Assembly (NCBI GenBank): GCA_030549335.1
Contig: CM060196.1
Location: forward strand, 71,570,139 to 71,634,138
Origin: Pontederia crassipes
Taxonomy: Eukaryota > Streptophyta > Magnoliopsida > Commelinales > Pontederiaceae
Direction of reading: 5' to 3'
Length of the DNA stretch: 64,000 nt
Numbering within the stretch: the first letter of the stretch is position 1; each line of letters opens with the position of its first letter. Shown here in pieces: positions 1 through 64,000 of this stretch. The position numbers were made by a program, and so were the translations under genes. The notes below the pieces were generated by a model that saw only the letters and a program-made list of their open reading frames with translations, had not been told where the DNA came from and did not search any database.

Positions 1-1402
1 TAATTCACCATAACTTATATTAGAAAATTCGTACAAATTTAATTCATCTATGCCTTAGTGTAAAAAGCCCTTGAACAGTAAATAGAGAAATAAATAATGC
101 AAAAATAATTACGATTTAATTGAAAATTTCTTGACCCACACCATCACTACAACCTTGTTCTAAGTAATCTAATTGTTTCATTTATAGGGCTTTTAAAAAA
201 AAAGATAATCCTACTTCCTCAAATGTTTTGTAGGAAGGCAACTTGGATTATTTTAATTTCCTTAAAGGAAGTAGATTAGCCTCGTTTTTCATTAAAAAAA
301 AAATCTTTTAAAGTGGGAAAGAAGGGAAGCACAATTGGAAGAATCACCAATCTTTTCGGAATGCTCTCACCGGGAATATTTCGAACTCCAGACATCCTTA
401 AGCAATAACAAGCTGCTTGCCACTTTGACTCGGTCTCGTTACTTGGAATCACCAATCTTTGGTGCTTCATGTTCTTCAACTTCACCACTCCGACCTAGAT
501 GCACAAAGTGTGGGTCAAGGGCTTCATCGCCATGTGTAGCGGAGGGGATATCAAGCTCACATCACATGCCCTTCCAAATGGGCAGCTACTTTTTCTTAAC
601 GTCATGGCAATTGCTGCCAAATCTGCAAGGCTTCCATGTTACTCTCCAAGTTGGCCCAAAGCAAGCAATCGAGTTTCAGATACTGCCCTGTCTACAGAAA
701 ATAAGGGAGGTGGTGACATGATGAAGAGAGTAGTAAACAGAGATTTCCATATATACTCTCTCTCTCTCTCTCCCCTCTTTGTTCATGCATAAACATGTCA
801 CGCTCTCCTGCTGGAAGGCCACAGAAGCTTTTGCCTGTCCCCACTCCTGTCCATCCAGTAGCATCACACAACTGTTACCTTTGCTGGTCGTGGTGGGCAC
901 GATGTACCCATGGACAGATGAGGACACACTTTTTTGTTTTTTACATGAGGACGGTGAACTGTTAAATGATCTATGTCATCCTTCATGATCATACAAGCAA
1001 CCATGAGTATTTAATGAAACAACATGTCCACCACATATTATCTCTCAGCAGTACTATTCATGAGACGGAGGGAGAGAGCATAAAATTCAGGTCTGTACGA
1101 GAGTGATCAATTAGGTGGCATTTGAGCATCAACGAAAGATGACACATGCTGAGAAAAAACTAACGCAGCAGCCCAAAAAAATGTCCAATGCTCTGATAAG
1201 ACAGCGAGAGGAGAAAGAAAACTTGCCAATCCATTTCTGTACAAGCATCCAATTGATCGGAGCTACAAAACCCCAAATCAAGCGAGACAAAAAGGAAAGA
1301 CGAGGCGGGCGGATTTTTATAATGGTTCCACATGGAGAGTAGAGTAAAAGCTAATTACTACTGCACTACACTAAAAGCTAATTTTACCGGGGGGGACAGC
1401 AG
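1..1402. other. Intergenic, no gene recognised
   Basis: The stretch lies downstream of the cyclin gene. It holds a short (CT)n tract near 753-775 and moderately GC-balanced sequence at 330-1000. I found no protein similarity I could name and no splice-consistent exon chain. Part of it near 1100-1400 may be cyclin 3' untranslated sequence. Confidence 0.5.
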
Positions 1403-2495
1403 TCAGACAGCTAGTTGCTGTGTCTGCTGGCAGCTGCCAGACTCTTCCTCGCTCAGGTAGCATTGCAATCTTGGAGGAGCAGGAGGAGGTGATTCCAGGT
1501 ACACCTCCCTCTGCAGAATTGAACAATATGAATTGAAAACAGCGGGCGAGATGTTGAGCTCAAATCCAACTCCAAACAGGAACACAACTTCAAGGTAGTT
1601 CATCTCCACCAAGCTGATGCCTCCGACCTTGGCAAAGTATGCATTGTTGTAATATCTGCAGAACAAGAACAGGAGTCAGTTCTGGGATCATCAAAAGCAA
1701 TCTTAACTGTGCCTGACTGACATGTGTTCTGAAATATCAAATAGCAAACTTTTCCTTCTGAATTGACAAGATGGAGCCCTTTTTTCTGCTAGGACTGATG
1801 TATTGATACAGTAGAGTGGATTGATGTCAGAGGAATCCACATGCCAGTGGCATTTGTTTCTTTATTTTCCTCATTGATGCAGAGTCATGTACTGAATGAT
1901 TGATGCATTCCTCTGCAGTTGAAAGGGTATTGTCAGCGACCAACACCCCTCCAAGCAATGAACCAGTGGCTCTACCATCAGATATATATTATTTTTTAAT
2001 ATATATATATATTAATACTTTAATACATAAGTCCATTGCATCTGATGGCCTCAATGATTTGTTTGAGTCTAATTTTTGCAGACATGTTAAGATCTTTTCC
2101 CTTCCTCGTGACCAAGTCCTCACATCAATACATCATACCGAGGGTCTTAATGATTAATCTAGTGACTCGAATATTTTTGACAGCTGTCAGAGTATGAATC
2201 TAAAAGTTGCAAAGAATGATGAATGGGAAGTGAAACCAAACAATGCTATCAGTACGAAAGAAATGAAGAAATCAATCTAATAATTCAATTATTGGGGGGG
2301 ATACTTTTAACAGAAAACCACAAGGTTTTTACTGGTAAAGACTAAAGAGTGGTTTCTGTGCCACATCTTTAAGCGCCTGCGCCTGTGGAATTGGAATGAT
2401 GATGCAGCAATGAATACCTTTGAAGGCACGTCCAGCTCATTCTGAATTGGCAGATGTTTGGAGTACTACGCTGTAGGAGCAGCAGGAAGAGGAAG

Positions 2496-2536
<41 letters not shown>

Positions 2537-3407
2537 AAAAAAATAATAATATGCAGTCTCTTATTGATCTTGGTCCGTCAACCATTTCTAGTTTCTATCT
2601 GCATATGCATCTCTCTCTCTCTCTCTCGGGCACCTCATTGGGTTGAACAGATTAGGGAGCACCGACAGTGAGCCCTCCAAGATCTAAATCATGCATATAC
2701 GCAAGAAGATGATAAGCAGAACACAAACACCGCGAGATATTCACAGTTTTTCCCAATTCTCCGTTGGAATTGGCTAATTTCAATCTCTGCGTATACCAAT
2801 TTATCGACAGCAGATGAGTGACGCCAAGCGTATGCATTCATGCTTGAATGCAAAGAAAAAAAAATGTATATGATGAAGAATTCTGAATAAGATATAGCGA
2901 TGACAGTGATCAGTGGCATTATATATAAGCGAGCAAGCAAACAATTGAATCCGGAAGCCGCAATGAGGAATTTAAGGGCGTGCGCGCTGCTTACATGTCG
3001 TCCATGAACTTGACGGCGGAGAGGACGCTGGTGATGAGGAGGCGGTGGACGTTGAAGGAGTCCACGGCGAGGGCGTGGTGGTGGCGCTGGACGAAGCGGT
3101 CGAGGTAGATGTAGGCCACCACGTAGCAAGACACGCTGCAGTTGGCGTACCGGAAGATGCGCTCCAGGTAGCTGCGCACCGAGATCGACGGCTTCGTCAG
3201 CCCATGGAAGGCCGACGCCGCCCGCTCGTACAGCGGCGCCGCCGGCCCCACCGCCGCCGCCGACGAGGAGGTGGTGGAGGGGAGGAGGCCGCAGCTCGCG
3301 GCGGCCGCGTCGTTGTGCTCGGAGAGCCGCTCAAGGAGGGTGGAGAGGACGGAGACCACCATCGGGACCTCGTGATCGGGCGCCGCCGCCACCGCCTCCT
3401 CCGCCAT
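1403..3407 (-). CDS. CYCP4: P/U-type cyclin (CYCP4/CYCU4-like), two exons
   Basis: Exon 1 is 2995-3407 (ATG at 3407) and exon 2 is 1403-1655, giving 221 aa. The donor reads AT|GTAAGC and the acceptor CTGCAG|ATATTAC; joining them restores ...KFMDDIYYNNAYFAKVGG, the signature of the P/U cyclin box. Other hallmarks are SYLERIFRYANCS, YVVAYIYLDRF and FNVHRLLITSV in exon 1 and GFELNISPAVFNSYCS in exon 2. The length is normal for the family, which is short and has only the N-terminal cyclin fold. Family members bind A-type or PHO85-like CDKs and have been linked to growth and nutrient or hormone signalling; no specific role can be read here. Exon 1 is very GC-rich with an Ala-rich N-terminus, unlike the AT-rich 1.3-kb intron. 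The exact paralogue (P3 or P4) is uncertain. Confidence 0.93.
2498..2532. repeat. (GA)n microsatellite in the cyclin intron
   Basis: About 17 GA units lie in the cyclin intron, with a complementary (CT)n tract of about 8 units at 2611-2627 some 80 bp away. The two tracts could pair in the pre-mRNA. Confidence 0.9.
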
Positions 3408-3505
3408 TGGAGCACAGAGGCGGAGCAGAGCAGCAGGTGGAGGTGAAGGTGGAGGCAGAGGTGGAGGCAGAGGTGGAGGTGAGCGGCTGAGAGAGATCTC
3501 CGAAG

Positions 3506-3516
3506 CCTATTTATAG
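3506..3516 (-). promoter_or_regulatory. TATA box of the cyclin gene
   Basis: On the minus strand the sequence reads CTATAAATAGG, a near-perfect plant TATA box about 100 bp before the cyclin ATG. Between it and the ATG lies a short leader with a repeated 12-bp unit (CTCTGCCTCCAC on the gene strand, about 3438-3480). Confidence 0.75.
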
Positions 3517-4300
3517 TAATATGCTTTTAGGAGGGAATCTTGCAATACAGTACACTTGAATTATCCCCTTTTTTCACACCCAAATATATATATATCCCAT
3601 TTTTAATTTTTTTCCCTAATATTTCGCGAAATAAAATTAAAATTCTGTTAAACAAAGAGTTCAAATTTCGAAATCGTCATTAACGATCTAATCCGTAATT
3701 TGAATATAATAAAATAATTATTATTAATAGGAGTAGTGATGATCCTTAAATTTCGAATTGCAAACACAATTATTTCGCAAAATAGATTTAATCCTAATGG
3801 AATATACGAAATAATTAAGGTATTTATTTTCAAAAAAAATAATGGTTAGTTATCTGGTTTCTCAATTAATTATTGATGCTAAAACAAAATGACCGGGAAA
3901 AATGGTTTAAATCAGATTGTTAATTTCAATGGCTATTTTACTATGATTCAAATTTTACCATGTACTAGGTTTTATTCTTCATTTATGAGATATATTACCC
4001 TACAATATTTTCTTGAAAGCATCATTATTAGACTTATTAATTTTTTTTCATTAAGATCACAACAAGCAATTTGAATTGATCCACCACACTTGTTGTAATA
4101 ACTTTATGGATTTATGGTATGTAATCAGTGGCACACACCAAGGATTTGGTTGGTACCAACCATGTACAGGGAAGAGTTGAAGAAACCCAAAAAAAAAGTT
4201 AGGTTTAAGTTGGTCAATAAAAAAATATACAAGGAAAGATTTGGATTCATGAGTTGTATCTAACTTCACCTAAGTTTAACAAATTGCACATGACATTTGT

Positions 4301-4849
4301 CCAAATCGTCCACTTGCATTTTTCTTTCTTCTTTCTTACTGATTTCCATATGGATAAAAAGAGAAGTTTAAGCACACTTTTAATGTTGTGTGTGTGTGTG
4401 TGTAGTGCTCCAATGATTCTAGTAATTTGGTTCAAAAAGTTGTTACTAGCCACATGTTTCTTGCATGTTAGAAACACTCAAATCACCCAATTGATGAATG
4501 GATCAAGATGTTAGAGGCAGTGAGGCACAGTTCTCAATGATTAATTTTCCTATTAATATATAAAATAATGGAACATGATTCATAATTTCTATTGTGGGAA
4601 AAAAATGAAGATGTCCCAATCTACCACTTGCACTCTTTTACCATTTCCCATATGGATAAAACAGAGTAGCACACAATTTGATTAAAAAAATTGTTACCAT
4701 AAGTAATTTGTATGAACTTGATGGATCTTTTAAACTCAAAGCATGTTTCTTGCATGCACAGAAATTAATAAAATCAAGAGTTTGGAGGCATAATTCTCAA
4801 TGACTCATTTTCCTGTTAACATGTAATAATTGATCATAATTCATAAATC
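4301..4849. repeat. Diverged local tandem duplication (two ~250-290 bp copies)
   Basis: Copy 1 is about 4301-4591 and copy 2 about 4606-4849. Shared blocks occur in the same order: CCACTTGCA, CATATGGATAAAA, AGCACAC, CATGTTTCTTGCATG, then GAGGCA and TTCTCAATGA followed by an A/T-rich tail ending in ATTCATAA. Copy 1 also has a (TG)n tract. The similarity is clear but interrupted by gaps, so the duplication is old. Confidence 0.75.
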
Positions 4850-7034
4850 TGAAGAAAGAAAGAAAGAAAGAAAAAACACACAAAAAAAGAAATCTGAAAG
4901 AAAAAGGGTACTTGGAAGTGACAAGAACCATATCTGAAATAAATATTTGATGGTCAGACAAACCAATGTGCTAGTAGCCAAATCTTGATTCACAGTCACA
5001 ATAATAACTCACTCTCTTTTATTGATCAGAAGATGTTGTGGACTGAGAGTAGTCAGTAATTACTATGGCATGTGGATGGTTTGTATCTTGATACAACTGA
5101 TTCACTTGTCTTGCTGTCTAACTTTCAACCTTTTTTCTTAGTTTTTTTTTTCTTTGACAAACTTAATTATCCTGCATAGTCATAACTGCAAACATAATAA
5201 CATATCTAAAAATGAATCCTAGCTCATTAAATTTATACTTGAATAATAAAAAAAACATGTCATGTGAAAGTGGTATGGACATACTATATTATGCATCTTT
5301 CAGAAAGCTCTGGCTAGCATTATTACCATTGATCAGAAAGAAAAGTGACTGTTTCTTTTGTAGAATGTTTCTTTGTTTGGACAAGAAAACAAATGGAGGC
5401 AGGCAATGGAGACAATGGAGTTCTGAAAAGTGGGCAGACTTTGCAGCACAAAGGGGAAGTGTAAGGAGCCACCAGCAGGGGGGCAAAATCACCTGCTGGC
5501 AATAGATCCACACAATTCAGATGCAAATTCCCTGCTGGAAAAAGAGACCCCACCAACCATGATTCTCAAAATCACTTGAATCTAACTCATAAAATCATAC
5601 CAGTTTAATACTCTAGAATATAAAATCGAGTGAACTCAATTCGAATTTAAATTTAATGAGTAGACTCAGATTAGACTCGAAGTAATCTCGGTAGGTTCTA
5701 TTAGAATCGGTTAAGCTCGATCGATTTCTTGAATCATGCTTTATATTATAATTATTAAGTATCAACATTTTATTAATGAATAAAAAATATTCATAACAAG
5801 TTCTCATGGTGTGATGTATTTTCTCTTTATTCTATAACATAAAACGAGTCTGCGTAAACTCTTCACGAGTTTGAAAACTTTGCTACCGACATGCATTGCA
5901 TGCCACTGATTAGCCATGATCACACAAATTGGAGCCACATTTTAATGTGCCAAATGGGGGACTTAATGTGTTTTGTTAATTAACTGGTAACTTTTCTGCA
6001 GCACATTATTGTAGACAGAGATGGATGTGAATGATGTGGTGTGTCTGTAGGTACATGGAAGTGAAGGGGTTTTATATGTTTACTGGACACAAGATTATGA
6101 AGAAAAAAATTATTATTATTACATGTTGAACCAAATGAGACATTAATTACAGCTGGTACTTGAAAAAAAAAAATTGAACAGCATATGCTCAAGGGAATTA
6201 GCATTATTGTTAAATTTCTTCTGAGAGACAAAGTTGCTAATTGAACATTTTTAATGGCTAAATAATTCAACTGCATATGCTCAACAAACAGTGCATGATA
6301 CATAACACATGCAAGAAAAAAAACATACATATGCCACAATTCAGATTGTTGGCAAGAAAAGATTGGTAACTTTTTTCCTGTAGCAAATTTATATTTCTTT
6401 TAACAGACATAGTTAATTAATCAATATTGTCTTTTTTTTCTTATGTGAAAATTAATTTTATCTTACAACTGGAAAATAAAATGCTTTTTGTTACCTCTAC
6501 TTGTCCCTGGCCATGAAAAATATATTTCTTTGTCTTTTTTTGAGCTAATTTGGGATCTTTGGTGCTAAGCTTTAATTTTTCTATTCGTGCAATTAAGTTA
6601 ATTGGATTCGAAAGAATATAAACTTGTAAAAGGCATAATCTAAATGTAAAATGCTTTTTTATTTTTATTGCATTTGCTTATATTCTGTGGAATATTTACT
6701 TTATTTTAGGAAGAATACCAGTCCCAATGAGGTAAAGTGAAATAGTATTTTCTATAAATTGAGTAGTTTAAATAGCACAAAGAAGGAAATGGGATACTTT
6801 TATAATTTAAGGAGAAGTATAAAATTTAGAAAAGGAATACAACCTCAATGTGTGCAAGCCATGTGTTGTCCATGTTTAACTCCACAAAATTGCAATACAT
6901 TGATAATATATTTCCAAATAATTAACTTGCATTTTTTGCATGAAAAAAGATATTGTATCTTCCTATATTACAAAAATTTGTTCGTTTTCATAAAAATAAT
7001 ATAAAAGAATCAACAAACTAGTAATAGTAATGAA

Positions 7035-7084
7035 TACCTTGTTAGATGATAAGACAGATAGGTTATGCAACAATGTCATGCATT

Positions 7085-7136
<52 letters not shown>

Positions 7137-8010
7137 CTGGTTATACATATGAATGATGCATGCATGTTACATGCATTCCTTTTGTACGTGTATATATACA
7201 TGCATGTATATATTATATATTATACGCATCACGACCTTGTTGTTGGTGAGGACTAAATTATCATATGGAATCAATTGGCCTATTTGTGGGCAGTAATTGT
7301 CTCATTGCAACCAAGAGGCACATGCCATGTCTCTTTCTGTAGCCACGAACAAATTAAGGTCGAACAACGTAACACACGAATTGTCTAAAAAGATAAAAAT
7401 AAAACGTTGTTAATTTCCTCAAATACTCTACAATTATATTTTTGCATCAAAATATAGATTTATTTTCAAAATTTGTCATGGTTTTTCATTGCAAATGTCA
7501 ATTTTTTTTTAAAATTTTGTGAACATAGTTTTTTTTTAATTATGAGATATCATTTTTTACATGTACTTTCTTAATACAACATAAACTATTTTAAAAATAA
7601 AAAAAACAACAAGAACAACGAAATAAGTGTCAAAGTTAATACTTAATACATTGATACAACATGTTCCTACGTTCCACAAACTGGTAGTTCATATAGATGG
7701 AAATCACAACAAAGAAACAACTACATGTGTCTCTTCTTGTTGTTTCATGTAGTTAGTACAACCTGGTAGATGATAAGGTAGGTAGGCTATACAATAATAT
7801 CATATACTCCTTATATATGCATATGCACTTCGGTGTTGAATGATATTATATGTAACCTCTCATGCATGTTACATTCGTTTGTATTATGTATATTGTGTGT
7901 GTGTATATATATTATATACACATAATATAAAATGTTGAATCAATTGCCAAATGCTATTTGTGAACAGTAATTGTCTCATGGCCACCGAGTGGCACATGCT
8001 ATACGTGTCT
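7035..8010. repeat. Second diverged local duplication (about 7035-7350 and 7755-8010)
   Basis: Both copies carry AGATGATAAG, then an AT-rich stretch, a CATGCATGTTACAT block, GAATCAATTG, CAGTAATTGTCTCAT and GGCACATGC in the same order about 700 bp apart. Copy 1 contains a (TA)n run at 7089-7132. Confidence 0.7.
7089..7132. repeat. (TA)n microsatellite
   Basis: About 22 TA units are present. Similar runs lie at 10560-10587, 40429-40463 and 46312-46338. Confidence 0.9.
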
Positions 8011-10308
8011 CTTCTTGACTAAATTTGGTTAAATTTTTTAGAATTTCTATTTTCAAACGAACAAAGGTTGAAAGAGATATATAAAAAAAATATCGCAATA
8101 GATAAAGGACAAAATATAATGCGAGGATTGAAGGAGCATTACTAAAATAGTAGTAGTAAAAAAAGGCTCTAAATTAAGATATATGTTTTTTAGTTTTCAA
8201 ACTTTTTTGAAGGATTTTTCCTAGTTGTAAAAAGAATATCCATTAATCTTAGGGATCTCAGAATATAGCCCTTTAGAATGTCAGAATCAACATAGAAAGG
8301 AAAGTTAATTAGCTTTAAATTTCACATGCATTTAATTTTATTTCCAATTTGTAATAAGTTTAGCTCATGCCTCCTTAATTTGTAAAATTGAGGAAGTGAA
8401 ATGAAGTTTTGATGATAAGTAACAATGTTAATAATATTCATACCATGAGGCCTGCGTTAAAATTTATCAACTTGTGCACCAACTTAGCGGCCACCAAACA
8501 TTTCGTCATGGCCATCAATGGTGGCCTTCTACCAGCTATTCTGATCTTTGCCATTGATCCCTTTGGCAACACCAACTTAATAAAGAAGAAGAAGAAGAAA
8601 GAACTATTAAATTTGATCAGGTGAATGACAATTCTGAATCTTAGCAACAAATTTGATTTGTCGGGCTTCCAATTTGGTCAGAATTATTCTTTCTCGCTCC
8701 CCTTCGGTCCATCGAAAAGACAAAAAAAAAAAGAGGAATAAAGATAAGTGGGTTGCTTGTGAGTTAAAAGCAGGACAGCTGAAAACAAGAGGAATCATAG
8801 AGAGAAGGAAGAAAGAAATGTGACAAACTCAAGTAGTCATGCACCAAAAGTGAATAGTTGAAAATTAATAACCTCAAGGTTTTCTGAAATCATTATTTGG
8901 TTACAATAATATCATTCTGCTATTTCACCTCGATTTCGAATTAGTCAGGTGCTATTATCTCTAAACATCGAAAAAAGAATATCCACGAATCGAATTTCAT
9001 CCGATCTGATCCAACACTTCCATCTGATTTTGATCGGATCGGGTCACCCCTTTTTAGAGGGTTGGACCCGATAGTCGACTGGTCGGATTATTCGACCACT
9101 ATTTTTTAAAATTTTATTCTTATTTTTTATGATTTAATGTAAATATATTATATTTTCTTTATTTAAAAAATATAAAATAATTTGTGAAGTATTTAAATAT
9201 TATTTTGCATATTTTAAAATTTTTATTTTTTATACAAGATATAACTTGAAAACTAAATAAAAAATAATGGTTCGAATCCAATCGAGTAGGATCGACTTAG
9301 ATCAAAAAATTTTAACTCATATTATTCGACTATCGATCCGACCCGACCAAACTTGAATCGGACTATCGAATTCATCGGATCAATTTGAGGCGATGAATAC
9401 TCTACACCGAAGACCCCGAGATGCATTAAAAAAAACAGACTTGGGCGTGTGTGTTCGGTGGTGGGTCCAAGAAGAGGTCACTAAAATTAAACTGATAGAA
9501 GGAAATTAATGTGCACGCAGGGCCAAATCCATCTGTGATTTTGCTTTGTCGGTGCCCCATGTTCATGTACTATCCTCTCTACGGATCCTAACCGAGAAAA
9601 AGACGAAAATAATAATAATAAAAATGATAGTTATATAAGCACTAATGTTCTTATTTCTTTTTTAGGTGATCTGTCATGCATGTGGGGGTGTGGGATGGGA
9701 TCTGGCTGGGTGTATGAATGCTTGACTCTCATGAATGCTTCACTCACATAAGATCTAAACTTTGGTACGGGTGGAGGTGACATGATTAGCAACCTATGGA
9801 AAACTTCGTTGACATGAAACGAGATAAACGTTTAAGCAAGACATCATGAATGTGTATTGCAAGACCTAAGTGAGGTGCAAATAAAGGTGTTTACTGGATC
9901 GAGCAATTCGGCCCGTCGGTTGCCCGACCCGATAACATATCGATTATTCCGTTCAAGTTTAGGCCCGGGCCCGTCCGAGGGCTTGGACCTATATCAGGCT
10001 AGACAAAGTTATTCATCCATTTGTCCGATACCGATAGTTCAATATCCGTCCAATAATTTATAAGCCTACTAATTACTTTTTATTTGGATGAATTGACTCA
10101 CTCTTCTTCATGCAGGATAGCCGTCCCACACACCCCAACTAAGTTAGGCTAGAAGTAATTCAACAATATGTCATTTAATATTTCAATTATGATTATTTAC
10201 TATTCAACATAAATATTTTGATATCTTTTTATCTTTTTTTCTGAAAAAAAATGCTTCCCTCTCTGCTCTGAAGAGACTTGTGGCTTGGGTTTGGCAGGCA
10301 TGTGGCAT

Positions 10309-10333
10309 GGGGGGGGGGGGGGGGGGGGGGGGG
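10309..10333. repeat. Poly(G) run of 25
   Basis: Twenty-five consecutive G residues are visible on the plus strand. Runs this long are rare in plant DNA and prone to sequencing error; the tract could form a G-quadruplex. Confidence 0.85.
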
Positions 10334-10558
10334 TAGCAGTTTAAACTTTAAACAACTCTGAATGCTCCAAGTAAAACTGTGAGGGCTCCTATTCCGGCAC
10401 TTTGATTTCATGGCAATTTGTGGTGGAAAAAAAAGATCACAATTGTGAATTGATTTAGTGGATGGAGCAGAATGCAAAGTAATGAAGTATCTCTCACCGT
10501 GAGAAAAGAAAATGAACTTATTACTCTTTCTTTCTTTTTGGGGCGAACTCAATCGAGT

Positions 10559-10589
<31 letters not shown>

Positions 10590-11605
10590 CCAAGCTATAA
10601 GTCTATTTATTTAGATAATAAAAAATAAAAAAAATAAATTCAAGTCCAACTTGAATATTAAATTAATTCGAACCGAACGAAGTCTGATCAGGTTCCGAAG
10701 TTGCTCACATTGACAGACATGGTTTATGTCCACTCATAGGAACCATGAAATGATATCCAACAACTAACATGTAAAAAAGAATTATAAGCAATTGTGTTCC
10801 CAAAAAAATCGATACTGGAATCATAAGATAAGATTGGATATCAAATCAATTGTGTATTATATAGGAGGACAATGACCCTTTCAGGCACAAAAAAAAAAAA
10901 ACACTTGAGTTTAAGTAGGAATTTGTTTGTTATGGAATAAATAACCAGCAATGTGGCTTTTGAGATTAATACATTTTGAATCATGCTCTACATGCAACTT
11001 TCTTTCAGATATATATTACTGTGTGTAAATTGTTTATTATCTCCCTTATTGTTCTATCATTTTGTCACTTACACTCCCTGAGCTGATAACATGTTCTAAA
11101 CACACAGGAAACAGAAGACTTCTAACCAAAAAAAAAGAGAGTTGAGAATTTGTACAGAGTTGTCAAGGAATAAAATATGACTTTCCACAGTTCAAAATCT
11201 TCATTACAATCATCTCTAAATTTGTCTCTGCTTCCCATGGAAGATATATCAGAACAAAGAAGCAGGTGGATGAAGGTGAAAAACTATTTCCATCTATCAT
11301 AAGAACAAATACTAAGACCTGCTGACATGTTCCAAGGAAAAAAAAATCACCAAAGCTGGGGTTACATCACAAGGAAATTGTCCTCAGGTATGCAAGTCAA
11401 TAATTCTTGAGGAGGGATCAAATTTACATCACCTTTTGGTTGTTATAAGTTGGAGAGATGGCAGATATAATATTTTACACCAAAACATGTAAGGGCAGAA
11501 ACAAGAAAGTAGGAAGCAACATGTGGCATTGTGAGGTGCTTAGCCAAAGTTAAAGCCATCAAAATCCAAACATTCTCTACTGACAACTATTTTGACATCG
11601 AGGTG

Positions 11606-14600
11606 CTACACACTGATCAAAGATATATATTCCTCCTTTTCATGAAGACCTCTTTGCCTTAGTAAGTCTGTCAAGAACTTAGCACTATCTGAATCATTCA
11701 GTTCCTCGCAGAGTTCCAGAAAGTTCGAAATGCTAGCAGGTTTAGGCCTCCATTTGTTCACTCCCTCATATGATGCTGCAGTTTTTACACACAACAGAGC
11801 CTCAGAAAGTTGCTTCTCCTGTACATAGCCTTCTCCAAGGAGCTCCCAAGTGACTGCTCTTGGCTTGCCACCCTTCTCAAGAAAGCGGTCAAGAGTATCT
11901 TTTGCATTGCCAACCTCTCCTTCTCTAATATAAGAACCCATTAGAATGTTGCAGATCCTTGGATCTAGATTTGATGTGCTTGATAACCATTCTTCATATA
12001 TAGATTCAGCACCATGAAAATCTCCTAGCTTTATTAGAGAAGAAAGCATTGCTTGATACCCCAAATTGAGGATGTTAGGAAAGATCGACTTATACCAATT
12101 CCATATGCGATAAACATCTTCTTCTTTCCCTAAGCTGCTGTAAAGGCCAAGCAAATAATTAAATGGTGCCCTGTCCCTCCCAGTCATTCTGGTTTCTGCA
12201 TCCTTTAAGCAATTTTCTGCCTTCTCAAAGTTGCCAAGTCTGATGTACATGGTAGCAAGTGTAGTATAAGTTGTCCAATTTGCATTGATACTACTGTCTG
12301 AAATCATTTCTCCTACCACTCGCTCCATCTCCTCTGTGTCTTGCATAGCTGCACAATTCGTTATCCAGATATTATATGTATATATGTCAAATTTGACATT
12401 CTCTTTCTTCATCTCATGAATCATCTTATTGGCTTTCTCATGCTCCCCAACATTCATATAAAGAGTCATCATGACATTGAAAGGCAGAGCATCAGTTGCA
12501 TAACCTTTCTCTTTCATCAGCTCAATTGTAGCCTCTGCCTTCTCTATCATCTTTGCTCGGCCATATACATTAAGAAGAGCACCATATGTGCGCTTGTCCT
12601 TCAAAACTTCAGGAAGATCTGAGAAGTGCTCTTCAGCATGTGATATTCCACTTACCTTGGCAATGAGATCCAACTGGATTGCCATGTCACTAGATGTAAA
12701 AATAAATCGGTCCCCTTTCAAAGCCATCCAACTATAAACCTAACAGAACAAAATCGAAAGTACATCATGATTTCTCCTCTGCTGTATAAATTAGAAACCT
12801 CGTGTAAGATGGCAAGAAAACAAACTAGTCCAGTGAGAAACAGAAAGCCATTACCAATGTATCAACTATCATGGACAAATACTCTATAATTGTTTGACCT
12901 ATTTAGTATTCATAACAAACCTGAAAGGTTATCTGATTCTTTTTACCATGACCTTTGAAGAGGTTGACGACCAAAAGATGCAAAATATGATGCATCAAAG
13001 ATTTCATGTGTTTATTTCTAGCCAGTTTAGAAACATATTAAAGGAGAGCATCAACAGATGATCTCAAGCCAGTCTCCATGATACAGATAGTTTAGCAGAA
13101 CAAGAATTTGGTAATATTTCAAAAAAAAGAATTTGGTAATTGCTGAGATGCCATCATGAAACATGCCTAATCTGTCCACAAAGCCTTAACTCAATCCTAC
13201 ACGAAAGATATAACAAGAGAAAGGGATTGGTTGATAACGAGACCACCCAAAGAATTTTCAATATGAATATGAAACTAACCATAACTAGAAGCAAGGATAA
13301 CACCTTATACAGCTTTGTAATAGACTAATAGTACAATCAGACGCATTTGTATAAATATGCAATTTAATCAGCGACTTAGACCAATGTCCATAGAAAAATC
13401 TGAGGTTTCGTCTATTGTGCATGCCAATTGACCTTACATATCATACAGCTACACTTTTAACACATGGTAAGCCGAGTAAGGTGCTTCGACAGACCTTTTT
13501 TTCCAAGAGTTCTGAACTTCCATTCTGTGTCAAAATTTTAATTTGCATCCATGAGTCTGAAAGTTCCATAATAACTCGACCCAAGAAGAATTACGTTCAT
13601 GTCGCTGTGCCAAACAAGAATCAGGATGGTGCATGATATAGACTTTTAAACCTTCGTTCAGTCTTACAGGGTTATGCAACGTCAAAGTTTCTTCGATTGA
13701 AAAAAAAAGAACACAGTTTCTTATCTTCAAGTGTGGAGTAAGTCAACCCTAAAAGAACCACTCTTATAACAGCCAGCAATTGCCTGAAGTAAAGTCCACA
13801 ACTTAAGCTTCATTTATGAAGTTTACTTTTCACAACGAATAAATATTTGTGAAGTTTTCTTCTTCTTTTCATCATGTCATCACCAGAGACATATAATCAG
13901 CTGTATCAACAGATCTTGTTATCCAAGAACTTCAACATTCCAGTATAATTTTCGTATCAGCAAAATGTGAAAGTCATAACCCCATTGATTTACTCAAAGG
14001 TTTGGTCTAGTGGAATGTTCTTGTAGATACTTTTCTCTCATTCACTGGGGTTGGACACAAACCAGGTGTCCAGAGTACCACCTAAATGGGTCAATTCTGC
14101 CGCATTATCTAACAGTCCAAGCTTCTCAGCTTATAAAACATGCAAAAAGTTTAAGCATGGCCTAACTACTTCTATTAAAATAAATAAGCCTAATTAGCTT
14201 CTCAGCTTATAAAACTTTTTTTGTTATGCACACTAAGATTGAATAGATGTTGCAAGACTTTTCAGAAGTTTTTTTATTATAGTCTGAAATAACAATTGCC
14301 AGATCAGGTCCTTATAACATGGCTCGGACTGTTTAGCTAATGAGTGAAGCTAAAATATAAACAAGTTGAGCCTCTGACATTCAAATTTGATCTTCACATG
14401 ATTTCATAAATATGTTGAACTACGCCAAGGTCATTACAAGCCAAGCCACGTGATGCTCATGAATTTTGTGCCTTATTTCCTCCCTTAAAGTTCCCAACAG
14501 CTTCACTCAAAAAAACAACAATAATCCACAACAGTCTTTTAGCACTTTTATGAGCTCTTTTTGCATGTTACATATCACTAAGTTATTAATGGAATAGGAT

Positions 14601-17600
14601 CAAGCCCCTTCTTTAGATAATCATAATACGCAATTCACTGCTTACAAAAATTTTAACATTCATGATTCGAAGCAAATAAAACTAGGAGAGTTGAGGTTGA
14701 TGGCTGTAGTCAATGATTAACAAAAAAGACTTTAACAATCCTGATCTTTTTTTCAAAAAAATGTTGAGCTAAAGGTTGGCTCTTATACCACATTGCATGG
14801 TTGTCAAAATCGCTTTTCAGGACGTAAAAACGTACGACTTTACGACTCTACCATTGAAAAACGTGCTCGATTTCACTCTGGGACGTTTCCGGCCAGCACG
14901 CGGTAGAATCGCGTGCTGGAGCGTAGAATCGCTGGAGACGCACGTCTCCAGCGATCCCACCTTTTTTTTTTGCGGGTCACGTGGTCACATGATTGCAAAC
15001 CCAATAAGGACGAAAAAAAATCGATGATGCCCTAGGCCCCTGCTTACCGCCGCTTGCTGCCGTGGCTTGCCGCTGCTTGCCGCCGGTTGTTGACGCCATC
15101 TGCCGTGTGTTACAGTCGCCTGCCGCCATGTTTTCCAGCCGTCTGCCGCTCTGCTCTGCTGTCGCCTGCCGCCTGCCGCCTGCCATTTCTGCCGCCGTGA
15201 ATCATCGGTACACCCCTAGTCCCCTTCTCCTCTCTCCCTCAATCTCTCTCTCTCTCTCTCTCTCTCGCCGGTTGTTGCCGCCTGCCGCCTTGTGTTGATG
15301 CCTGCCGTGTGTGTTGCAGCCGCCTGCGGCCATGTTTTCCAGCCGCCGTGTGTTGCAGCCGCCTGCCGCCATGTTTTCCAGCCGCCGTATGTTGCAGCCG
15401 CCTGCCACTCCCCGTCTCCTCCCTCCCTCAATCTCTCTCTCTCGCTGTCGTCAGTCTTTCTCTCTCGCGGTCTGCTCCTGCTCGCGCGACTCGCCGCCTC
15501 TCAGCGCCTCCCTGCCCAAGAGCAGGGAGCGTCAAGGTCTCCCTGCTCTCGAGCAGGGAGCGCCGAGGTTTCCCTGCCCACGAGCAGGGAGACCCACGAG
15601 CAGGGAGCGCCGAGGTCTCCCTGCTCGTGAGCAGGGAGTGCCGACTCGTCCAAGATGATGAGCATTATGATTCGGAATTAGGATTTAAAACTTAAATTAG
15701 GAATTAGGGTTATGTAAGTGCATGCTTAGTTAGATTTTAATTACTGTATGCTTTGTTACTATTGTATGCATAGATAATAGATTTAGTGTTACAGTCACAG
15801 ATTTAGGTATTGAAAAATGGCATCTGGTTAAAACTTATTCTAGTTTTGGTAATTTGGAATTGATCCTTTGACATGTTGCTTGATGTTTTGGTAACTTGAT
15901 GAAATTATATTATTATATTCAATTTTGTGTTAATTAATATATTAAAAAATAATCCGGTAGAATCGGCCGTGTCGTGTTACGTGTTCACGATTTACGTTTT
16001 TTCTCGGCCCTCCGTGTCGTGTCCGTTTTACGAGTTTGACAACATTGCCACATTGTAACCCTAACTCTAATTAGTAAAAGGCTAAAATCATATAATTTGA
16101 AAGATGACCTCTTACAAACCATCCAAGTCCTTTGACAGGGTTCCAAACATTTCTTGAATTTGAGAAATCACTTAAGGGCATTCAAATCTAGGTATCTAAC
16201 AGTGCATCCTCTCAGTTTTTTATGACAAACTGTGCATGAAAAAAATGATCCTAGTAGAAGGTAGAAATAAATTGATGGCTAAAAATCAAATTACATCTTA
16301 TGCACACCATTTTAGACACAACATTCCGTTAGATAACTGATGTGGCATCTGGTATAACAGAGCAGGATTCAGTTGCTCTAGTTGATGAAGGTTTGCTAGT
16401 TTTGGTCTGTCACATATCAAGAGTGGAAGCATAGGCCAAATCGGGTTGCCGATAGAAGTACCAGTACCAGAGTTGACTTGGAGCCCTAATATAAGTTAGA
16501 AATAGTCCATAGCCAGAATTTTTTGTTGAAGTTTATCCCTGTAGCTCGTGACTTCATTTTATCTTTGTTTGAGTCTGACTTCTTGTAGCAGTTGTAATTA
16601 AGACTGATTCTGAATTAATAGAATAATCATCTTGCTATGAGGAATTGTTTGTTCTCTGAAACTGAGCTATTTGCTCAACATCCGAAAGATCTAGAGTGAT
16701 AAAACCCTAGTATTGCTTCAGAACGCCAGTTCTTGTGGTTGCTGGTTGTGTGATCCCCTTTTCCTGTGGCATTAACCCCCAATTCTCCACTGTTTCTTTC
16801 AGTGCTAGAATAATGAGGCAACATCTAATCAGAAGAATGGATGCAATTATGTAGGCATGCTAAAGCTCACAAAACTTTGAGAAAACATGGTACTCTGAGC
16901 CAAATTGTTGAATCAGAAGCTAGCATCAAGTTTTGACTTCTTATCATGTTAAACTGTAAAAGAAAGATCTTCTGGGAGACTAGAGGTGACTCAGAATTCA
17001 AATAACACAAGCCTTTACATAAATTGATATGGAAGGCAGGACATCATGCCTTAGCATGAGTTCTAGAACTTCTGTCTCTCTGTTAACTGTTATATCAGCT
17101 TGGTTTCCCATTTCTTCTTTGTTGTTAATTCTCTCATATAAGAGCCATGTTAGGTTTAGTTTCAAGGATAAAAAATTGCAATTACTGTGTTACAGATAAA
17201 CAGTATATCTTTGTAAGCATTAAGAATAACACATGAATCCACATGTGAGTTTTACATGGAGATATTAAATTTGCATATACCTGTTGAAGAATCATTTTAT
17301 GGATGGAAAATATTGTGGGGCACTCGTTTCAAAAGAAAAAAGACAGGAGCACTTCTCTGAGGCATAAACAATATTTCATAGAAGAAATGAAGATGAAATC
17401 ATGAATACCTCATATGTTGTGCTAAACAATATCTTCTAATTTGGTGCCAATGCTAGCGACATTCTAGGGATTAGTAAAACATTAATAGATAGATATTATC
17501 CATCAAGCTTTTGTTTCAAGGAAGATAACTAATTGCACTCAATGTGGTCATCGGAGCAAGTCCAACGGCTGAGGGTGGAAATCCTGAGAAGCTTATTGAA

Positions 17601-18524
17601 TTGCCCACATATTGAGCTACAGCCGCTCAGACAAAATCAAAATGTAAATGTAGAAATTTTTTTTTAGTTATGTAACTCTAGAAATATGCCAAGATATAAG
17701 AATGAAATTAGCGAAGAATAAGGAAAAACACAATTGATTGTGATCTCACCCTTCAAAAGTTAAAAATGACTAATTCGTTGAGTTATTTTTTCAGAAGTAT
17801 TTTAGTTAAAACTTTGACTGGGACACTCCAGAAGTTGAAACTGACGATCTCAAAATGCCACACCTATCGATTGATTACTTCAACAAATTGAGAGTCCTTC
17901 AGAGGCCAAAGTATGATAATATCAACGAACACTAAGAGTATTCTCCGGGCATAATTCAAGATCAAAATTGCTAATTTCCAGGCGAATAGGTATGGCTAGT
18001 AAGCGCAAATACAAAGCCACAAAACGCATTGGCATATATGTATCTCAAGTCTCTACAATAAAAATCCCAAATGACCTATCCGCGCGAGAAATGAATCCAT
18101 GGATAGAAAAAAGGGAGGCAACTTTAGCTACCTGGAGAGCGAGCTTATGGCGGCGGTACTTCCTGAGCTCCTTGACGACGCGGCAGAGGTCCCACTTGGA
18201 GAGGCGCCTTCCGTCCTCCCCTTCCTCCTCCTCCCAGCTGTCCAGAACGGCGGCGGAACCGATCGCGGGATTCTCCATGGTGGAAATCTGGCGGTAGAGC
18301 TCGTTCCACTTGCGCTGTGGCCTCCGCTCGTGGTCGACCGTGCCATAGTTGTGCACTTGAGAGACAGATGCCGAACACGTGATCCGACATCCGGCGGGGT
18401 TCCGGCGATACATCCGAGGGAAGGCGGCTCCGGCAGTGCACGGTCGAATATGTGGAAGGGCACGGGAGGAGGAGGAGGGTTGAAGGGGCGGAGGGTGGGC
18501 GGAGAAGGCGGATCGGAGAAGCAT
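11606..18524 (-). CDS. P-class PPR protein, At1g02150-like, probably organellar
   Basis: Exon 1 is 18132-18524 (131 codons) and exon 2 is 11606-12739, giving 508 aa. The donor CTCCAG|GTAGCT and acceptor CTGTTAG|GTTTATAG join in phase 0 to read KLALQVYSWMALKGDRF, which restores a PPR helix split by the intron. The N-terminus is rich in Ser, Arg and Pro and looks like a transit peptide. From about residue 95 (KWDLCRVVKELRKYRRHK) to the end there are around ten degenerate 35-residue PPR units with no E or DYW extension. Length and layout match, from memory, the Arabidopsis At1g02150 group (about 520 aa). Such proteins bind organelle RNA in a sequence-specific manner; the target is unknown. The intron is 5,392 bp and carries a hAT insertion. 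Confidence 0.92.
13104..13140 (+). mobile_element. Micro-insertion with A-run and 12-14 bp direct repeats
   Basis: GAATTTGGTAAT occurs at 13104-13115 and again at 13129-13140. Between them lies ATTTCAAAAAAAA. If the adjoining AA is counted, the duplication is 14 bp. The form is that of a retroelement tail a few bases long plus poly(A). Confidence 0.6.
14796..16047 (+). mobile_element. Non-autonomous hAT element in the PPR intron
   Basis: The element is 1,252 bp. Its ends are CATGGTTGTCAAAATCG and, as reverse complement, CAATGTTGTCAAACTCG, an imperfect hAT-type terminal inverted repeat starting with CA. It is flanked by a perfect 8-bp target duplication CCACATTG (14788-14795 and 16048-16055), diagnostic of the hAT superfamily. 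Subterminal sequence at both ends is rich in TTTACG/CGTAAA and GGTAGAATCG-type motifs. The inside is GC-rich from 15030 to 15650 and AT-rich after that. No transposase domain is visible, so it depends on a partner for mobility. Its direction is arbitrary. Confidence 0.9.
15290..15650. repeat. GC-rich tandem and inverted repeats inside the hAT element
   Basis: A unit of about 40-45 bp (TTGCAGCCGCCTGC ... CATGTTTTCCAGCCGCC) is repeated three times at about 15310-15405. It is followed by a string of GAGCAGGGAG / CTCCCTGCTC inverted repeats at 15520-15640 able to form stems. The open frames through it reflect base composition and repeats, not a recognised protein. Confidence 0.75.
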
Positions 18525-19600
18525 TTTCGAAGGGTTTGAGAGGAGGACGAGGACGTTGTTACAGAGAGAGAGGAGAGAGAGAGAGAGAGAGGTTTTGGAG
18601 GGAGGAGGAGGAGGAGGAGGAGGAGGAGAATACTGCAGTTGCAGCTGCTGCTGCGGATGAGGTGGTAAAATTGGTGTCCTAAATAAATTAAATTAAAATA
18701 AGAGGCCCAAAAGATGAAAAAGAAAAATAACAAAAATAAAATAGCCCCAGAAAATTGTGAATGGAAGCCACTTTCTAGAAAGATCCATTGCGCGCGTAAA
18801 TAATATATGTACTCGAATTTCATCAATTACAATTGCGCGTACACATAATTCATTTTAACATAATTGATAGATTTATATATTTTTAAAAAAATAATCAAGT
18901 AAAGTATTTAATAAATCTAAATAGTAACTACATCATTATTTAATCAAGGAGTTTACTCCATCAAAATAAGGGTACAATTTTATCTTTATGATCTCATCTT
19001 ACTAATTCTTAAAACACTTCTATTACACTAATCAAGTACCTACTGTATTCAAATATGTGTTTACTAATTGAGAAATTTACTTTACTTCATCATCAAGTTG
19101 CTTATCCCCATTGCCTTAGATCATAACAAAAAAATTTAAACTATTATCTATAATAATTTGTTAATTAAGGCTAATAGTTTTTCTCCTAATTAAAATCAAA
19201 ATCCTTATGTGTGTATCTTTGATCACCATTTGCTCTCTCCAGCTGCACTGCATTCTGTTCACCTGCATCCATCCATAATATGCATATTGTTACCAAGCAA
19301 GAAGAAAAAATAGAGTTTAAAATCCATCACTAATTTCCAATTTATACATATAGTTGTACATAAACATTGTTTCTAAATATATTAAGCTTTCAGAGAAAAA
19401 AAACTCTCAAATTGGTGGATCTGAGAATCCAACTCACTGCAAATTTTCTTGTCAAAATTTGTATTTGTTAGTACATAGTAACAATTAACAAACTGCACTT
19501 TGGTTAACAACAAATGGTACTAGAAGTGTAATTACCATTTAAAAGGTAATAATAGTGGTAGTAGTAGTAGTAAGAATTAAGAAGAAGAAATTTTAGAAGG
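18525..19600. other. PPR promoter side and PRA1 3' side, no further gene
   Basis: Upstream of the PPR start are (GA)n/(CT)n and GGAGGA repeats (18560-18630), plausible leader or promoter sequence. The remainder to 19600 is AT-rich and includes likely 3' untranslated sequence of the PRA1 gene. I see no other gene. Confidence 0.6.
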
Positions 19601-19621
19601 AAATCGAATTTGTATCAGACA

Positions 19622-20209
19622 CTACTCAGATCCCTTCTCGGGATCTTCTTCCTTTTTCTTCTCCGAGATCGCGCCCACGTCGCCGCCGGCGCCCTTCGCT
19701 CCGGCGTCGGCCGCCGCGGCCTCCAGATCGTCCCTGACCCGGAACACCGCGTGGAGGAGGACGACGGGCACGCCGACGCCGAGGGCGAGGAACAGCTGCG
19801 GCAAGGCGCCGGTGACGGCGAGCTCGACGAAGATGACGGCGAGGGCGAGGGCGGCCACGAGCCGGCGGTCGAGGATGCGGTGCAGGAGGGTGGAGTTGGG
19901 GAAGGCCCGGAGGAGGGCGCCGTAGAAGAGGACGACCTTGGAGAAGGCCATGAGGAAGAGCATGGAGGCGCGGCGGCGGGGGAAGAGGGAAGCGAGGAGG
20001 AGGACCCAGAGGAGGGCGGCGTAGTAGATGCGGAAGGAGGCGACGTTGCGGACGGCCCGGACGGCCGCGGCCTCCGCGTCCGGGGGCGGCGCGAAGGACT
20101 GGGGGCGGGCGAAGCGGGCGATGGCCTTGCGGGTGGATCGCGCGTGGGCGCGCGCGCCCTCCACGACGGCGGCCGATCGCCGGAGCACCACCGCGCCGTA
20201 GTTTGCCAT
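19622..20209 (-). CDS. PRA1 family protein, single exon
   Basis: The 195-aa intronless frame starts MANYGAVVLRR. PRA1 family proteins are small four-helix membrane proteins of the ER-Golgi-endosome system that bind prenylated Rab GTPases. Visible hallmarks are RVRN-like VRNVASFRIYY before the first hydrophobic pair (about residues 62-100), a second hydrophobic pair (about 118-155), and the closing LLHAVFRVRDDLE motif typical of the family's C-terminal end. The tail after it is Ala/Gly-rich, then Lys/Glu-rich (EKKKEEDPEKG). GC content is about 70%, far above the neighbourhood, as is common for monocot intronless genes. The clade within PRA1 is not assigned. Confidence 0.9.
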   Translation of the reverse strand: MANYGAVVLRRSAAVVEGARAHARSTRKAIARFARPQSFAPPPDAEAAAVRAVRNVASFRIYYAALLWVLLLASLFPRRRASMLFLMAFSKVVLFYGALLRAFPNSTLLHRILDRRLVAALALAVIFVELAVTGALPQLFLALGVGVPVVLLHAVFRVRDDLEAAAADAGAKGAGGDVGAISEKKKEEDPEKGSE

Positions 20210-20728
20210 CGCCTGTGGTAGTGGCGACGGCGGCGATGGGATCCTCTTCTCCGGCTTCTTAGGGGCGTCGCAAAAGAGGAAGAGGAAGAGAGAGAAATTG
20301 CTTGCTTTATTATTTTGACATCGAAACGACTAAAAAAGCCCAGAAGAAGCGAAGGACTAGAAGAGGGCGCGTTGTTGTTGTTGGTGGTGAATGGTGTGAT
20401 GATGGGAATAAAGAGAGAAATAAAGACGAAGACTTTTCTATTATTTATTTATTTATTCCTAATTTATTAACTTTGTCTAGAAACCGACGCCTAAGAGTTG
20501 GGAGAGGCCACGTCGTACGTAACGGTTCTTTATAACGTAACGGAAAAATTCAAATAAACCGCATCTTGGTAAACTTTTAATTAGGCTTAAAAACTCCACC
20601 GACTCGTTTAAGAAAGTTTCCAGTTTGGGAAGCAGGGGTAATGCAGTGACCCACACCTAAAATTTTCAAATTTTAAAATTGTTGTATGTGAAATATTTTG
20701 TTAAAATTTTGTATGTATTATAATTAAA
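20210..20728. other. Upstream region of the PRA1 gene
   Basis: This presumably holds the promoter and 5' leader (purine-rich on the plus strand at 20270-20360). No TATA box is certain. Confidence 0.4.
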
Positions 20729-20778
20729 TATAGCCGACTCCACCTAATAGAATAAAACTTTGTTGTTGTTATTATTAG
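20729..20778 (+). mobile_element. Diverged 3' fragment of the Au-type SINE
   Basis: ATAGCCGACTCCACCTAATA followed by GAATAAAACTTTGTTGTTGTT matches the 3' end of the SINE copies seen elsewhere in this window (GCCGACCCCACCTAGTGGG then ATAAGGCTTTGTTGTTGTTG) with about ten differences. It is old and truncated. Confidence 0.7.
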
Positions 20779-21355
20779 AGTTAAATATGCAACTCCAAAT
20801 AACACTTATTAAACGAATGATAATAAATTTAAAATTTTATTTCGTGGGTAATAGATTTAAATAAAAAAAAGTTGTCCAAGCATTAAAAGAAACCACTTGA
20901 CTTAAATTCGAATGTAATGGTACACTTTTTTTAACTTGTGAAATAAAAGATTTCCGGTTTAAATTCTTACAACGTGATTTCCGTACTAATGACAGGAGTT
21001 ACTCAAATATATGGGAGAATATAATAATTAAGGTAAAATATAAAGAAAACGAACAAGGGATCGTCACTGGAAATGATAATGGCAGCATCGAAATATATCC
21101 ACTTTAGTCTCCCTCGTTATCACTTTTTACTTTATACTTTATATTCTTATATTATTATAGGATATATATACATCAATGACAGTTATATTTTTATTTAAGT
21201 TACACACATTACCACTATTTTTTTCTTTTTTTATCTAGTTTATTTAATTAATTATTTTTTGGAGGTTTATTTCGCCTAATTCTGTTCAAGGACAAGAGCA
21301 TAACGATATCTTTGGACTGAAAATAAAGGGACATAAATTTTGCTATAGTAGAAAA

Positions 21356-21880
21356 AGAATTATTTTTATAAACTTCTTCTAAATTATCATGATTTTTTGT
21401 ATTTAATTTTAAATTATGAACTTATTTTTTTATTCTTAAACTATCATAATTTTTTTAATTTAGTCCTTCCGTTTAGTTCTCTTACGTTTTCCGTTATTTT
21501 TAATTTTTTATTTATGAAAAATTAAATTACTCCTCCATCCAGAAAAATATGAAATAATAAATATAAAAAATAAAAAAATTGTTGAAGGATTAAAGTGATA
21601 AACAAAAAATTTATCATTTATAAAAAAGACTAAATTACCCTTTCCTTGATTTTTTCTTTTTTATTTATTATTTGATGTGTTATGGAATATTAGAGGGAGG
21701 GATAATTTAGTCTTTTCATAAATAAAAAAATTAAAAATGACGGAAAACGTAACAGAAATAGACGGAAGGACTAAAGTGAAAAATCATAATAGTTCATTAA
21801 TATAAAAAAATAAGTTTATAATTTAAGATTAAATATAAAAAATCAGGATAATTTAAAAGTGATTTATGAAAATAACTCAT
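21356..21880. mobile_element. Long-TIR MITE-like element
   Basis: The left ~180 bp (from GAATTATTTTTATAAAC) is matched in reverse complement by the right ~180 bp (ending near 21880) at roughly 80% identity. Shared landmarks are TAGTCCTTCCGT and TTACGTTTTCCGT, seen inverted as ACGGAAAACGTAA and ACGGAAGGACTA. No coding sequence is present. Long inverted arms suggest a Mutator-type or foldback MITE, but I could not establish a target duplication. Confidence 0.7.
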
Positions 21881-21899
21881 AAAAAAATAGTAGGTAGGG

Positions 21900-23670
21900 C
21901 CGTTACGGAATAGTTGATAACGGCATGTTACGGGTCTGTTGTCTTGGGAGCGATGTAGCACTTGCAACTTGCAAGGCCAAGTGTTCAAAAGCGTGTGCCC
22001 GCCAGCCCGGTCGTTGATTCGCCGGGTCTCCGTCTTGCTCCGCTACAACTAGCTGGGGCCCACTTCCCGGCCATGTTGGACACGGTCGCATTGTAGTGTG
22101 TGGACGGGTTCTTAGTTATGACCCTTTTGCGTCTTCCTTTTTTCTTCTTCTTCTTCGTCTTCTTTTATTTATTTGTTTTTTTTTCCTTCTTGTCTAATCT
22201 TCATATTCTTTTCGTATATCATTCTCTACCTTCTTTCTTTTATTTGTTTATATTTTTAATCGTTTTATCTTATTATTTTCTCTTACAAAATAAATTCATT
22301 TAACTTTTATTTCGTGAAAGATTTCTTTTTTGAAAAAATCCATTTGATCCTTGAATTCCTTTAGAAGATTTTATATTTCCATATTTTCCTTATTCATTCC
22401 TTCTTCAGATATTTTTTTTCCTTTTTATTTTATAAATGTTCTCTTTTCTTTCCATTCCTTTGCTCAAATATTCTATTGCCTATCTTTTTCTAGGGAGTTT
22501 TGAATATTTAAAATACTTAAGAAGCGAACTATTTCAACTTGGTGATGATTTTACAATTAAATTACCATCAGAGTCCGCACTACACAATTAAAATATATAG
22601 CATGTATTATTTTTACATTTTGAGATACATATTACACAAGTGCCACATAAAATGCTAATATTGAATAATAGAATATGTGATTAATGTGAAATTATGGAAT
22701 AAATATTATTGAGTAGCATTATCAATTTAAGTTCATTAAAATATGCAGGCAAAAGAAAATATCCCAATCAATCTATAATTTTTTTCCATTTAGAAAAACT
22801 ACTTGGGAAAAATGGTGAATCTTCCTTTTATAATTGAAAAATCAATCAAACCGCACTACCGTGAGTCATTATATTTTAGCTAATTTTTAATTAAGATGTA
22901 ATTCTGTAAAGTTTTTTATAATCAATACTCAGATGTCGGAAAAGCAGTGTCGACGATTTAATTTATGTAGCACTAAAAAGTGCATTGTTCATAAATCTGA
23001 GGTCGGTCAATCATCGAACCCAATCAATTCAATTAATGATAATAGTAGATGAGATTCACAATAAAAAATTTGATATTGATAAGCACTCGAATTTTGAATT
23101 AAGTTTAATATTTCTGATCAAAGTTTATGCAAACGTCAGAAATTTGGTGAAGAATAGAAAAGAAAAACTTTGAGCACTCTGTTTTGTGATACAATGAAGG
23201 AGAAAAAAAAAGGACCATTAATATTCTTTTTTAAAAAAAAAGACACCGTTGTAGCTAAGAAATTATTATTGGTGGTTCCAATTTTTCTCACATATCCCAA
23301 AGATTTGACTCCATTTCGGATAGTCCACCCGAATTAATTGTTATTCGTCCGATCCGACTTCCATCCACTTTGAAATAATTATTTAATTAAGAAAAAGAGT
23401 CAACGATAATTTAAGCTTTTTTAAATGATTATTCGATGCACGAGTCACGGAGTAATAAATAATCCCCTAAAATTGAAACCCTCCTTTATTTTTAAAATTC
23501 TTTTAACAAACTAAAATAACTCCGTGATCTCGTTGAAGCTCCCAACATCACAGATATTTTATTTTATTTTTAAAAAAATATTTTATTCCTTCTCATCATG
23601 TAAATTATAGTGTTAAATTAAATATCATTTACAAAAAAAGACAAATAAGAATCAAATTTATAACTCATTA
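21900..23670. other. AT-rich intergenic, no gene
   Basis: Pyrimidine-rich tracts (22115-22500) and AT-rich sequence. No gene, element boundary or RNA gene was recognised. Confidence 0.5.
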
Positions 23671-23680
23671 GTTAAAAAAT

Positions 23681-24640
23681 GGATAAAATGGGGTTCCCCC
23701 ATTTAAAATGGGGGAACTTACCCCCCATTTCATTGCGCCCGTCCGATCTCGATCGGACGAGCGCCCTTTTAAATAGGGGAAACCGGCATTTTAAATGGGA
23801 GAAACCGCGTGAACCGGCGGGCGGGCGCGTGAACCGGTCGTCTTCGGCCGATAATAAAAAAGGGTCAGCACAGTAAAAATTTCGCCCCTTTCTCCCTCAT
23901 TTTCTCTCCCTCTTTACCCCCTCCTCGCTCGACGTCGACCGGCACGACGTCCGATGACTTCGACGACGACGTCCGCCGACTTCGACGACGACGTCCGTCG
24001 ACTTCGACGACCAGATCCATCGCCGATCATCCCCCGACTTCGAATTTGACACGATCCGCCGCCGATCATCCGATCCGCGCCGAAGGGCCGTCGCCGACCG
24101 GATCCGAGTCATCCTCCACCGCCTCTGACCAGATCCGCGCCACCACCAACTCCGCCGCTGACCAGATCCACGCCACCATGACCAGTTCCGCTCTTCTTCG
24201 ACCAAATCCGCTCGTCTTCGACCAGATCCGCGCGACGAGACGACGACGACGATGAGGTACTTTCCGACCAGATCCGCCGGTTTGTCCTCTTTTCCTTCGC
24301 CGATTTTAATTTCAGGCCGCCCTTCCCTGTTTTTGCCGACAGATCCGTCGTCGGCCGCCCTCCTCGCTCGCACGCCGCCGACCTCCCCGCTCGCATGCCG
24401 CCGCCCTTCGTCGCACGCACGCCGCCGCCCTCCGTGCTCGCACGATCGCCGCCCTCCCCCTCCCCGCTCGCACGCCGCCGCCCTCCGTGCTCGCACGCCG
24501 CCGCCCTCCCGCTCGCACACCTCCGCCCTCCGTCGCATGCACCGCCGCCATTCGTCGCACGCACCGCCGCCGCCCTTCGTCGCACGCACCCCCGTTGACT
24601 GCCGCCGCCGCCCTTTGTCGCACGACACCGATGCCCTGCC
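23681..24640 (+). repeat. Left terminal inverted arm of the MULE
   Basis: The arm opens with a palindrome CCCCCATTTAAAATGGGGG (23696-23714) and has another, CGTCCGATC-TC-GATCGGACG, near 23741. The inner half consists of CCGCC/CGCACGCCGCC repeats. Near 24253 GATGAG|GTACTT looks like a splice donor for the transposase leader; the right arm carries the same sequence inverted. Confidence 0.85.
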
Positions 24641-25001
24641 GTAATTAGTTAAACACTTTTTAATTGATCACTTGTAATTATGTAATAATCACCTTTCTAA
24701 GTAGTGACATTATAATTATGTAATAATCACCTTAAATTGTAAATAGTTGATCATAGATCATGTTGTACTTAGGTAATCAATTTCATCATGCAAGTAGTTA
24801 ATCATCTTGTAAGTAGTTAAATATCTCAAGATTAATTAAATGATGTGAGTTAATTTTCATGTGTAAATATGTTTGTTTAATCATTCTTGTTTGCAATTTG
24901 TTTAATTATATCATGCAACAGTGAGCAAAATCTTCATCAATTTTATCATGTTTTTGAATTTTTAATGAGAATTTATTTGTATTTTTTAGGTAAAATTGCA
25001 C

Positions 25002-27361
25002 ATGGACGATGAGAATAGTGCTAATAACATGGCAGAATTGATAGAAGAATGGATGAATGAAGACGATATTGAACATGACAAACCTGAAGAAGATGTTAAC
25101 TTTGTAGTCAAAGCATATGAGTTACCAAAATCCTATGTTGGAATGTTATTTGACACAGATGAAGAAGCCTACAAATACTACAACATGTATGCTAAATTAA
25201 TGGATTTTTCTGTGAGAAAACAAACTTCACATAGTCACAAGATTACAGGGAAGGTAATCAATGTAAAGTATGTTTGTTCTAAACAAAGGCACAAGAGAAT
25301 TAGACAAGAGCAGACACAAGCTTTTACACAGAGAAGAGAAGTTAGGGACGATTGTCATGCTCATCTATATGTTGTTCTAAGACAAGATGAATAATGGGAG
25401 GTAAAAAAATTTCAAGAAGAGCACAGTCATTGCTTGACAACTCCTTCCAAGGTAAAGTTCTTAAGATCACATAATTAAATCAGCGCAACTTCTAGAGAAA
25501 CTATTGGTCATCTACATGCATTCGATATGGGTCCATCTAAGATTGCCAGAGCCCTTAATATGTCTGGAGAACCTCTTATAACAACTCAGAATTGTATTGA
25601 TCATTTCAGAATCATAAGAAAAATCACTTTCTCTGTCGAATGCTTGCAAATTATCTATAATTTTCAAAAAAGGGTACATTCTGATCCGAGTTTCTTTCAT
25701 AGTTGGGAGGTTGATGCAGATGGCACAGTTCTGAATTTCTTTTTGGGCTGATGGTAGGTCAAGAGATAGTTATTTGACTTTTGGTGACGTCGTTGTATTT
25801 GATACAACATACCGAACTAATAATTTAAGAATGTCATTTGCACCTTTCACATGAATTAATCACCATTGGAGATCTTGTTTATTTGGATGTGCTTTACTTG
25901 CAGATGAGACAGAGGAGACTTTCACATGGTTGTTTGAACAATGATCTGAATGCATGTTTGGAAGACATCCACAATGTATCATTACAGATCAGGACATCGC
26001 GATGGAGAATGCCATACGTAAGATTTCTTCACACACAAAACACATCTTTTATATATGTCATATTGCTAGAAATGCGATGACTCATCTATAGAATTTGTAT
26101 GCACAATCGACATTTAAGGAGGAGTACAATAAGTGGCTATATGAATCGTCAAATACAAACGAGTTTGAAGAGGGATGGCTCTCTTTGAAAGAAAAATTTC
26201 ATATTCGAGATGGGCATTGGATAGAAGTGATGCACAACAAATGTGAACAGTGGATTTCTTTATATTATAAAGACGTCTTTACTGCAGGTATGCGAACCAC
26301 TCAAAGGGCAGAAAGTATAAATGCTTTTTTTTATGGTTATGTCAATGCGCACACTTCGCTTTCGCACTTTGTAGAGCAATATGAAAAAGTTGTCTAGACT
26401 CATCGTCGACGTGAAGAACGAGAAGACTTTCAAACAATGAACTCACAACCTGCATACATTGTTAATAGTCGTTTGGAGGAACATGCATGTAAGATCTACA
26501 CACATGCTTCATCTTGTAAGTTTCAGACAGAATATGCAAAGTGTTTCAGTCTTACAATGCATAAGATTTACAAGGACACAGATAGATCTTACTACTCTGT
26601 TTTTCCTATGAGGACTATTGACGAGGGAAAAAATGTGGTGAAATTTAGTAAAGCTGAAAATATTTATGCAAAATGTTCATGCAAAAAGTTTGAACAAGAA
26701 GGAATTTTGTGCTGTCATGTTCTCTGTATATTGCAAAAGAAAAGTGTGAATTTCTTGCCTGAAGATTATGTGCTTCATCGTTGAACCATAAATGCTAGAT
26801 ACACAAAAGCACATGCCATTTATGCTTGTCAATCCACTTTCGGTGATAGCATATCACCCATTCAGGCATTATCTTGGCAAACTAATCTATGGAAAGTATA
26901 AACAATGGGTCTCATTTCACGTACGCATTTACAATGCGGAGCGCCAACTATAGATGATCTCATCTTGAAAATGAGTACAATTCATGTGCCGAGTGAATCT
27001 ATAGATGCAAGTAGAGCAAGCACAAGCCACTTTCAAACAACTCAGTTTAGCACTACTGACTTACCACTTAGTGAACCAAACTCCATAAACTTGCATGACT
27101 TAAAATTTACGATTCGGGACCCACTTTGTGTGAAGTTTAAACGCAGGCCTAAGAATATTGCAAGGATGAAATTTGGGGTGAAAATTTCCATGTCACAGAA
27201 TGATTCGAGAAAGATGAGTTGCAGGAAATGCGGAAAGCAAGGACATGACAAATGGAAGTGTCCATTATTGCAGGTTTATTTACTTTTCATTTAACAGAAG
27301 TTTAATTCATCTTCATTTACTTCTATCTTAGGAAGTCTAATATTTGTCTTTATATTTGATA
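25002..27361 (+). pseudogene. FAR1/MURA-type MULE transposase, decayed
   Basis: A splice acceptor (TTTTTTAG, about 24988) precedes ATGGACGATGAG. In order: an acidic N-terminus; a FAR1-type DNA-binding region (LFDTDEEAYKYYNMYAKLMDF, HKRIRQEQT, DCHAHLYV; to about 25390); a linker with DPSFFHSWEVDADG; the MULE transposase core ([11 protein letters not shown], then TDQDIAMENAIRK, about 25780-26080); GMRTTQRAESINAF; a SWIM zinc finger CSCKKFEQEGILCCHVLCIL; and a CCHC knuckle CRKCGKQGHDKWKCPLL near 27220, followed by a GT donor and a short last exon ending about 27390. The frame is broken by a stop right after LRQDE (25392), another after EQYEKVV (26395), stops near 26784 and 26898, and shifts between 25430 and 26090. 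It would have acted on the element's own ends. Confidence 0.88.
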
Positions 27362-28298
27362 GGGTGCTGAGAATGAGGGTCATGACTGAATACTTATATA
27401 ATATGTTGGATGTCATATGTTTGATGTAATATGTTGGAACCTATTTATGCTGGAACTTATTTTATGTTGTAATATGTTGGAACTTATTTTGTGTATGAAT
27501 GCATGTTGGAACCTACTTATGTTGTAACTTATTTATGTTGGAACCTACTTATATTGTAACTTATTTATGTTGGAACTTATTTTGTGTTGTAACATATTTG
27601 TCTTGATTTGTTACATTCCCAAACTTCATGGGAGAAATAGTTTCACAAACTTCATGGTTCATTTACGTTGATTTGGCTTCGTAACATTCCCAAACTTCAG
27701 ATGGCTTTCTTGACAAAATCTGCACTAGTTTCATGGGAGAAATAGTTTCACAAGGAAGACATTGTTGAAAGATGTTACAGAAATAGTTTCAAATTCTGCA
27801 CATCTTGCAATTATAACAGGCAAAAAGCAAGCATGTTGGTTGCTTCCACATTTCTATATGCAAGTGGATGATCATGCATTCATGCTGGAAACTCCTTTTG
27901 TTCATGATTCATAAGCGAATTGCTCAGTCATGCTTTTTCTATCATGCATTCCAGTTAAACAGCTACTGTTCCAACATATCGCAAACATACACACAACATA
28001 TCGCAAACATGCATACAACATATTGCAAGCATACAACATCTCACAAACATATCGTAAATTGTTAACTAAACATAATTACCTACAAGTTCATTACAAACTG
28101 CTATGACTACATAAAAAGAAGTAATACAAATGATTACAAACCTTGCAACTAAAGAAAGTTCATTTTAAATAATACAAATGATATTATCATTCCAAAAAGT
28201 AAATACATAATTTTATCTCTCCTTGCAACATCTTTATAGGTGATAATTTTATTGAGCAATCATATTAAAATGATCATATATTTATTCGATCTTCGTCT

Positions 28299-28664
28299 TT
28301 AAACTTTTTCATCGTCCTTTAACAAGCTTCTTAGAATATTCTTATGCCGATCATCCATAGTTGGATCGAACCACTGAAAAAATTACAATCTTTGTACGGG
28401 GGCTTACCCTGGAAGAACATTATACACAAAATGAACATCAAACGTTGAAACAGAAATGAAGATCAAAATACATTACTTATTGTCAATGAAAATGTTTACC
28501 CGATAATGAGAGCACCCCCAAAATTGTCTCTCGGGATTATTATTTGTCCATGAAGTTTGTAGTATTGCCTTATCACCACATGCACAAAAAGAAATATCTA
28601 ATTGACGTGATATGAAAGAGGTAGAAGATGACATGACTGACATGTGAAATCCTAAAACATGCAT
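28299..28664 (-). pseudogene. GRF-type zinc-finger ORF carried by the MULE
   Basis: Two minus-strand exons converge on the transposase gene. Exon A (28501 to about 28664) reads ...DISFCACGDKAILQTSW then NPERQFWGCSHYR and ends at a GT donor. Exon B (28299 to about 28389) starts after TTCCAG with GKPPYKDCNFF, then WFDPTMDDRHKNILRSLL and a stop. This is the CxC...PxRxFxGC...C-FFxWxD pattern of GRF zinc fingers. One T appears missing in the T-run before QWFD, shifting the frame. GRF fingers bind nucleic acid in topoisomerase III and APE2-like proteins. Its role in the element is unknown; placement resembles mudrB in MuDR. Confidence 0.72.
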
Positions 28665-29329
28665 GCATACAAGGGCGATGAAACACTAAGTACAATTGAA
28701 GTTCAGATAAACATAATTAAGTACAATTAAACTTCAGTTAAATAACATAGTTGAGTACAAATTACGATAAACATCTAGATGCGAGAAAGATACCGTGAGG
28801 GCGTGTCAGGAGCATGCAGAACGGCAGGGCGTGCGGGGGCGTGCAGAGAATTTTCTAGTTTCAGATAGAGATATATTCCTTCGTTCAAATGCTCGTAACA
28901 AGTAATCCAACTAACTGAAGAATAACGTAGATGGAGTATATCAAAGAAATATTTCAGTATAAAAAAGGTTATGTCAATTTTACAAAACAATTATATAAGA
29001 CCACTCGACTGCAGAAGATGCTTGGATAGCGTAAATAGTTGAATTCTTAATGATATTGTCACGGCCATAGCAAGCTTCTCAACTATAATGAATACGACTA
29101 AGCCTGTGTAGCTAAAGGAAAATTATATTGAGAAATTTTGCCTTAAATGAGAGGAACTTATACACATGTAGAAGCAGGATACCCAAAAATCATCTTTATC
29201 GAGTCATGCATAAGAAACAGATAAACAAAACAAGCAGGCATTATTAAGGTAAGCAGGATTCAAAGAACATACAAATTCAAGCACCGATAATAGTTCAGTG
29301 CTCCTGAAAATCCTGACTTCTCAAATTTT

Positions 29330-30193
29330 GCGATGCGACGGCGGCGGTGCGTGCGACGAAGGGTGGCGGCGGCGGTGCGTGCGACGAAGGTTGGCGGTCA
29401 GCGGCGGTGCGTGCGACGAAGGTTGGCGGTCAGCGGCGATGCGTGCGACGAAGGGCGGCGGTCAGCGGCGGTGCGTGCGACGAAGGGCGGCGGCGGCGGT
29501 GCATGCGACGAAGGGCGGCGGTCAGCGGTGATGCTTGCGACGAAGGGCGGCGGTCAGCGGCGATGCGTGCGACGAAGGGCGGCGGCGTGCGAGCGGGGAG
29601 GTCGGCGGTGTGCGAGCGGGGAGGGCGGCCGACGGCGGATCTGTCAGCAAAGACAGGGGAGGGCGGCCCGAGATTAAAACCGGCAAAGGAAAAGAGGACA
29701 AACCGGAGGATCTGGTCGGAAAGTACCTCATCGTCGTTGTCGTCATCTCGTCGCACAGATCTAGTCGAAGACGAGCGGATCTGGTCGAAGAACAGCGGAT
29801 CTGGTCGTGGTGGCGTGAATCTGATCGGCGACGGAGTTGGTGGTGGTGCGGATCTGGTTGGCGGCGGTGGAGGTGGCTCGGATCTGGTCGATGACGGCCC
29901 TTCGCTCGGATCGGATGATCGACGGCGGATCATGTCGAATTCGAAGTCAGCGGATGATCGGCGGCGGATCTGGTTGTCGAAGTCGGCAGACGTCATCGTC
30001 GAAGTCGCCGGACGCCGTGCCAGTCGACGTCGCGCGAGGAGGGAGTAAAGAGGGAGAGAGAAAATGAGGGAGAAAGGGGCGAAATTTTTACTACGCCGCC
30101 CCTTTTTATTATCGACTGAAGATGACCGGTTCATGCGCCCGCCCGCCGGTTCACGCGGTTTCCCCCATTTAAAATGGGGGACCCATTTTATTC
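29330..30193 (-). repeat. Right terminal inverted arm of the MULE with ~30-bp tandem repeats
   Basis: The inner edge (29340-29590) is a minisatellite of about eight GGTGCGTGCGACGAAGG-GGCGG(TCAGC) units of 21-33 bp. The outer part mirrors the left arm. Long frames through it on both strands come from this repeat and the high GC, not from a protein. Confidence 0.85.
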
Positions 30194-30572
30194 TTAAAAA
30201 ATACTTTTCATCAGGAAGTTTCTATGAGGCAGCAAGTAACATCTGACCTTTGGGTGGGACACCCTTTTCAAGTGTTTGGCACTCAGTTATGCCACGGGCA
30301 AGTGGGGCGTGGTCGCATACAGCTAATTATGTAGACAAATATTAAAATTAAGAAAGAGTGCTTTTTAATAATAATTTTTTTTAAGATTTTATATTTTCAG
30401 GAATTCTTCATGGTGAAGGCTCTTGGTCGCACGTGCTATTTGCACCTACTATATAAATTTTAAATATTACATGTACCTGAAAAACATTAAATATTTGCTA
30501 TTTTTTTATAATGTAGATTTGAAATATATATATAGCATTTGTCATAAAATGTTTGTTTATTAGATTAATAAA

Positions 30573-30760
30573 ATCAACAATAGCAACAACAACAATAAAA
30601 CCTTATCCCACTAGGTGGGGTCGGCTACATGGATCATACGACACATTCGTTGATTCATATTTATGACATTCAACAGAGTTTTACGCTGGTTGTCGGGGCC
30701 TAACACAACCCTCCTTCTTTATTCGAGCTTGGAACCAACTATAAAACATAAGTGAAGTTT
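30573..30760 (-). mobile_element. Au-type SINE copy, minus strand
   Basis: On the minus strand it reads AAACTTCACTTATGTTTTATAG, GGAGGGTTGTGTTAGGCCCC, CGACAACCAGCGTAAAA, ATCAACGAATG, GCCGACCCCACCTAGTGGGA and ends in a TTGTTG-type tail. It is more diverged than the copies at 56-63 kb, and I found no clear target duplication. Its 5' limit coincides with the ACTCCGCC junction point of the other copies. Confidence 0.85.
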
Positions 30761-30885
30761 AGAATAGAGTAAACAGTTGACATAATGCCTCATGTTAGCC
30801 TATCCATATATCAGACACTGCCAAAAGTGCAAGTGATGCAGGTCCTCTATTATGGCCTTGATGAACTGAGCTGATAATATATTTC

Positions 30886-30923
30886 TGATAACATAAGGTT
30901 TTTTTTTAAAGGTGATAACATAA
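30886..30923 (-). mobile_element. Micro-insertion with poly(T) and 11-bp direct repeats
   Basis: TGATAACATAA at 30886-30896 recurs at 30913-30923. Between them is GGTTTTTTTTTAAAGG (16 bp), a short T-run insert that reads as an A-tail on the minus strand. Confidence 0.55.
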
Positions 30924-31117
30924 AAGGTTTTCTCTTCATTCTCCAACCCTCGACATCTGTCAGGCACCAACTATTATCTAAATCTAACAGGTGTCGATGG
31001 TATCTAGGGTGTCTCTTCCTGAGTGGAAAGGAGATTTTTTACCTGATGAACGTAGATAAATAATATCAACTAGTAGCAGAGCAACAATTGCGCAACAGTG
31101 GGGATGAGAACAACTTT

Positions 31118-31158
31118 CTTTAGCTAGGTTTTTTTTTTTCGAAACGCTTTAGCTAGGT
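31118..31158 (-). mobile_element. Micro-insertion, poly(T) + CGAAACG, 12-bp direct repeats
   Basis: CTTTAGCTAGGT at 31118-31129 recurs perfectly at 31147-31158. The 17-bp insert is ten T then CGAAACG, i.e. CGTTTCG plus A10 on the minus strand. It looks like a retroelement copy cut to its last seven bases plus the tail. Confidence 0.65.
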
Positions 31159-31342
31159 ATTTGCAGACTCCATAATCTAAGTTGTTGAACTGAATATGTT
31201 CTGAGAAACTAAGAGTTAACAGCAAACAATGCCAATTCCTAATCGTTGATTCTTGAAAATTCATTGTTTTCTAGTAAGTCAAAGTTGGTCTCATATGCAC
31301 GTAACAAGACATATCAAGTTATCAGGACTTGTAGGATTCAAC

Positions 31343-31511
31343 TCACGAATGCCAGTTGCGCCTTATGATGCCAACAACACGTCCAACCGGACGACTTGAA
31401 GTAGTGGGCATAGATCCAGTCACAGATTGGCCAGAATTTGTACTTCTAGGGGCATCATCAGCACTATTTGGGGCCAAGTGAACATCTTCTTCGGTGTCCT
31501 CTTCATCATCG
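31343..31511 (-). pseudogene. RRP44/DIS3 exosome nuclease exon fragment
   Basis: The minus strand encodes DDEEDTEEDVHLAPNSADDA and then SSRPVGRVVGIIRRNWHS, followed by a good donor (TC|GTGAGT). This matches the segment of plant RRP44A just before its cold-shock/RNB part (GR-VGI-KRNW). No neighbouring RRP44 exon was found within 1 kb on either side, and the usual acceptor is not visible upstream. It is therefore an orphan exon: a relic of a gene broken by rearrangement, or a piece captured and moved. A complete gene elsewhere presumably exists. Confidence 0.75.
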
Positions 31512-31939
31512 ATAATAATGATGAACAAATAATTAATTTATATAGATTAATAAAATCATTATATATTAATTTATTTTATTAGTTATATAGTGATTTGATT
31601 AAAATTAAAATCATTCGATTATTAGATAAATCATGAACGAATAATTTTAACAAATATAATTAATTTCATGGTACTTCTTTTATTATTAAATTAGTCCAAT
31701 AAATATATATTACTTTATCTAAAAAAATATAATAAATAAATTAATAGTAAATCATATTAATTAGATTAATTAAGTAATTAAAAAATCAGCGGTGCTGAAA
31801 TACGTCATAAACTCACCTGTGCATAAAATAGCTTATTTTTGCTCAAGTATATCTAAACTGTTTTTGAAAAGTTATCCAAGGGCAAATGGTTCCTGTTTGT
31901 CTTTTTACTTGATAGTGCTACAAGAAAATTTTTACTAAA

Positions 31940-32502
31940 TACTCTTTAATTTTGACACTTTATCAACATTATCTTTCAACATCTTCCAACTTTATTTTGT
32001 AATCAAATTGTCCTTCATCTTTTAACACGTTTCACAAAATGCTCTTTTCACCACTTATCCCTCATTTCCCAATTGATATGATAATGTTCTTTCTCGCGCA
32101 CCGCCAATTGAAGGGAGAAGAGGAGGGGGCGGCCACCCCCACCCCTTTCCTCTCCGATGTTGGAGAAGAGAGAGTGAAGGGAGTGGGCCCCTTCCTTCTA
32201 CGCGAGGAGGGGGCGCCACCCCTTCCCCCTCTTCTCTCCGAAGTCGCCCCCTCCAGTGAGTGGAATGTGGGCAGCAGCAATTTTTTTTTATTTTTTAATA
32301 TTATTTTATTTTTTTAGTAATGTCACATGCTTGCGTGGAGGAAAAAAAATTGTCATACGACGTCACATCAATAGGGTGATCGAAAAATCGTCTATCAAAG
32401 ATAAAAAAAGCATCTAATGAAATAAGTTAAAAAATATAATATCGTTAAGTGAAGTTAAGAAATAATATTGAGAAAACGATCAAAGTTGAAGAGTAACATA
32501 AT
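31940..32502. mobile_element. Long-TIR MITE-like element with GC-rich core
   Basis: The left arm (TACTCTTTAATTTTGA, TCAACATTATCTTTCAAC, then TTTTAACACG and ATGCTCTTTTCACC) matches the inverted right arm (TACTCTTCAACTTTGATCG, TCAATATTATTTCTTAAC, TTTTTTAACTTA, ATGCTTTTTTTATC) over about 130 bp. The core (32100-32260) is a GGGGGC/GCCCCC imperfect palindrome. No coding domain or certain target duplication was found. Confidence 0.65.
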
Positions 32503-33091
32503 TTACCCCACATTAACCCCTATATCTAATTATTAATCACCATATAACAACACATTTCTAAAGATGCATATTATTCTTACAACTAAGCTGGTGCAACCAT
32601 GTTGCACAGTTCTCTCCCATCGAGGAGATCAATACAACCTGACAAATAAAGCAATGGAAGAAAATAGAGCAAATAAAGGAGATGGTGCAAGATAAGATGT
32701 CTATGGGAAATTTCCTCCAAAAAAGAGTACTAATATGGAGAACAATTTGCAAATCAATCAACTTCCCAAAGTATATTGCTGGATGGTCCAACATCTTTTT
32801 TTTTTCTTTTGATTTTAACTACATAAAAATTCTGCAACTCCTCCCTTCCCCCACTGGTTCATAGCCAATGAGGACTTGTTCTTGAGCATGAACTACGCTA
32901 CATTCTATTGCCAGGTTGTACAAGGAAGAAAACAACCAATGACACCACTTCAACATTAATCAGTTTCTGTCTGCTCAAGAAAGGAATGCTATTATGCAAA
33001 AACAAAGATGGGAGAATCATTAAGCACTATGAAGCTCACCATTGAGCACTAGTCATTTGGTTATGTTCTAAGGGAAGCATATGCCCTGGCT
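32503..33091. other. 3' flank of the GATA26 gene
   Basis: Nothing coding was recognised. It presumably contains the 3' untranslated region near 32880-33091. Confidence 0.4.
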
Positions 33092-36000
33092 TCATATCTT
33101 GTATTTCGCCTGTCTATTAGTGGAGAATGGGAAGTTCGAAATACTTTCATCTCTACCAACAGCCCCACGCACCATCGAAGAATCATTTTGCGTCGTCTTG
33201 TCTTTATGTGGATTGTGCAGGAGCACTGCCTCAGCCAATGATGCATTGGAAGGAACATCCAGGAGTACATCATGATCAGAATTGTCTACAGTAAACTGCG
33301 AAGCGTTCAACATGGAACCACCACTGTCTGGAGAAACTGCAAAGAGTCCCCTTGGACTGAAGCAAGTTCCTTCATTGTCCACCAGGTCAATTCTCTCGTC
33401 AGTTAGTTTTGACCCAGCCTCAAAGGAAAGCAGTTGAGATGAACATCTTGAGGGAGCAATTGGAGGGGCATCCATTTTGCAAGCTCTCTTAGGGCTTCTT
33501 GTGATTAATCTCGACTCTGAAAATTTTGACATTCCACTGATTAGTTTAACAAGCACATGCATGGAAGATATGTGTGAATAATATACTAAACGATGCTTAG
33601 TTCCTCTCTGGTTATTATATATGTTGCTAAGTTAATCTGATATTAAGCAATCATCCTCAAGAAAGAAAAGTTTTAGTTCTATCTTTCATAAAACGCATTC
33701 ACAGCTCAAATACAGTTTAGGAAATGAAGCTTTGCATATGAAGAAATATTGTATTCGGCAAGCATTGACTAAACTGCTTAATAACAAGCCCCCAATAACG
33801 AATAATAGAAAGACTCCAGAAACTGATCCATATTGATTGCACTGTTTTTCATTTCAGATTTTGACAATCTAATGCACGCATTACCTTTTAAAAATATTTA
33901 ATCCAATTGGCTTACAGGTATTTCTTTTCTTAATATTGATGACTGCTAGTTTAGTCACCTCACATTATACAAATAAAATAAGAAGGAAAACAAATACTAA
34001 GATGATGAACCGTGCAAGAAAGATGAATATTAGGGCTTCAGTGCCCCTGATACTTATCCACAAAGGAGTAATGAAAGTATTACCTGTGGTCTTCTGCTTT
34101 TGAATATTATTAGGCCTTTTCAAGGATGTTGATTTTGGAGCGCCAAGGTCTAGCCTAGTGACTGATTCATCTTCTCCTTTTATCATCTTGCATGTTAAAT
34201 CCAGAGAAAGAAAATTAAGTTGTCTTTCTCAAAATGAATATCAAACAAAGACAAGCACTCAGTGGTCCACACCTTTAGCTTTGCAAAAGGCTCAGCCCAT
34301 TCAGATACTTTTAAACTGTTAAGCATATTTCTCTTCATAGATCTGCATAGTTCTACACTTTCTCCCGAGAAAGAGAGGTAAGAGAATCCCTCTTGAAGAA
34401 GTTGCTGAAAGTATGATAATGTCTCACAGAATTGGGTGCTTTTAAACATGGTTTCAAGGCTGCAAAATTAAAATTATGTCAAGAACAAATGAAGATAATA
34501 TATCACTTAATAACAACATTATACAATAGTGATATACCTTTCAGGGAGCTTACAAGTATCCAAAGAAGGTAGATATTTCATAAGTTCTTGTTGTTCGTCA
34601 TGTGTAAGGTATTTCAGGAACACATCAAAGTTTATCACATCCTATTTCAGGGAAAAAAACATAAACACAACAAAATTTCTAATGAGTTCCAACTTCGTCT
34701 GATAACTGACAGTTGTTGAGCACAGATGACTCTAACATCAGGAGGTTTATGATATGCACTTACATTTTGGTCCACCGAATTCAAAGATGAGTTTCTGTCC
34801 AGTAGCATCTTTAGCATTTCATGTGAAAGTTTGTCCCTGCGATGACACATAAAGTAGTGAATGATAAATGGAAAGCTTCACATCATAAATTTGAATTCCA
34901 AGCTACACACTAGCAAAATATGCATTTAAAATAAGCAAGCCTCATCTAAACAAAGCACTTTCTCTATATAAGAACACACCTTTTAGCAATTTCCCGTGCT
35001 GTTGCCTTTTTTATCTTGCATGAACCAACATTAGTTGCAATTGTTTCTTTACTCACACTGCTTGTATGCAAATATGTTGATGTTGAGTTGGCTTCACTCA
35101 TGGTATGTGGTTTACTTTCTAACGGAAGTGAGCTTGCCTCCGATTCTTCCTCTATAGACCTTGAATGTGGATGCCTAATGAGCACACTACCATAACCAGT
35201 CTCAGAACCAATTGGAGTTCCACTTTCATATATCAGATCTCCTTCTGAGGATCCTGAAAGGTTAGATGGCTGTTGTTCATGCAAAATAGAACATAGGTCC
35301 TTTGTTAGCTTCTCAACATGAGAGGGTTTAGGCCGAGTCAAGAATGTCCTCTTCTTCAATGGCAGTAGTGGATCCCTGACATTTGACTGTGCTGAACCTG
35401 CAATCAAAACATCATTCAATATTTGGCTTATATTTAACAAGCACACGAAAAAAATAAAGTTTATTCCCTAATCGGAAAGGATTTTCATTATGGAATGAAT
35501 TCGGCATCAAGGTTTCATAACGCAATATCTGGAGATTTGCGTAAAACAATAGATTTTTGCAATAAATATTTGCGTAAAAAAAGAACCTAACCAAAAGCTG
35601 CAGACTGGGTTCACAGATAAATTATGGATGACTTATGATAGGTAGTAATAAATGAAATGACATATACCCAAAAGTCATTCCATAATGTATTTGAACAAAA
35701 TCATCAAACTCGTTTCGCAGATATTTCAAAACTTAAATGTATTATCAAAAACAAAGAAATATAACTGTTTGCATTAAGAATTGACCTGTAACATCACTTG
35801 CATCAGTAGTTCCGACATTTGCACAACTTTCTGAATATGATATAGCTGATCCAGAGCTAGATTGATTGCTCATATCCCTCTCAACAACCTTTCGGAAGCT
35901 TGAATCAGAATACTGTAACTCATGTTCACTTTCTAAGGCAACGGTTATCTGTTTTTTCTTGTGTGACGATTGCTGTTTGGCCTTTAATGGTATATTCTTG

Positions 36001-38011
36001 GGTCTAGAAATTTTTAACTCCTCTAAATCAAAATTTTCACGAGCATGAAGTGGGGTGTAATTCATCAATGAGCCTTTTGTTCTCCACCTTGAACCACATG
36101 CATTACATAGAACTGGCTTCTCAGGTGGTCCATTCCTCCAAAGAGGTGTGCCTATCACACATTATATCAGAATTTACAACTTAAAATGATAAATGACAAT
36201 ATATGTTACCGACATGTAGAGAAGACAATTGAAATTTATTAGGAAAGAAAGGAAAAGCAATATCGTCAATTGCATAGACAAACAAACAAGCAAAAGAAAA
36301 ATGTTTGTTACATACGCTAAGATTAGGGCATCAGATGGTAAGTTAAGGAATAGCTACACTAACGGAAACATCCAAATCCTTTTCTTTTGGAAAAATATCT
36401 TGTACGCATAGTTCACTCAGCAGATGCATTAAATGAATTGTGAATTAATGTCCGTAAGACATAATGAATGCCATTTGAATTCACTTGCTTTATCATCAAT
36501 CTCATTCAGGAAATCTTCCTATGAAGAAATCAGCATGTGGGTTGTGCACGTCATCAAACATTTATTATATTACATCTCAAAATGAAGATAAAGCCTAGGG
36601 TACAAATCTATTAAATGCTAAAACAATTAATTACTACATTATTAGCGATTGAGATGACAAGAAAATGCAAAAGTAAGAAATAATGACAACCATAGCACTA
36701 CACAAGCATAATGTTAGATAATCAAGAATTATATGAGGGCATAACAAAAATTGGGATAAATTGCATGAATAAAATATAAAAGGAAAGAAATAATAACAGG
36801 TCCAATAACAGGAACGACAACAATATAGAAGAAAATGAATAGCTAATTTATAATAGTTGTTTCTTCTAATAGGTAGTTCGTCTTTATACGTAGTTTCTGT
36901 ATTACATACAGCAAAATATGCAAGCAATTAATAGGCAACTGTCAAATAAAGGGAAGCTGTTATTCAGCATACATATCTCTACATAAGCCTTGAACTTAAG
37001 CCATAGTCCAAATTTTGTAAGATAATGAATGAACCAACTTGCAGAAACAATTTTGTAAATGGCAGCTGGTTTTCCAAATAAAAAAGAAATATTTAAGGGA
37101 TGAAGTCACTATAATGACATACCAAGGAATAAAAGGTAAAGTTCACCATAAAATTTGCTGATAATTATATGAACCTCGACCCACCGGAGATCAATTCCAC
37201 TATAATGACATGCCATAATTAACCTACTAAAGTTTTACGGGGACAGCACACAGTTTAACCTATGTAGAAGATTACTTGTGGTACTTAATTGCTAAGGGAC
37301 TGGAAACAAACATGCAAGTCCATCATGAGATTTTCATCCTTGTGACCTACATTGTGTATAACTCGAGTGAGTGAAACAATAATAAGAATACAAAAAACTT
37401 TTGTGCTCAGGTCAATCACAGTCCCAGTGGGCTTGCAGGCTAAGATTAAATCTCAGGAATGTCTCACATCACTTCTGTTCTTGAATGTCTTCAAATTGGC
37501 ATCACATTTTGATCAATAATGAGTGATATGAAAATTGGAATGATTTTTACACGATTCAAAATGAAAAAGAAAATAATTTAGTTAATTAATTGGCTGTGAG
37601 ACTTCAAACTGGGAAGAAGAACAAGCCAGGAACAATGAAGCATCCTAGAAACATAACATTCCACAATTCAGAGATCAGAAGAAGATTTATATTAAGTGTT
37701 TGCATCCTGGAATGGCGTCAAAATCTTGGAAACAAAACATTGAAGCCAAGTATCATAGGATTGTACAGAAGGCTAGCAAAAAAATAAAAATTAATAACAA
37801 CAAAATAAGGAACCAAATGAACTAAATTAGCAAGAGCGTGCAGAACATCTGAGGATTGAAAAATCAGCAAAATTAACATGCAAAAAGCATGCGAAAGATC
37901 TAAAAGTGCTCCAATTTCCATTTTGTTTTAGTTATGCCTTTAAAATTACAGAAACATGAACAAGAGCTCACTTGTAACTCCACAATGGCAGCAAGGTCCA
38001 GTCTTTCCCAT
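33092..38011 (-). CDS. GATA26: GATA26/27-type zinc-finger protein with DEUBAD-like region, eight exons
   Basis: Exons (transcript order): 38011-37972, 36151-35786, 35397-34980, 34836-34764, 34641-34538, 34459-34273, 34186-34084, 33516-33092; all introns GT-AG with matching phases; 571 aa. The GATA finger sits at the N-terminus (C7-x2-C10-x18-C29-x2-C32) and reads [20 protein letters not shown] with the intron after VT. YTPLHAR follows. Residues about 300-396 ([44 protein letters not shown]) form the ASXL-type DEUBAD helical region known in this GATA subgroup. The C-terminal ~140 residues are Ser/Asp-rich and probably disordered. Known Arabidopsis relatives are ~470-510 aa. It probably acts in the nucleus at chromatin; DNA targets and the deubiquitinase link are inferred from family only. 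Confidence 0.93.
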
Positions 38012-38660
38012 CTCCACCAACTCCCACTCTCCTCTTCTCCCCCACTTCTCAAATCCCCAGGACGGAAAATTCACAGGAAAAGGAAATGGGAAGAGAAATT
38101 CGATGAAGGGAACGATGCACGAGAAGAAGAAGAACAACAAGAAAAAAAAATCTTTTTAATGTGCAATCTCTTTTGGTGCTAATATTAGAAAGAGTTATAT
38201 ATTTTCTTCCAAAACCTTCAACACGCACAAAAAAAAATCCCAGTTATCAGAACCCCGCAAAGATGAAGTAACAAAAAAAAAACACTTTTTCTTTCTCTCT
38301 CTCTCTCTATATTCCCTTCTGTTTCCTCTTCTATCCAGTCTAAGAAGAGACCCACAAGAAGAAGAAGACTGGAAAGAAGGGGAAAGGGGAGAAAGGAAAG
38401 AAGAGCGAGATGGCAGAGAGAGGAAATGAGGATGGGACTGGGCAGAATGAAAAGGACAGAGAAAAAAAATTACTGAGGGGTTGAGAGGTATGTGATTGCT
38501 GTTGGTAGGAATCTGCACGATCAAATGAAATGGAGAAGATTAATGGAATGATGGGGGAGGGGGAGAGAGAAAGAGAGAGACGGGAGGGTGTAGGAAAGGT
38601 GTGGGAAGCTTTATATGTTTTGTTTTCTCTTCTGTTTATTTTGTGATATATATATGATAA
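38012..38660 (-). promoter_or_regulatory. Leader and promoter side of GATA26
   Basis: Immediately upstream of the ATG the sequence is purine-rich on the gene strand. GA/CT tracts lie at 38297-38312 and 38563-38585. No certain TATA box or element was defined. Confidence 0.4.
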
Positions 38661-40423
38661 AAATAAATAAATAAAATAAAAGCATTAAATTAACAATATA
38701 GAAAAAAAACTTAGTGCTAACTCTTTTCAAATATTTTATTTTGAAATATAAAAAATTTATACAGAAATACAACATAAAATATTGCAATAATATTTTGTAT
38801 AAACTATACGAGAATCACTCGTGTTTCGATTGAACTTTCCTTTTTATTTTATTATTACTGATAAATTACCGTATAAAAGTCATGTTAATTTGATTATTGT
38901 AAGTGTAAATAAAACTAATTTTCATATTCATATATATAATATCTGGAAATAACAATAAGTGGACTATTTCGTCTACACCTTAATTTTCCAAGCCTCATGA
39001 AACATTCAACTCCTCTAACAAAAAGAAAAGTTTAGTTTAGATTGAAGAAAAAAAGATTAATGATGTCAATCAAATTATCATGAATTTTGTTATTAAATGA
39101 ATCTGATAAATAATATATTTTAGCATCTATCTTGTTTTTTATTTTATTTTATGACTTATAGTAATTTGAATATCTTTTTTAGGAAGTTAGAAACAAATTA
39201 ATGAAAGATAATCATGTTTTTCTTATACTAGAAAAAAAAAAGGTCAAAGAGTTATTGCAATGAAGAAACTAGAAAAAATATTATCTTATATACTTGGACC
39301 GTTTTCATAATATTTGGAAACAAATATTAAAGATACATATAATTATAAATATGCACTTGGAGGATTCTACCAAACATTTTTTTTAGTGGGGGGTGTATTT
39401 ATCAATGAGCCCTTGGGATGGATGTAGTGGGTATAAGGAATGGTTATTAGGAAGGGGAATATTTCAAATATATGCTGTTTGACCTTGGACTATTCCTACC
39501 CAAATAAATATCATATATTTCTTTTAATTTGAGGATATGCAAAATTTTAAAAAATAGATGTGCTCTCCCTTTCTTTATTTGGAAAATTTTAAGTTGAAAA
39601 ATAAATGAGCACAAGATTCCAATTAAAGAAAGGAATAATAAAATTCCTATGCAAAAAGATATCACATCATGTAATTTAGAGATGATAATGGCATAAAAAG
39701 GGTTGTTTTGTTTCTAATTAAATACATGATTTAAAGAGAGCATAAATTATAACTTAATTTAAATTGCATTCTTTTAGTAATATTATGTAATAATTCCTTT
39801 CATTTATGTATCAGAAGGAGAATAAAAATCTTGCCAATTATACCAAGGAGAATTTAATAAATAAACAAATGCCACAGGCTTTAACTTTCATATTTATTAT
39901 TCCAATTTTTTAGAAATCTTATAATCCATAAATAAAACGTTTTAGAATTACTCACATATTTATGGAATTTAATTCTACAGCTGTGCATTCCTCCTTTTCG
40001 CATGTATTGTATGTGTTACATGCATCTTAATTAATAGGTTCATGAATTTTTTTTTCTTTTTAGTTTTCCCACAAAATAAATAGTGGATTACAAAAGGGAT
40101 AAAGTTTCCAAAATAAATGTTCGGTGAAAGGTAGGGGTGATATAAATGCAAAAAATATTGTGCCAATTGCCTTTATATTTTAAAATTTGTTTTTTTGGTT
40201 ATTATCTATTTTTTTGTTTTTTTTGAAAAAAAATATTTAATATATTTGTATTCGTATATTTTTTTAGATTTTTCTTATTTATGAATCTGAATCAAAGTTA
40301 TGTATGTGGTGCAATCATATTTTGAAAATGTATTTTGGATATTAGAATGTACCATAATTTAATTCCTCCTGAAATTTGATAATGACTATTTTACAATAAT
40401 TGAGCATTTCATCTTTTGTTAAT

Positions 40424-40468
<45 letters not shown>

Positions 40469-40620
40469 TAACATTTATTTAAGATAAACAAAAAATATCA
40501 TATGTCAGCTGCTTATTCTAACTTAACCAAACAGGTGATATCATTACCATTTTTCTTCAGAAAATATTTTGTGATCCTTTCATGAAGTGTGAGATGTGTA
40601 CCAATTTTATTCTTTGCTTA
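38661..40620. other. AT-rich intergenic, no gene
   Basis: Only low-complexity A/T-rich sequence and a (TA)n run at 40429-40463 were seen. Confidence 0.5.
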
Positions 40621-40632
40621 TGCAAGCACACA

Positions 40633-41131
40633 CAGGGGCGGACCTAAGACCCTTATGCTTATGGGTGCAATTTTTTAATAAAATATTAATATGTAAAGTA
40701 TTATATTCAAAATTATATTTGAAATATAAAATAGATAAAAATATTGTCAATATTAAATGAAGTAATATCATACAATCATTCACAAAGAAGATAATTAGTA
40801 ACAAAAAAATGCATAGTAATTAGTTATTAGAAACAATAATATGATGCCAAGAGTGATTTTGTTTGTTAAAAGTAATTTAGATGTATAATCAAAGTTATAG
40901 TTCTTCACTATAAAAGATAAACTAATGTGAAGAGTTTATTATCAATAGAGCAAAGATAAGATAAAAAACAATTTATCATTGTTTTATTTCAAAGCAATAA
41001 AATAGAAGTAGGTCATTACTATTAATATTTGACTTATATTAATTATTACTTTGGTTAATACCTATAGAATAAACTCTTAAATTTTAATGGGGTCAATTGA
41101 ACCCATTAACTCACATGTAGGTCCGCCCATG
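40633..41131. mobile_element. hAT-type MITE, 499 bp
   Basis: The ends CAGGGGCGGACCTA and, inverted, CATGGGCGGACCTA differ at one of 14 positions. A perfect 8-bp target duplication AGCACACA flanks it (40625-40632 and 41132-41139). The interior is AT-rich and non-coding. Confidence 0.93.
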
Positions 41132-41139
41132 AGCACACA

Positions 41140-43540
<2,401 letters not shown>

Positions 43541-43554
43541 TCATAACTTTGGCT

Positions 43555-43597
43555 AAAAAAACCCGGTTCTACACTACCAAAAAAAAACCCAGTTCTA
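43555..43597 (+). mobile_element. Micro-insertion CACTACC + A-run between direct repeats
   Basis: ACCCGGTTCTA (43561-43571) recurs as ACCCAGTTCTA (43587-43597), both preceded by A-runs. The stretch between is CACTACC plus eight A. A simple 26-bp tandem duplication is the alternative. Confidence 0.45.
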
Positions 43598-43780
43598 AAA
43601 CAAACTCGATTTTGCGTCTCCTCTCCTCTATTGCCGCCAACCGCCCGCCTCAGCCACCGACCATCTTCTATGTCCTTCGCTGCCCGCCGACCTCTCCTCT
43701 CTTTCCCCTTCCTGTAGTATCATATTTCCTCTTTCCCCTTGCAGCAATCTCTGTCCTTCATCGCCTCTTGACTTCACGGT

Positions 43781-43915
43781 CAGCCTGCACGGCAAGATGC
43801 ATGATGTGGGTAAAGGGCGCAACGTCGAAGAGCTTTGCGAGGAGGCAGTCATCATTGATGTTGCCCTCGACGATGAATCCTAAGTCCCCCTTGAACAATC
43901 CACTTAAACCATCCG
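43781..43915 (-). pseudogene. UDP-glucuronate 4-epimerase (GAE) gene fragment
   Basis: The minus strand encodes LGFIVEGNINDDCLLAKLFD followed by VAPFTHIMHLAVQAD. This is the end of the Rossmann NAD-binding region of plant GAE enzymes (FVVEGDINDA-LL-KLFDV-PFTHVMHLAAQAG), which make UDP-galacturonate for pectin in the Golgi. Only about 45 residues are recognisable; the nearby N-terminal glycine motif and the rest of the enzyme are absent. The surrounding 43600-44330 is GC-rich compared with its flanks, so a larger patch may have been transferred. It is not a functional gene. Confidence 0.75.
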
Positions 43916-44466
43916 CGAAGTTGATTTGGGTGTGAAGGCAAGACGTAGTCGGCCCTAAAAGTCGCATAAGAGGAGACGCAATCGGAGAATCGCTTTTCAT
44001 TGCTCGCATTGTTGTGTGAAAGTAGCACTCGATCGCCTCCTTCTTCTGTGCATAATGGCAACCTTATCGTTCCCTAGGAGCGATCAATCGTGAAGTAGCG
44101 CTCGCTCGCTCTTGAAGTACCGCTCGCTCGATCGTGAATTCTGAACTAAACCGCTTGATCATACGCTATCGACTCAAACATGTGCACGCGGATCCCAACC
44201 GTCGAAGCAAAAGTAGGAGATCCAACTGCTGTGAGTGGATGATAGCATATGTATGCCCACGAACTCGAGTTCTCGTGTGGAATTTAAAAGAATTTCTTGT
44301 GCAAAGACTTGATGTGTGTGCATAATATGTGCAATATAATATGTGAACTCCTAAAATAATCTTATAAATGTTATTGATGCTGAATTTGTTTGTCCTTTTA
44401 GATGTCTTGATGATAATAAATTTAATTGAAATTTTAATTTCTAACAAGTTTATTTCAGTTGTTTAT

Positions 44467-47163
44467 TGTTGGAGCAAAGTTTTACTGTCCTATAAAATTA
44501 TAATTTGATGATACAAACATCAAAAGATTGGTTATATGCTAAAACAATTTAAATAGAAATGAATAATTTTATGCACTAAACTTTGATTGAATAATTGATT
44601 ACAATCTCATTAGATTTTGAATGAATGATGATATATAAAAATTGTAGAGAATTCTATTACCTATCCATAGAATTCAAAATTATCTAATTTGGATAACCAT
44701 GTAGAATGTTATGCTCAAAATAGTGCAGGGTAGTCAATTTATCGATCGAAGCAATGAAGGCTAGTCCAAGCATTGGTCGACTGATCAGACATACCGGTCG
44801 ACCGGTCGGTCAATTCAAATATTATCCAGCTCAATGTCAGGACTACACCGGTCGACAGTCGGACCATTGCACTGGTCGATCAATTAGCTCAACGATTAAA
44901 ATCCAAAATGATGAGACTACATCGGTCGATAGACCGGTCGACCGACCAACTGCGGTCACTAAGAAAATCACGCAATGGTCATATAGACCTGAACCATTAA
45001 AGCGGTCGACCAGTCCTAAGCTGAGACGAACAGTAATGACTATTTTTCAATGAGAAAATTATAAAAAAGTTTTCTGGACGAAATTTTTACATATGGAAGC
45101 CTATAGAAAAAGTGCTTGAAGAAAGAGCATCCATCCAAGCATTCAAGTAAAATTTCAAGTTATCAAAAGAAAATTATTCTCTTAAAATTATTATTCAAAC
45201 TTCTCTTCTTTCTCTCTTCTTTTCTTGTGAGCATGATATTGTAAAAGAGAGAAACCTTCTATTAGAAAATTGAGTGAGAGCTCCTGAGTAGAAGAGACTC
45301 TATATTTCACCTCTTAAATTAGAGAAAACATAAGTTTCCCAGGAGAAGAGGTGTACCTTATTTCTCGAAGCGAAAAAAACTGAAAAAATGTGGTTTGTGT
45401 AAAGGGTTTTTTTTCTTGCCCCATTTGAAATTAAGGAAGAGTTTAGTGAAATCTCCGACGGTCTCGAGGTCGAGAAATCGGAGCAGGAACGTAAGTTAAG
45501 ATGTGATCGAATATCGTCAGCAACTACCGTGTTCTTTGTGTTTGATTTCTCTCTCCCTCTCCTTCTCATATTATTATGCATATGCTATGATTTGATTTAC
45601 ATTGATTTAAAATTTAACGAATCAATTTTAAGCTTCCACGACACACTATAAGAAAATTGAGATTTTTCGACGGACAGTTTCCGATGAATAAAAATTCGTC
45701 ACAATTTGCGATGGATTTTGCGACGGATAGTGATCCGTCGGAATTTCTGATGGCCACAACCGTCAGAAATAAAAATAATAAATTATGTAATATATCTATC
45801 CGTCAAAATTTTCGACGATTAGGAACGTCAAAATTTTTCGACGATTAGGAACGTCAAATTTTTTTACGAATATCTATTCGTCACAATTTTCGACGATCCT
45901 AACTGTCAGTAAATGTAAAATAATATATTATAAGGAGTATTTTATTAATATAATTAGCGATAGTTTAAACTGTCACAATTTTCGACAGTCCTGACCGTCG
46001 GTAAATGAAAAGTAATGTAATATAAGGAGTATTTTATTAGTATAATTAGTGATAGTTCAAATCATCGCAAGTTTCGATGGTCCGGTCCGTCAGTAATAAT
46101 TGCCGACAGTTCAAATTGTCGGTAAACTAAAAATATATATTATATATAACTAAGTATAGTATTTTATTTTTGTAAGTAAATAATTTTCGATGATCACGAC
46201 CGTTGGTAACTTCAAAAATAAATATTTGCTAAGTTTCTGACGGTCATAGCCGTCAGTAAGTAAAATTTTACTATCCCGCTGCTTTTTTTTCCCACTTTCT
46301 CATCTTTCCACCTATATATATATATATATATATATATAATCTTTCCCCCTCTCCTCTCTCTCTCCCTCTCCCGGTCTCCGAGCCTCTCCGGACTGGATGA
46401 CGAGCCCTCTCGCCGGCGACCCTGTCCCTCCCGGATGAATCTCTCCCATCGGCGACCCTCTCCCTTTTTCTCTCTCTCTAGCCCGGACTATCAGGCCGCC
46501 GGATCCAACCGCCTAGCGGCCAGATCCCGCCGCCGTAGACGGCCGGATCGGCCGGTTGGTAGCGGGATCCAGCCGTCTAGCGGCCGGATCCGGCCGCGGC
46601 CCAGCGGCGGGATCCAGCCGTGGCGTGCTGGCTGCCGAATCTGGTCGCTGGTGGTCGGATCGGCCGCTGCGGCCGACTATTTTTTTTATATTAAAAAATT
46701 TCGTTGCGACGGTTTTGACCGCCGAACTTTTTGGCGATCGCGACGTCCGCCGAAAGTTTCGATGATTGCTATTGTCGAAACTTTCGACGGTCGTTCGCGA
46801 TCGTCGAAAGTTTTGTCAGTAACAACTGTCGAAACTTTCGGCGGTCGTCGCAACCGTCGAAAATATCGGCGGTCGTGATCGTCGAAACTTTTGACGGTTC
46901 GCGACCGCCGAAAGTTTCGACGGTCACGACTTCCGCAGGAACTTTCGACATATTTTTTTCAACCGTCGAAAATCGTTTTGCGACGACCATTTTTCGGACA
47001 AATTGATTCCGTCGATAATCATCATTTCCGACGATTTTGAGGAAATTACAGACGGTTTCGACCGTCTATAATTGTCATCTTTTTTTTAGTGACATATTTT
47101 ATGAAATCGTTATTTTTAATTTAAACACCAATTCACCCCCTCTTGGTGTCTTGGGATCCTACA
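44467..47163 (+). mobile_element. Solo LTR, Ty1/copia (SIRE/Maximus-like), with nested CACTA
   Basis: The LTR runs from TGTTGGAGC to ATCCTACA and is flanked by a 5-bp target duplication TTTAT (44462-44466 and 47164-47168). Without the nested CACTA it is about 1.25 kb. Its 3' end has the CAATTCACCCCCTCTTGG-type stretch typical of SIRE-like copia LTRs, and its middle has many GGTCGACCGGTCG repeats. No internal region or second LTR is present, consistent with loss by LTR recombination. It is older than the CACTA inside it. Confidence 0.85.
45644..47091 (+). mobile_element. Non-autonomous CACTA (En/Spm) element, 1,448 bp
   Basis: The ends are CACTATAAGAAAATTGA and TCATCTTTTTTTTAGTG, with 3-bp target duplication ACA (45641-45643 and 47092-47094). 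Subterminal regions are packed with short CGACGG/CCGTCG and TTTCGACGGTC repeats on both sides, the usual transposase-binding layout. The GC-rich core 46360-46680 has no recognised domain. It is inserted into the solo LTR. Confidence 0.93.
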
Positions 47164-47461
47164 TTTATAAGATAGATAATTGGGGCAATTGAAAGGATTC
47201 CAAAAATAAAATGTAAAAAAATGACAAATTCACAAATTTTCAAAAATCAGATGTTTGTCCTTTTGGATGACCGTACACATCCTAGGACACAAAATATGAG
47301 GAAAGATAACTTTATCAATATTCTTAAGCACTTGCAATATTTTCTAAGCACTTCTTATTCATATTTTTCATTCTCTTTTTCTTTTCTCTTGGGATGAGAC
47401 GATTTGTAAAAGAAAAAAAAAGGTGTTTTGAGGGTAAATCTTATATCGCAAAAGTTCCTAA

Positions 47462-47702
47462 GGCCCCATTTGATTGGAAGTTAAGTTTGCATGGGGTTAA
47501 GATATATAATCCAACAGATTAGTTAATTTTTAAAGTTTGTGTCGAATTACTTCTATTTCATCTGATGTAAAGAATACGTTAAGTATCATTTTTTCACTAT
47601 TCATGAGATTATCTTTTTTAAAAATGATAAATTTGCCCTTTGTATTTTTTATAGAATAAACATTGTGTTTGATTCTCAATTAACTTGGAACCAAACACCA
47701 CC
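47462..47702. mobile_element. Tourist-like (PIF/Harbinger) MITE, 241 bp
   Basis: The left end GGCCCCATTTGATTGGAAGT pairs with the inverted right end GGTGGTGTTTGGTTCCAAGT, and both continue with TAA inside. TAA target duplications flank it (47459-47461 and 47703-47705). It is non-coding. Confidence 0.85.
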
Positions 47703-47705
47703 TAA

Positions 47706-49999
47706 ATGATGAAAGGGCGTGGTTGCATATTGAGCAGAGAAGAAAAAAAGATGAAGCCATAAAAGAGTTTCTTTGAACAAGGGAGTGTGCTAATAAAATT
47801 TTTTGCACCCCAAAGTTGAAAACTTAGAACAAAAATATAAATTAAGATATGATCGAACCTCGTTAACTAATATCCTTTTCTAAATTGCATCTGAACTAAT
47901 TTTCTTCTGGCATTCAACTTATTTTTTAAAATAAATTTTTTATAACATAAATTCATTCTTTTTTATGTCAAGTGATCAAACAAATTTTTTTGATATCATA
48001 TTGTTATTGTTATTAACTTTTGTATTGAGAGACTCAATAAAAACTTAAAAGCATTTGATATCAATATTTGTAATGATCTTTATTATATTCCCATATAAAT
48101 ACTCTATACCATTATGCTAGGCAATTCCCAAAGCAATCACCTTTAAACCAAAGAAGGCAGATCTTTTTTTTTCTTTTAGCGTTGTTTTTCTACATTACCT
48201 CTACTTTGTCCAGAAAATTGGCTGGCTGGCTTCCATCAAAAGCTGTCACTAGTTAGGGGCGTAATATGTCATAATCATAAGATGACCATATTGGTGAGCA
48301 AATTGGAATTCTGCATTCCTGTAAAGCTCCTTCCATTATGAAATAAATTCTCCAAGTCCGAAACTTTGAGCTGAACCATTTTAAAATGAGGATGCTGTCT
48401 TTGTTCCTTTTTTTTTTCTCACTCTTTGAATTTTGAACTGAATCGGAAGAAGCTGTTTCAACACAAATGAAAGAAAATTCTTCTGTAGACTTTATTCAGC
48501 ACTACTTGGTTTTCCACAGTTTTCTTTGATGATGAAATCCAGCTAATAGCATTCATGAGAACATTAAATTAAGCTACTGATTTGGCTTGTTACTGAAACT
48601 GTCTTTCAAGTTTCAATAAACAGGATCCAATTTCAACTATTTCTACAATCAAATTCCGAAAGATTTTTGTCTCCATCAAGAACCGACTTCTAATTTGTGG
48701 ACATAATCATTAGCACCATATAAGTTGGACCATCCATACCACTTTTCAAATACAGACTATAAAAAAAATCAGATCCCTTCAATCAATCTATCATTTTTAA
48801 TGTGTTTTTTTTTATATTACATGTTTTGCCTCGAGCTTTTTTTTTTCTTTCAAACTGAGACTAATTCGCCAGTTTATCAATCGAGTGGTCGTGGGCCTGT
48901 GAAAAATATCGAGGTCGCATAATTGAAAAGAGATCAAAGCACAAGACATGAGAGTTAGAAATTGGAACTAAGAAATGAAAACCGAGTAACAAAACTCCTC
49001 TAAACTATTTTGAAGCATCGTATCCAATGATGAGTCATCGGAGAAACCATTTAATCATGACCCAATCCCTCAACAAACAAGAGTTAGATGAGAGGAATTG
49101 TTTCCATAATCCGATGAAACATAAAGACTCTTCTAATGATGACAACTTACAAAGTTCGAATTCTGTCTCACAATTGAATTCAACTTGTCCATATAGTGAG
49201 TCATTGGCATTCATCATAAAAAACCTCTGATGTGGAGTAATAAATCATCAATAATTTTAAAAGCTTGAATCCTCATGAACAATTGCGGATTAGTTTCAGA
49301 ATGCCTGAGTTCCATTTATGACCTGAATCATTTTTTTTTCCTCAAGTAGTTCTTTGGCCTGGCCGAAGAACAAAAAGCTGAAAAGGAGGAAAGCCACCTC
49401 CGTGGTCCAATTTGGCCCTTCTCGCTTGTGTCCTCACACCAGAAAGCACGTTAAGAAACAGTTGGCCTCACGTCCCTGACATTTTATTCTACAAGAAACT
49501 ATGATGGTCTTCCCCAAAGCTTTTCACGAGGATGGGAAAAAAAACTTTAGAATATTAATGGAAGATTCACTCTTTTTCTTCCCTTTTTGATGCAATGGAG
49601 TTATTGTTTCTTTTCTTAACTAGGAAGTATGACATTTTTATTCCATTAAGCAGGACGCTGAGTTCCCATAAACATATTCAATTATGACTAGTGACTACAG
49701 AGAGCTTGGGAAGGGGGCAATATTAAATAGGTGGAGACCCAAGTCCAATTGCAAAGGCATGACGTGACAATTGGTCCGCACCGGCGTTTGCTTCACTAAA
49801 CTTCACTTTTCCGAGACAAATAAATTTGTAAAAAAGAAAAAAAAGAAAGAAAAAATTCCATCTTTTCGTTGTCTACGGAAATATTTCAGAACTACAAATC
49901 GACATAAATACGTGAAATGTATCCTCAACAATTTGGCACATGCGCATCTGTTAGTGCAAATTGATTCGTCCTTAGCCGGCAAAATGGATGAACTTCAGG
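47706..49999. other. Intergenic, downstream of ALG12
   Basis: No gene or delimited element was recognised. Confidence 0.5.
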
Positions 50000-52900
50000 T
50001 CACTTGCATCCTGGCCAGGTAGACGCAGAAATATGCTCTTCTCTTGTGCTCCCATGAATGTATACTTTTGGATCCTTCACCTATTGAACATGAGAAAGGG
50101 AAATTTACTTGAATTAGACATAATTTAACTCCTGCAAATTTATTGATCTTTATCTGTATATCGTCTAAGTTTGATGCCAAAACATGTCCCCATTGATGAA
50201 TAGCTGTTGGACAAGTGCAAATGAAGAAATATTACCAAGATAACTGGCGGGAAACCGATCCGAAGACGGGCTCTGGAGAATCCATGTACCACAAATAGGC
50301 ATTTGTACCCATCGACGTGAGGGTGCTCACTGTTCAACGTACAATGCGCAATGTTATATCTAATCGAGGACTAAAGAAGGCCAAAAGATGAGTGGTACCC
50401 TTTTATTCTCTTTAAGAAAGAAATAAGAATGTAATACAAATTCATTGTGAGGAGATGAAGATTTACTATCATTTATTATTTATTATTCGCTTATGTGTTC
50501 ATTCAGATATACGTCATAGTATTTATATCAATCATATATAAGCCCAAGAAAACTATGACAATGCATGCCCGTGTGTATAATATTGGAATGACCAGAATTG
50601 TTGTTTCATATCTTCTCAATTGCTTGGGAACTCATTTACCTATCATTCTCCACTTGAAAGAGACAACAATATAATGGGTAAACAAGAGAGAGTTTAGGAG
50701 GAAAGAGACATTTTTTATACGCCTATAGAAAGTTTGTGTCCAATGTAATATGGTATGGGAACAAGAGAAACGGAAGTTTGCCATATGTACTCCATTATCT
50801 ACACTTTCGGTTAAAGCAGCCAAAAAGTAGAAGATCAGTTCAAATAGCAAATTTTCATAAATGCACATCGAAAACTTCAGCAAAAAAGTTCGAATTCTTA
50901 CTTCAACAGGTAAGTGAAATTTCTGTCGCGATATTCATGTAATGCAATTCCTTCCTCTTTTGAGTACCTAAAACACCAGAAATTGGGAACAATTTCAAAC
51001 ATGTGACCGAAGAAAATAATAGTACTATGTTGGAAATATAACTCTTAAATTTTATATCCAGATATTAACATTGAGAACGGGGTCCTAAAGGTGTCTGAGG
51101 CACAATTCCATGTAAAAAGAATGGTCGACAATGTGTTGACCACCAGCTATTGATACATTTTAGTTGCCAACTTCACATGTTGTCATTCACTTGAATAAGG
51201 ATTTGGTTTCTAGTCCATCAAGCAAAAGAAAAATTATCCCTAAAAGGCAACATTATATGAGTTATTCACTGATGAATATGAACATTTACATGTCACATTA
51301 ATGTTCCCAACATAAACATAGAAAACATTTTCAGGCATAAATCCTAAGATTGCACCTTCTGGTAAATGCCTAATAAGATTGAAATTTTAACTTTCTAGCA
51401 AGAAAATCCTAAATTTACTCCACAATAAAAGTTATTTTGACACGGACCAGGATAATTGTAGAGGTGATCAAACAAGGGATCTTATTCTTGTAAACCAAAC
51501 GAGGATAATTTACCTCCATGGATATGTTTGTTCGCAAAACCGAGAAACTCCATTAATAGCCGTGAAGGTATCAATATGAATCCACTTCTCATTTGTGGAA
51601 TTAGAGTCCAGTGCAACTGTACAAGTTATATATAATCAACAACCTCCATTGAATCACACATAGTAGTATTATCAACAAATAAAGTAGCATACTGCACCAA
51701 CAATATTGCAATCTTATCAAGGACAGAATGGATTTGTTTATTAATGAAGTATTTCAAAGAAATGTCAGCAAACTCCTATTTGAAATATATTATCAAAGAT
51801 ACCATAATTTGGAAATAGTCGGGGGTTTTTAATGGAACTGCACAGATATTTTGTTAACACAAGAAAATGCACAAGTTACTAGTTAAGAGAATATGACTAT
51901 CCTAGGTACTATTATTCCCTATCAGAGTGGAATTCTTTAACTGGAAATCCTAGATAAGTAACATTGAAGCTTAATTTGGTAGTTTAAGCCTATGGATTTC
52001 ACATCTGAAATACTACATGATAAGTTATATGATTACATATTTGCTTCCACTATACACTATATGTTTACATATTCTATTCCGCTATACACTATATTCATTC
52101 ATATTTAACACCATCAATACACAGCAATGATATTTGAGGCTTGTACACTACATTCCTACCCAACTGCTCTAGACATACCAGTTACCCATAATTCAATTAC
52201 AACCAGCTCAAGATAAATTATTAATCTACAGATATTCTCCACGTAGGGTTCAAGCTACAGAACAATCTTAAGACATTCTATTCAGCTTCAACAAATACAA
52301 ATATAGGCAGTACAATTATTACCTGAGTGGATGTAAGATATGTAAAACAAAAACCTCAAAAGGGCATGGATACCACAAAAGATACCATCCAATTGCCCTT
52401 CCTCTAAACGAGATAACACAATTACAAATCACTGGCTAGTCATCTATCATTTAACAAGAAATGGAAGATATCTATGTAGTGGCAGTAATCTCTGACAGAT
52501 ATCGTCCTCGGTATATTATATACCAATAACAAGGAAAAAACAAAAAAAAAACCACCTACCTGATTCATGCAGAGCCTTTAAAGCCAATCCACCTGGGTAA
52601 TTGTCATATGATGCCATGAATGTTATCATTGTGCATCCTAGGCTAAAAGAATTCCAACATAAATAAAAAAGAAGAGTGGAAAATTTTCATTTACTTTAGG
52701 AGATTAAACCAACCTTGCAATGAAAGATCCAATCATCATAATATACAGCAAATTCCAACCACTTTTTCTCCTGTTGTTATACCTGAATATTTACAAAAGC
52801 AAATGAATTCAGACCTACATATTAGTAGCCACACAAGCAAGTGCTGTGGTATCTACATAATCCAAGGATTCAAATTATGGTGTAAGAAGTCAGTTTTCCA

Positions 52901-55900
52901 TAGGAAAAAAGAGCCAACTTTTTAATTAGAATTTCATTTCTTCTGTTTGGGAATGAAGCAGAATGCTTTTTTTTTCCTGCGAACATGAGAACTGTTGTTC
53001 ATATGACCTTTTACACCAAAGAAAAATTCCAGTTCAATGTGAAGATTTAGATTCATCTTGACGTTGTTATAAGATTCAGAATACGATTTCTATTAGACGA
53101 CTTCTTAATGTATCATTAAAGACTATATGATGAGAAACATGGTATCTAGCAGCTCCTCTAAGTCACTTCATGGAATTGAATGTGAATAAAGTGATCAAGA
53201 AAAATCCCCATTCCCCACCATGTGCCGAGAACTTGCAAAACATTCCTAAGATCATCAATATTAAGTATTTGGTTTCTACTTGGATCCTGAACCTTGATAT
53301 ACCTATCAAAAAGATAGAAATATCTGTAAAGGGATCAAGCCCCTTTGATAGGGCTTTGGACAGACATGAACAATAAAATCTATGCTGTTTAAGAATATTT
53401 AGCTATGAGAACCTTTGCTTCGTGCTTAGTGGTATCATGCTCAATGAAAGAAAATGAGAAGGGTTCATGAAGATAGATCTCTATGAATACTAAACTGCAA
53501 AACAGCATTATAAAATTCTTAGATCAAGAAAAGACAGATTCTGTGTCACAACTAGTTTAAAAAAGAATGACATGTGAATGTCTTTGCTTACACTCGGCCA
53601 GCTGCAATTGCTGCAGATACATTGAACATAGGAACAGAACTAATTATAAAGCGGAGTTCCTGTGCCACGGAAGAAGAGAAACAATTGTTATTTATAATGG
53701 TGTAAGAAGGGCCCTACATTAAACTATTTGGAAAGTTCAACTATGTGTACCTTGTGGGGAAGTTTTGAGTAAAGTAGAATGAAACATAAAACTGGAATGA
53801 TGTACCTTGAAATTCTCCTTTCAAGTATCATCCCAACCTGCAAGATCTCAAAAGAATAACACAGAATAATACTAAGGTTACGAATGTTGTTCTGTAAACA
53901 GAGATGTTGATGCAATACCAAAATTTATTCATTAAAGAATATTGATATAGACAGATGTTACAAATTTTCTCATTCCTGATATTCTATTCTGAGTTATCAT
54001 AATTTTTCATCACAACAGATTCTGATCCTTCACCGGAAACTTGCAAACAATGCTTTATAAAGGATTCCAGCAAAATATGCATTTACTCAGCACGCAGTTA
54101 GAGAGAACTGCATATGCATTGTAGTAATGCTTGTTCCACTTTTTGTGACGGCACACATCAACCTTAAAATCACAAACAAGATGATACAAGTCTTACAAAA
54201 TATTGACATATGAAGATCAATTCTCAAACAGCTTTTGCATTTACACCTAACAGTTGTAACATAGGGATATCGTGCTTTAATTATAGTTTTCTCAGTTTGA
54301 TTTTCTAAATTGAAACTGCAAGTTCCACTACAATAGTACACAAAAAAATATGGATGCAAATGTCACCTTTCAGTCAAAATCAATCTGAAGCGAGAAAAAA
54401 AGTTTGAACTTTGTTGCTAGGTCTGGTGAGTACGAATCATAATTGCATCATTTATTATTGATATATTCAATATATTCATAATTCATGGACTAGATGTTGG
54501 AACAATCATTCCTCAAGATAGAGTTTTCTCAACAAAGATAGCAAATCTGTTGTAGCATGTGACACATGCATATTTTAACATAAATCTAATGTCATATTTA
54601 GTTTATCTTAACAGATCTTTATCATGGAATGCAACATTTTCTTGTTTATTTTCTTTTCATAAATTTACCCAAGTTTTATGTATTTGTTATTCAGGATACA
54701 TGAGAATAGAGGAAAAAAGCTACTGAAAAAACCTGCACCTAATTCGGAGTCAAAATGAGTTCAGAATGACAAATCAAAGAAGTTATCACGAGGTGTAACA
54801 TAAGTCATTACAGGTGGCGAAGCTCAATTATGAATTGTAAAAATAATTCATGGGCCGTGAAATACATTTCACAGCTGTGGAAATGGCTATTGGTCGTGAA
54901 TAATGCATTTGCAGGTTACGACGCAATGATCAAAATTGAGATTACAATTTCATGAGCTGCGAGTGCATTTCATGGCCATTAACTGAAATGATTATCATGA
55001 CACTGAATTTGATTATGATGACGTAGGGAAGTTTGTTAATTAAGTTGAAGTTGTGATATTTATGTTGCCTAAGCTTCTTGGTGGAATCTAATTAGACTTG
55101 TTTTGTTTTGTGAATTCTTTTATATTTAACTTTGATCTCGAGTTTGTTATTCAGCTGAATGATTTCTTTTAGAAATGATGTATATTTAACATTAATCCCA
55201 ATCATACTCTAGACTTGCATTTATGTTACTTTAATTAAATGAATATGTTATTGTTCTTCATACTTTCGTTTTAAATCATAGAGCCCTATTTTGTTGCTAG
55301 GCATTTGATGTATAGAATAGGATTCCTTTGCATACACATGGTACAAAGGTCCAAATAGCATGATGCTATTGTCATCATTAGAAATCATTAACAATTCATG
55401 ACTCTTTGTTTGAATATGAGAACTATGACGAGCATAAAATGATCAATCTTAGGAATGTCATCAAACAAAGATAATGTCTTCTTAAAAAAAGCAAAGATAA
55501 TGAGAGTGGATCTACATACATGCGACTTTCATAACAAAGAGAATCCACGGGCAAAGGCTCATTAATACCTAAGAGTTCTAACAAATGCCTCCTAAAAAAA
55601 AAGTCCTGACAAATGATTGGTCTCCTTAAGTTCATCATTAGTTTCATGAACATCAACATGGTTTGCATCTATGGACTCAATAAGGGGGCGTTTCTCTAGA
55701 GGTAATCTTTGTAGATTATCAGGTAACGTTGTATTAAATTACTTGAGGCTATCACATTATCTTGTTCACTTGTGTCAGGTAATGGGTAATCTGCATTACC
55801 CAAGTAATCCAATTCCACATTGCCTATGAAGTGGCAATGCAAATTACTTATGAGAGAGGAGGCAATCCACATTACTACCTTAATTGCAATCTTTTCAATT

Positions 55901-58900
55901 TCATTTTCCGCATTTGTCCTTTACAGTTTTATTTAAATAAATTCTAAAACTCATTGAATAAATTATAATAATAATTAAATAAACTATAAAATTAATCAAA
56001 TAAATATTAGTTAATTATTACGAATATATTATTATCATGTTTAAAAAATATATTAATTATTTTATAAATTTTAATTTTATGGGTGAGAATATATGTGATT
56101 TAAGTTTACGAAGTTAAAACTAATTAATATATCTAAATATAATTCTCTTGATTAGGGGTATATTGGTAAAAATTATATATTAACTCATAAATCTTTATTT
56201 TTTTAAATAATTAATATGGATTGTCAGGGGTGCGATCATACCAGCACTAATGCACCGGATCCCATCAGAACTCCGAAGTTAAGCGTGCTTGGGCGAGAAA
56301 CTCCGCCTATATTTTATAGCCGGTCCCAAGCCCGGATAAAGGAGGAGGGTTGTGTTAGGCCCCGACAGCCAACATAAAATCATGTCGAATCTTATGAACA
56401 TGGATCAACGAATATATTGTTGTTGTAATATGGATTGTCAGATAGATTACTTATGCATATTACACAAGGTAATGTACATTGCTGACAATTTAACAAATGT
56501 ATGACAGCTGCCGCCAGATTATGGTTTTCGTGATTTTGATCCTATTCGACTTGAAAAACAAGCCAAACGAAGCTTTAACCACCCCAAAAAATTTTTGAGA
56601 GAAAAAATGATGGTTACCGAGTTGTGGAAGCCATTAAGGATGTATTTTAATTGTAGAAATGCTGGATGCACGTGTGATAGTCAAAACATGAGAGATTATA
56701 GAGCTAAAAGACACATCCTTAAGTGCAAGATTAACTAAGTTACCTAAAACTCCTCTCATGAATCAAAAAGGAAATATGATGTACAATAATTCTTTCACAT
56801 GTATCTCCCCACATCCCGAAAATAGTGTGATTGGGCTGTAACCAAATAGCCTAGGTGACCGACAAAAAAATCGCTATCAATAAGTGCCACTCTTGGCTGC
56901 CATTATCCTAAAAGCACTACGCGTGACCTCCAGAGATCATTAGTCGTAGAGTGATCCACCCTTATGAGATGAATCTTTCTCCATGCCTCTAAGGTGACAG
57001 GACAGAAAAAAATTAGCAGGGGATGCCCTCCGCCGCTGCCCCACGCATGACGCATAAGATATTTATGATGGGTGCTCATATCGCCTGGTATACTCAGATG
57101 AGAAGCCTCCCTCAAAGCATAAGCCAACCAAAGATCTGGACTTTAAGAGGCATGTGGGATTTCCAAATTTGCAGTCAGATCTGAGTCTGCAAGACGAAAT
57201 GCACTCAGAAACGTAGTAGAGGAGTTGAAAAACTTTATCTGAGCCACTCTAGGGTTGAAAAATATATAATTAGGGGTTAAATAGACCACGTTTTGCATGC
57301 TTTTCAACAGAGAAAAAATGGAGTTTCTGTTTTGAGAGGCAAAATGATGACAACCAGAATTTGTAGTTGTCATCTAGGTATATATATAACTATAAAATCA
57401 GTCATCATATACAGAGCTTCAAAAAAAAGAGGGTGGGTGGGGTGGGGTGTACAACAGCTAACCGAAACCCTACTCCCAAAAAAGAAAGGAAGCATGAAAT
57501 ATAATAGACTCCACCTGACCTCGCTCCCATAAAAAATGATCCTGTTGGAGCAAAATGGCCCAGGTACTAGCCAAGTTGTTAGAGAAGAAAAAAGAAAACC
57601 ACCAAATTTTGTGGTTGTCATCCATGTATATATGTTGTTAATGAAATGGTCAACTGCTCTTAAGGAAAGAGCGCCAAAAGAAAAGGAGAAAAAAAAGAGA
57701 TATAAGTGTACAATATTGTCAACATGACATCTCTTCCCACAAAAAATGACATGGTTATGCTTATCTACTTGAAGGTTGAAGAGTTGTCCAAGCACGGTGC
57801 ACTCGACTGAGGTTCATTGCTTGGATTCTACGTTCTTCTAGAGAGTAAAAATTTCGTTTTACTTTGTTTTTTAAATGATTTCAAGCAATCAAAATGTCAT
57901 GGTAAATAGTATAACTTTCTGATGCATACAACTTACCATACTGAGGGGATATGCTGCAAGCAAAGCTCGGGGGAGTGCTGAAGTGAAGTACCAATGGAAT
58001 GGTTGAGTCTAGATATACAAGAAAATCAAAGAGAACAGCCATGAAATAGTTCTTACATATATAACATAATGCCTCTAGTACATCACCTACATATCAAGAA
58101 AGACAGCATAAAACATACAGAGATAGCACACTTTTCTCCTTGGGAAAGACTATCATACATACCCAGCCTAGTAAAGAAAAAGATGAAGCTGTGCTCGATA
58201 AAACTTTATGAGGTGAACAATGCAAACATTTCTCTGCATAAACAGCAAGAGAAGTTATATTTGATATCCTTTAAACTCTGAAATATATATTTGGGACACA
58301 AAAGCACAGGGAGTGCATGAATGCACAAATTATATGATAAATTTTTGAAAATAATATAAAATTAAAGATAGCAAGGAGAAATAAACGTACTACAACTTAT
58401 ATTAGCATGTACATATAAGCTTAAGAGAACATAATAAAGGTTTGACAAGGATACACCCCATTCTGAACTCCTATTTAGAACAGAGTTAAACCAGAAAACT
58501 TCCAGTTCCGGCCACACAATTCGTTGCCACATTACTGAATCAAGCAGCAAAGTAGAACCTGACAAAAAAATGACTTTTGTGAGAACATTAGGTAATGATG
58601 ATGAACCAATGCTTCCTCACGGCAGCACATTTTCTGTGCAAATCCAAAGCATGGACTTTTCAGCATATCACATTGCACATAACTTGGTGAATTTTCTAGC
58701 TCTTGCCAGAAGGGGACCACACTTCAATGCCAACAAAGAAGCAAAACAGAGGCCACCAAGGCTATCTAAATTAGATGATTCCATACAGAAGAACTTGCCT
58801 ATGCACACAACGGCAGTAACCATGCAGCACCTTATTGCCTCCAGTAACGAAATGGACTTGCTCTATAACACAGAATACAATAAAACTTCAGATAATTATA

Positions 58901-61900
58901 AAGAAAAGCCAACAAGAATTATAAAGAAAAGGAAATCAAGAATTACTACATATGATATAGTTCAATATTTCTGACAGATAATGAGTATATGGATGAGAAC
59001 CACAAATTTTGGTGATCATCCTTTTTCTCCTAAAAAAATATTTATGAGTATTGCCTTTATCATTCCTCCTATTTAGGCACAAATGAAAGATCATTACCAC
59101 AACTATTTCCAAGCCAAAAGATTTCCAGTTTAAAATAAAATTTCCCATTTATCACCCACCCTAATGATATATCCAAATTGCCTAGGTAGAATTCTACGTC
59201 TTATTATTTTTTAACAGTTTATGTGATGAAACATTATGAACTCGTAGATCAGAAGGTCCAGATCTTAGCTCACGGCATTCAATTCAACAAACCACCAATT
59301 CTTTTTTTCCTTAGGTAAAAGGATGACTATGAGAAGATAGAAATCCATAATATACATGTATACATGTGTGTATGTGTATAAAATATCAGAACCCAAAACA
59401 TGAACATGTGTGAGGAAAAGTTCAAAACATATAGAGGTGGGAGACGAGTAAGAACTACAATTTCTTAGATGGCCAGTATATGCACCTGTTTCATGCATAT
59501 TTAATTGGCACTAAGACAATCACAAAACAACCTAGACATCTTCTATGTTCTATTTATGCATTTAAGTTCACTGAGACTAAATGAATACAACACTTAGGAA
59601 GTATTATATGAGCACCCTGTAGATATACAAGATCAGATCATGTTTTAGGTCTTGTCACATGAAGGACAATTATACATTTTTTTCAAGGATTACCTATATC
59701 AATTCCACAACATAATAACCAACTAAAAATATGAAGACAAAGACCAATTATGTTTAATAAATAAAACTACAAAAGCAAAGACCAATTATGTTTAATAAAT
59801 AAAACTACAAAAGCAACTAATGATCCAACTTCCTGGTAAAGCTCATAGGAAGATCATAGAGAGGTGTTGAGGAACATACTAGCAGAAGTTCAATGCCAAT
59901 TGGTCCAAAAAGCAATAATGTATCACATCTAAAAACAGCTGTAGCAAAAGTCTGCAACATAGAGATAAACTTTTTTTATCAAGATTGACATGTTTGGTAG
60001 TTGTGAAAAAGCTAACTCTGACAACTTAAAGTGCACATATGAAGCATTTCAAACTAAGCTGAGAATATTACATTCATTTTAAGGTTTCCAGATTTGTAGA
60101 ATTTTTCACCCACAGGCATTCAAAAATAGGTATATCAAAGAAGGTTTTTTTTTTACATAAGCTCTGAATCTATCACTGGAAGATGTGTGAATAACATTGA
60201 GAAAGGTATAGATTTGAGTGACGAAGTTAAAGGTAAAAGGCATCAAAGTGGGGACAATGTTTTTTAAGTTTTCCAGCAAATCTTGAGAACAGTCAACAAT
60301 GAGCATCAGTAAGTCAGAGGTAACCAGAATATAGATCATGCACAAGCAATAAGGAATAATCAATGATCCCTTGGAAATCGAGTTCTTTTGATACTACTAT
60401 TAAAGTTGTAATATCCTACTATTTTGATCCCCTGCTATGTCAAGAACTGATTTAGGCAAAGTAATTTAGATGAGTAAGGACTTGGGAGTCCTAGGAGTTC
60501 AAGTTTTTTTTTTTTTGAGAAGAGAAAGGATGACTAGCAAGGAGGTAGCCGTCCAGGGGTTATATTAATGAAATGTTAGGGTGGGACTCTCATTCAGTTT
60601 CACTTTGTTCTCTATTTTATAAAAGCCTATAAATAGACATTAATTCTTTTATGATCAATCAATCATATTCCGCCTATGTTTTATAGCCGGTCCCAAGCCC
60701 GGATAAAGGAGGAGGGTTGTGTTAGGCCCCGACAACCAGCGTAAAACCCTGTCAAATCTCATGAACATGGATCAACGAATGCGTCGTATGATCCATGTAG
60801 CCGACCCCACCTAGTGGGATAAGGCTTTGTTGTTGTTGATCAATCAATCATATTGTCCATTTTATTCTAGGAAATCCTATGGTGCTATCTTTTTTTATCA
60901 GATCTATGCTTGATGATACTAAGCCATCCTATCAAACTTTGATGTTTTTTGAACCATCAATGTCTTTTGAAACACACCTGAAAATGTAACTTCCTCTGAT
61001 TTGATCCATTGTTGTGCCATATCATTGTGATAAAAATTTTAGCAAAAAAATTATATGATTTCATGACTCAACTTTAAGCAAGCAAATGTAATAGTTTGCA
61101 TAGATACTCAGCATTAGAAATTCAGTAGGTTCGATATGGAATCTCTAAATACTTCTTTTTGGAGGAAATCTCTAAGTACACCTATGGAATAGAGGACACA
61201 TTTGTCCAAAACAAAATAAATTACCTTACTCTGGTTATAACATTGTTCCACTAGCAATAACAGATATAAAAAATAAAAGAGAGAATTCCACAATTACAGA
61301 TGACAATGCTTTTTAGAATTGTAAAGGCCATATGAAGAAATACCAGACATCTCAAGGTTGCAAAGGGATTTTCCCTGAACCAGAAAGCATACGCCAAGTT
61401 AACTGCATGCAAGGAATATATTTAATTCAGTTTTATTTTCTACTTAAAATTACTGAACAAAACCTCAAAAATGTTCTTTTTTGGGTTACTGAAGAATCCA
61501 GTGAACCATACCAAGACTAAAGGCATTAAATGATTTTGCATTAGCCACCTAATATAAATTTTTTAAACACTTATGGTTACCAACGAATGTACTGGGGAAT
61601 GAGGTCCAAGAATGTGCAAATGGCAGCTAAAATAAGGGAGACATGCAGAAATCATGGTTTAACGTTACATTGATGTTTAGTGTCTGTCCAGAAACGAATA
61701 CACTACCTCTTTCAAAAAAATGATGCAGGAGTCTTGGTTTATTTACTTTTCTAGCACTTTAGCCTTACTTAGGAGTCGTAATTTATCTGACTCTATTAGA
61801 AGAATTCTCGTCCAGGTGAAATTAATCTTCCACAAGACTATTCAAAAGTTTGGCTGCTGGAAAACCGGGTGTAGACTCAATTCCCAATTTTATTTCATAT

Positions 61901-64000
61901 TAAAAAGATTTTTGAACTGATCTCTTTTTTGGAGTTTCTTTCAAGTGCTGGTGGATCCCAGGGGTGATCCTTTTGTCGTTCTCGTTCATTGAACCAGTGT
62001 GGAAGTGTCATTGTTGCTTATCTGTTTTGTTTGATTTCTGTGGAAATTCTTTGTTCATCATGTTGAACATCTTATTTTTGTGTGGTTCACGTTTTCAATT
62101 TCTTATTTGCACTACTGCATCAATTGATATCAGAGCGAAACTGAGATCACCAAAGATGTGCCTAACGAGTTGAGTTTCAAGCATTGGAGAAAAAAGATAG
62201 GGTGAATTATTGATGTATTTGAAAAGACTTCTAAGGTAACAGATCAAGTTTGACTTCAATCAAAAGGAAGTTTTTTTTTTTTTGAGAGGGAAAAGGATGA
62301 CTAACATTTGGTAGCCATCCACGTATATATATCAGTAAGAAGAAAAAAAGGAAGAATATTGAATCAAGGGTATCAGCCACAAGACATGATAGTGAAAAAC
62401 TTTACTAGGTTATTATTTATCCGCATGAAAAAGGAGAATATTCACCCTCTTTATGAAGATGAGCTAACATTGGCTGAAGTCATTTTCTGTGAAGCAAATA
62501 TTGAGACTAAAAATGAGAACTTATTAAAGAAAAAGCTAACATAGATTTGACACCAATGAGAATCCTTGATGAGCGACACAAATTAATAATTCGAGAAGAA
62601 GATAATAAAGACAGAAACATTATTTAAAGAGGAAGTTGATTGAATTACTTCAAAGTGATTTAGTAAGTGAAGGCGTTCCAATAAACATTACATACAACCA
62701 TCAGATACTTAAAGGAATTACTTCTATCTAGGCTAGATTTTCAAGTGAAACAAATGTAATGCCATCTTCTGCAATGAAGTATTATCATCCATGTGATCAA
62801 GGTGTTCCATTCTCCACATTGTGAAAGAAGATCCATCCTATTAGATACATCAAACGTTATCCTCCGAACTGACATATTCGAGTTTGCAGTCGAATACCTT
62901 TTAAGGGGGAGAACATGATATAGTTGTCTTAGTTTATTCACATTTATATATTTCTATTTCAGTTAGGAATTGCAGTTTATCTCTGACACTATTAGAAGAG
63001 TCCTAATGTTGGTGAAAATTAATCTTCTACAAATCTATTTTAAAGGTTTGTATTGTTTGAAATTTATACACTAATTTGATTAAAAATACACAATTTTTCT
63101 GAACTTAGAGTTTGTGAGAGAATGATCTTTAACTTGGGAGTTTGTTCCAAGAGTCGGTGAATTCCAGGGTTAGCTCTTCATTGACTACCATCTGCTTGAA
63201 CCTGTGGCGTTATCATTTATCCATTTTACTTCAGTTCTCTATCCGCTACGCCAAAAAATATGATTTTTTTTGTGAGGTATCAGTTCCTACTTTGAATTGT
63301 TATTTGCTCTACCGCATAAAAAATGAAGGCAATATACTAAATGATCAAGAAACTCCGCCTATATTTTATAGCCGGTCCCAAGCCCGGATAAAGGAGGAGG
63401 GTTGTGTTAGGTCCCGACAGCCAACATAAAATCATGTCGAATCTTATGAACATGGATCAACGAATATAGAGCGGAATGGCGTCGTATGATCCATGTAGCC
63501 GACCCCACCTAGTGGGATAAGGCTTTGTTGTTGTTGTTGATACTAAATGATCAAGAATGTCGAACACCCATTCTGATTTTGTATCTTGTATGTGAACCAA
63601 GTTGTCAGATTTTACGAGGATCTTAAATTCTTGACACATGTAACATTTATATTTACATGCATAAAAGGTGGAAACTTTTTTTAAGAAGGTGAAAGGTGAT
63701 AACTTAGCACAAAAAATGATGCCCAAGGACTATGCCAATATCTAAACATTTAGAAAATACTTTAATATATGGTCATTAAGAGAGAAAAAAAAAACTAGCT
63801 CTTCATATAGCTAGAGAACATCCTAGTCAGACATCTGGGTTATGGGAAAAAAAACCAAATAGAAAAATGACCGAAGTCCATGATAATAGTCTGATAAAGG
63901 AATTTATATCACAGCTGAACAAGTAAAGAAAACAGGAAAAAATTATGAGTCAAAAGGCAGAAGATGATCACCTACACCAAAAGCTAATACATTTGGAAGA
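50000..64000 (-). CDS. ALG12: ALG12 dolichyl-P-Man alpha-1,6-mannosyltransferase, C-terminal 14 exons (5' end outside window)
   Basis: Exons in transcript order: 64000(partial)-63972, 61402-61344, 59951-59880, 58862-58799, 58558-58455, 58008-57937, 53837-53751, 53659-53592, 52782-52714, 52642-52560, 51616-51514, 50967-50902, 50329-50236, 50080-50000. Phases join throughout to about 349 aa. ALG12 adds the eighth mannose to the lipid-linked N-glycan precursor in the ER lumen. Landmarks: [98 protein letters not shown]; stop after WPGCK. Several are multi-span hydrophobic GT22 segments. Roughly the first 150 residues, with the catalytic luminal loop, lie beyond 64000. One intron (58798-58559) starts with GC. 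Introns host SINEs, LINE tails and an LTR fossil. Confidence 0.94.
55466..55502 (+). mobile_element. Micro-insertion TCTTCTT + A-run, 11-bp direct repeats
   Basis: CAAAGATAATG at 55466-55476 recurs at 55492-55502. The 15-bp insert TCTTCTTAAAAAAAG resembles L1 3' ends in this window. Confidence 0.6.
55574..55615 (+). mobile_element. Micro-insertion CCTCCT + A-run, 14-bp imperfect direct repeats
   Basis: AGTTCTAACAAATG (55574-55587) and AGTCCTGACAAATG (55602-55615) flank CCTCCTAAAAAAAA. The insert matches the CTCCTAAAAAAA end of the L1 tail at 58989-59043. Confidence 0.6.
56228..56426 (+). mobile_element. Chimeric SINE with 5S rRNA head
   Basis: The 199-bp insert has a perfect 15-bp target duplication AATATGGATTGTCAG (56213-56227 and 56427-56441). 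Its first ~71 nt (56228-56298) match the 5' part of plant 5S rRNA nearly perfectly (GGGTGCGATCATACC, then GGATCCCATCAGAACTCCG and AAGTTAAGCGTGCTTGGGCG), which covers the A-box and intermediate element of its Pol III promoter but not box C. It then passes directly into the SINE body (ACTCCGCCTATATTTTATAG, B-box-like GGTCCCAAGCCCGG). The conserved 3' block (ATCCATGTAGCCGACCCC...) is missing; it ends in TTGTTGTTGT. Confidence 0.92.
56820..57160 (-). mobile_element. L1-type LINE fragment (RT C-terminal zinc-binding region)
   Basis: On the minus strand, in shifting frames, it reads [24 protein letters not shown], and [15 protein letters not shown]. This is the classic zf-RVT segment of plant L1 reverse transcriptase ORFs (PLK--FLWL---R--T, then C--C, H-F--CP----W). 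It is frame-broken and 5'-truncated. Confidence 0.7.
57300..57670 (-). mobile_element. Two L1 3'-tail copies
   Basis: At about 57300-57390 and 57575-57670 the minus strand shows the tail seen elsewhere in the window: TATATATAC, GATGACAAC...GTTGTCATC stem-loop, then pyrimidines and an A-rich end. The second is preceded by CATTTCATTAACA. Confidence 0.6.
58559..58798 (-). other. GC-AG intron of ALG12
   Basis: The exon ends ...GTGTGCATAG and the intron begins GCAAGT, the consensus for GC donors. The next GT (in AAGTTC) would break the frame, while the GC donor joins G|GT to give [14 protein letters not shown] as in ALG12. Confidence 0.85.
58981..59051 (+). mobile_element. 55-bp L1 3' tail with 8-bp target duplication
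   Basis: ATGAGTAT (58981-58988 and 59044-59051) flanks a GGATGAGAACCAC...GTGATCATCC stem-loop followed by TTTTTCTCCT and an A-run. This is an L1 copy truncated to its last 55 bp. Confidence 0.7.
59738..59813. repeat. Perfect 38-bp tandem duplication
   Basis: The unit beginning CAAAGACCAATTATG occurs twice, head to tail (59738-59775, 59776-59813), without differences, so it is recent. Confidence 0.9.
60504..60580 (-). mobile_element. L1 3' tail, minus strand
   Basis: A run of 13 T is followed by GAGAAGAGAAAGGATGACTA, a GGTAGCCGTCC arm and TATATTAATGAAATG. On the minus strand this is ...CATTTCATTAATATA, stem-loop, TCTTCTC and poly(A). Confidence 0.65.
60670..60838 (+). mobile_element. Au-type SINE, 5'-truncated, 16-bp TSD
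   Basis: ATCAATCAATCATATT flanks it (60654-60669 and 60839-60854). The copy starts at CCGCCTATG, includes the complete 3' domain (GCCGACCCCACCTAGTGGGA) and ends TTGTTGTTG. It lacks any head upstream of the ACTCCGCC point. Confidence 0.92.
61140..61179 (-). mobile_element. Micro-insertion, 13-bp imperfect direct repeats
   Basis: AATCTCTAAATAC (61140-61152) and AATCTCTAAGTAC (61167-61179) flank TTCTTTTTGGAGGA. On the minus strand the insert reads TCCTCCAAAAAGAA, like the CCTCCT-A(n) insert at 55588. Confidence 0.5.
61721..63316 (+). mobile_element. Old short LTR retroelement (copia-type) in an ALG12 intron
   Basis: Two diverged LTRs of about 400 bp (61721-62119 and 62916-63316) share TGAT starts, CTATTAGAAGA, TTAATCTTC, TTTGGAGTTT/TTGGGAGTTT and a TTATTTGCNCTAC-GCA end. 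A primer-binding site like TGATATCAGAGC follows the left LTR, and a purine tract AAGGGGGAGAA precedes the right one. The ~0.8-kb internal region shows no intact gene. LTR divergence is high, so it is an old, broken fossil. An L1 tail is inserted in it. Confidence 0.8.
62262..62354 (-). mobile_element. 75-bp L1 3' tail inside the LTR fossil
   Basis: AAAAGGAAG (62262-62270 and 62346-62354) flanks T13, GAGAGGGAAAAGGATGACTA, a GGTAGCCATCC arm and ACGTATATATAT. On the minus strand this is an L1 end with poly(A). Confidence 0.7.
63352..63539 (+). mobile_element. Au-type SINE, 18-bp TSD
   Basis: ATACTAAATGATCAAGAA flanks it (63334-63351 and 63540-63557). The copy starts ACTCCGCCTATATTTTATAG and ends TTGTTGTTGTTG with the full 3' domain. 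It shares diagnostic bases (GACAGCCAACATAAAATCAT) with the 5S-headed copy, so the two are close relatives. Confidence 0.93.

Follow-up and report, generated by a model that had tools for sequence, protein, structure and literature searches.

A chimeric insertion of 5S rRNA and an RTE-type LINE in Pontederia crassipes, probably formed by template jumping

How does a piece of 5S rRNA come to stand at the head of a SINE-like body within one insertion of a plant genome, and does such an insertion belong to a 5S-headed family or record a single event? The window (i.e., the whole stretch of 64,000 nucleotides of Pontederia crassipes analysed here) contains such an insert at 56228-56426, in which a 5S rRNA part is followed by a SINE-like body with (TTG)3 at its end. 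The earlier note had described it as a 5S/SINE chimera that begins at the first base of 5S rRNA, follows it for about 71 nt and then switches to a SINE body, with a clean 15-bp target duplication, and our analysis confirms that this chimera is real. Indeed, the 5S part agrees at 71 of 71 positions with the 5S form that is most frequent in the host loci fetched, and Rfam matched RF00001 at 56228-56328 (53.7 bits, E 2e-8). After 5S nt 71, the insert sequence runs AACTCCGCC... and equals nt 2-123 of an RTE-type LINE (copy L074); the first A is common to 5S and LINE, the identity to LINE nt 1-123 extending from 56298 on, and no base lies between the 5S and the body. In the Rfam structure, the joint falls in the helix after the three-way junction; box C of the 5S promoter, which we take to be nt ~80-97, lies beyond the 5S end of the window copy. 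The target-site duplication (TSD) AATATGGATTGTCAG is an exact direct repeat of 15 bp (56213-56227 and 56427-56441), or 16 bp if the ambiguous shared T is counted, with no further copy on either strand within the window; it directly abuts 5S nt 1, and this one pair brackets 5S and body together. As in chimeric retrogenes, two unrelated RNAs are thus joined in sense order within one TSD pair, at a joint that the insert has in common with no other copy.

The SINE-like body corresponds to the first ~122 nt of the LINE, and several copies (L022, L023, L025 and others) extend beyond it into LINE sequence. Within L074 (G000:C8:70099700-70104500), positions 426-3599 hold a LINE copy that starts with AAACTCC, ends in (TTG)n and measures 3174 bases; it is flanked by a 19-bp TSD and carries a single EN+RT frame of 1029 aa (counted from GTG under the bacterial start rule) with RVT_1 (8.6e-37) and Exo_endo_phos (1.1e-7) matches. 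Its one ORF with both EN and RT and its (TTG)n tail, from which the name is taken, fit an RTE-type element; according to a passage of PMC3747384, the RTE LINEs of plants terminate in (TTG)n or (TTGATG)n. The conserved 3' block of L074 encodes the C-terminus of its protein, and the 5' end of this copy gives a sub-cutoff twister-P1 match. With its LINE 5' end, (TTG)n tail and TSD, the window body has the traits of a non-autonomous RTE derivative; the LINE 3'-terminal block is absent from it, and from the short form generally. The sister copies that had been pointed out near 60670 and 63352 were recovered, together with a third, older copy on the minus strand; both plus-strand sisters are bipartite, being made of the LINE 5' end, the LINE 3' block and (TTG)n.

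The absence of the 3' block from the window copy, which had been regarded as odd, turned out to be ordinary. In a survey of 38 RTE 5' ends in 35 loci (the best 35 of 40 by likeness to the window copy, which was itself part of the sample, as L001), the sorting gave 18 short copies, 10 with the 3' block and 10 that continue into the LINE, and TSDs were found by script for 13, 6 and 2 of them, respectively. Note that the ranking by likeness to the window copy favours short copies, that one copy sorted as short (L080) is really LINE-internal and has a single altered base, and that the script missed the TSD of the window copy because it lies before the 5S. The AG found before AAACTCC in many copies was rejected as a query-ranking bias. 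Genome-wide, 43 exact matches to the tail of the short form, GGATCAACGAATATATTGTTGTTG, were counted (controls 0), some of which may precede a 3' block. The LINE itself reads ATTGTGTT at this position, so the short copies have the appearance of RNAs shortened on their 3' side, with a stretch resembling TTG as their end. Since short (TTG)-ended copies are common, the window chimera would have used an ordinary short donor, and the (TTG)-only short form suggests that the LINE 3' block is unneeded for mobilisation here.

At the level of the genome, the joint of the window insert is unique in the assembly. An exact-junction pattern of 30 bases, with up to 3 mismatches, gave 1 match in the 1.13-Gb genome and 0 in the controls, and a looser pattern (5S nt 14-25, 10-70 bases, RTE 5' end), which covers joints between the RTE 5' end and 5S at about nt 35-95, likewise returned the window as its single match; for repeats, such counts are lower bounds. 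The earlier note had left the choice between a template jump and a 5S-headed family to a genome search with the 5S-body junction, and the single copy falls on the template switching side: a junction found once argues for a single jump event and not for a family. The jump reading therefore stands and the family reading, for which no recurring joint was seen, does not; what had escaped that interpretation is that fusions of this kind recur.

Indeed, our searches identified 5S/RTE fusions at nine insertion sites (ten loci), i.e., the window on C14 and eight further sites on C1, C3, C4, C8, C9, C11 and C6, the last with C6a (one site, two copies) and C6b (Table 1). Six 5S places outside the C16 array were inspected among the best 5S matches (C15, two on C9, C6, C4 and C3); those on C3, C4 and C6 are 5S/RTE fusions, and those on C15 and C9 resemble ordinary 5S genes. 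On C16, about 24.27-24.41 Mb, lies the apparent main 5S rDNA array, with a unit of about 327 bp judged from match spacing and an identical 5S sequence in many units. A pattern leading from the 5S 3' end to the RTE 5' end gave 5 matches, of which 4 are real; the fifth (L062, on C5) was rejected, being a SINE without 5S whose target holds TTGCACCC, which recurs behind its tail. A longer-distance pattern from 5S to the RTE 5' end gave 4 matches, 2 of them new compared to the former pattern, and a pattern from 5S to the RTE 3' block gave 3 matches at 2 sites, each of these three patterns having 0 matches in the controls. The likeness of L002 to 5S nt 62-70 was also rejected, as a chance likeness of its TSD. 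Antisense 5S, sought genome-wide at the LINE 5' end only, gave 0 matches. Since the patterns covered the sense order near two LINE positions and the antisense order at the LINE 5' end only, the census is incomplete and does not establish an orientation bias.

Table 1. Features of the window around the chimeric insert, and composition of the 5S/RTE fusion sites in the genome (5S and LINE numbers are nucleotide positions in the respective element; the arrow marks the joint).
Feature or site	Position in window	Strand	Description	Basis
Left TSD	56212..56227	+	16 bp (15 without shared T)	exact repeat
5S rRNA nt 1-71	56228..56298	+	71/71 identity to host 5S	RF00001
Predicted twister-P1 ribozyme (RF03160)	56294..56353	+		covariance match below gathering score
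RTE-type LINE 5'-terminal part, nt 2-123 of L074	56299..56420	+		100% identity over LINE 1-123
(TTG)3 tail	56417..56425	+	T at 56426 assignable to tail or TSD	sequence
Right TSD	56426..56441	+		exact repeat
Sister RTE-derived SINE	60668..60838 (start about 60668-60669)	+	without 5S	3' block, (TTG)n, own TSD
Sister RTE-derived SINE	63350..63539 (start about 63348-63350)	+	without 5S	3' block, (TTG)n, own TSD
Older RTE-derived SINE copy	30645..30760	-	script found no TSD	81% identity over 116 bp
C14 (window)			5S 1-71 -> LINE 2	dissection
C4			5S 1-118 + short T/A stretch -> LINE 1	dissection
C3			5S 1-131 (12 bases downstream trailer) -> LINE 2	dissection
C1, L073 (G000:C1:25285500-25291200)			5S 10-123 (5'-truncated) -> LINE 2	near full-length, diverged RTE LINE
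C8			5S 83-121 -> LINE 1	dissection
C9			5S 1-19 + 50-120 -> LINE 1	5S nt 20-49 missing
C11			5S 3-96 (change in nt 1-2) -> LINE 2	dissection
C6a, dimer copy			5S 12-126 + 5S 1-113 -> LINE 3102	tripartite 5S-5S-RTE, one TSD pair
C6a, other copy			single 5S -> RTE	same site as dimer copy
C6b			5S 63-74 + 23-122 -> LINE 3092	extra 5S piece

The window insert is best explained, with good confidence, as a single chimeric retrotransposition via template jumping, in the course of target-primed reverse transcription, from a short RTE RNA to 5S rRNA. The donor would be the RNA of a short non-autonomous derivative of the RTE-type LINE, which the protein of that LINE, probably the element found here, would reverse transcribe at the nicked target beginning at the (TTG)n tail. 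On arriving at the donor 5' terminus (AACTCC...), presumably an end left by twister cleavage as the ribozyme prediction suggests, the enzyme would jump to 5S rRNA at nt 71 and copy up to the 5S 5' end, and the fused product would enter the genome whole, duplicating the target site; the parts would accordingly have been joined during reverse transcription. Joints cluster at the LINE 5' terminus: seven of the nine sites have an RTE part that begins with LINE nt 1 or 2, which suggests that the enzyme had reached the end of its template, and C6a and C6b are joined inside the LINE. In addition, six of the nine (C1, C3, C4, C8, C9 and C6b) have a 5S part that runs to the 3' end of 5S or into its trailer, as expected for end-to-end jumping, which is known for the R2 reverse transcriptase (from a title cited in PMC2104539); the joints of C14, C11 and C6a are at 5S nt 71, 96 and 113. 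Repeated jumps during copying are suggested by the 5S-5S-RTE order of C6a, enclosed by a single TSD pair, and by the rearranged 5S parts of C9 and C6b. Chromosome C6 carries two copies of the C6a site, oppositely oriented and with common flanks (L070 and L071/L012; G000:C6:33671836, C6:34431957). Abutting TSDs of 13-17 bp accompany 7 of the 9 sites. Against a template jump, no TSD was found at the C1 insert, and C3 has only a 9-base repeat, 16 and 29 bases off the insert ends. The window joint at 5S nt 71 may also require internal entry or a 5S fragment, which is less usual than an end-to-end jump; internal starts on small RNAs have been proposed for U5 (in a passage of PMC4476161).

The earlier note had favoured a jump at a preferred stop point, and in substance this was right: the stop point is the LINE 5' terminus, where a twister ribozyme is predicted to cleave. 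A permissive Rfam search matched twister-P1 over the joint with 59.0 bits (E 3.8e-13), below its gathering score of 67.2, and a gathering-threshold search of the window insert listed only 5S. Searching 14 further loci gave 16 twister-P1 matches in 13 of them (40.7-66.5 bits, all below the cutoff), all sitting at RTE 5' ends; the 5'-truncated RTE of L012 gave no twister-P1 match. In the window alignment, the inner hairpin is shorter than in the twister-P1 consensus. Twister ribozymes cleave between U and A, directly in front of AAC, and we take the consensus cleavage point to be 56298/56299, i.e., the 5S/RTE joint, so the joint lies at the terminus that cleavage is predicted to leave. In the window copy, AAC is preceded by A and not by U; C3 and C11 have T there. 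A passage of PMC7761336, referring to work in preparation in 2020, describes truncated twisters that are still catalytically competent as conserved at RTE 5' ends.

The nine sites, and the layout of the insert (5S head, LINE-derived body and tail, as in 5S-headed families), could at first sight suggest that the window copy is a member of a plant 5S-headed SINE family comparable to SINE3. However, the joint differs at every site, the sole repeat being one site duplicated with its flanks (L070/L071), the exact window junction exists in one copy, and the part of the 5S promoter that we take to be box C is missing from the window copy. In the genome pattern searches, we did not find many copies with one joint and different TSDs, as in SINE3; the junction patterns gave single-copy joints, and we therefore reject a family, of which the window copy is very unlikely to be a member. 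An origin from two separate insertions, or from a Cassandra-type LTR element with 5S, is so improbable as to be nearly negligible: Cassandra LTRs do carry 5S-related sequence (as stated in a part of PMC10853983), but one long TSD pair spans both parts here and no base lies between 5S nt 1 and the TSD, which leaves no room for an LTR and rejects a Cassandra TRIM. An assembly or library artefact is equally hard to credit, since the perfect TSD, the eight further sites with an identical order of parts and the zero control matches all speak against it, although the joint is read from assembly sequence.

A closer competitor is joining at the RNA level, since ligation before reverse transcription would give an identical insert at the window locus. 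In such a scheme, which we consider unlikely, a 5S RNA or 5S fragment ending in a 2',3'-cyclic phosphate would be ligated to the twister-made 5'-OH of the RTE RNA, and the hybrid would then be retrotransposed; plant tRNA ligase, an RtcB-like activity or the reverse reaction of the twister could act as joining agent. It accords with this scheme that 7 of the 9 joints stand at the predicted ribozyme-made 5' end, that the C14 joint has no extra base and that RNA ligation is one of the two routes named for U6/LINE-1 chimeras (in a passage of PMC13174262). On the other hand, C6a and C6b join inside the LINE, the 5S is rearranged at C9 and C6b, and C1, C4, C8 and C9 have additional or altered bases in front of AACTCC, which could, however, come from variant 5S trailers. 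Moreover, in the C6a dimer the trailer of one 5S meets the 5' end of the next; in a 5S transcript this end is normally a triphosphate and no ligase substrate, which favours repeated jumps. Alternatively, the twister may govern both the birth and the fate of the fusions: its cleavage would make the 5'-OH end that is joined to 5S, by ligation or by a jump, and it would also cut the head off transcripts of 5S-headed copies. We hold these two parts together as a tentative, rather unlikely account, under which the predicted beheading would explain why fusions recur and no family was found.

Template jumping may not be the only route by which the RTE LINE meets small RNAs, as suggested by U6 considered as an alternative partner. 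In the genome pattern search, sense U6 beside the RTE 5' end gave 0 matches, the U6 motif used being present in 8 of the 8 U6 loci returned. Of 48 U6 rows scored (8 as loci and the remaining 40 within 39 fetched stretches), RTE likeness within about 500 bases of U6 was found in 0/8 loci and 2/39 stretches. In L114 (G000:C12:46253714-46254822), antisense U6 (nt 15-91) adjoins a 5'-truncated RTE LINE (2844-3169), and no TSD was found around this arrangement, which is possibly a twin-priming chimera; its existence means that other routes may occur. In L129, the RTE likeness lies some 390 bases or more from U6.

Chimeras of LINEs with small RNAs are already known from mammals, other vertebrates and a fungus; the present case is one of an RTE LINE and 5S in a plant. 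As in the U6/L1 and 5S/L1 chimeric retrogenes of mammals, the small RNA stands on the LINE 5' side within one TSD-flanked insertion, but the mammalian chimeras involve L1 and poly(A), and ours RTE and a (TTG)n tail. A passage of PMC13174262 reports 27 5S/LINE-1 insertions in mammals, in which the 5S is as a rule antisense, with truncation at nt 46 or 90, whereas all nine here are sense, noting that our patterns sought the sense order and tested antisense at the LINE 5' end only. U6 chimeras with RTE-like elements are mentioned for Anolis in part of PMC4476161. A 5S head combined with RTE parts also characterises Ped-1 of the springhare, made of 5S and BovB (PMC3747384), and the bipartite RTE derivatives whose bodies, consisting of RTE 5' and 3' ends, acquire tRNA or 5S heads (as described in a section of PMC7245038); unlike these amplified families, each fusion here is a one-time event, and the LINE 3' block is missing from the window copy. 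The tobacco TS SINE and plant RTE LINEs have the (TTG)n tail seen here (same passage of PMC3747384), but TS has a tRNA head, and the elements here start with the LINE's own 5' end. The double jumps of C6a recall MINE and the tripartite chimeras of Magnaporthe grisea, attributed to LINE template switching in a passage of PMC2104539, with another LINE, other RNA partners and a fungal host. As for the twisters conserved at RTE 5' ends, predicted here at 16 such ends besides that of the window, the passage concerned in PMC7761336 makes no mention of 5S chimeras. A passage of a review from 2026 on how plant transposons capture genes (PMC13317346) gives template switching for LTR elements and names no LINE case there, and our literature search by titles and abstract openings, with most subscription papers outside its range, met no plant 5S/RTE chimera.

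Altogether, the gain of a Pol III RNA head by a SINE is usually inferred from old families, and the nine separate 5S/RTE fusions of one plant genome, some of them nearly undiverged, catch this step with no visible amplification. Several features may together account for the lack of a family. Most fusions carry the oligo-T trailer of 5S, a probable Pol III terminator, between head and body, and such T runs may stop Pol III before it reaches the body. The window fusion avoids the trailer at the cost of a promoter part, ending as it does before what we take to be box C. In addition, the RTE body itself contains TTTT near its start, and the predicted ribozyme at the beginning of this body could remove any head. 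In this context, the nine fusions allow us to ask what lets a fusion amplify.
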